A DNA stretch of 64,000 nucleotides from NCBI GenBank assembly GCA_963924555.1, contig OZ004584.1, forward strand, positions 7,997,001 to 8,061,000. The letters are read 5' to 3'. The position numbers were made by a program, and so were the translations under genes. This DNA comes from Crambe crambe (taxonomy: Eukaryota > Porifera > Demospongiae > Poecilosclerida > Crambeidae). This document shows positions 1-64,000 of this stretch, piece after piece. Position 1 is the stretch's first letter. Every line of letters begins with the position of its first letter. The notes beneath the pieces are model-generated. The model had not been told where the DNA came from and searched no databases. It worked only from the letters and a program-made list of their open reading frames with translations.

Positions 1-1160
1 CATACATACATAGTGAGCATGGGAAAAGTTGCTATGTGAAAATGTCCTGAAATAGTCGCTAATTGCTTTGCCATTCTAAAACATTTTTTGATGAATTCCA
101 AATGATTAGTGATACTCCATGGAAGTTCTCAACAGGTACACTTAATTCCGAGAACCAGCAGGATTAGCGTCCTGAGCACCAGCTCTTCAGGACATCTAGT
201 CAACATGCTCAGGACCTTAGTCACCACAAACATTAACAGATGGTTAGTGTCCTGATTAGAGAGGTCAGTTGTTGGTTAGTGCCACATTGCAGTGGACACA
301 AAAAAGGTGCCATTATAAATAAGGTGTCCTGTTAAGTCCTGTTGTATGGGGTGTCCTGTTAAGTCCTGTTGTATGGAGTGTCCTGTTATATGAGGTACGG
401 TGTCCTTGTAAATGAAGTGTCCTATTAAATGTGTCCTGTTGTATGGGTGTCCTGTTATATAAGGTTTCCTTGCAGATGAAGTGTCCTGGTACATTAAGGA
501 GTATCTATGGTAACTGCATGTAAAGCACATTCTCCAGGCAATCCTTTAAATTAGCATGCACATGCCGGATGCATATAAGTACATGCATGTCGTACATGTC
601 ACATGTACAGATTCCCCCTGGACGCCAGTATATGCACCAACAAAGGGTTCTTCCCTATGTCATCAAGTTTCAGGCCCTGTCACTAGTCAGACCATGCAGC
701 CATAATTGTTGACAAGCTAATGTGTAGGAATGTCTTCTCTAAACATCTCCATGCTTGAGTGAGCACGTTTCTTTGATCGCGCAAGTTGGCGAGCCCTTTG
801 TTGTAAGCGGCCCTTTGATATGCCTTCGATGTGGTGAATTAACCTTTTGATGTGGTAGGGTTGGCCTTGATGTAATAAGCTGGCCCTTTGATGTGGTAAT
901 TAAGCTAGTCTTTATCATTAGCACCTTAATTTAATTTTGTCCAGAAGTTTTTGAATGACCCCAGTGGATTGAACAGCATCACTGACTGATGTTGAACACG
1001 TTATAACTGCTGTACGAAAGCTAATCATTTCTGTATTTATTTATTCGTTTATGCTCAACCATGTGATTATGTAAACATGATCAAATCCAGCATTGATGAT
1101 TCCTTTACTTAAATATACTTTCAGAGTATCCTCCACAATATAAAGAGGGGAGAATACAAT

Positions 1161-1202
<42 letters not shown>

Positions 1203-1204
1203 AG
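1..1204. other. Non-coding: presumed upstream intron of the kinase gene
   Basis: No convincing exon is visible. The stretch ends in a CT-rich tract and an AG acceptor at 1203-1204, so at least its 3' part is an intron of the kinase gene. Positions 240-510 hold many degenerate copies of a short GTCCTGTT/GTCCTGATTAG motif that recurs through the window (1788-1870, 9895-9985, 25980-26035), which looks like a decayed dispersed repeat. The kinase N-lobe exons (Gly-rich loop and VAIK lysine) are not here and should lie further upstream. Confidence 0.6.
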
Positions 1205-1364
1205 AGCCACAGGAGGGGAACTTTTCCGTGTGATTGCCATTGACCCTCTCCCTGAGGAGAAGGCAAGGGAAGTGGTGCACCAGATTGTGGACGGAGTCCA
1301 GCACCTACACTCCCTCAACATTGTCCATCTCGACTTGAAGGTAAGGAGAAAGGGTGGGGTGGAA

Positions 1365-1425
<61 letters not shown>

Positions 1426-4400
1426 GAAGAGCTTGTTTTTCTTGTGGGAAGTACACACATGGTTGGTTTCATTCTCATGCGTTCTTCTTGTCCACCTGCC
1501 TTCTCTGCTGCCTTTCGGTACCTTGTCCTGTGTTCAAGTGACAGTGTTGGATTCCACTGAAGTGTGATCAGTGGATGCCCCAGACAGGCATCAACGCTGC
1601 TCGTGCAGGTGGAAGTGACTGACTCAACCAATTAGATTAAGCACTCTCAGAGTTGATGTTCATGAATGGAAGGAAACCTTATAAATGAGTCACCACAAAG
1701 GTTCTGCATACTAGAGCAGTGTGTCGGTCTGCTTGTCTGTATGTACGTAATGTATCAATGTGAACTCTTTTCGGGAAAAAAAGGTGTCCTGATTGGAGAG
1801 GGTGTCTTATTTGATTGGAGAAGGTGACATTCTCATTAAAGAGGTGTTCTGATTAGAGAAGCATCCTTATTAAATAACCCAGGGATAGATGGATTAGCAC
1901 ACCTGTAAGATTGCAATGAAGCACAGGAAAGTGTCAACATCCTGATAACAAAGGTGGGTTTAGGATATATATAGCAGGCTTACCTTTAAGTCTTCCCTCC
2001 TTACACGATGGAAAAGGTTGCCTGGCCTGCTAGGGAAGACCAGTAGTGCCTGCATGGCCTGCCAGGTCCCAATTAGGCGCTAATGCTTGCATAACAGTTC
2101 CCCCTCAATATTGCCCCCCAAGGCTAACCACAATTGACCCAATAGTTCCTTAAGCTCACCTGCACCTGATGTCAGTTCATTGGGTGATGTGTCTATACTG
2201 TGTGTCCGTGGCTATACCACAAGTCAGCTGGCAAGCTAGTCTCCGAGCTTTCTTGGTCTTGTTTGTGGTCAAACTGTTTCTTGTTTATAACAACTCTCAG
2301 CTGGCAGTTCCTTATCAGTACTCACTGTATTCTTCTTCAGTATATCCTTGTATTCTTACTCAGTATCTTCATGTGTAAAAATCTTCACTCAGTATAACCC
2401 TTTGTAGTCCTAGTATATCCTTGTAGCAGGTCTTGTATACTCTTTGTACACTCACTAGATAGTATATCCTCTTTGTATGCTCTTGCTAGTTAGGGTATGC
2501 ATGTAGGAGAAATGGTCACCCCTTCAGTATATCCTTTATATACTAGCTGATTAGGGTTGTATACTCTTTGTATACTAGCTAGTTAGGGTTGTATACTCTT
2601 TGCATACTTGCTATGCAGTAATTCAATCTCCTCATCAAGATATCATGAAGGTGGGGTTTAATGGCTTTCATAATCTTGCTTTGCAATATGTATCAAATTA
2701 TTCCCTCTAACTTAGGGCACAATAGATTGGGCGGGGCTTCAATTTCTTAACTATCCACTTGAAACCAATCTTAGATGGTCTTAAATTTCAAGACAAACCA
2801 TCTCTTATGTCAACAAATAAGGTTATGATGCAGTCATGATGGCTGGGTCTGGTAATCTGATATTTCTGACCTTGGGTTTGTTGAGGTTTGTCGATTTTGA
2901 GGTGGAATACGTGCATACATTGGGTCCCTGCACTTTGTCCAATTAGAAATTAGATAAGATTTCAAGCGTTAAACGTGAATCAGGACAACAAACAGGCCGG
3001 ATTTCAGCTGGACAAACAGGATTGATTAAGAAGTATTTGGTTTCGGTGTGGAGGGGGGAGAGATCATAAACTGTTGCAAAGTGATGGAAGTGTGAAACTC
3101 ATCAGTGGTTGTTATTAACAACAGTGCAGCTGCACATGCTCAGTAGAGATTTTGCCAAGCTACATCATCTCTGACTTGTAAAAGAAGGATTTTGCATAGC
3201 GCATTATCTTCAAACCAAATACCCATAAACCCAGCCCATTCAAACTATAGGCAGATGTGTTACTAACATTGTGCAAGATGTCTACCATCTCTTCCCCTCT
3301 GTTCTTGAAAAGAGATAGAAAGTCTCATGAGTCTTTGATTGACTTCCCTTGCCAGGTAAGAGGCACTCATTCCCGTCAGTGAGCCAAATTCTTCCCATCA
3401 CCACAGAAAAAATTCCAATTTCTTCAGAATCTCTTTTTTTTCAATCTGCTGTAGACGACGTGTGAGAGTGTTTGTACATAGGCATTTGGTTCAGAATTAG
3501 ACATCCATTCATCAGACGACAGTTCCTCACTTAATAGGCATCCATGCATCCTTCATCCGGAAAATGTGTGTATGTGCATGTGTCTTTGAGCCGCATGCTC
3601 TAACGAATGTCGTACCAACAGCATAATTACTCCATTCACTGATTAATTCTTACTGAGTGGAAAGGTGGAAGGCTTACAATCTAAACGAGAGGTACTTCTG
3701 AATCCTCATTCAATTTGCAATAATTCTTTTTCCAATTCTTGTAGGCTTTTTCAAAGTGAAAAGTATATAATGCTACAGCACTGGCTAGCTTATGAAAACA
3801 TTGCATCAGTGTTCATCACATCAATGTTGTGACTCAAAACTCCACTATAACATGACCAGCTTGTTAATTTTCTGTTTTAATCACACATCTATTATCGTAT
3901 TCCTGTACAGACACACAGACATTTTCACACGGCAGAAATGTTCTTTTTCCAATGCAATCCAAGCTCCCCTTACGTGAAGGAACGTTGCTAATGCCATATT
4001 TGGTCCAATGGTTCTCGCTGTCACAATGGCACTGGCCAGAACAACTGGCTCTTTCAGTTGGTAACCATGGTGCCGGAAATTGCTCACATTTCAAGAGCTT
4101 GGCTCGGCAGGAGCTTAGAACGATCGAGGCCATTCAGATTTCAGGTGTGTGATATTCAGGAGAACTACTTACCTTTTACACACATCATCTAATATGGAAG
4201 TAGATGAGTTTCTTAATAAGGTCTTCACACCTCCACTAAATAGCTCCATTATTTGACACCTTTCATAACAAAAGCATCCACTTTTCTTGTGGAGAGTCTT
4301 TAAAGAGATGTCTTTATCCTGAGCACTTAACACATTAGTGGAATACAATAATCTGTACATGAAGTGTTAGGCCCTCAACACATCTCCAACAAGAGGTCAG

Positions 4401-7400
4401 TGTATCTTTTTTGTGGCCATGAAGTGTTAGGCCCTCAAAGATTGGTAACACATCTCCACTAGAGTTAGTGTGTTCTTTTTTCTTTGTGGTGTATATCCCA
4501 TGGAAACAACTGAGCAAACGCTATGAAGAGTATTTCTAAGGTACCTGGAACATTCAGCCTAATAATCTCTACAATAATTAGCCAATTATAATTTTTCATA
4601 TTCTGTGTTTATGGGCTTCCAAGATTAGCTATGCCTTGGTTTGTGGGTTTGTGGATAACTCAGAGCCACTTGTGCAAACAAGGCAAACATTCCATGAAGG
4701 TCTCACATTTTACACTTAATTGTGTTGGTTTTTGCCGGAATGCAGCGAATGCTAAACCTCCTCGCTATCTCATAACCAAATATCTAAACAGTCCTCCTGT
4801 ATATATGTATGTATGTATGTATATTGTATGTGCCTTCGCAGGGTCTCTAAGAGTTTATCACCAAAGCAAGGCAAATTTGATCTGCTGTTGCTATGCAAAG
4901 AGTTGGCTTATTGTGTTACCAAGTGTTAAGTGACTCAGCTAGCTAGTACACATGTTTTGAGCTGGTACAGGGAGTGTGTTCTTGCAGGTGTTGGGTAGTG
5001 ACTGTTGGCTCTCTCTGGGTTTGTTATTGCTCATTTTCTTGTGGATTAGTATGGTTGGTTGGTTGGTTGAGCATTCTTTCTAAATTAGGTAGCATCTCCT
5101 TTCACTTAGGACTTTGGATAGTCAAGGTGGAGGGAGAGAGAGAGAGTGTGTGTGTGTGTGTGTTACTAGCTAGTGAAAATGACAAAGAAGATCAAAGTCT
5201 TTTGGTTCAGCTGTCGTGTCATTCTCTCTCTGCCTTATTTGCTTCCCCTAACACAATCAGGAGTAGCCACGACACACACACTCACTTAGAAACTATCACC
5301 TTTTTGAGACGAAGGTTTTTGAGTGGCACTACTGCATAAGTCCATGTGTAAAGACCAATCCTTCCCACAAAGCATCAACAGCGGAAGAAAATCAAGGACA
5401 ATGGAAGAAAGAGTTTATAAACAAAGCTGATGCGTTCCTTATTTGGAAAATTGCTAGAAAGTCAAAAGTTTTGTCTGATAAGAATTAATTAATTCAATGA
5501 GATACTCTGATTAAGCAACTCTGAGGAGTAGGTGTTCGTATGCGTCGTATCGTATCCTTTCAAAGGCTTCGTATACGCTGGCTAGTGTTACCATGGTTAC
5601 TGGCTAGTGTTACCAAGTCATTATAATAGCTGTTATCCCATTCTTTTAATTAACTTGATTAGCTGAATTAGACGAGCTATTTCTTTGACATGCTTCATTC
5701 AGTAGAAGTGTTCTGTCACGATAATAATCCAACACCATTACACCAGATTTCAAAAATAAGATTGTTAATTACTACGATGAACAAGTTATTTACTGCTCAA
5801 GACTTGGTTGTGTTGTAGCTAAGATCAACAATAGTATTCTGTAGAATTAGTTCTCATAAAATTAGCTTATGAAACAAACCACCAACGTTTCGACCAGAAT
5901 ACTCTAGCCTTCATCACCTCTATTGAATTTTTATCATGTTAGCTGAGAATAATAAGCAGAATAGTATTCTGGCTTAAAAATCAAGCTGTAATGTATTTCT
6001 AGAACTCCATTGACGTATGTTTGAAATACTCCTTTGTTCTTATCACATCAAAAAAAATTGGGGGTCCTCTCCTCCTAATTATCGAAACCATCTTATTAAA
6101 ATACATTGGGGGTCACCCCCTCCTAATTATTGAAACCATCTTATTAAAATACATTGGGGGTCCTCCCCTCCTAATTATTAAAACCATCTTATTAAAATAC
6201 ATTGGGGGTCCTCCCCTCCTAATTATTGAATAGGTGCTACATTGTGACAACTGTGAAAGTGACAGGTATGGATGAGGTGAGAATTGAAGCAATCACTAAA
6301 TTTATAACCAATCTTAACTTGGCAGCACAAAGTTATTCGATTGCCATCGTTAATCCATCCCATGTTAATTAATTCTCCCTCGTTACCTCCAGATCAGAGC
6401 CAGATTAAGCCCTCTTAGCGCAATTTGTTCAGTCTGGCTCTGTCTTTGATGGAGTCTCTAGCTGTGGCATACAATATAACGAAACTTGGCATAATCCACT
6501 ACCTGTCAATCTCATCTTTGTCATTCTGTAGATTATGGTCTAGCAGTATGGTTTTAAATAAGGAGGTGTTTTTGTATTGTCCTTAGTAACAGAGATTTCA
6601 CTATTTCCTCTCTATCAGTCTTTAACTACTCAATTCTCAGAGTCCTCGAGCCTAAATACTTATCCATGTACAGAGTCTCCCCTAAAACAGGGTGCTTAAG
6701 AGAGAATATAATTCAATTAGTGCCATAGACCCAGCCCACTTTCTTTTGAAGTTTCTTTATCCAAACAGGGTGGCCCGCCCTATACTGGGGAAAACACTCC
6801 ATGTAGAGGTGGTGAAGAAAACTCTATCAACTCTTCTTGGAGCAAAATAGTTTATATCCTACTGTAGGTTTTTATGTTGCATTGCAATTTTTTTCCATGG
6901 ACATAACCTATAGACTGCGTAGGTCACCCTTAGGCTTGATGGATCAAACAGATGAAATAAATATCACAAATTCTTCGCTACCTCTTCCAGCTTTGATCAG
7001 AGACATGAATCAAATATCCACTCCTTTTAATGCTATTAGCTTCAAGGCATTCTTGATCCTATCAAAAAAAAAAAAAAAGGTTTTTAAAAAAAAACTCAAT
7101 TCAAGATCACAGACGACTCATTTCACTTGGAATGTTTGTCATTGTAGGAATGTAACAGGCATGCAGTTAACATGCAGTTTCCATGTACTTAAATGCACAA
7201 TATTGCATGAAGTTGCATGCACAGCCATACTGTTGCCATGCATAATGTACTTGACATGCACATATTGCACGCAGCTGCCATGTACTTACATGCACTTTAC
7301 ATGCTTATATCACATGTCACTAGGCACATATGTACATGTGCCTTTTGTTTACATTCCATGTCTTCCTTGGTGCTCTATTTGGCCTTTATGTGTGGGAAAG

Positions 7401-8621
7401 AATCCAAAGAGCAAACACTATTTGGCAGAGAAGGGCATCCTTACTTTTGGCATGTGAAAGTGTGTATCAAGCCCTGCATGGCAAGTGTTAACCCCACAAG
7501 TCATGGAATGTATTGAAGTCATCAATAATCACAGGGTTATCCCCACAGCATTTCCCCACAGCTGCTACAACTAGTCGTGGAATGTATTGAAATCACCCCC
7601 AAGATATGGCATTGTAGGTGATCATTTCTCCATGCATGCACACCTGCTGGAACTAGTCACGGAATGCACCCCCGGCCCCATAGTGGTGCATAATGAGTTG
7701 ATTGGCGTTAATTATACGGGTCGTACCCACCATATAGTAAATATGCAGCAGCTATCCATATGTCTCACCGACGGACGGCCTTCCATTCATGCACGACATT
7801 GCAGGATACGTGCAATTTTTGCCAGAAGAGTCTGGGAATAAGGTGCACACTGTTTGACACACATACCACACACCAAGCATGCATTGCCGGCTGGCTCTCT
7901 GATCCCGCTTGAAACTAGATCTTCTTATTGTCTCCTCCTTTAGAACCCAGAAATATTTTTCTCACTCTATTAACATGCCTCGATTTGATGGGGCAGATAT
8001 AATTAACTCTTTGATCAGAATTGCTGAGTGTGCGTTTTTGGTTGCCACGGAAACAATTTTCACAAAGGGCCACGGGTGGTTATCTTTGGTAGTGTGAAAC
8101 GTGTGAGCCACTATGTAGATCAAGGTACGTAAGTATTTCAGCATGTCTCCTTAGTGTCTGGGGGTATGAGCTGACCTAATAACTCTTATGGGGTCATCTA
8201 TGTCTTGGTCACTGTTGAATGGCTGGCAATAACTCTGCACACCTGTCAGCTGTATGTTATGAACAGAATCACATGACTACATCCAACATGCAACGTGATT
8301 TCCGTGCAGAGAATTATATATTTCTGTCCTTGCACAAATTTGGACAAAGTGGCAAAGTGAACATGCTTTGGCCAGTCTGACATGGAGACTTCAAGGGCAA
8401 GAGCATACTAACTGGAAGGTCACGAGACAAATCTTCGTGTCCAAACAAATGCTCGAGCTCATGTCAGAGCTAATCAAGTCAGAGAATTGATGTAATGATA
8501 TGTGGAGAGATCCTGCCTTTTTTTGGTGAAAGTTTGGTAGAGATGAGTGGGTGGGTGAAGACACATATAGGATGTTGCCAAAGAAACCAAATATGTTTGA
8601 ATCCTTATAAGTGACATTCCA

Positions 8622-8689
<68 letters not shown>

Positions 8690-10954
8690 CCTGCAGCCTG
8701 AGAATATCCTGCTGTACCGCAAGGGGAACCTGGACATCAAGATAGCCGACTTTGGCCTGTCGGTGCAAGTGAAAGAGGGCCAGGAAATGAAAACACTGGT
8801 GGGCACTGCAGAATATGTCTGTAAGTATTCAAACTACAATCCACGTACAAAAAACAAGGCTTCACAATTTTTTCAAAAACCATGAAAAAATTTTCCCATA
8901 TAAACCCACTGTAATGTGCCTGGAAAATTGTCTATGGAATTTTATGCAAAAAGGTCAAGTAATTCACAACTTACGCTCTAATGTTCTCACTTATCTCCAT
9001 GGTGACCCAGTTATTTCGCTAGCAGGTTGGCATGGCAATGACAATGGTCAACCCTATCATGATTACATGTGGTGTGGTAATACAATCCTGAATGAAGGGT
9101 ATCGGATAATGAAGGGTATCAGACAATGAAGGGTATCGGATAATGTCAACATTATTATCACATCAAAGAACCATATAACTGGCAAAAGAAAAAATATTAC
9201 CTTATTTGCCCCTAGCCGTTAACATGACTTTGAGAGTTACCTTTTCTTCCCACCATTCTCCTCCCCCCCACCAATTAAAACTTATCCTATCTTCACCAAA
9301 TATAAAATTTCAGCTCCTTCTTCCTCACTGTAGAAACAGTCCAATATTAGTGAACCTTACCTAAAAAGCAATATTATTAATTAAATTGAGCCAATCAAAG
9401 AGGTGAGATTTTGCTTTCTCTATGTGTCTGTGAGACGATGTATTGGTCTGCTCGATTTGGACGGAGTTTAGCCCCCAGTGCCGAGTCCAATGCGAATTGG
9501 AACTAATTGAAGAATTTCCACATATTAGCATTGTTTGTAGTGCCAACTTAATGAGATTTATGGCTTGTAAACAAGGCCACCCATTGTCCTCTGTTGCCTC
9601 ATTCCTCGCATTCCTGCCTAATTCCAACAAAGTCCAAGTTCCACCGATAACCCTCTCCTTGCACCCAGCAATGGCCCCCATAAAAGGAGTTAAATACATC
9701 ACACTCTGTGGACAATTTGCTAACTCAATCATCTATTTGATTATCTTGAATCTTAATAATGTATTATAAATCGTTTTTTCCAATTCTGCAGCTCCTGAGA
9801 TTTTGAACTTTGAACCTTTGAGCATTTTTACAGATATGTGGTGAGTTTATATTGATCAGGACATTTCATACATAGCAATAGATAAATTCACCCCTGAAAT
9901 GAGGACACCCTCTAATCAGGACACTATAATTAAGGCACCTCTTTTCATTAAGGCTACTTTTTGGCTGTAGAAGTGTCCTCGTTTTTGGGTCCTCTGTGAG
10001 AGTTAAAAGGGAAGGGAAAACTGAAAAGTGTTCCATTTTCAACCTCCACCCTCTTGGCTCAAGGAATTTCCCAACATGTGGGAAGGGATGCTTGACAAAC
10101 GAAGACATTTCATCCCAGTGCAAAATCTCAAAAAGTCTTACTTGAAGCCTTTAGCTAGTAAAATGTCAAAAATTCTTTGGTGCTCAATTGGTGAAACATA
10201 CAAACAGTCACCTTCTGTTAGTATGATAAGAATGGCCATTCATTTGATGGTTTCTTTATAAATAAACAAAATTCTTTATGAAAATCTTCTAAAATTAGCA
10301 CACAATAGTCACATATTTTATTTATAAGTAAACAAAACAGAAACTTCTATAATTAGCACATGGACATTTCTCACCATACAATACACTTGGGCAGTAAAGT
10401 GAGTGTAAATTCATAACATTGCATCATACTGTGTCTGTCTGTCCGTCCGAGCAATCCTAAGTGAGAATAACTAGTGCAAAGATTTGACAATTGCTACTAA
10501 ATACCCCCAGAATGTTTCTTCTGGGAAAGCTTCTTTCATAAGAATGTTTACCGTCTGGTTAGTGTCTATCAGGGTTCCACTTAATATCACGTCCCTTGGC
10601 ACGGATTAATGAATCTTCATAATAGTGATATATACTGTGGCCATGGCAACTGGCCTTAGTATGCTGAATTGCTAGAAGGTTCCATATATAGACATACTCA
10701 CTTTCAGAATGTTGGGTCCACACTGCAGGATTAGGAGAGCTTCAGATTGCATTATTCACTAATTATCCACACCTAGCAACACTTTAATTTCCAATTCCAA
10801 GACAAGATGCTTGCACATCTTGAGACTGAAAACTGTCAAGTGATGTTTTTGACAACATCTAACTTAATGCAAATTTCTTGAAGATCCCATAAATGAATTA
10901 ATTCCATACTATGGGCTCTTCTCAATTGCAAATATATTGTATGTGTACTTATTT

Positions 10955-11023
<69 letters not shown>

Positions 11024-14000
11024 GGAGCATTGGAGCCCTCACCTATGCATTGTAAGTCTTCATACAATAATTATATACTCCATAAATAAATCCTATTCAC
11101 AATATCTCCCCCTGTTTGTCAGACAGACTGTCTCAGTCTGTGTGTGGTCAGTTCCCAGTCCAACACACACCACTAACATAATGATAGATTACACCTGGTA
11201 TTATTCAGTTCTGGTTGTCTGAAGTGGCCAAGCTCCATCCTTATAAAGACTTGATCTTTGACTTTTTTTCTTTGCTTGGGTGACGGCCTAAAAGCATTTT
11301 ACAAATTTCTCAAGAAAACTGCTGAATTTAGTCTCTGGATTCAGTCCAGTCATGTGGGGCAGAGTTTTTGAATTTTTCTCCAATAGTTATGAACTTTTTG
11401 TAACAGGAATATGCAACAGTTATGAGTTTAAAAGGTGCAAGCATCTTCTTGAAATGGTTGGCATTTCTGCAACGTGTATATCTCTTCAACTAATAAGATT
11501 GGGACAATTAGATGCCCAAATGATCCGGGAATGATGAAAAATTGGGTACCTGCTCCACTATCATAAACGATTTCATAAAAGGGGGAAAAGTTTTCAAAAA
11601 TTGAAATGTAAACACACCAATACTGTTTTTGTTGTTATTTTTTTGTTGTTTTCGTTTTTGTTTTTCATCTATTTTCCCTCTCTCTCCCCCTCCCCCTCCA
11701 GATTGACGGGCTACTCCCCCTTCCAGGGAGAGACTCACCAGGAGACCTTCCTCAACGTGTCACAATGTGACTACGACTTCGACGATGAGGTGTTTGACTC
11801 CGTCTCCCAAGAGGCTAAGGACTTCATTGAAAAACTCCTCATCATGGCACCAAGGTATGTGTATGTATGTTACTTACATACAGACAGATAGGGGGCAATA
11901 CCGAAGATATAGACATACATACATACAAACAAAGCAGGGGCTGGATGGAGGGGGGAGATATTTGGGCCCCTTGCAAAAAAAATTTTTTTGTTATAATTCA
12001 TGCTTAAAATCTCTTTACCTTATTTGGGAATGAGTTGTGTGGTATTTTTAACGAGATTTTGATTGCAATGGAAATGAAGCATGTGTCCCATTAGCAACAA
12101 AACGTGTGAAGTCGACAATTTCAAGAAAAATCCTGAAGGACAATCTGTCTGATATTTTTAGAGACTGTAGCCACACCTGTTTCATTATTGGCTCCTCCTA
12201 TATTTCTAGGAGGCGAATGTCAGCTGTTCGATGCCTAGAACACCCATGGATGAAGGCCAGAAAGGCCAACCTCAACAGTTCCACTTCCTCGTTGGACTCT
12301 GCCCTCTGTATGGACTCCCCTTCCTCTGTGGAGCCGTCCCCTGCTAGCTCCACCTCTTCCTCATTCAGCCCCGCCCCTTCCTCCACCACATCACATACCC
12401 AAACTGCTTCAAGTAAGCACAGTCATACTATAGTGGTTTCTACGATAACTACAGTCATACTAATAAGTCGTATACTATAGTGGTTTTAATGATAACTACC
12501 CTTTACCTATTATTGGCTCTATCCCAATTTTATTGGAACCAGAACCCAGCCTTTTATCCTTTATAGAGAGGCTGTCCTCTTGTCATCTTTTTCAGGGTGT
12601 CCTTTATCAGAGGTCCCACTGTATTATATTTATTGTTTTGTCCTATTCATTGCCCATTTTCAGCCTCAACAGTCACTACCTCTTCCTCACCTCCGTATTC
12701 CCAGCCTGAGGATATGCGTAAGGTCCATGAGAAACTGAGTCAAATTTCAACCCTTGCCACCAATAAAATGACAGCTGAGCCGTTGCCTAAGCAACGCAGA
12801 GATGGGAGTCCCACCAGCACCAATTCCAGTACGAGTACACTCAAAGATGATGGCTCCATTGAATGTCTTCCATCTCTGGTGAACGAAAATGGATCAAAAC
12901 CACCTCAGGCAGTCAAAATGAGTCCCATTGAGAAAAATCACTCTTTATCATCCATGGAGGAGCCTAAATACAGACCACAGTCAGAGGTAAAGCCAATCTC
13001 AAGTGCTAGGATGGGCGATATCTCTTCTAGTAGTGAAAAACCAATCTCAAGTGCTAGTAAGATGAGCGATATCTCTTCTAGTAGTGCTGCTGATAAAGGA
13101 GTCAAAGTCGAGATGGAATTGTCAACTGACAAGCCTTCTCTTGCAAAGGAAGGAACCTTTAAGAATTCTGCTGCTAGTAATGTTAAAGTTGGTAGTGTCC
13201 ATGATGCAGATAAGAAAGATGAACTTAAAACTGAGGTGGAAGGAGTTACGAGTGCCAACGCTGAAGCAGTTGATGGTGGAAAGACGTCTTCCAGTTTACA
13301 TACCAGCCACGAGACAGGAAAACCTCGCAGTGAAACTACTGATGCTCAAAAGATCAGTGCTCCCAAAACTGACTTTGCTACCAGTACTTTCATATCTGAT
13401 TCCAGTTCCAAACTGAGTTCACGAGACATTGGAATTGGAAAGGACAAATATAAGGGCACTTTAACCGAGGAAGGTGGTTCTTACTACTCCCGTCATAGCT
13501 CTAGGACCAGCAGTCTGGAATCTGAAACAGAGAAATTCACTTCCCGTTCCACTGAAATCTTGGAAAAAGCAAACAAGATGAGTGCAAGTGTCTCCACTTC
13601 ACGTTCCAGTTCCAGAACGGGTTCACGAAATGGTTCATTGGAAGGCAAAGACTTCAAAGTTGACGCAAGCAGGACAACTGTGAATTCCATTTCACATTCC
13701 AGTTCCAGAACGGATTCACGGAATGGTTCGCTGGAAGGTAAAGATTTCAAAATTGATGATTATAAAAGCAAGAGCAAATCTTCCATTGAGAACGTGAAAG
13801 TCAAAAGCACCTTCGAAGTGCCAAAGGGTACTAAGGATTATCTCTCCAAATCTGCCACTCTTGATCGCTATACAACTCGAACTGCCAGCATCACCACCAG
13901 TACTGCAGGCACTACTTCCCCTAGCAGGGATGGCCGTAAAGATGTGGACAAGTTTGCCAGCACTAAAGACACCACCTCCCCTAGCAGGGATGCCCGTAAA

Positions 14001-16712
14001 GAAGTGGACAAGTTCGCTGGCACTACAGGCACCACCTCTCCTAGCAGAGACAGCCGTAAAGATGTGGACAGGTTTGACTACTCTAGTAAATACAAAAGTG
14101 CTACTTTATATACCAGACGAGACTATTCCTCCTCCCGCAGTGTGAGCAAAGCATTCAACGACTCAGATTCATCTGACAAGAAGAAGGAAGAAGACGCAAC
14201 ACCCGTTACATACAAATCAAACATGGATGGCATCCAAACTCCTTCAAGTCCAACTTCAAAGATTTCTAAATCAGATGAGACACAGGAGGATTCGAAATCC
14301 AGCGATAACCTCATGAAGTCAATTGGAGGTAAACACAAGTTCAAGCACCGTCCGACGACCCCTATACAAGATCCTCATGCCGTGACGGGGGCCAAACTCC
14401 AGCGGTCTCCTGAAAGGCACACCAGGAGGAAGAGCGAGGGAATGAAACCGATCCCCCACATGTTAGTGGTTGGTGACGTTTCGAAATCTGAGACGATTGA
14501 GGAGGAGGAGGAGGAGCAGCGTGGACCGGATGAGGGGGAGATTCCTCCTGCCCCCTCCTCTTCCAAGGTAGTTGACCGTGATGTCTCCAAAGTCACTGAA
14601 CCTTCCACAGAGAGTGTTTCTGATAAAGATGCTCCGCAAATTGAAAAGGATTTATCAGAAAAAGAAAAAGATAACGCTAAAATCAACAGCAGTGTGAAGA
14701 ATGGATCCATTTCCAAGCCTGTTTCTAAGAAATCGTCAAGCAGTGATGATCCCGAAGTTTTGAAGCAATCAAGTACCACCAGTAGCCCCGTGCAAGGAAG
14801 CTTTAAGTCAAATACTAGTGAAATGGTTTCAAGTCCTCACGAGACAGCCAGGCCCTCTTCGAGATCTGGGCGCCAGAGTGTCAGTGAGAGCAAAGATCAC
14901 ACAAAGGTATCCACTCCCTATGAAACCTCCAGGCCCTCTTCGAGGTCTGGGCGCCAAAGTGCCAGTGAGAGCAAAGATCAAACAAAGGTATCCAATACGG
15001 CCAAGACTACCAAACCACTTTCTCCTACTCAGAAGAGCAAGACTTTAACATCGTCGAGATACTCCTCATCAACTTGCAGCGTGTTCACGATAGGAGAAAA
15101 TTCTCCCTTTATGAAGGCGGAGCCTCTTCCCGTTCTCAAACCAACGAACTCGGATGCCTCCAAGAAGGCCATTACCTCTGCCTCCAGAAGTCTCTCGTCT
15201 CTGACTTCTTCTCCCATTGACAAGGCATGGAAAGAAGAATCCAACCCCACTACTCTCACCTCTTCTTCTGTTCGTGGTACTGCTCCTGTTCGTGGAGGGA
15301 CATGGGATAGTAGAAGAAGCACTGGAATGTCATTGTCATCATCTCCAACTCAAAATGAAGAGATCTCGTCTCATAAGAAACGCACTACTGACTTCAATGA
15401 AGATAATAAAAGGGCCGTGTCTCCAATTGTGAGAAAAGACGTCCAATCAGCATCGAGTCCAGGATCAGCTTCCCCCACCAAGATCTACCCCACGTCATCG
15501 TATGAAAGAGCCTCTGGCGATAGACTGAGGAAGTTTGGCTTCAATGATGAGGAGAGCAAGAGTGGAAAAGATGGCGTGCAAGTCAAGACTTTATCCAGTC
15601 GTGAGGATTATACAAATCGCATTACGATTCCAGTGAGGTCACAGAGCGAAAAGGGTTCACCATCTAGACGGAAGTTCGTCCAGCGAGAAAAACCGATCCT
15701 TGATAAAGTCGACAGTGTGACTTCTCCTTCGATCGAAAATGCCGATAAGCCCTCACATTCTATTATAGATTTAGCCGGCCCTAAGATTATCGTCCGAACA
15801 CCTAGTACTTCTGGTGGTGGCGTCCAATCAACTACTCTTAAGAAACCAACAGAAGTTCAAATACGAGAACGATCCCCAACATCTAATCGCAAGAAACAAA
15901 AAAGCTGGAGAGAGACTCCTGTTATTCCTGATGAAATCGTGAAGGCGATCTTGACGGGTGAAATTTTTGACGAGGAAGAAGCATGTGAAAATCCTATGTA
16001 TGGAGGCAAGCTGGAAACGTGCGAGGAGAAGGAAGAGGAACCCATCAAGAAATTCTCCCCCGGCAGTAGCAGATCTGGTAGTCGAGTGGGACAGCATACT
16101 CCTACTCATCTGTCCCCTCCTTCGAGCAGTCCTGACCACTCCCATAGTCCCTCTAGTGTAACAGTCAAGAAGCTAAGCTTCGACTCTGTTGATCAATTGA
16201 GTCTCTCCGGTGAGGAAAAGCGACCACGTAGAAAGTTCCTATCAGCTGGTGACCACTCCGCTACATTCACTTCAAGTTACTCATCTGAAAACACCAACAT
16301 GTCTGATGACAGAGATGATAACCTCACCCCTGATCCACTCTCCGCTAGCATGGATATGCGACAAAACACTCTCTCACGTCTCCGCACCAGCTCCCTGTCC
16401 CATTCCTGTTCCACTCCCGATCTCACGGAAATCACTGGAAAGGCGAAGAAAGGTGCCAAGGCGAAGCGGGTGGAACGCTCCAATAGTAGGCGTCTCCTCG
16501 GTCGGTCCCGTGTGGATGCTTACATCGGCTCATCTCCAAATGACGGCTCACCCAGCCGGAGGTCAGGGGTTGGATTGATGAGTCCGAGGCACTCGTCCGT
16601 ATCCTTTTCCAGTCGACTCCTGAGTGGTTCAAGCATCAGCCGAGCCTTTGCTCCCTTCCGGAGGAGTTCAGAAAAAGAGACAAGAAACCAAGGCTCCAGA
16701 ACTCTCAAGTAA
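1205..16712 (+). CDS. DAPK/DRAK (STK17)-like Ser/Thr kinase with giant Ser-rich tail, 5' partial
   Basis: Exons: 1205-1340, 8697-8820, 9792-9840, 11025-11051, 11702-11854, 12210-12412, 12664-16712. All junctions are GT-AG and in phase, giving about 1579 residues. The first visible exon carries ATGGELF and the catalytic-loop HLDLK. The next has PENIL, the metal-binding ADFGLS and GTAEYV; then SPEIL and TDMWSIGALTYALLTGYSPF; then QETFLN, KDFIEKLL and RRMSAVRCLEHPWM. This subdomain series fits the CaMK-group DAPK/DRAK family, closest by eye to DRAK (STK17). The N-lobe is missing because it lies outside the window. The last exon (4049 bp) encodes a disordered Ser/Thr/Lys-rich tail with no recognisable domain but several internal repeats (a SPSRD..RKDVDKF unit three times near 13915-14075; GSRNGSLEGKDFK twice; RPSSRSGRQS twice). 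No ankyrin or death domain is seen, which argues against classical DAPK1. Family DRAKs are much shorter, so the tail is unusual. CT microsatellites form the polypyrimidine tract of three introns. Confidence 0.85.
6057..6230. repeat. 48-bp tandem repeat, about 3.6 copies
   Basis: Copies begin at 6057, 6105, 6153 and 6201. Each starts ATTGGGGGTC and ends TTAAAATAC, with only a few substitutions between copies. It sits inside the long kinase intron. The open frame across it is a by-product of the 48-bp (multiple of three) period. Confidence 0.9.
8624..8685. repeat. CT microsatellite forming a polypyrimidine tract
   Basis: About 60 bp of nearly pure CT immediately precede the acceptor of the PENIL exon (8697). 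Similar tracts precede the kinase exons at 1205 (about 1165-1200) and 11025 (10957-11022), the OSGEPL1 exon 4 donor side (56101-56137) and the TFIIIC90 exon at 61929 (61838-61913). Confidence 0.9.
10957..11022. repeat. CT microsatellite directly abutting a 27-bp micro-exon
   Basis: A pure CT run of about 65 bp ends two bases before the acceptor AG at 11023-11024. It serves as the polypyrimidine tract of the 27-bp micro-exon SIGALTYAL (11025-11051) of the kinase. Confidence 0.9.
12535..12625. repeat. Dispersed GACCCAGCCTTT-type repeat, intronic copy
   Basis: Reads as ...AACCCAGCCTTTTATCC..., TAGAGAGGCTGTCCTCTTGTC and ends with a GGTCCCACTGTATTA-like tail. Related copies lie at 33534-33660, 57358-57478, 59083-59375 and 60948-61022. 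No terminal inverted repeats or target duplications were resolved. It is probably an old non-autonomous element. Confidence 0.6.
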
Positions 16713-17136
16713 TTGCACTCTTTATCCATTTCATATCACAAATCAATTGCTCGTATTATAAATACTATACATGTTTAATTCATTCTGTGTGATCCTTAAT
16801 TACTAGGGGTTATCCCCTTCTTTTTGATGTTGTGTGTTGAAAACTTTTTTTCATTGCTTCAGCATATTTATCATAATCATTTTCCCGTCTTTGTATTAAA
16901 TTGAAAAGCAATGATAGCTTAAAATCATGAGTTATTTATTCATTGTTTGGAACTGAAAGTTGCTGTACCATTTTCAATGTCATATAGTCATTAGTATATG
17001 CCTTTTATCATAAACTAATAATTATTGCTTTATGCGCGCGCGATAACCAACTTGCGGTTTAGAATCAGACGACCTTTACCATTCATTATAACGCGAGCAC
17101 CAAGATCAAAAGCATAGATAGTATATTACCGCCCCA
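16713..17136. other. Kinase 3' UTR and upstream region of DHX8
   Basis: This 424-bp AT-rich stretch runs from the kinase stop to the palindrome at the DHX8 start. It has an alternating GCGCGCG at about 17034-17041 and no other coding signal. Confidence 0.5.
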
Positions 17137-17175
17137 CATCTTTGATCATAGATAGTATACTATCTATGATCAAAG

Positions 17176-17178
<3 letters not shown>
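17137..17178. repeat. 42-bp perfect palindrome ending at the DHX8 start codon
   Basis: The sequence from CATCTTTGATCATAG to CTATGATCAAAGATG equals its own reverse complement over all 42 bases with no spacer. Its last three bases are the proposed DHX8 initiator ATG (17176-17178). A degenerate third copy of one arm lies just upstream (about 17102-17126). Confidence 0.95.
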
Positions 17179-24380
<7,202 letters not shown>

Positions 24381-24494
24381 TTGAATATTGCATTATGACT
24401 CTGACATTATAATGAACTTTTGTACCTGCGCGTGCTCAGCCAGATACATGTTTCCTGGCCCTAGCCCCGCCCCTCATCGTGCATAGAAAAAAGA

Positions 24495-25294
24495 ATGGCT
24501 TTGAAGTAAGGAAGAAGTAGCTTCCTTTCAAAAGAACGGCTACCTAGAAATTCAAGGCTTCCTGAGTTCAAGAGAATGTGAGCTTTTGAGCCAGCCACCT
24601 ATTAGAACAAAAAGAAGCAGCAGATTTTATCCAGCAACACCAGACAAAAGACCAACAAGAGCAGTATTTTCTCACCAGTGGAGACAAAATTCGATTTTTC
24701 TGTGACGAATTATTAGAAGGCACAAAAAAGGAAGTGAGCAGGATAGGTTTTGCCCTTCATGCTTTGGATGCTGACTTCAAGGATGCGACATTCACTGAGA
24801 GAGCAAGAGATATCTCTAAATCCTTGAACTACAAACAACCTTGTGTTGTTCAAAGTATGATGCTGTACAAACCACCCAAAGCTGGACTGCACAAAGATTC
24901 AACCTTCTTGCTCACCCAACCAAACACACTTCTTGGGTTATGGATAGCATTGGAAGATACCAGCATTGGAAATGGATGCTTGAGAATAGCAGTGGGCAGT
25001 CACAGAATGAATATATCAAATCGGCGGTTAGTAAAATTCATTGATGAAGATGGGAGATTAAAGATGAAATATAGAGGAGATGAGCCAGAATTTGAGCAAC
25101 TGCATGCACTTCCAGTGAAAAAAGGTACTTTGGTGCTCATTCATGGGGATCTTGTTCATAAGAGTGGAGCCAATTTAGAAGATCGCTCAAGAACTGTGTA
25201 TGGGTTCCACATCTACGATGCAAGTAGATCAGAGTGGAGCAAAGACAACTGGTTACAACCAACAAACAAGGTCCCATTCTTACCTTTGTATTAA
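24495..25294 (+). pseudogene. PHYHD1-like phytanoyl-CoA dioxygenase domain sequence, intronless and frameshifted
   Basis: The main open stretch (about 24660-25294) encodes TSGDKIRFFCDELL, IGFALHALD, VVQSMMLYKPP, the HKD iron-binding motif, LLGLWIALED, GCLRIAVGSHR, the distal histidine in LIHGDLVHKSG, an Arg in DRSRTVYGFH, and NWLQPT near the end. This is the order of human PHYHD1, an Fe(II)/2-oxoglutarate oxygenase. The matching N-terminus (SFQKNGYLEIQGFLSSRECELL, about 24515-24580) is in another frame, and no plausible intron joins the two. Relative to the family, residues are missing after RECELL, after RFFCDELL and just before HKD. Together with the absence of introns in an intron-rich locus, this suggests a decayed retrocopy. 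All known catalytic residues in the open part are still present, so a short expressed product is not excluded. It starts about 115 bp downstream of the DHX8 stop. Confidence 0.7.
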
Positions 25295-25336
25295 CAGTAT
25301 CACCAGTATTGATCTAGCTAGATATAACTTGATTTA

Positions 25337-25416
25337 TAGCCTTGTTCCTAGGCCTTCCTCTCTCACTACGTACTATGTCGATAGTGAGAGAGGAAGGAAG
25401 GCCTAGGAGCGAGGCT
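25337..25416. repeat. Foldback (MITE-like) hairpin with AGCCTYGTTCCTAGGCC arms
   Basis: The arms CCTAGGCCTTCCTCTCTCACTA and its complement flank a loop of about 13 bp; the right arm carries an extra GGAA. The outer end TAGCCT..AGGCTA resembles hairpins at 45334-45380 and 62350-62426. It lies in the 211-bp gap between the PHYHD1-like relic and the BBS5 stop. Confidence 0.85.
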
Positions 25417-25505
25417 AGAGTTTGATCACATGACTGATTCTACTACGGTCATGAATAATGATAATTTATTATGGTAATGTCACAGCTTCATCATAATGCA
25501 GTAGT

Positions 25506-27315
25506 TCAGGATACCTCCCAGAGATCACTGAGAGTGAAGCCTTCAGGAAGCTTCTCTATGGCTAGGCCCAGCTCCTTGTTGAAGACAGGCTCTCTATCCT
25601 TGGATTGCTTGGGGTTTGCAAAGTAGGCCTGAGATTAATAATACCAGGGTTAGGATAAGCCTGTCAAAGGATAATCTGAAAGTGCCTTTGTACAAAAAAT
25701 GTATTCTCTTCTCCTTTATACATAGGAGGTTCCAGAGTTAGAAAGTTGACTAGCCTAGGGGGAACAGCTAATGCATCTAGCCTAGGGGGTAGTCACTGAC
25801 CGCCAATGCGTCCATTTTTGAAGTGTCTTGTGTGTCTATGTTATCAGCATTCTCATCAGCTGCTTCCAACCCATCAGGTGCCTAGAATTATATCAGGAAA
25901 TTCAGTTCTTTTTTGGTTTTTTCATAACCCCTTGGGGGGAAAATACAGTGGAATGTCTTATTTTTTGGGGAACCAGATAATAGTGTCCTGATTAGATACA
26001 TGGGTGTCCTAATGGGAGACAGAAAGAGTGTCCTGTAATAATAGCAAGGGCCTATGTGACAATAATTATCAGACTTTATCATGCATAAACACAAACCTCT
26101 TCTATGTTATATTCCACTCCAAAGATAGGACTGGCCTGATATGCTTGGTAGAGGCTATGCACCTCCTGCACAATATCCTTCAGTTTCTCTGCAGGGTCCA
26201 CTCGAAAACCCAAAACAAACCCTCCACTGTTGGCTGTGGTCTCCATCACCATTGCCACACCAAATTTGGAGTCCCTGATCTTTACAATTCCCTGAAGTGC
26301 ACAAAAATAAATGCTTCGATTCTCTTTAAAGAATCTACTTTTCTATTCGGAATGGGAATATACATATTACCACTGCCATTATCATGTTTTGCAGTGAAAC
26401 ATGATAATGAACCAAATCTCCCAAGTATTCTACCATTTATTTCTCCAACTTTTCATAAAAAGAGGGAATGGTCTCTTGATTCATTTCCCTTTTCATGAAA
26501 AGAGGGAATGGTCTCTCATCTTACCATTTGGAGGTAAGGGATGCTGACATTGAAGCTACTATTCATATTGGAGTGCCAGACGACTCTCACATTAGTGATA
26601 TACATGGTGCCAAGGTTACCCTGCATGGGAAATATCTGTCACATGCAAGTCATGTGATGATCATGATATCATACCTGGTCACTGCATAAGTTCCACACTC
26701 CAGGTAACTGTAATAGAATAATAGAAATATGGCCAGAAGCAGCTATTCATATTCAGGCTGTTGATATTAAATTGCATAATGCGTACCTTTGAATAAACTT
26801 GCTCTAGCGGAAGAACCTTCAGTTCTTTGTTAAAGATGAGGGCGCCTCTTAGCTTGAGCTCTCTGTACAGCTTCGAGGTCTGATATGCTCTGTGCACGGA
26901 CTTCACTCCACTAAAAAGCCTTGGGCTATTTGGTTGCTACAGAATAATCAGTATGGCAGAACTACATTTTTAAAGGACAGAAATAAACTCACTAGATTTG
27001 TGAAAACAAATTCAAACTGAGATTGGTCCAACTTGGTTAGAACGTAAAGTGCTTCTGTGGCCCCACGAAGTTTCTAAACATAGACTGACCTCATGAAACT
27101 AATACTTCTTCAAGCAAAAAAAAAAAAAAAACTCACAGAATTTGCATGTTTAGTGTTGATATCAGTAATGGTTTTGTACCCAATAGCTGAAATAAGAAAA
27201 AGGAGAGAGTAGATCATCAACATTTTGCATTTATATGACGTACAAAGGTTGATCCTGTTGTGTTTTGAAGATACCCACATAATTCTCAGATTGGTAATAT
27301 ACAATTTCCCTATAA

Positions 27316-27346
<31 letters not shown>

Positions 27347-27625
27347 AAATAAGGTAAGGCGGGACAATTACGAGGGTGGGAAAATTCCGTCATTTTTGAT
27401 AATCTTTATTTCTTCAGAATTGCCCCACCTTTGTAATTGCCCTGCCTTACCTTTTAATACGAGAGACTCATGTGTCATGGGAGGGCCAATATAATTGACT
27501 ATTATACCTTGCTCTCCATTATTTCCTTTAGTATCTTCTACTTCTGGCAAACTGTCGATCAATACCTCTCCTGGAATGGTCTGGAGGTGGCTGTAGAAGT
27601 GATATTCATTGACAAGCTTATTCAT
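25506..27625 (-). CDS. BBS5: Bardet-Biedl syndrome 5 protein (BBSome subunit)
   Basis: Ten exons on the minus strand, 5' to 3': 27625-27508, 27309-27244, 27186-27137, 27073-26993, 26936-26787, 26707-26675, 26620-26525, 26291-26097, 25881-25801, 25628-25506. They give 330 residues in phase; the human protein has 341. BBS5 is the phosphoinositide-binding PH-like subunit of the BBSome, which moves membrane cargo in cilia. Diagnostic segments are [72 protein letters not shown] then [39 protein letters not shown], and the C-terminal [23 protein letters not shown]. Both PH-like (DM16) repeats are present. The ATG at 27625 is the first in frame and gives an N-terminus about eight residues shorter than human; a further upstream exon is possible. 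One donor is GTCAGT and one GTTTGT, both usable. The gene is head-to-head with TMEM67. Confidence 0.94.
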
Positions 27626-27815
27626 GGCAAACAAGTGTTGTATACCTGTTGGAAATATCAAATCTTATTTCTCTGTCCTGCCATACTGGGTGAGGAGGGT
27701 GAGACATGATATCCACGTCTACTCAGTCTATATCTACGAACTGTTTATTACCACACCCCCTTTTTACCGCTGCCTAGTAACGTTTCTAAATAATACCCAC
27801 CACCACTGAGTATTA
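27626..27815. promoter_or_regulatory. 190-bp bidirectional promoter between BBS5 and TMEM67
   Basis: The whole space between two divergent ciliary genes is 190 bp, so their core promoters and 5' UTRs must share it. It holds the X-box-like motif at 27769-27781. No TATA box in a sensible position was seen. Confidence 0.75.
27769..27781 (+). promoter_or_regulatory. Candidate RFX X-box
   Basis: GCTGCC-T-AGTAAC fits the X-box consensus RYYNYY-N(1-3)-RRNRAC at every position. It lies 34 bp before the TMEM67 ATG and about 145 bp from the BBS5 ATG. RFX factors activate ciliary genes through such sites across animals. A single match in 190 bp can arise by chance, so this is a candidate only. Confidence 0.5.
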
Positions 27816-34761
<6,946 letters not shown>

Positions 34762-35297
34762 CTGCTATAATTCTTAGGGATTAAACAATTTTATGACGCT
34801 GACCATTATGCTACTAGTATCAGAATACCATCAACTTCATTCTTCTTCTTTTTGTCTTAACTGTGCATGCACAATAGTGGTAGCAGCATTATATAGTATG
34901 TAGAAATGAGCCACACACCCTGACTTATGAAGAAGAGCTTTCTGGTGCTACTGTTTCCTTCAAATATGCTGTTCCATAGCAGCACAGGAGAAACTGGAAG
35001 ATATCTGGTGGTCCGAAGTAGTCTGTGGAATGGCACTAAAATGAGTAAAATGGTGAGCCAATCCATAATTGTAGAATCATGGCAGAAGACCTGGGGAAAT
35101 AATAAGCTCGGAAGCCTTAAATATTGACCACAAAGAGTTAGTGATTGATGATTTTGTGATCTGTAGTTGGCAACTACTTGTAATTGTGAGTGAAGAATGA
35201 AACAGGCCCATGCATCGCTCCCGGCCGGCCCGCGCCCGAGGCGCGTCAGCAAGAGATCACGTGCATGGTGATCCTTAAGTAAAGTAGCTAGCTAGCA
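34762..35297. other. TMEM67 3' flank and upstream region of DUF1647 gene A
   Basis: No gene is seen. A CACGTG E-box at 35258-35263 sits in a GTCAGCAAGAG..TCACGTGCATGGTG block that is conserved upstream of gene B (39310-39337). The stretch TGTTCCATAGCAGCACAGGAGAA (about 34972-34994) resembles the DUF1647 coding segment around CCSIAA and may be a relic. Confidence 0.5.
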
Positions 35298-36356
35298 ATG
35301 ATGAAGTTTAAACTTGTTGGTATATTTTTAATAGTAGCTACTATTCTTGGAGTTTTTTATATCATCAGACCGAGAATTGATCTATCATATCGGCCCAAAC
35401 CTACCCGCACTTCCTCCCCTCTCTCGCATAGCTCGCTGTCCAGCAAGGCTACTCCTGTGTCATCATGTTGTTCCATAGCAGCAGGAAGGAAAGTCGCAGA
35501 TCTCTGTCCTAGCAACGAAGACCTTACAAAGGTGCAGCAGCATTCAATAAATGGCACCTGCAGTTGTACAGATTATATATTATGCAAGCTAGTGATGGTG
35601 ATAGGATTTTCCAGCAACCACTTTGAAGAAAGCAAAGACTATTTCGGTTCTGTTCATGCTCATTTGCCACACACTAGGATCATAGTTTATGACATAGGAC
35701 TGACTGCATTTCAATCTAGAACTGTAAAATCATACTGCAATACAGAAGTCAGGAAGTTTAATTTCAGCAAATACCCGCCTCATACTAAAAACCTGGGAAC
35801 ATATGCTTGGAAACCTTACGTTATTAAAGAAGTGAGTGAAGAGTTCGAGGTATTCACTTTTTTCGATGCTAGTATCCGCATTGGACCTTCATTTATACAG
35901 ATCCTCCCTAATCTGCTCAAATTTCCACTCATACCCTGTTCCAGACTAGGTAAAGGGCATCAAGTGTTCAGGAGTACACATGATGGCATGTTAAAGTACT
36001 TCGAACTGAACATGTCTAGAGAAAAACTGGTAAACTTATCTCCAACATACGAATCTGGCTCACTTATTTTCTGGGCTAATGACTTTATCAAAGAACAGTT
36101 TCTGCCAAAATATGTGGATTGTGGAGCACATATTGAATGCATAGCTCCAAAGGGTGCTTCAGTATGGGGGTGTAACTTTAAAAGGCTTAATGCAGGCTGT
36201 CACAGATTCGACCAATCAGCTTTGAATGCAATACTCTATCGTTACTTCAGTGAATATATAAAATCCCTTGGTAGAATGTCAACTAGTTGTGGGATCACAT
36301 GCCGACGTAGCCCAACAACTAAGTATGCAAAATCATTATGTATCAATAACTATTGA
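35298..36356 (+). CDS. DUF1647-like type II membrane protein, copy A
   Basis: A single exon of 352 aa. A short cytosolic end and one hydrophobic anchor (LVGIFLIVATILGVFYII, residues 6-23) are followed by a Pro/Ser stem and a lumenal domain. The domain has CCSIAAGRK, DLCPS, CSCTDYILCKLVMVIGFSSNHF, IIVYDIGLTAFQ, YCNTEVRKFNF, YAWKPYVIKEV, TFFDASIRIG, THDGML, GSLIFWANDFI and GCHRFDQSALNAILYRY. This order fits the uncharacterised DUF1647 family, whose members look like Golgi glycosyltransferases; DAS in FFDASIRI may serve as a DxD-like site. No substrate is known. It is about 97% identical by eye to copy B. It lies 536 bp after the TMEM67 stop, within the duplicated unit. Confidence 0.8.
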   Translation: MMKFKLVGIFLIVATILGVFYIIRPRIDLSYRPKPTRTSSPLSHSSLSSKATPVSSCCSIAAGRKVADLCPSNEDLTKVQQHSINGTCSCTDYILCKLVMVIGFSSNHFEESKDYFGSVHAHLPHTRIIVYDIGLTAFQSRTVKSYCNTEVRKFNFSKYPPHTKNLGTYAWKPYVIKEVSEEFEVFTFFDASIRIGPSFIQILPNLLKFPLIPCSRLGKGHQVFRSTHDGMLKYFELNMSREKLVNLSPTYESGSLIFWANDFIKEQFLPKYVDCGAHIECIAPKGASVWGCNFKRLNAGCHRFDQSALNAILYRYFSEYIKSLGRMSTSCGITCRRSPTTKYAKSLCINNY

Positions 36357-36499
36357 TAGCACTTGGTAGTTGGCCCAGCTTTTCTCTTTTCTTCTTTTAT
36401 TTATTTATTTATTTATTTTTTGGCATGTGCACTTGAAGGACAGGCACGTAGCACCTAATTAGCTAATCGTATGAGTAACATTCCAGTCTCTCCTTCAAT

Positions 36500-37127
36500 A
36501 CAGTACACAGATGCTCTTAACCAGGACCCCTGAAATGAGGCCACCCCTGTATTCAGGACAGTGATGACACCAGTCCTAAAGGTATCTTTGAAGCAACACA
36601 TGCAAGGTCACAGGTGTGATTGTTGGTACATGTGTGACCTTGAAAGTGCAAGACAAATATCATGGGTAAAAGTCATCACAGCAAAGAAAAACTTGTTTGC
36701 AGACTTCCAGCAGTTCAAATAGCGAAATTAATGTGCCCCGTTATTCTGGCATCATGCTTGGTTCCTAGTCTCACTGATCTACATGTCATCTCTTTTTGGG
36801 ACCATAAAAAAGTCGTTATTTCAGGGATGAATGAGACAGTCCTGATTAAAGAATCCACATTGAGGACTATGTTTCTTTACATTTCACACACACATCTTTA
36901 GAGATTTTTTATCCATGAGCATTTTGACTGAACCACCTTTGCTCTGTCGGTAACATCACCTGCACCGCAAACCGCAAACTCTTCGGGCACTACATCCATG
37001 GCCACTCACCACATGGTTCATGCTGACACTGACATAAGGGATATGGACTTGAAGGACAGACAGAAAGGACTTAGGGCTTCTGGTTATCACTTGAACTATC
37101 TCCAAATTAAAAAGGACCTTGGGTATT
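36500..37127. pseudogene. Decayed copy of a TMEM67 intron/exon (GNISVF..GHADTD exon)
   Basis: Positions about 36660-37060 match 31960-32410, including the intron stretch AATGTGCCCCNTTATTCTGGC, the acceptor CATCTTTAG and most of the exon (ACTCTTCGGGCACTACATCC, GACACTGACATNAGGGATATG). The exon copy has deletions after the acceptor and within the NISVF block that break its frame. It belongs to the second tandem unit. Confidence 0.8.
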
Positions 37128-37209
37128 AGTCTCGTGGGCCAGACTTGATTCTTTCCTTTTTCTTGGGGGCTAGAGAAAAAGGAAAGAATCGAGTCTGGCC
37201 CGCAAGACT
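37127..37209. mobile_element. Foldback MITE (TAGTCTCG type), copy 1, right flank lost
   Basis: Arms of about 36 bp (AGTCTCGTGGGCCAGACTTG... and its complement) surround a 10-bp loop, TGGGGGCTAG. The left flank CTTGGGTAT (37118-37126) matches the target duplication of the copy at 41430. The right end instead runs into ACTTGGTAGTTGGCCC, the sequence found after DUF1647 copies A and B, which marks a rearrangement junction. Confidence 0.85.
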
Positions 37210-37276
37210 TGGTAGTTGGCCCAGCTTTTCTCTTCTCCTTTTTTTTTTTTTTTTTTTCCTACTTGGTATGTAATTT

Positions 37277-37297
37277 GGGGGGGGGGGGGGGGGGGGG
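37277..37297. repeat. Poly-G run (21 G)
   Basis: It lies after a CTTGGTATGTAATTT block, as does the 25-G run at 40666-40690 in the next unit. Other G runs are at 33859-33874 (16 G) and 45406-45428 (23 G). Exact lengths in an assembly may be unreliable. Confidence 0.8.
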
Positions 37298-37938
37298 TTT
37301 CTCTGCTGTCTTTGAAGCCAGTGCATGTGCATTTGAGGGACAGGCATATAGCACCTAATTAGCTAATCGTATGAGTAACATTCCAGTCTCCTTCACTACA
37401 GTACAGATGCTCTTAATCAGGACCCCTGAAATGAGGCCACCCCTGTATTCAGGACAGTGATGACACCAGCCCTAAAGGTATCTGCAAGGTCACAGGTGTG
37501 ATTGTTGGTAAGTGTGTAACCTTGAAAGTGCAAGACAAATGTCATGGGTAAAAAGCCATCACAGCAAAGAAAAACTTGTTTGCAGACTTCCAGCAGTTCG
37601 AATAGCAAAATTAATGTGCCCCGTTATTCTGACAACTTCTCTACAAAGGACAAAAGACTTGGGTCCCAAGTGTGTCCACAGAAATAAATTATCAGGGTCA
37701 TTCCTAATTAGGTTGTAAGGAGTCAAGGAAGCATGTGCAAAGTTGTAACAAACATATGATGTTGATGTTTGTGTCTTCTGCTGTTATCCAGGGATGTATA
37801 TACGTACAGATAGCTATCATAATGACATTATGTACCAATTAGATCTTTGTTCTTGAGGGAGGGGGGGGAATCTTGTTCGTTTTCGTAGTGTTTATAATTT
37901 ATCTGCTTCACATACATAAGCTTATCTCATGCGTGCAG

Positions 37939-38740
37939 ATGATAATCAAGGCCTTTCTGAGACAGTGATGAAAACCTATGAAGCTATGAACCATTTTCTG
38001 ACCTCTTTCTTTGAAAGGGTATGTTATACACATACATACATAGGGTAAACAAGATGTTGGCTCGGTTGCCTCCTCTCAGAATATTCAAGGATTGGATTAT
38101 TGCATCAAGAACAAGTTGCTTCCAGAACGAGCAGTCGGAATCGAGCTCCATGATCCAGAAACAAAGTTATTCCTTTACAGAGGTCAGTGACTGCATTTTA
38201 CCAGAGAGAGGGAACTCCTCTTCCCTTTGATATCTCTTTCCTTCTAGATTCTGGGCTTTCGTTCGATCAGCTCTTGTTTTATGGCCACTGCTGGAACCTG
38301 TTTCAACTGGACCTGCTGGACCTTTTATCACAGAACTACATCCTAGCAGCTTATATCATCTCACTGGTGAGTGCCAAAACTGTAAAGGCTCCTAATTATG
38401 AAAGCATTTTAGGCCATGGGCCTTGCCCCAGGCCTTGTTTGTTCAAGTACGAAGAATCATGATGTGTCATTTACCAGAAGCATCTTGGATAAAGTGATTT
38501 TTTGCCTGGCTACATCCACTTTAGTACCACCCACTTTCACCCATAATCTGCTTGGACCTATATACTTGACTTGGGTAGGCATTTGTGTGTGTGTGGAATT
38601 TCAACTCTCAGGCCTAGATCATTTGTTGTTGTTGTTGTTATTGTTTGTGTGGTGTGTAGGTAATCAACCTGATTCGTGATGCTCTTGGTAGGTGGAATCT
38701 TGCTAGGAAAACGCTGGTGGACAACAGATTCCTAATATGA
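37939..38740 (+). pseudogene. Duplicated last four TMEM67 exons without the rest of the gene
   Basis: Exon copies at 37939-38018, 38080-38182, 38248-38366 and 38660-38740 match 33945-34024, 34085-34187, 34244-34386 and 34681-34761, with splice sites conserved. The third copy lacks in-frame segments (the IFAVV block and part of IITY), which removes part of the last membrane helix. No upstream meckelin exon except the broken relic at about 36900 is present. It is best read as a pseudogene fragment made by tandem duplication. Splicing from the true gene into these exons as alternative 3' ends is conceivable. Confidence 0.85.
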
Positions 38741-39360
38741 CTGCTATAATTCTTAGGGATTAAACAATTTTATGACGCTGACCATTATGCTACTAGTATC
38801 AGAATACCATCAATTTCATTCTTCTTTTTGTCTTAACTGTGCATGCACAATAGTGGTAGCATAATTATGGTAGTATAGTATGTAGAAATGAGCCACACCC
38901 CCTGACTTATGAAGAAGAGCTTTCTGGTGCTACTGTTTCCTTCAAATAATTTCTGATAGCTTAAACTTCAGGTGTTGTCATACTGTTCCATAGCAGCACA
39001 GGAGAACCTGGAAGACATCTGGATGCCCTAATGGTCCGAAGTAGTCTCTGAAGATCATCCAGCAATATTATGCAAGCAGTATTCAATGGCTCTAGAAATG
39101 AGCAGTGGAATGGCACTAAAATGAGTAAAATGGTGAGCCAATCCATAATTGTAGAATCATGGCAGAAGAAATATGCTCGGAAGCCTTAAACATTGACCAC
39201 AAAGAGTTAGTGATTGATGATTTTGTTGGCAACTACTTATGGGTGAAGAATGAAACAGGCCTCCCACACTGAATACATTGCTGGCTCCCGCGAGGCGCTG
39301 TAACGTAGGCGTCAGCAAGAGTCACGTGCATGGTGCAAAGATCCTTAAGTAGCTAGCAAC
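38741..39360. other. Intergenic between duplicated TMEM67 tail and DUF1647 gene B
   Basis: Collinear with 34762-35297, plus an insertion of about 100 bp (38950-39110). It retains the GTCAGCAAGAGTCACGTGCATGGTG block with CACGTG at 39323-39328. No coding sequence. Confidence 0.6.
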
Positions 39361-40422
39361 ATGCTAGCAATGATGAAGTTTAAACTTGTTGGTATTTTTA
39401 TAGCTACTATTCTTGGAGTTTTTTATATCATCAGACCGAGAATTGATCTATCATATCGGCCTAAACCTAGCCGCACTTCCTCCCCTCTCTCGCACAGCTC
39501 GCTGTCCAGCGAGGCTACTCCTACTCCTGTGTCATCATGTTGTTCCATAGCAGCAGGAAGGAAAGTCGCAGATCTCTGTCCTAGCAACGAAGGTCTTTAT
39601 ACAAAGCTTTCAATATATGGCACCTGCAGTTGTACGGATTACATATTATGCAAGCTAGTGATGGTGATAGGATTTTCCAGCAACCACTTTGAAGAAAGCA
39701 AAGACTATTTCGGTTCTGTTCATGCTCATTTGCCACACACTAGGATCATAGTTTATGACATAGGACTGACTGCATCTCAATCTAGAACTGTAAAATCATA
39801 CTGCAATACAGAAGTCAGGAAGTTTAATTTCAGCAAATACCCGCCTCATACTAAAAACCTGGGAACATATGCTTGGAAACCTTACATTATTAAAGAAGTG
39901 AGTGAAGAGTTCGAGGTATTCACTTTTTTCGATGCTAGTATCCGCATTGGACCTTCATTTATACAGATCCTCCCTAATCTGCTCAAATTTCCACTCATAC
40001 CCTGTTCCAGACTAGGTAAAGGGCATCAAGTGTTCAGGAGTACACATGATGGCATGTTAAAGTACTTCAAACTGAACATGTCTAGAGAAAAACTGGTAAA
40101 CTTATCTCCAACATACGAATCTGGCTCACTTATTTTCTGGGCTAATGACTTTATCAAAGAACAGTTTCTGCCAAAATATGTGGATTGTGCAGCACACAAA
40201 GAATGCATAGCTCCAAAGGGTGCTTCAGTATGGGGGTGTAACTTTAAAAGGCTTAATGCAGGCTGTCACAGATTCGACCAATCAGCTTTGAATGCAATAC
40301 TCTATCGTTACTTCAGTGAATATATAAAATCCCTTGGTAGAATGTCAGCTAGTTGTGGGATCACATGCCGACGTAGCCCAACAACTAAGTATGCAAAATC
40401 ATTATGTATCAATTATTATTAG
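39361..40422 (+). CDS. DUF1647-like type II membrane protein, copy B
   Basis: A single exon of 353 aa, nearly identical to copy A from the anchor to the C-terminus (FFDASIRIG, CHRFDQSALN, SPTTKYAKSLCI). Differences cluster in the stem: TPTPVSS against TPVSS, and GLYTKLSIYG in place of DLTKVQQHSING. All indels keep the frame, which argues that the copy is or was recently functional. Start: the first of three in-frame ATGs (MLAMMKF); the third matches the copy A start context. Confidence 0.8.
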   Translation: MLAMMKFKLVGIFIATILGVFYIIRPRIDLSYRPKPSRTSSPLSHSSLSSEATPTPVSSCCSIAAGRKVADLCPSNEGLYTKLSIYGTCSCTDYILCKLVMVIGFSSNHFEESKDYFGSVHAHLPHTRIIVYDIGLTASQSRTVKSYCNTEVRKFNFSKYPPHTKNLGTYAWKPYIIKEVSEEFEVFTFFDASIRIGPSFIQILPNLLKFPLIPCSRLGKGHQVFRSTHDGMLKYFKLNMSREKLVNLSPTYESGSLIFWANDFIKEQFLPKYVDCAAHKECIAPKGASVWGCNFKRLNAGCHRFDQSALNAILYRYFSEYIKSLGRMSASCGITCRRSPTTKYAKSLCINYY

Positions 40423-41429
40423 TTATCATTATAGTAAACATGTTACATCAAGGATGTATGTAATCATGTAACTGCATTTGAGGTTGATGAAATTAATTTC
40501 TGTATAATAATATAGAGTATCATTACTGAGTAATTTTCACATGTACAATCAGGCCCCAGGCCCTTTTGTTATTAGTTTGGAATTCAGTGCTATCGATAAC
40601 ACTTGGTAGTTGGCCCAGCTTTTCTCTTCTCTTTTTTTTTTTTTTTCCTACTTGGTATGTAATTTGGGGGGGGGGGGGGGGGGGGGGGGGACATTAGAGC
40701 TTTCTCTGCTGTTTTTGAAGCTAGTGCATGTGCACTTGAGGGACAGGCATATAGCACCTAATTAGCTAATCGTATGAGTAACATTCCAGTCTCCTTCACT
40801 ACAGTACAGATGCTTTTAATCAGGACCCCTGAAATGAGGCCACTCCTGCAGGACAGTGATGACACCAGTCCTAAAGGTATCTGCAAGGTCACAGGTGTGA
40901 TTGTTGGTAAATGTGTGACCTTGAAAGTGCAAGACAAATGTCATGGGTAAAAGTCATCACAGCAAAGAAAAACTTGTTTGCAGACTTCCAGCAGTTCGAA
41001 TAGCAAAATTAATGTGCCCCATTATTCTGGCATCATGCTTGGTTCCTAGTCTCACTGATCTACATGTCATCTCTTTTTGGGACCATAAAAAAGTCGTTAT
41101 TTCAGGGGTGAATTAATACAATGAGACAGAGAAAGGTGTCCTGATTAAAGAATCCACATTGAGGACTGTTTCTTTACATTTCACACGCACATCTTTAGAG
41201 ATTTTTAATCCACGAGCATTTTGACTGAACCACCTTTGCTCTGTCGGTAACATCACCTGCACCGCAAACTCTTCGGGCACTATATACATCCATGGCCACT
41301 CACCACATGGTTCATGCTGACACTGACATAAGGGATATGGACTGGAACCTACTGAAGGACAGACGGAAAGGACTTAGGACTTCTGGTTATCACTTGAACT
41401 ATCTCCAAATTAAAAAGGACCTTGGGTAT
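40423..41429. other. 3' flank of gene B and third relic of the TMEM67 exon
   Basis: Contains the ACTTGGTAGTTGGCCC block, a T run, a 25-G run (40666-40690), the AATGTGCCCC..TTCTGGCATCATGCTTGG intron block, and a decayed copy of the GNISVF..HADTD exon at about 41200-41360. The frame is broken. It defines the start of the third tandem unit. Confidence 0.7.
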
Positions 41430-41513
41430 TAGTCTCGCGGGCCAGACTCGATTCTTTCCTTTTTCTTGGGGGCTAGAGAAAAAGGAAAGAATCGAGTCTG
41501 GCCCGCGAGACTA
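41430..41513. mobile_element. Foldback MITE, 84 bp, with 9-bp target duplication
   Basis: The ends TAGTCTCG..CGAGACTA enclose arms of 36-37 bp that match perfectly around a 10-bp loop. The 9-bp direct repeat CTTGGGTAT flanks it at 41421-41429 and 41514-41522. A 9-bp duplication is typical of Mutator-like elements, but the family cannot be fixed without a transposase. Confidence 0.88.
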
Positions 41514-41576
41514 CTTGGGTATAATGAGGTGTAAATACCATATGTAGGTACACACACACTATACTGTACTCTGGTG

Positions 41577-42776
41577 ATGTCTGGCCCAAGGGATCTTTCA
41601 GCACTACTTCAGAAGCAGATACACGATCTACAGCAGGCAATAACAAAGAACCAAAAATTCCACAGCACATCACTATTCCAAGCTGTAACGCAGTCTGTAG
41701 CAACTACCACACCACCTCCAAGGATCCAGGCTTTATCGCAGTCTGTAGCAACTACAACACCACCTCCAAGGATCCAGGCTTTATCGCAGTCTGTAGCAAC
41801 TACAACACCACCTCCAAGGATCCAGGCTTTATCGCAGTCTGTAGCAACTACAACACCACCTCCAAGGATCCAGGCTTTATCACAGTCTGTAGCAACTGCA
41901 ACACCACCTCTACGGATCCAATCTGTATCACAGAGTGTGGAAGTTGGTGGGTCTAGCTCTAATGTCAATCCTCCTTCAATTTCATATCAATATAAAGTAC
42001 GTATTATTAATCCTTGCAAGAAAAGTGAGGTGAAAGTGCGTCTTCTTCATCATTTTTCTTCAAAGTTTGAATCTATAGATTCTCTGAAGCAACTATTAAT
42101 GAGACAATTTAAGGACTCAGTTCCTTGTACCACAGAATTTAATGTTGGTTTTATGGAAGGAAGTCAACAAGCCAAGATTTGGCTGGCAAATGAGGATGAT
42201 TTATGTAGCATGTATGAAGTCTATAAAAATGGTGGCAATATTACCTTATGGTGTGATGGCTGCTCCTCCCATGATTCTAGTTCCAGCAGTGGCAGTGGTC
42301 AAGCTTCAAAAAGGAAAAGAGACTGTGAAACATCTACAAGGAGACAAGAAAAAGAGGAAGAAGTTGACAGTGTTTTTAAGGAACTAAGCAAGAAGCACGA
42401 GGGGATGGAAAATACTAAGTTGCGTTTGTGGGCACGTATGATATGTGGAGGTTTGCATGATGATTATGATGAACCTCCCAATGTTCCTGCCTTTAACCTC
42501 GAAAGGAAACGGCCAAGGAGAGAAAATGTCTCTGATGCTCTTGCTGGTGCAGCGACAGCTATATGTAAAGCACTGTCACCTGCTTCAACAGTAAGTGATA
42601 GTTGTAGTTCCCAAAACATATCCACCTTTTCTCCCACAAAGACAGTCACTTTGCGTATGAAAAATTATGAACAATTGAGATACTTAAAACAGTTATACGA
42701 GGATGGGATACTGGAAGAAAAAGAATATGATGAACAGAAAGGGAATATAATGATGACACTTAGTAAACTAAATTAA
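41577..42776 (+). CDS. Transposon-associated ORF with 16-aa repeats, PB1-like region and Lys/Arg-rich segment
   Basis: A single exon of 399 aa. Residues about 38-120 are near-perfect 16-aa repeats (QSVATTTPPPRIQALS) from a 48-bp minisatellite. About 140-235 has a ubiquitin-like/PB1-like pattern (YKVRIINP.., LKQLLMRQFKD, KIWLANEDDLCSMYEVYKNGGNITLW). A charged stretch follows (ASKRKRD, ERKRPRREN), probably nuclear. The end (YEQLRYLKQLYEDGILEEKEYDEQK) resembles a SHOCT-type helical hairpin. A gene with this architecture lying tail-to-tail, 27 bp from a transposase, is best read as the accessory ORF of the same element. I recall similar ORFs in sponge genomes, but this is memory rather than a search. 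Function unknown. Confidence 0.6.
   Translation: MSGPRDLSALLQKQIHDLQQAITKNQKFHSTSLFQAVTQSVATTTPPPRIQALSQSVATTTPPPRIQALSQSVATTTPPPRIQALSQSVATTTPPPRIQALSQSVATATPPLRIQSVSQSVEVGGSSSNVNPPSISYQYKVRIINPCKKSEVKVRLLHHFSSKFESIDSLKQLLMRQFKDSVPCTTEFNVGFMEGSQQAKIWLANEDDLCSMYEVYKNGGNITLWCDGCSSHDSSSSSGSGQASKRKRDCETSTRRQEKEEEVDSVFKELSKKHEGMENTKLRLWARMICGGLHDDYDEPPNVPAFNLERKRPRRENVSDALAGAATAICKALSPASTVSDSCSSQNISTFSPTKTVTLRMKNYEQLRYLKQLYEDGILEEKEYDEQKGNIMMTLSKLN
41691..41938. repeat. 48-bp coding minisatellite
   Basis: Units starting CAGTCTGTAGCAACTAC repeat at 48-bp intervals from 41691, with about five copies, the last one diverged. The period preserves the reading frame. Confidence 0.95.
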
Positions 42777-42803
42777 TGTGATCTGATCATTCAGTTAGCT
42801 ATA

Positions 42804-43783
42804 TTATATTTTGGGATGATTTATCCAACCAATGCAATCTTCTGGTGTGATTTCAGCAAAACTCATTAGTAATAGTGTTTCTATATCATTGATATGCTGC
42901 ATAGTATTCTCATATGATTTCAAACTTGACTTGACCTTTGAGAAAGCTTCTTCAATTGGGTTGAAGTCGGGAGAATAGGGAGGAAGGAATAAAATAAGTG
43001 AGCCAATATCTTCTATAGATTTCACAGCTTCAGGGACATGATGAACTGTACAGTTATCTAAAATTACAACTGAGTGAGGATTCCTGCCATTAAAAGGCAT
43101 AAGATGGGGTAATAAGTGAGTTTGAATAAAGTCATAAAATTCACCTCCATCGGTTGTCCCTTTCACCATTTTCACATCTAGAAGTCCAGCTACTGACATG
43201 CATGCAATGGCAGATACTCTTTCTCCTCGAACCAACATCTTATGACTCTGCAGTGGTTTTCCACGCCTACTGTAGCCATACTTCCTGATGAGATTTCTAG
43301 TATCGGCACCAGTTTCATCAACAAAAATTAGTGTATTAGATGAGAATGAAGATACATCTAGTATATATTTTGTCGTAAGAATGTATCCTGTTGTAATGCT
43401 TTAATTTGTAGCTTCTGTCGAGTGAATCCACTTTTAGACAAGTATTTGCATATGGTAGACACATCAACAGAAATGGCAAGCGAGTCCATCAATTCAGTTT
43501 TAATTTCTCTCAAATATATACCTGGATTATCAATTACTAACTGTAGAATCAATAGTTTAGCTGGGTTGGTTAATTTGATAAATGATCTTTCTGGATATGG
43601 TCTTTTCCTTACTTCCCCAGTTTCATGGAAAAGTTTGAGGGTTCTATAAATAGTTGACTTATCTACACAAAGATTTTTTGCAATATCTTCAGCAGACTTC
43701 CCCATAGCATCATGCTGCCATACCACCCTCCATCTCATATCTTCACTATAAGCATCAGTTCTGCTTTTTTCACAAGAGTACAT
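42804..43783 (-). pseudogene. IS630/Tc1-mariner superfamily DD34E transposase with one frameshift
   Basis: The N-terminal part (43783 down to about 43356) has a helix-turn-helix region (RWRVVWQHDAMGKSAEDIAK, DKSTIYRTLKLF) and a second one (LREIKTELMDS). A one-base deletion in an A run near 43366-43372 shifts the frame. The C-terminal part then reads the first catalytic Asp in LIFVDETGAD, the second in VILDNCTVHH and the Glu in LPPYSPDFNPIEE. I count 34 residues between the last two, hence DD34E. The reading frame is otherwise open to 42804, so inactivation looks recent. Terminal inverted repeats were not resolved. Confidence 0.85.
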
Positions 43784-44071
43784 TGTGTATTTGAAATTGG
43801 AGCCATTAATAATAGCACGTGATGTTAGCGCATTGCGCGTGTAGCGCTCGCTAAATTAACTGCAAAGACCAGGAAATTCCCTGTAGTGATCGGACATTAT
43901 GATTAGAGTGGGCGTGGTCAGGCAAAAATATTTTCCGCGCGCAAGCGCGCGGATATTGTTCTACCTAGATACCTCTAGCTCTGCATTCAAATCCTAGTTA
44001 CGCCCTTGATCTATATGGCCATAATGGCCGGCTAGCTAGCTAGCTATAATTAATTGGTCACGAGATCCGAG
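43784..44071. other. Transposon end and upstream region of DUF1647 gene C
   Basis: Includes a short GC palindrome CCGCGCGC-AA-GCGCGCGG at about 43937-43954 and a GCTAGCTAGCTAGC run just before gene C. The E-box block seen before genes A and B is not conserved here. Confidence 0.5.
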
Positions 44072-45154
44072 ATGAGTGAAGTAATGTTCGACTCGACGAG
44101 GAAGCTTGGTGTGTTTTTAATAATAACTACTATTCTTGGAGTTTTTTATTTCGTCAGACCAAGAATTGATCCACCATATCGGCCTAAACCTAGACCTACT
44201 TTTAGCCGCCCTTTCTCGCACAGCTCGCTGTCCAGCGAGGCTACTCCTACTCCTGTGTCATCATGTTGTTCCATAGCAGCAGGAAGGAAACTCGCAGATC
44301 TCTGTCCTAGCAACAAAGACCTTACAAAGGTGCAGCAGCATTCAATAAATGGCACCTGCAGTTGTACAGATTATATATTATGCAAGCTAGTGATGGTGAT
44401 AGGATTCTCCAGCAACCACTTTGAAGAAAGCAAAGACTATTTCGGTTCTGTTCATGCTCATTTGCCACACACTAGGATCATAGTTTATGACATAGGACTG
44501 ACTGCATTTCAATCTAAAACTGTAAAATCATACTGCAATACAGAAGTCAGGAAGTTTAATTTTGGGAAATGCCCACCTCATGCTAGAAACCTGAGAACAT
44601 ATGCTTGGAAGCCTTACGTTATTAAAGAAGTGAGTGAAGAGTTCGAGGTATTCACTTTTTTCGATGCCAGTATCCGTATTGGACCTCCATTTATACACAT
44701 CCTCCCTAATCTGCTCAAATTTCCACTCCTACCCTGTTCCAGATTTGATGTTAAAGGGGCTCAAGTGTTTAGGAGTACACATGATGGCATGTTAAACTAC
44801 TTCAAAATGAACACTTCTAGAGAAATACTGGTTAACTTATCTCCAACATTCGAATCTGGCTCACTTATTTTCTGGGCTAATGACTTTATCAAAGAACAGT
44901 TTCTGCCAAAATATGTGGATTGTGCAGCACATATTGAATGCATAGCTCCAAAGGGTGCTTCAGTATGGCCGTGTAACTTTAAAAAGCTTTATGCAGACTG
45001 TCACAGATTCGACCAATCAGCTTTGAATGTAATACTCTATCATTACTTTAGTGAATATATAAAGTCCCTTGGTAGAATGTCAGCTAGTTGTGGGATCACA
45101 GTCCAACGTAAGCCAACAACTAAGTATGCAAAATCATTATGTATCAATAATTAA
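44072..45154 (+). CDS. DUF1647-like type II membrane protein, copy C
   Basis: A single exon. The first ATG in frame is 44072 (MSEVMFDSTRKLG), giving 360 aa. The anchor is GVFLIITTILGVFYFV. The stem and lumenal domain match A/B with scattered substitutions, for example NFGKCPPHARNLRT for NFSKYPPHTKNLGT, RFDVKGAQ for RLGKGHQ, and VQRKPTT near the end. TFFDASIRIG, the Cys pattern and CHRFDQSALN are retained. It is the most diverged of the A-type copies on the plus strand and carries a new 5' end, so its promoter may not be the one used by A and B. Confidence 0.8.
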   Translation: MSEVMFDSTRKLGVFLIITTILGVFYFVRPRIDPPYRPKPRPTFSRPFSHSSLSSEATPTPVSSCCSIAAGRKLADLCPSNKDLTKVQQHSINGTCSCTDYILCKLVMVIGFSSNHFEESKDYFGSVHAHLPHTRIIVYDIGLTAFQSKTVKSYCNTEVRKFNFGKCPPHARNLRTYAWKPYVIKEVSEEFEVFTFFDASIRIGPPFIHILPNLLKFPLLPCSRFDVKGAQVFRSTHDGMLNYFKMNTSREILVNLSPTFESGSLIFWANDFIKEQFLPKYVDCAAHIECIAPKGASVWPCNFKKLYADCHRFDQSALNVILYHYFSEYIKSLGRMSASCGITVQRKPTTKYAKSLCINN

Positions 45155-46491
45155 CTATCATGTATGCAGCAGTCGTCGCATGTATGTATGTATGTATATG
45201 TACACACACACATGTGAAATAGAAACATAAGCATGCATACATGCATTATTATATTATAGTAAAGTATTTATAGCTATACCTCACCATGTATGTATGTACA
45301 TGTAATCATGTAATATTTATGATAGTAATTCCTTAGCCTCGTCCCCAGGCTCTATTAAAAACAGAGCCTGGTACTCGCTCACTCACTCAAATTCATATGA
45401 ACCTCGGGGGGGGGGGGGGGGGGGGGGGTAATCTCCATTAAGGCCAGTCCGGCTTTGGCCGGACCAATATTTTTTGAGACAGATTCACTGAATCTCTAGA
45501 TGTAGGAGTGCAATTATAAACTACTGTAATTAGGCATGTGAACTGATGAGGGAAGATGTAATTGCAGTAATTACTGGCAGCTACACTAGTAATTTGTTTA
45601 CCACTAGAAGTGCATATCATCCTGCATGACCAAATAAAACCTCAAGATTACACCCCTGCTGTTACCTGGAGGCATCAAAGCAAAAATAATACTAAAACAG
45701 CATTACTGCGTTAGTCTGAGGGTGGACATATGATTAGGTGACTCAGCCAACACTTGGCTGTAGTCTACTGTGACTGTGGATGGCAACAAGTCCAGATGAT
45801 CGTGCCCGACAGTAGCCATATTGAACAAATTTTCAACCAATAAAGGTGGGAAGACTGATATTACTTTGACTGTTTTTCAGCACTGCATGGTGCATAGCTA
45901 AATGACATATGCATGGCATGGTGAAGTGAGAGTAGTGATGACACTGAAACAACCAGTGACTGTGTGTTCATTTTTCAGTACCCAGGGTTTCATGTACTGG
46001 GGGGTGCAGGGGGGAAGCTTCCCAAAACTAATTAACTTCCCCCATGGCTACTCCCTTTGGTGACCACAGGTTGGTACATATTATAGATGAAACCCTGGTA
46101 CCATACCTTGTGACCAAGTTGCCTCTGAATTGCTTCCACTTTTTTTTTTGCTGTGGAAGCTGTTATCACCAACATTGGAAGCTGTTATACTCTGATTTCA
46201 ATAAATTGCTGTCTATAAGTGAGAGAGCACTATTGAGGTACCAGCACAATTAAAGTACAAGGGATGAAGAGAATATTCTCAGATATGCTTCTGACTATTA
46301 TACCATTTAAGTTACTTTACACATAGATACTGTACATTATGTATGTACAGTATCTATGCTTCACAGTAGAAAAGAATTTTTTTCCAATGGCATAATACAA
46401 GTCATGTCAATGCATGCGAAAAGAAAAAGTACTCTTTTTGAATATAGCTACAACGTGCTTGTCAATTTGTAATACTCAAAATGTACTGTGT
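45155..46491. other. Intergenic between convergent DUF1647 genes C and D
   Basis: About 1.3 kb without a supported gene. It has a short hairpin (45334-45380), a 23-G run (45406-45428), a TGTATGTA microsatellite near 45180 and a TACAGTATCTATG/CATAGATACTGTA inverted repeat near 46322-46358. Confidence 0.6.
45334..45380. repeat. Short hairpin with TAGCCTCGTCCCCAGGCTCT end
   Basis: The left arm AGCCTCGTCCCCAGGCTCT pairs with AGAGCCTGGTACTCGCT across a 9-bp loop. It is the minimal member of the AGCCTCGTNCCCAGGC hairpin family in this window. Confidence 0.8.
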
Positions 46492-47628
46492 TTAATTATT
46501 GATACATAATGACTTTGCATACTTAGTTGTTGGCTTACGTTGGCATGTGATCCCACAACTACCTGACATTCTACCAAGGGATTTTATATATTCACTATGA
46601 TAACGATAGAGTATTGCATTCAAAGCTGATTGGTCAAATCTGTGACAGCCTGCGTAAACATTCCTAGGCCAGACTTTCTTTCTTAAGTTACACCCCCATA
46701 CTGTAGCACCCTTTGGAGCTATGCATTCAATATGTGCTGCACAATCCACGTATTTTGGCAGAAACTGTTGTTTGATAAAGTCATTAGCCCAGAAAATAAG
46801 TGAGCCAGATTCGTATGTTGGAGACAAGCTTGCCAGTTTTTCTCTGGACATGTTCAGTTTGAAGTACTTTAACATGCCATCATGTGTTGTCTTGAATACT
46901 TGAGCCCTTTGATCAAGTCTAGAACAGGGTAGGAGTGGAAATTTGAGCAGATTAGGGAGGATGTGTATAAATGGAGGTCCAATACGGATACTGGCATCGA
47001 AAAAAGTGAATACCTCGAACTCTTCACTCACTTCTTTAATAACATAAGGCTTCCAAGCATATGTTCCCAGGTTTTTAGTATGAGGCGGGTATTTGCTGAA
47101 ATTAAACGTCCTGACTTCTGCATTGCAGTATGATTTTACAGTTCTAGATTGAGATGCAGTCAGTCCTATGTCATAAACTATGATCCTAGTGTGTGGCAAA
47201 TGAGCATGAACAGAACCGAAATAGTCTTTGCTTTCTTCAAAGTGGTTGCCGGAAAATCCTATCACCATCACTAGCTTGCATAATATGTAATCTGTACAAC
47301 TGCAGGTGCCATATATTGAATGCTTTGTATAAAGACCTTCGTTGCTAGGACAGAGATCTGCGAGTTTCCTTCCTGCTGCTATAGAACAACATGATGACAC
47401 AGGAGTAGCCTTGCTGGACAGCGAGCTGTGCGAAAGAGGGGAGAAAGTGTGGCTAGGAGTAGGTCCAGGTTTAGCCTCGCTGGACAGCGAGCTGTGGGAG
47501 AGAGGGAAGAAAGTGTGGCTAGGTCTAGGACGTCTAGGCCGATATGATAGATCAATTCTTGTTCTGACGATATAAACTAAAACTGCAAGAATAATAGTAG
47601 CTAATAGCAGCACAAGTCTAAGCTTCAT
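46492..47628 (-). CDS. DUF1647-like type II membrane protein, copy D
   Basis: A single exon of 378 aa on the minus strand. The anchor LVLLLATIILAVLVYIV is followed by a stem with an internal duplication (PSHTFxPLSHSSLSS twice), then the full lumenal domain with TFFDASIRIG, THDGMLKYFKL, GSLIFWANDFIKQQFLP and CHRFDQSALNAIL. It has an insertion, RKKVWPRNVY, before the AGCHRFD block. It is divergent from copy E across 81 bp containing a CCAAT box at 47659-47663. The 5' part of this gene was also copied to 50222-50443. Confidence 0.8.
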   Translation of the reverse strand: MKLRLVLLLATIILAVLVYIVRTRIDLSYRPRRPRPSHTFFPLSHSSLSSEAKPGPTPSHTFSPLSHSSLSSKATPVSSCCSIAAGRKLADLCPSNEGLYTKHSIYGTCSCTDYILCKLVMVIGFSGNHFEESKDYFGSVHAHLPHTRIIVYDIGLTASQSRTVKSYCNAEVRTFNFSKYPPHTKNLGTYAWKPYVIKEVSEEFEVFTFFDASIRIGPPFIHILPNLLKFPLLPCSRLDQRAQVFKTTHDGMLKYFKLNMSREKLASLSPTYESGSLIFWANDFIKQQFLPKYVDCAAHIECIAPKGATVWGCNLRKKVWPRNVYAGCHRFDQSALNAILYRYHSEYIKSLGRMSGSCGITCQRKPTTKYAKSLCINN

Positions 47629-47709
47629 TGTTGTTGTACAATTTACAAATAACGCGCACCAATCACAAATACTTGTACAGTAGCTATCAATGCTAGCTAG
47701 GTGATCGTG

Positions 47710-48924
47710 ATGAAAGTATTTCTCAAATTTTCAATTTTTTTCTTATCAGTTGTTATTTTGGTTTATACTCTGGATCTCTCAAGATTTAAGGGAAAGGTTG
47801 ATTTACAGCGTCTTGTAACATACGTTTCGTCCAGCCCTAGTCTTGCCAGGTCTACAATTTCGTCCAGCCCTAGTCTTGCCAGGTCTACAATTTCGTCCAG
47901 CCCTAGTCTTGCCAGGTCTACAAAGGTGGAGAGCCCAACAATTCCTAGGCCAACCTATAATAGGGCTCATAGGCTTAGCACCGAGTATGTTTCTACAAAG
48001 CCAAGTTATCAACTGCTGTTCACCCGTCTATCATGTTGTTCCATAGCAGCACAGATGAAGATCAAAGATCTCTGTCCCAAAGATCAAAAGGTCAAACTTT
48101 CAATAAGTGCTACCTGCAGTTGCAAAGATTACATGTTATGTAAGCTTGTGATGGTGACAGCAATCTCCAGCAATCACTTTAACGAAAGTAAGGCCTATTT
48201 TGGATCAATTCATGTTCATTTTCCTCGCACAAAGATCATAGTTTATGACCTAGGACTAACTGAATCTCAATCCAGAACTGTGGCATCGTACTGCAATACA
48301 GAAGTCAGGAAATTCAATTTCAGTAAATACCCCAATTATACTAAAAATTTGGTCAAGTATGCTTGGAAACCATTTATTGTGAACGAAATGAGTGAGGAAT
48401 ATGAGATATTCCTGTACTGTGATTCTAGTTGTCGTATCGGAAAACCTATTAAAAACATGCTTCCTTATCTACTCATATTCCCACTCATTCCCTGCTCTCG
48501 ACTGCCACCGTATTTTCAAGTAATGAAAACAACACACGATGGTATGTTGAAATACCTTAAAATCAACACTTCAAGAAAGGAGTTGGTAAGTTTTCATCCA
48601 ACATTCCAAGCTGGCGCTGTTATTTACTGGGCTAATGACTTCATCAAGAAGCAATTTTTACCCAAGTGGGTAGACTGTGCAATGCATATCGAGTGCTTGT
48701 CTCCAAAAGGCGCTCGAAGTGGTGGATGCAACTTTAACAAACCCAAGCATCTCTATGCTGGCTGTCACAGGTTTGACCAGTCTGCTTTTAACGCAATACT
48801 AATTCGTGACTACAGCGATTCTATCAAGTCCTTCTTCCAAAAAGGGGGTGAAATACCAAACTTATGCAGCATAAGAATTCACCGTGGACCTGCTAAGAAT
48901 GTCAAACTATGTATTAATTCATAG
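47710..48924 (+). CDS. DUF1647-like type II membrane protein, copy E (second subfamily)
   Basis: A single exon. The first ATG in frame is 47710 (MKVFLKFSIFF), giving 404 aa. The anchor is IFFLSVVILVYTL. The stem carries three 11-aa repeats (SSSPSLARSTI) encoded by a 33-bp repeat. The lumenal domain is a distinct subfamily: LFTRLSCCSIAAQMKIKDLCP, VYDLGLTESQ, EIFLYCDSSCRIG (a more classical DxS motif), GAVIYWANDFIKKQF and CHRFDQSAFNAILI. It pairs head-to-head with copy D. It is nearly identical to copy G apart from the number of stem repeats. Confidence 0.8.
   Translation: MKVFLKFSIFFLSVVILVYTLDLSRFKGKVDLQRLVTYVSSSPSLARSTISSSPSLARSTISSSPSLARSTKVESPTIPRPTYNRAHRLSTEYVSTKPSYQLLFTRLSCCSIAAQMKIKDLCPKDQKVKLSISATCSCKDYMLCKLVMVTAISSNHFNESKAYFGSIHVHFPRTKIIVYDLGLTESQSRTVASYCNTEVRKFNFSKYPNYTKNLVKYAWKPFIVNEMSEEYEIFLYCDSSCRIGKPIKNMLPYLLIFPLIPCSRLPPYFQVMKTTHDGMLKYLKINTSRKELVSFHPTFQAGAVIYWANDFIKKQFLPKWVDCAMHIECLSPKGARSGGCNFNKPKHLYAGCHRFDQSAFNAILIRDYSDSIKSFFQKGGEIPNLCSIRIHRGPAKNVKLCINS
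47826..47924. repeat. 33-bp coding tandem repeat, three copies
   Basis: CGTCCAGCCCTAGTCTTGCC recurs at 47828, 47861 and 47894. The paralogous gene G has one copy only. This is a simple in-frame expansion or contraction in the stem. Confidence 0.95.
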
Positions 48925-49103
48925 GTCATCAATCATCCAATCAAAATTTACTATAATTTGGCTCACCCTGAAATTAATGGCCGGCAAGATTTTCCCATAG
49001 CTGACCCTTTACCATATTTTTCTTACATGATTATAAGACTATGTAGAGTGAAAGGCAACTGCCAGTGGACTAAAAGAGAGCTAGATATTAGTAGCTAGCT
49101 TTG

Positions 49104-49448
49104 CTAGTTTTGCTTTGCTATTTTTTTCCTAACACTTCTTGGAAGCTTTAAGTTCATTTCTTTGACCTCGTCGGAGATATCAGTCCCTAGAGGAAGAGTG
49201 GGGAGTGGTTCCAATGCACCCTGTTCCTCCGCAGTCCAACACACTCCGGTCCCCTCCTGCTTCCTTCCCACCTTAAATTTTCCCACATCCATTGCTTTCA
49301 AGCGTTCGATCCCTGCCCAAGCAATCATTACGCCATTGTTTGTACACAAGTGAGAGGGTGGAGACACCAATTGGTATCTATAGTAACTTGTCAGCTTCTG
49401 AAGTTCACCACAGAGGGACTTGTTGGAGGCCATTCCTCCTGATACAAC
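49104..49448 (-). pseudogene. Orphan copy of the last OSGEPL1-paralogue exon
   Basis: This 345-bp piece is almost identical to the terminal exon at 51865-52209 (VVSGGMASNKSLCGELQ to RKKIAKQN), with acceptor CTGCAG intact. No other OSGEPL1 exon is next to it. It was carried along when the E/G segment was duplicated, so it has no gene to belong to. Confidence 0.9.
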
Positions 49449-49537
49449 CTGCAATAGGGCAAGCAGGGCCATAGCTGGAAAAATATGACTGAGGGGGCAA
49501 AAGTTCTGCCATGCCTTAGTGACTAAAATTAATGATA

Positions 49538-50079
49538 CCGTATAGCCGGAAATAATTTGACGAAGATATTAATTTGACGCTTTGGCGGTTTAAGCATCAA
49601 ATCGCCAAAAATAAAACCGTCAAAAAGTCGCGCGGTTTAATTAAGTTTGCGATACATTGCGTTCCATTTATCGCACACCACTGCTGGAGTCAAAGAATAA
49701 CTTATAGGTTCTGGAGGAATAGCGCCTTGAACCTGTGATAGCGCAACGAATTGAAGAGCCATGAGCCATCCATCACTATAAAGAAAGAGAGAACAAGCGG
49801 CTGAAATTCTTCGAGGGATGTGTCCATTGTAGCATAAGGATCGCTATCAGTGTTAGTTTCTCCCAAGAACACTTTCGTAGACTAACAACTGGAGAACTCG
49901 TACTAAACTGATAATAGCTATATGGCTAACTAGCTGTACTGTACACAGCTCGCATGCACGATGCACGCGCATTATTTATTTTGCGCGATTTCAGATTCCG
50001 TCAAATTAAAATACCGTCAATGGTATTTTTATGAGGTAATCGTATAATATAATTCCCGTCAATATTACCGGCTATACGG
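49538..50079. mobile_element. 542-bp MITE with TA target duplication, present in one duplicate only
   Basis: The ends CCGTATAGCCGG and CCGGCTATACGG are exact inverted repeats that extend imperfectly to about 25 bp (AATAATTTGACG against AATATTGACG). TA flanks both sides (49536-49537 and 50080-50081). The paralogous segment at about 52300 has the empty site with a single TA. No transposase ORF is inside. TA duplication and TIRs fit a non-autonomous Tc1/mariner-type element. Internal GTCAAA/TTTGAC motifs recur near both ends. Confidence 0.93.
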
Positions 50080-50221
50080 TAATACTGTTTGATATACTTT
50101 TTCTGATGAATGGATTGACAGCAAGTACGTATGCATGAGGGTGACTGTCCCCCTGCCCTACGGCTCTGGCAAGACCTTCAGTTGACCGTAGCTAGAGAGG
50201 CAGGCTGTCTTCTATTATGAA

Positions 50222-50443
50222 TTACAGAGGTTGTCCTCTGTAATTCGAAAGAGGGGAGAAAGTGTGGCTAGGAGTAGGTCCAGGTTTAGCCTCGCTGGAC
50301 AGCGAGCTGTGGGAGAGAGGGAAGAAAGTGTGACTAGGTCTAGGACGTCTAGGCCGATATGATAGATCAATTCTTGTTCTGGCGATATAAACTAAAACTG
50401 CAAGAATAATAGTAGCTAATAGCAGCACAAGTCTAAGCTTCAT
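50222..50443 (-). pseudogene. Truncated 5' fragment of DUF1647 copy D
   Basis: Keeps the start codon (50443), the anchor LVLLLATIILAVLVYIA and the duplicated stem, then breaks at about 50243-50248, where the D sequence is replaced by AATTACAGAGGACAACCTCT. The lumenal domain is absent. It lies divergent to gene G exactly as D does to E, which shows that the D/E pair was copied and cut. Confidence 0.9.
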
Positions 50444-50519
50444 TGTTGTTGTACAATTTACAAATAACGCGCACCAATCACAAATAATGTACACAGTAGC
50501 TATCAACGCTAGCTAGGTG

Positions 50520-51677
50520 ATGAAAGTATTTCTCAAATTTTCAATTTTGCTTTTTTTCTTATCAGTTGTTATTTTGGTTTATACTCTGGATCTCTCAAGA
50601 TTTAAGGGAAAGGTTGATTTAGAGGGTCTTGTAACATACGTTTCGTCCAGCCCTAGTCTTGCCAGGTCTACAAAGGTTGTGGAGAGCCCAACAATTCCTA
50701 GGCCAACCTATAATAGGGCTCATAGGCTTAGCACCGAGTATGTTTCTACAAAGCCAAGTTATCAACTGCTGTTCACCCGTCTATCATGTTGTTCCATAGC
50801 AGCACAGATGAAGATCAAAGATCTCTGTCCCAAAGATCAAAAGGTCAAACTTTCAATAAGTGCTACCTGCAGTTGCAAAGATTACATGTTATGTAAGCTT
50901 GTGATGGTGACAGCAATCTCCAGCAATCACTTTAACGAAAGTAAGGCCTATTTCGGATCAATTCATGTTCATTTTCCTCGCACAAAGATCATAGTTTATG
51001 ACCTAGGACTAACTGAATCTCAATCCAGAACTGTGGCATCGTACTGCAATACAGAAGTCAGGAAATTCAATTTCAGTAAATACCCCTATTATACTAAAGA
51101 CTTGGTCAAGTTTGCTTGGAAACCATTTATTGTGAACGAAATGAGTGAGGAATACGAGATATTCCTGTACTGTGATGCTAGTTGTCGTATCGGAAAACTT
51201 ATTAAAAACATGCTTCCTTATCTACTCATATTCCCACTCATTCCCTGCTCTCGACTGCCACCGTATTATCAAGTAATGAAAACAACACACGATGGTATGT
51301 TGAAATACCTTAAAATCAACACTTCAAGAAAGGAGTTGGCAAGTTTTCATCCAACATTCCAAGCTGGCGCTGTTATTTACTGGGCTAATGACTTCATCAA
51401 GAAGCAATTTTTACCCAAGTGGGTAGACTGTGCAATGCATATCGAGTGCTTGTCTCCAAAAGGCGCTCGAAATGGTGGATGCAACTTAACCAAACCCAAG
51501 CATCTCTATGCTGGCTGTCACAGGTTTGACCAGTCTGCTTTTAACGCAATACTAATTCGTGACTACAGCGATTCTATCAAGTCCTTCTTCCAAAAAGGGG
51601 GTGAAATACCAAACTTATGCCGCATAAGAATTCGCCGTGCACCTGCTAAGAATGTCAAACTATGTATTAATTCATAG
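50520..51677 (+). CDS. DUF1647-like type II membrane protein, copy G (second subfamily)
   Basis: A single exon of 385 aa from the ATG at 50520 (MKVFLKFSILLFF). It is a close duplicate of copy E with one stem repeat instead of three. Lumenal substitutions include YCDASCRIG for YCDSSCRIG, KLIKNM for KPIKNM, and RIRRAP for RIHRGP at the end. All indels are in frame. Its 3' neighbour is the intact OSGEPL1 paralogue, so this is probably the parental position of the E/G duplication. Confidence 0.8.
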   Translation: MKVFLKFSILLFFLSVVILVYTLDLSRFKGKVDLEGLVTYVSSSPSLARSTKVVESPTIPRPTYNRAHRLSTEYVSTKPSYQLLFTRLSCCSIAAQMKIKDLCPKDQKVKLSISATCSCKDYMLCKLVMVTAISSNHFNESKAYFGSIHVHFPRTKIIVYDLGLTESQSRTVASYCNTEVRKFNFSKYPYYTKDLVKFAWKPFIVNEMSEEYEIFLYCDASCRIGKLIKNMLPYLLIFPLIPCSRLPPYYQVMKTTHDGMLKYLKINTSRKELASFHPTFQAGAVIYWANDFIKKQFLPKWVDCAMHIECLSPKGARNGGCNLTKPKHLYAGCHRFDQSAFNAILIRDYSDSIKSFFQKGGEIPNLCRIRIRRAPAKNVKLCINS

Positions 51678-51864
51678 GTCATCAATTATCCAATCAAAAT
51701 TTACTATAATTTGCTCACCCTGAAATTAATGGCCGGCAAGATTTTCCCATAGCTGACCCTTTACCATATTTTTCTTACATGATTATAAGACTATGTAGAG
51801 TGAAAGGCAACTGCCAGTGGACTAAAAGAGAGCTAGCTAGCAAAGTTATTAGTAGCTAGCTTTG

Positions 51865-54721
51865 CTAGTTTTGCTTTGCTATTTTTTTCCTAACACTTCT
51901 TGGAAGCTTTAAGTTCATTTCTTTGACCTCGTCGGAGATATCAGTCCCTAGAGGAAGAGTGGGGAGTGGTTCCAATGCACCCTGTTCCTCCGCAGTCCAG
52001 CACACTCCCGTCCCCTCCTGCTTCCTTCCCACCTTAAATTTTCCCACATCCATTGCTTTCAAGCGTTCGATCCCTGCCCAAGCAATCATTACGCCATTGT
52101 TTGTACACAAATGAGAGGGTGGAGACACCAATTGGTATCTATAGTAACTTGTCAGCTTCTGAAGTTCACCACAGAGGGACTTGTTGGAGGCCATTCCTCC
52201 TGATACAACCTGCAATAGGGCAAGCAGGGCCATAGCTGGAAGAATATGACTGAGGGGGCAAAAGTTCTGCCATGCCTTAGTGACTAAAATTAATGATAAT
52301 ACTGTTTGATATACTTTTTCTGATGAATGGATTGACAGCAAGTACGTATGCATGAGGGTGACTGTCCCCCTGCCCTACGGCTCTGGCAAGACCTTCAGTT
52401 GACCGTAGCTAGAGAGGCAGGCTGTCTTCTATTATGAATTACAGAGGTTGTCCTCTTTTAAACATTATTTAAAAGAAGGGGTGGTAATAGCTCTGTGATA
52501 TGAAAACTTGAATGGGGCCACTCAAGTCCCCCAGTACCCCTCTTTATCTCTCCAATTAAAAAAATCCCTTAATCATTCTCTATTATCTGCTCTAAAGCAC
52601 CAGCAGAGAGCTGATCACCACACATTTTTTTTTTTTTTTGAAATGATGAACAATCGAGGAATTAAGTGAATGCAAACAGACCATCTTTAGTGATGCTTAC
52701 CAAGGTGTTGACTGAAGGCCACTTTCTTTTGCAGTACTTAATAGCTCTGTGTGTCCGCATGACAAGATGGGTAACCACTGTATCCTGGATGGTAGCGGAG
52801 ATCTCCTCACACCTTGGTATGGGTGACTCCTCATCCCAGCCATCTGTATTCAATGAAAAACAGAAAACCAAAAAGCTTTGCGTTGAAAAGTGAGCCATTA
52901 TCAAAACCACTAAATTCATAAAAATTTCTCTGAGATAGACTCGCACCTTTAACAGCTTCAATGACAAATCTATGAGTAGCTGCTCCAATTCCAGCAAAAG
53001 AAAAGTTGCAACAATGACTGCAAGAAATAATGGAGAGAGAAAGTTAGGGAAGAAAAGTAAAGTGCAACCTGTGAATTGAGATAAGCTGTAGACAAAGGTA
53101 TTGAGCTGTAAAAGGACACGGTATTGGGATAAGCTGAGGGTGTCAGAAGTGAAAAAAAAAAGTTTGAGCATTGAAAGATGTTCGTTCGCTGTTCATATCA
53201 GAGGCCCCACTGAGTGATTCTGGAGGCAAATGCTTAGGAGATTTCACTTTTAGTGCATCTTTGTTGAGAGGTTTATCAGAGGTCATTATGACTCGGACTT
53301 TACTTACACATTATGCATGATCTGTGCATTGGTTTTCAACAATCTCAGTGTACTCCTAGAATCTCCTTTGAGAGCCATGTGCTCTATGGCAGCACCCTCT
53401 GACAAATCCTGCACCTCCGGATGAAGATCCAATCGCATCATGCGTACCACTTTCATGAGCACCTCCCCCAGTTTGCCATCAAGGTTCTTACCCAGGAGGG
53501 AAAACTTGCCAATGCCTTGAACCACAGCCAGGATGCAGTCGCCTCCTGAACCCACCAGGACCAAGTATGGAAATGGAACACTGAGAGATAAAGATAACAA
53601 CAAAGCAGGGTAATATAGACCCATTGAATAGAATTTTTAAAAAGCCACACAGTCATACTTACAGCCTCTCTATTCTTGGTATAAGAGCATGAGCCTCTAA
53701 GTGATGGATGGGAATCAAAGGTTTCCTATATGTAAAACAGAATAATTGTTATAACACAATGATTTTTTCCCCGTCGCATCCTCACTTTGCTTTTAGTGCT
53801 AATTTCTGTGCAAACATGATTCCTTCTCGCAGACAAGTTGGAAATCCCGGCCCCACTGTCACAGCTATGCCGCCCACCTCATCCAAACTCCGCCCACTTT
53901 TCTCCAGTGTCAGCTGAGTGAGTTGCTCCAAGTTATCGCGGTGAATGTCGGCTGCTTTGAGAGGAGCAATCCTGCCACTCCTATCAGGGATAACACCTCA
54001 TTACGCCACTCTCTTATTAAACCACCCACTCTCTTGATTATGCACCCCACCTCCTCATATTAGGTACTACACTCTCTTATTAAACCACCCAACCCTCTTC
54101 ATTATGCACCCTACCCCTCTTATTGGATCCTCATTGGGCACCCCACTCTCTCATTAAACCACCACACCCTCTTATTGATCCTTTAACGCTCTAACATTAT
54201 GCATCGTTATGAGCACTGATGCAAGCTTCCATGACTCACTCCCGATGATCTTTGATTTGTGAGAGGAGAGACTGCCCTAGAACGCGTCTAGACTCATTAA
54301 CCACTGCAACCCCAGTAACAGTAGATCGGGATTCGATGCCAAGGAGAGTCAGCGGTCCTCCTGAAAACTGCCCCATGTTCCTCTTCATCTTGTTCATTAC
54401 TGAAACTGTAGGCCACCTAAGATGGCGGTTTCGGTCCATGGTAGGTGGACCTCTGGGACTGGGAGGAAGAGAGGGGGCGGGGATTTGAGGAGGGGTGTGG
54501 TTTGCATTCATTTCGGTCTTTGTTGGCGATCTAATGGTACGGGCATCACCCTCATTGGTTGAGATAGATGATAATATTATAGTCTGTACAATATAGCATT
54601 AAATCAAGATGATAAGGATAGAACGTCTGACACTGACCTTTTTGAGTAAGCTACTAGCAAGCAACCGTCCTTGTCGAACTAAAGGTCTCCCCAACGATAA
54701 ACCTGCACAGTGAATTTCCAT
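51865..54721 (-). CDS. OSGEPL1-like paralogue with degenerate active site
   Basis: Exons 5' to 3': 54721-54638, 54583-54240, 53980-53786, 53725-53663, 53580-53308, 53017-52947, 52843-52701, 52209-51865. They give 505 aa in phase. The first exon and its 54-bp intron are my least certain step; its product (LGRPLVRQGRLLASSLLKK) looks like a mitochondrial presequence. The family (Qri7/TsaD, OSGEPL1) makes the threonylcarbamoyl-A37 modification of mitochondrial tRNA. The metal-binding HHLEAH is kept. However, the N-terminal GIESSCDDTGVAV block reads GIESRSTVTGVAV, SGGHC has become SGGDC, and the metal-binding Asp in CTDNG is Asn (CTNNG). Internal exons have the same lengths as in the neighbouring copy (195, 63, 71, 143). 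The intact frame with changed catalytic residues suggests a pseudoenzyme rather than a dead gene. Confidence 0.8.
54000..54200. repeat. Degenerate CACTCTCTTATTAAACCACCC intronic repeat
   Basis: Six or so irregular units in the intron before the RIAPLKAAD exon. Non-coding. Confidence 0.75.
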
Positions 54722-54895
54722 GTTCGCACCTTACTCCAGCCATTAGCACTGCATCTACCTCATTCTAAATTGAAACATATTAGAACTTGACTGCACAAAC
54801 AATGCATGACGACCATTGGGTAACAGCTAGCTAATGTGCGCGCACGCGCGAGCTCTACTCTTATTCCAATTAGCGCACACCAATACTTGAATGAT

Positions 54896-56096
54896 TCATG
54901 TTCTTTTGATCTTGATATTCATTGCTTTGACCTTGTCAGAAATGTCAGTCCCCAAAGGAAGACGGGGGATTGGTTCCAATGCACTCTGTTCCTCCACAGT
55001 CCAGCACACCTCTGTTCCATTCAACCACTTCTGCTTCTCAACCTGGAACCTTCCTGCATCCATTGCTTTCAAACGCTCCATCCCTGCCCATGCAATCATC
55101 ACACCATTGTCTGTACACAAGTGAGGGGGTGGGAAATCAAGTGGATGTCTAAACAAGCGAGTCAGATTCCAAAGTTTGGAACGGAGATACTTGTTAGCAG
55201 CCACACCTCCTGATACCACCTGGAATTGAAACAAAGTGGATATGAAGATGACATCACTATCAGGTACTTTGTCAGTTGTAGAAAGATTCCCTTCTTCATG
55301 ACATAACCCACAGAGAAGAAATAGCACTACAGGACATTTTATGGTCCATATAAAAAGATATCATTGGTTGTGAGGGTACATATAGATCCTTCTTACCACA
55401 GCCGAAATAGGAATCTTCTCAGCTTTGCAGTACTTCATTGCTCTGTGGGTGCGCATGGTTATATGACAGACCACAGTTTCCTGGATGGTAGCAGAGATGT
55501 CCTCACACCTCGGCATGGGCGACTCTTCATCCCACCCTCCTGTACAACAAGAAACCTTTTTAAAATTCAAAAGTGGAACCTCCGAAATAATGGATATCAC
55601 AAGGCACACAATAGAGACAAACATACTTACCAGCAGCAGCTTGAACGTGAAACCTAAGTGCTGCTGTCCGCATCCCAGAGAAGGAAAAGTTGCAACAGTA
55701 ACTATAAGGATCATACAATGCATAATTAGGTCATAGCAATACATTCATATTATATTACTGTATGTCCAATAGGATCCTACTTCCTCACCTTGTGGACATG
55801 ACCGGTGCATTCCTTTTCAATAATCGAAACTTGGTAGGGTCCCCCTTGAGAGCCATGCACTCTATGGCAGCACCCCCGGGCAGATCCTGCACCTCCGGAT
55901 GCAGGTTCAGTCGCAACATGCGGGCACACTTGTCCAGCACATCCCCCGGGCTGTCGTCAAGGTTCTTTCCCAAGAGAGCAAAATTGCCAACACCATGAGC
56001 CACTAGTAAGAGACAATGACCACCAGAACACAGCAGAACCAGGTATGGGAATGGAATACTGGGAATCCAAATAAAGACAATGAATGAGAATAAAGA

Positions 56097-56138
<42 letters not shown>

Positions 56139-57088
56139 ACTTACCTATTGTCAATTCTTGGCATGAGAGCATGTGCTTCCATATGATGGATTGGAATGAG
56201 AGGTTTCCTTTAAAAAAAGAGAGAATTTCTATAAATAGCATTAGAGGGTGGAAATTTAATATTAAGTCCTTGCTCTACAGTATTCACAAACTTGGACTCT
56301 TGGGCCAGTTTCCGAGCAAACTGAATTCCCTCGTGGAGACTTGGTTTCATTCCTGGTCCCACTGTCACAGCGATACCACCCACCTCATCTAAGCTCCGCC
56401 CACTTCTCTCCAGTGCCATTTGAGTGACTCTCTCTATGTTGTCACGGTGAAGGTCAGCTGCTTTGAGGGGCATAATCCCACCAGTCCTGCAATAACATAA
56501 TTGAGTAGTTAGTCCAAAAATGGTACCTGATGAGTCTAATTCTATAGCTATTATTAAATGTTGATTTGACCATTAAAACAATACCAGTAGATGCTTGGCC
56601 AAATTATTACACTGACATTAGTAATCATAGCCATATCATTGTAATCATACTGACTGTCCATATGATCAAGTCCATACTTTCATCACTCACTTTAGGTGTT
56701 CCTTGGTCTGTGAGTGAAGAGCCTCGCCGAGCACATGTCCGAACTCATCAATCACAGCAACCCCAGTATCATCGCAACTGCTCTCAATCCCGAGAAGAGT
56801 TAAGGGTCTTTCGGAGTATTTGCCTGTATTACTCTTCATCTTGTTCATTATGCCATGCCTCCTGGGGAGGCAGTGGGCTTGGTCAACATTGGATGGAACC
56901 TTATTGATGGGAGAAGGGGAGAGGTTTTGAGGAGGAGGGGTGTGGTTTCTCCCTGTGGATACTTTAGTTTCATTCCCACTGCTTGAAGCAGCAACTGTTG
57001 AGCATACAAGAGCCTGCAACTGCGGGAGTACGATCGAGCTTCGGCCTTGTACAAATACAGACCCGCTTAAAACTGGCCTTGAAAGCAT
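54896..57088 (-). CDS. OSGEPL1: tRNA N6-adenosine threonylcarbamoyltransferase, mitochondrial
   Basis: Exons 5' to 3': 57088-56691, 56486-56292, 56207-56145, 56058-55789, 55701-55631, 55539-55397, 55219-54896. They give 487 aa in phase. The start MLSRPVLSGSVFVQGRSS has Arg and hydroxyl residues without acids, which suits mitochondrial import. Family motifs are complete: LLGIESSCDDTGVAV, GGIMPLKAADLHRDN, AVTVGPG, the metal-binding HHMEAH, LLCSGGHCLL, NFSFSGM, ETVVCHITMRTHRAMKYC, VSGGVAANKYL and the metal-binding Asp in CTDNGVMIAW. It transfers threonylcarbamoyl from TC-AMP to A37 of ANN-decoding mitochondrial tRNAs. It lies tandem to the degenerate paralogue (175 bp away) and head-to-head with RETSAT. 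Confidence 0.93.
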
Positions 57089-57184
57089 GACTAGGGCTTG
57101 AAGGTCCACGTGGCCTCAGGAGTGGGCGTGACCGTCGTTTACACAGCTACAGCAGCTCGGTAATCACATGACGGTGAATTTAAG
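57089..57184. promoter_or_regulatory. 96-bp divergent promoter between OSGEPL1 and RETSAT-like gene
   Basis: The start codons are only 96 bp apart, so promoter elements must be shared or overlap. A CACGTG E-box lies at 57107-57112 and TCACATGAC at about 57162-57170. No TATA box. Confidence 0.6.
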
Positions 57185-59791
57185 ATGTGGCTCTGGCTTG
57201 GTATCGTGTTGGTGGTGCTTTCCCTCCTGCAGCTGCTCTATGGGTTCGCCAAGCAGCACCTCTGGCTCATTTTCGGAGGCCCGGGAAACGTTCTTAATCC
57301 CTTCCATGAGCTTGCAAGGTCAGTCCATCATGCCTATCCGTTCATGCGCAGTAGAGGATGTGGACACACCATTTTGTCCTCTGTAGAGAGGTTGTCTGTA
57401 GGTTATTTTGTGTAGAGTGTAAATTGTCCTTTGTTACCTCTTTCGGAGAATCCTTTATCAAAGCTTCCACTGTATTATATTGTGTACATAATTTCACACA
57501 TTGATCCAGGAAACGAAAAGGTGCTGCTATAGTGACCAGTCGAAGAGAGCGAGACAAAGTCCTCAAGCAGAATTTCTCTCAGGAGAAGGTGCCAAAAGAT
57601 CTAAATGCCATTGTGGTGGGCAGTGGGATCGGAGGGCTGAGTGTGGCAGCCATCTTGGCCAAGATGGGCAAGAAGGTGTTGGTTCTGGAGCAGCACGACC
57701 AAGCGGGAGGGTGTTGTCACACTTACGTGGAGAAAGGGTTTGAATTTGACGTGGGTATCCATTACATTGGAGAAATGAAAGAGGGATGTATTAGCCGAGT
57801 GTTGATCGACCAACTGACGGAGTCTGGTTTAGAATGGAAGCAGTTGGAAGATGTGTACGATACCGTGATTCTTGGTTTTGGGGAAGAAAATGGAGATAAA
57901 AAGCGCTCTTTTCCAATCCATTCTGGACGGAAAGAGGTGGTCGAGTCACTTAAAAAGTGCTTTCCTGATGAAGAAAAGGCTATTGATAAGTACTTTGATA
58001 TTTTGAAGCAAGTAAAGTCGATGGAAGTTGGTATGGCAATGTTGAAACTCCTCCCACTATCCATTTCTTGTTGTCTGGTTTCAAGTGGTCTTATTCTTAA
58101 GCTCTTTCCAACGCTTCGTTATTTCCAGCGGTCTCTCACTGACATCCTAAATGAAGTGACCGACAACAAGGAACTGAAGGCTGTGCTTGCTTATTCCTAT
58201 GGAGATTATGGTGAGTCACTATGGAGATGATAGTCAGTTTCTATGGAGATTATATGCTATTCCATGAAATTTTGGCTCTCTCTCCCTCTCCATCTCCTTC
58301 CCTCTCTCTCCCTGCCTCTCCCTCCCCCCCCCCTTACAGGCACCGCTCCCAAAGAGGCTCCCTTTGGTATGCAGGCTCTCCTGACAAACCACTTCGCATA
58401 CGGAGGTTATTACCCAATAGGAGGCTCCAGCGAAATCGCCTTCAACATCATCCCCACCATAGAGGCTGCAGGGGGGCGTGTCCTGGTACGAGCACGTGTC
58501 ACTGATATTATCATGGACGAAGACTACAAACGTGTGATAGGTGTGAATGTTAAGCAAGGCCACACCTCTTATGAGATCATAGCTCCAATGGTGATATCAG
58601 ATGCGGGTATCTTCAACACTGTCAAATCTTTACTCCCACCTCAAGCTGTCAAGAAGTACAAGCTCAAAAGGTCACTTTTATCCAAAGCCCGTCCAGGTTT
58701 GGCACTCATGTCTGTCTTCATTGGCTTGGACGGGACCAAGGAAGAGCTGGGTTTGAAGGCATCGAATATTTGGGCCTTTAAGGATGACAATCATGATGAG
58801 AATTTGGAAACCTATCTCAACACAGATCTCGAAGATGTTGGTAGGATTGCTCCCCCGCTCATGTTCCTCTCGTTCCCCTCGACTAAAGACCCCACGTACA
58901 ATGATCGTTACCCGGGGAAGTCCACCTGTGCCATTGTAACGGTCACACCATACGAGTGGTTCAAACAGTGGAAAGATGAGAAGGCGTTACATCGGGGAGA
59001 TGATTACGAGGGATTCAAGAACTCCATTGGTGAACTGATGTGGCAACAGGTACTTCTTATTAATATACTACATTACATTGGAACCTCCGAGTAAACTGGG
59101 ACCCAGCCTTTTGTCCTTCGTAGAGAGGTTGTCCTCTTTTGTATATCACTTAGATTGTCCTTTCGTTACTTAATCACTCAACTGCTTATGGTAACTGTTA
59201 CACAAAAAAATTATAGGAAGTCGAACCCCAAATAACGGACACACTTGAGACCCAGCCTTTCATCCTTTTGTAGAGAGGTTGTCCTCTTTTATAGTTATTT
59301 AGTATAGAGTGTTATATAATTATGCAAAGGTACTTCTAAATTGTCCTTTGTTTAGAGGTTTATCCTCTTTCAGATGTTCCGCTGTACCTCTTTGCCGTCT
59401 TCTTTCAGTTTTACCCTCCAAGTAATTTTTCACTCTCTCCATCCTCCCCTAGGTGTTAGAGATGTTTCCCCAGCTGGAAGGTCGAAGAGAGTACTTTGAA
59501 GTTGGCTCTCCCCTCTCTAATATCTTTTACCTGAATACAGTGAAGGGGGAGGTGTATGGTGCCGATCATAACCTCCCTAGGTTCTCCATGGAAGCCATAG
59601 CCAATTTACGGCCAGACATTGGTGTCCCGGGACTGTTTCTCACAGGACAGGATGTCCTGACGTGTGGGTTCTCTGGAGCTATGCATGGAGGTCTGCTTTG
59701 TGCCATGTGCATCACCAAGAGAAACCTCGTGGACGATCTCACTAAGCTGACCAAGAAGGTTAGGAAGGAACTTAAATCCAAGAAAGAATAA
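57185..59791 (+). CDS. RETSAT: All-trans-retinol 13,14-reductase-like FAD/NAD oxidoreductase
   Basis: Exons 57185-57318, 57510-58210, 58340-59049 and 59453-59791 give 627 aa in phase (human RETSAT 610). An N-terminal membrane anchor (MWLWLGIVLVVLSLLQLLYG) precedes the dinucleotide-binding motif IVVGSGIGGLSVAAILAKMGKKVLVLEQH and then GGCCHT, GIHYIGEM, GGYYPIGGSSEIA, FPSTKDPTYNDRYPGKST and the C-terminal TGQDVLTCGFSGAMHGGLL. RETSAT saturates the 13,14 double bond of retinol in the ER. In a basal animal the natural substrate may be a carotenoid or another polyene; that is unknown. The start gives the anchor directly. The stop codon overlaps an AATAAA (59787-59792). Introns 1 and 3 hold copies of the dispersed GACCCAGCC repeat. 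Confidence 0.9.
57358..57478. repeat. Dispersed repeat copy in RETSAT intron 1
   Basis: TTTTGTCCTCTGTAGAGAGGTTGTC and a terminal CTTCCACTGTATTATAT match the family seen at 12535 and 59083. Confidence 0.7.
59083..59375. repeat. Two adjacent dispersed repeat copies in RETSAT intron 3
   Basis: Two head-to-tail copies, each with ACCCAGCCTTTYRTCC and GTAGAGAGGTTGTCCTCTTTT. The second ends near CAGATGTTCCGCTGTACC. Confidence 0.8.
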
Positions 59792-60328
59792 AAATCACTC
59801 AAAGTTTAGTATATTATATTTTCCCCTGCTTATTTTGTTGTAATTATTGTTTGTTGTTGTTGTTTATTGTAGTTGTTTGTTAATATTAATGAAATCATTG
59901 TTTATTTTGTAAGACTTCTGCATAACAGAGAACTCAGATGTGTCTATACCATATCCCTATGGGAGATAGTCATAAACAGGGTGGTCCAGATAATATTTCT
60001 GACCACCCCACATAATTTGGAACTTGGTGCCCTCCGTGAGGGGGATATAGACTAAGTAGTGTGACCAATCAGAATTCAGCACAGTAGCTATGTTCTCGAC
60101 TTAGAAGTTATTTACCTATTTACTTACTTATTTACTAGATAGCAGAGTAGACTGTAGACTAGTTTCTTTAGTCGAAGAGGTTTGTGGACAGCTCTTCAGA
60201 GTTGTTTGAATTTCCCGCCCTATGAATATTTCGCGGCGTGGCGCGGGAACATGTGCCCCATGTCGCGCGCATGCGTAGATTCGCTAGGTAAGGTATCGAT
60301 AATATAGCAAACACCAACGAGAGCAGCG
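59792..60328. promoter_or_regulatory. RETSAT 3' flank and TFIIIC90 promoter region
   Basis: Non-coding, 537 bp. The distal part is AT-rich. Close to the next gene lie TTTCCCGCC (60211-60219) and GGCGCGGGAA (60240-60249), both E2F-like, and GCGCATGCGT (60267-60276), one mismatch from the palindromic NRF-1 site. All are within 120 bp of the TFIIIC90 ATG. These are consensus matches by eye. Confidence 0.45.
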
Positions 60329-61834
60329 ATGAGCAAGATTACCAGGGGTAGTTCTTCTCTCGGTTTGCATCGTTCCACAACGGAGGCCAATGCCGTGGCG
60401 TGGTCTCAGGACCAGCGAATTTCTGTCACTGCTGCAGAAGCCATCTATGTCTTGGTAGGCTACTCTTGGATTGCTAGATACACCATTTTCCCCTATTACT
60501 CATGCCAACTAGCTGTGAGCTAATATCATAAAAGCCCCCTCCCCCCCCCCCCCTTGTTATCACCCCCACAGTATAAATTATGATGCTGACCCTTTACCAA
60601 TTTTTTCACTTTTGATAGACTCTGAAACGCCCAAAACTGTCATCTTTGACTAAAAATGAAGACGCAGGATCTCCGGACCCTGAGATCGATCACTATGACA
60701 GCAATCCCTTGCTCACTATCAACACTGCACCAGCCCCCCTCAAGGAGAAATTAGCCCCCCTTGACCTCGGGGATGTGTCAAGGGGTGGAATGAGTACCTA
60801 CCCCCGTGCTGCTAAATGGAATATGATGGATTTCGTGGACCCAATGCTCTCCTCCAATCGAGACGGCTCCAGCCAGTCACATGACTTATTCAAGGCATCT
60901 TATTGGACACCTGCAGGATATAGCCATCTTGGAGGGTAAGTAATCCATTAGAGGACAACCTCTCTACAAAGGACAAAAGGATGGGTCCCAAGTGTGTCCT
61001 CTATTTGGGGGTTTCACTGTAATGTTGTAATGTGTAATATACGATCAGATCACCCTGTAATGAGACCACCTCTCTCCATCAAGTTTGACTATCATCTTCA
61101 GGTGTGTCCTGACTGCCCTAACCACTTCAGGGCGTGTACTCCTCTTCACGCCCCCAGGCAACACCGGGAACTGCTGGAAGATGGCTCTTGACATCTCCTT
61201 CCACCACACCTCCCTCCTTTTGGCGGGAAAAGTCCAGGAAAAAGAGCCCCAGCCTACCCCCATTTCCACCACCACTACCACCACCAAACGACAAAGGAGC
61301 TCGTCACGTGGAGAATCAAGCAAAAAGGATGATGGTAAGCCTCTTTGTAATGATTTTCTTGGGGTCATTTAACAAGGGAGGATGTTATACCTGAGGGAAA
61401 CCCCTATTAATTAGTTTAGTTCCTCAAGGGGGACCCCTATTAATTATGCTCTTGATCTCTTGAATAATTATAGTAGCGTCTGCTGATGATGCTAACCAGA
61501 GTAGAGAATCTTCTGTTTCCTCAGCTGTTGATGAGACACCCAGGCCAAAACGGGCTAAACTAGTTTCTAAAACAGGTTTATCAGAGGAATTCTTCATGAG
61601 ACGTCTCTCGGTGGCGTGTACAGTCTGTGCATGGCTCCCTACCTTGTTATTGGTCAACCGTGAGGTCATTGGGGTCGTAGCTATAGCAACGAGGACAGGT
61701 CATGTGACACTGTTAGGAGTGAAACTTCCAATTGTAATGGGAAAGTGAGTATTGTAGTTGTTATCGTTGTTTGTTTATCTTATTAGTGACCACCATACCC
61801 ATGTAGCATTGGTCCTTGCTGTTGCATAGTATTG

Positions 61835-61915
<81 letters not shown>

Positions 61916-62601
61916 CATACACACACAGGATATCATCTGACCCTGTATCTCTACTATGTGACTACCAGCTCCCCCTGAGTTGTGACGAGAGGGAGGGGTG
62001 GGGTTGCTCCCTTCGTTGGCTCCCTTCATTCACCGCGACCTCACTAACCACACCCACTTTCTACACAAGCCCGGCCCCTGAAGGGCACGTGCACTCTCAG
62101 TTGCTTGTGGGCTGCACCAGTGGAGAAGTCTTCAGTTTGAAATGGAAGTTAAGTGGGGTTGATGGTGTCGTGGGGTTAGTATCAAGCAGTGTCAGTAGTG
62201 TCAATGGAATCACTGGTGTCTGCAGTATCAGCGGTGTTGCTGGTGTCAAAGGCTGTGTTAGCGAAGTCACTCGTATTTGGGAGAAGGAGGATGATATCCC
62301 AGTCTACACCATAGCTTGCCAATCGAAGGTGACAAAAGAACTAATTAAATCCCTACTTGTATCCAGGCCCTGTTTTTTTTCGTGGGCCACCATTCCGTGA
62401 AAAACTGGGGCCTGGGTACGAGGCTACAGTGAACCTGGTCAGAAACAAGTGACCTTGATAGGGAGATGGTCTCTTTTAGGGAAGCTGGATTAGGTGTTGT
62501 TGGAGGTTGAGTGGCAGGGGTGGTCTCATTACTTCACTACAATTTCGTAGTCTAATAGTTTACTATCCGCATTTACTACTTGCATTATAGTAAACTTATT
62601 A

Positions 62602-62635
<34 letters not shown>

Positions 62636-63971
62636 ATATTTGCAAGGTCTCGGCCGATGATGAGTTGCTATGGGTTGTGTTCAGCAAATCGAGCCTCCTG
62701 GTTGCAGCCAAGTTGGATACCAACTACAAACTTATCGGTGAACACATCAAGATATCGGGACACCATAAAATGACTATATCAGGTTAAAAAATTATTAGAA
62801 TAATACCTTCACTTAAATAATTTTGGAATTTCGCTTAATTGGATATTTCTCTGGTAGGCATTGCTGCATTTTCTGATTCTTTTATATCGTCGGCTCTGGA
62901 TGGTACTGTGCAGATGTTTTCCTTAAACGCCAACACAGAGGATGATCATGTGACTCCAAACCCCATCACCGTGGAGATAAAGGGCAGTAAGAAAGGGATA
63001 ACAGCACAAGGAGTGGCAGTTTCAGAAATGGGACTATTTGCAGCTGTTTCTATAAAGTGAGGATCATAAGTTTATGGGTGGGGTAAACCTGAAGGGTTTA
63101 GAGTTTTTTCGAGTCTGCTTATTGTATACCTTTAAAACGGATGCTAAATTTAGCTGCTAGTTCAAAGTTCAATGTTCCTTTCTTTCTTTTCAGCCCCTCC
63201 AAAAATGGTCAAGTCAAAACAACCAAGAAGCTTCAAATGCAGTCCCAGTTGCACTTTCTCACCATAGCAACTTCCAATCAAGTAGAAGCCCTTTTACAGA
63301 AAGAAGGTCAGTGTGCATGCATGCACAGATACATGTTACAGTACATGTTACATTCTGTCACATCACATGTCCATGAAGCAATCTATGCTTTGTTTTTGTT
63401 TTTCTTCAGCCTCTAGTAAATGGGACATATGTGAGTTTATGCGAAAGCATTACCTGCAGCACCAAAGCCTCCTCCCACCTGTACAGCACCTCCAGGCACT
63501 CAAGTACAAAGTTCCATTGATTCCAGTCCCAATGTTATTCCAATTCCATTCCAGGTCTAAGGGTAGGGTTATTCCAGTTCCTGATCTCCAGTTTCTGCTC
63601 CAGATTAACATCATGACAGGAAAGGTACATGCATGCAATAGTTAGTATTGCCTGCAGCAATCAACAGCTGCAGCAACAGCAACTGATAGAGAAATCTGAT
63701 TTGATGGGGCCCCTGATCAGCCACAACCAGTCTGCAAATAATCACTCCCTTAATTCACTACTTTAAATTGGTCTTTGAGGCCTGGCAACAAGGCTAGAGG
63801 TGTTTTAACTTGTTTGAAAGTTGTTGGTATTCATGCAGAGAGAGAGCAGTATTCAGTGCAAAGAGGAGATTATTCGCAGGCACGTGTTTGACTCACTCAA
63901 GAGCTGGCAAGAGAGGGAGAAGGACTGGAAGTCTCCCGTAACAATACAGGAGGGGGATTTCCAGAGCTTGT
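60329..63971 (+). CDS. GTF3C4: General transcription factor 3C subunit 4 (TFIIIC90), 3' partial
   Basis: Exons: 60329-60454, 60619-60935, 61102-61334, 61474-61744, 61929-62328, 62647-62782, 62858-63056, 63194-63306, 63410-63624, 63839-63971. All are in phase and the reading continues past the window. TFIIIC90 is a WD/beta-propeller subunit of TFIIIC that helps recruit RNA polymerase III. Visible family features are VAWSQDQRISVTAAEAIYVL at the start, FKASYWTPAG followed by GGCVLTALTTSGRVLLF, a Lys/Ser-rich linker, the propeller strands (GVVAIATRTGHVTLLGVKLP, LLVGCTSGEVFSLKW), DDIPVYTIACQSK, ISSALDGTVQMFSL and GVAVSEMGLFAAVS, the equivalent of human HGIAVSPCGAYLAI. A later zinc-binding region would be beyond the window. 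Confidence is high for the family and moderate for the small exons. Confidence 0.85.
60948..61022. repeat. Dispersed repeat copy (inverted) in TFIIIC90 intron 2
   Basis: AGAGGACAACCTCTCTACAAAGGACAAAAGGATGGGTCCC and a GGGTTTCACTGTAATG end; the same family as at 33534, in the same orientation. Confidence 0.75.
61838..61913. repeat. CT microsatellite at TFIIIC90 acceptor
   Basis: About 38 CT units end 13 bp before the acceptor at 61927-61928, again providing the polypyrimidine tract. Confidence 0.95.
62350..62426. repeat. Foldback hairpin with AGCCTCGTACCCAGGCCC end
   Basis: CTTGTATCCAGGCCCTG at the left pairs imperfectly with GGGGCCTGGGTACGAGGCTA at the right, with a T-rich and GTGGGCCACC centre. 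Related ends occur at 25337-25416 and 45334-45380. It is intronic in TFIIIC90. Confidence 0.75.
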
Positions 63972-64000
63972 GTGAGTGGTCATGTGATAGTCATGTGATT

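Follow-up and report, generated by a model that had tools for sequence, protein, structure and literature searches.

Genes at the locus

The window analysed was a 64-kb stretch of DNA (G000:C6:7997001-8061000) drawn from a 143-Mb genome of 119 contigs. It contains two ciliary genes, BBS5 and TMEM67 (meckelin), and the features around their start codons are listed in Table 1. A first-pass annotation of this DNA had placed the two genes head to head, and this order was borne out: BBS5 is encoded by the minus strand, TMEM67 by the plus strand.

Both gene identities proposed earlier were also confirmed. For BBS5, six exon matches to PF07289 were obtained, and all 10 introns of the spliced 11-exon model were of the GT–AG type. 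Residues 8–338 of the 339-aa model aligned with residues 7–339 of 6xtb_E (E 1.9e-139), a solved entry of the Bardet-Biedl syndrome 5 protein. The homology with known BBS5 (BBL5 family) thereby extends over the full length. In exon 1, VWQDREIRFDI aligned without gaps with LWEDRDVRFDL of 6xtb_E; exon 2 begins at 27590. For TMEM67, the Meckelin domain PF09773 was detected in three of the four exon ORFs tested, at 108.2, 99.2, and 47.3 bits against a curated cut-off of 25 (E-values 1e-12 to 4e-31); no PF09773 match was obtained for the first exon, which is short. An in-frame TGA lies upstream of the TMEM67 ATG at 27807–27809, and the frame is open from 27810.

A direct duplication was observed at the end of TMEM67 (33863–35838 and 37857–39904, about 4 kb apart), the pieces of which are 94–100% identical. 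It comprises the last TMEM67 exons and a downstream gene, with DUF1647 in the first copy, and has left a partial TMEM67 copy downstream. Transposase-like ORFs with HTH_23 and DDE_3 domains, perhaps from a Tc1/mariner-type element, are located on the minus strand at 42807–43855, among ORFs that, on visual inspection, look similar to the DUF1647 gene (one copy tested).

Table 1. Features of the BBS5–TMEM67 locus (positions in the window)
Feature	Position	Strand	Description
BBS5 gene	25506..27707	-	11 coding exons, 340 codons including stop; exon table, PF07289, solved-entry alignment
BBS5 intron 1	27591..27645	-	55 bp, GT–AG; contains ATG at 27625
BBS5 coding exon 1	27646..27707	-	MSHPPHPVWQDREIRFDISN; missed in the first-pass annotation
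Start-codon gap, putative bidirectional promoter and 5' UTRs	27708..27815	.	108 bp
Forkhead-like TGTTTAT	27742..27748	+	from sequence
CACCC stretch	27751..27760	+	CCACACCCCC, from sequence; CACCC at 27754
X-box-like site GCTGCC-T-AGTAAC	27769..27781	+	reads GTTACT-A-GGCAGC toward BBS5
TMEM67 (meckelin) gene	27816..34377	+	ATG to at least the last PF09773-matching exon
Second, weaker X-box-like string	28084..28097	+	GTTGTCATGGTAAT; TMEM67 intron 1; 2 mismatches

The interval between the start codons

The two genes had been described as sharing a 190-bp promoter with an X-box that fits the RFX consensus throughout. A short intergenic region holding an X-box-like site does exist, and neither the length nor the full fit could be retained. 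The 190-bp interval was wrong because its bounding ATG (27625) falls in BBS5 intron 1; BBS5 exon 1 lies inside that interval, and the actual gap between the start codons is 108 bp. Bidirectional promoters are defined by start sites within 1 kb; the distance available here is that between the start codons, which are divergent and 108 bp apart.

The letters and position of the motif given earlier, GCTGCC-T-AGTAAC at 27769–27781, were correct, and the site falls within the 108-bp gap; the TMEM67 ATG is 34 bp away and the BBS5 ATG 61 bp. The RFX X-box consensus is quoted as GTNRCC N0-3 RGYAAC (PMC10530576). The spacer of one base is within the range of 0–3. AGTAAC matches the RFX half-site perfectly (the GTTRCY monomer on the other strand), and GCTGCC has a mismatch at the second base of the consensus. 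Since the consensus is not symmetric, the mismatch count differs by direction: one toward TMEM67 and two toward BBS5.

A scan with RFX matrices had been proposed in the first-pass annotation. With the hand-set graded matrix described below, the site had an empirical p of 0.008 for a 108-bp stretch (2317 overlapping local background segments). In dinucleotide shuffles of the gap, one mismatch or fewer was reached in 97 of 5000. A site as good as this one is expected in about 1–2% of 108-bp stretches.

The exact string GCTGCCN{0,3}AGTAAC was found 35 times genome-wide, against about 47 (order-1) and 40 (order-2) expected from sums of per-spacer Markov-model values. The string is unremarkable, because its count is no higher than chance. 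The loose half-site RTNRCC was not enriched in the 64-kb window, with 372 found and a mean of 397 in shuffles. The letters of the site are not special by themselves; their placement in the gap is.

Two other motifs were considered in the gap. The forkhead-like match was rejected as a co-site, as 21% of background segments carry such a match. The CACCC stretch is of a type that we take to be KLF/Sp-like. KLF and Sp1-like motifs have been reported as enriched in Amphimedon promoters (PMC4773876).

RFX proteins and perfect X-boxes in the genome

The RFX DNA-binding domain (PF02257) gave five matches at three places in the genome, one on contig C12 and two on contig C18. Perfect palindromic X-boxes numbered 50 genome-wide, against about 10–18 expected (sums of Markov values). 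These counts include repeat copies, because perfect palindromes occur inside repeats. Flanks were retrieved for 15 of the 50 sites, and by eye at least 7 of these lie in repeated sequence, with L010, L012, and L013 sharing one repeat, L007 and L014 another, and L008 and L009 a tandem repeat. With several of them inside repeats, the perfect palindromes form a weak list of RFX targets and were rejected for that use.

A reversed-pattern control (4 against 50 for palindromes; 4+5 against 21+14 for GCTGCCN{0,3}AGTAAC) was set aside because the reversed strings hold CpG, which is depleted here (observed/expected 0.36). Markov expectations, which are less favourable to X-box enrichment, were used in its place.

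X-box-like sites at other ciliary promoters

Eight ciliary genes were chosen by Pfam family and not by motif: BBS9, BBS2, IFT20, TMEM231, B9D1, B9D2, IFT57, and CLUAP1. B9D1 and B9D2 are two B9 genes so read, and the start codons of all eight were read by eye. The best X-box was scored in the span between 150 bp upstream and 12 bp into the gene. The graded matrix used for this was derived by hand from the published consensus, once some of the sites had already been viewed. The eight promoters scored above the local background (Mann-Whitney 1.3e-5, Fisher 1.8e-5), the segments of which overlap one another and are not promoters.

The per-gene p was 0.05 or lower for half of the set (B9D1 0.005, BBS9 0.013, IFT20 0.019, TMEM231 0.039) and higher for the other half (B9D2 0.096, IFT57 0.127, BBS2 0.127, CLUAP1 0.132). 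On the same scale the BBS5/TMEM67 site had p 0.011 and scored above seven of the eight. The B9D1 site, GTTGCTAAGCAAC, has a 1-base spacer like that of the BBS5/TMEM67 site. The best sites of the eight promoters had 1–3 mismatches to the consensus, and none was perfect. A GTTRCY monomer was present within 100 bp in 5/8 ciliary genes versus 15.5% of background segments.

When mismatches to the consensus were counted, the p value for the eight promoters was 6.8e-4 with spacers of 0–3 and 0.011 with spacers of 1–3. With a loose worm-type consensus the eight promoters did not differ from background (p 0.23); this consensus was dropped as uninformative, since 14% of background segments match it without mismatch. 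The X-box excess at ciliary promoters looks real, yet it varies with the scoring scheme.

Two more genes were observed outside the set. In a calaxin-like gene, the apparent start codon coincides with a perfect X-box, GTTGCCATGGCAAC, the ATG being at the centre of the palindrome (L019 1501–1514; L051 3961–3974). As it had been found via its own X-box, calaxin was excluded from the statistics on the set. The gene read as MKS1, a third B9 gene, carries ATTGCCATGGCAAC, similar to the calaxin X-box, near its 5' end (L050 2219–2232); it does not figure in the score table because its start codon could not be fixed.

Divergent neighbours of ciliary genes

The upstream neighbours of ten other ciliary loci were compared. 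An opposite-strand upstream gene was identified (Pfam above cut-off) at six of the ten, in four cases within 1 kb. The matching ORF starts less than 1 kb away in the pairs BBS9–NDUFB2-like, B9D1–MPLKIP, B9D2–protein kinase, and calaxin–NMT; in IFT20–DEAD helicase and MKS1–DHHC the matching exons are about 2 kb off. IFT57 has an opposite-strand upstream gene with DnaJ and F-BAR matches below threshold, CLUAP1 and BBS2 have an opposite-strand upstream ORF without an assigned family, and the upstream neighbour of TMEM231, with a molybdopterin-binding domain, is on the same strand. To our knowledge, none of the identified divergent partners belongs to a family recognised as ciliary. BBS5–TMEM67 is the sole ciliary–ciliary pair among the loci examined, but it was chosen for being so. 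Another divergent pair in the window, at about 56213–58227, consists of a minus-strand TsaD-like gene and a plus-strand FAD/NAD-binding oxidoreductase gene.

In Amphimedon, a head-to-head arrangement is reported for 45% of genes, and start sites within 1 kb for 11,379 genes (PMC4773876). Since divergent neighbours are frequent both here and in Amphimedon, the head-to-head layout alone weighs little. The number of ciliary–ciliary pairs expected by chance was estimated with Amphimedon-type numbers as about 5,690 pairs multiplied by the squared ciliary fraction. The estimate ranged from 0.14 (201 ciliary genes among about 40,000) to 2.3 (400 among 20,000), where 201 is the number of ciliary genes given as conserved between human and Salpingoeca rosetta (PMC10530576). 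A single ciliary–ciliary pair that was singled out post hoc makes no strong case for selection.

Interpretation of the BBS5–TMEM67 gap

On balance, the 108-bp gap is probably a ciliary promoter that is driven by RFX in both directions and contains one probable RFX site; binding, activity in both directions, and co-expression are its expected properties. The DNA between the two start codons would act as the promoter for both genes. An RFX-family protein, probably as a dimer, would bind 27769–27781, with a strong contact at AGTAAC and a weaker contact at GCTGCC. In cilia-building cells, the bound RFX would then raise transcription on both sides, of BBS5 leftward and of TMEM67 rightward. The RFX reading of the site is strengthened by the X-box scores upstream of the eight other ciliary genes, taken as a set.

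The most likely origin of the pairing itself is gene density, since in a dense genome many genes come to lie back to back. BBS-5 acts at a different place of the cilium from the MKS complex, which includes TMEM67 (PMC4635004). According to the same source, bbs-5 of C. elegans interacted genetically with NPHP genes, but not with the two MKS-complex genes tested, tctn-1 and mksr-1 (PMC4635004). A functional reason for the BBS5–TMEM67 pairing is therefore not obvious.

The genes could instead be chance neighbours with separate core promoters, the motif being a random near-match at which RFX is inactive. This explanation is rather unlikely, although several results agree with it: the frequency of non-ciliary divergent neighbours at the other ciliary loci, the high head-to-head share in Amphimedon (PMC4773876), the arithmetic expectation of about 0.1–2 ciliary pairs per genome, and the chance-level frequency of the exact motif. 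It fits poorly with the p of 0.008–0.02 for a site in a 108-bp gap and with the same X-box tendency at eight other ciliary promoters. It is distinctly unlikely that the X-box serves one gene only, or acts mainly through the single AGTAAC, with the other gene driven by CACCC-like general elements. Such an arrangement would agree with the single perfect half-site, and the weaker string in TMEM67 intron 1 could serve TMEM67 separately; however, both start codons lie within 61 bp of the site, and near-palindromic sites have no fixed direction.

An RFX-driven bidirectional promoter and an ancestral, selected ciliary unit are not mutually exclusive. In the latter, BBS5–TMEM67 adjacency and the X-box would date from early animals or their protist relatives, which we regard as very unlikely. 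RFX control of ciliary genes has been suggested to predate animals (PMC10530576), in line with such an origin. Against it, a search for BBS5 in prokaryote contigs (42 pattern matches) and for one TMEM67 ORF in viral contigs (38 pattern matches) confirmed no relative, and no paper in the literature collection searched joined TMEM67, BBS5, and "bidirectional promoter". It is likewise doubtful that a single RFX site jointly doses a BBSome part (BBS5) and a part of the transition-zone gate (TMEM67) in an arrangement that was selected and is lineage-conserved or older.

If the gap is an RFX-driven bidirectional promoter, two ciliary complexes are coupled through one small promoter. The link between RFX and cilia would then gain a compact test piece, in which a single site can be mutated within 108 bp and the output of two genes read. 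The wider pattern of X-box-like sites no more than about 150 bp from start codons would, if real, let RFX targets be predicted in this genome. If the RFX reading is wrong, the locus is an ordinary back-to-back gene pair.

Comparison with known systems

The worm gene bbs-5 is listed among the X-box/DAF-19 genes as a named X-box target (PMC1794439), and its counterpart BBS5 flanks the site described here. RFX control through X-boxes, by DAF-19 in C. elegans and cRFXa in Salpingoeca rosetta, resembles this locus in having an X-box-like site near ciliary start codons. Unlike in those systems, the putative site here lies between two ciliary genes, and one of its half-sites is imperfect.

A further comparison is offered by Cep290, in an organism that we take to be Xenopus. 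Cep290 is a ciliary gene with a probable bidirectional promoter that is bound by multiciliated-cell factors (PMC5245798). Its partner gene is not named in the figure legend, whereas both partners are ciliary at BBS5–TMEM67. The compact genome of Amphimedon queenslandica is similar in its great abundance of short divergent intergenic regions; neither "RFX" nor "cilia" occurs as a term in the main text of that paper (PMC4773876).

Of the published cases considered, TMEM138–TMEM216 in vertebrates comes closest. These adjacent ciliopathy genes are described as sharing an RFX-linked regulatory element (PMC12148096). They are different genes, arranged head to tail with an interval of about 23 kb, whereas BBS5 and TMEM67 are head to head and separated by 108 bp.
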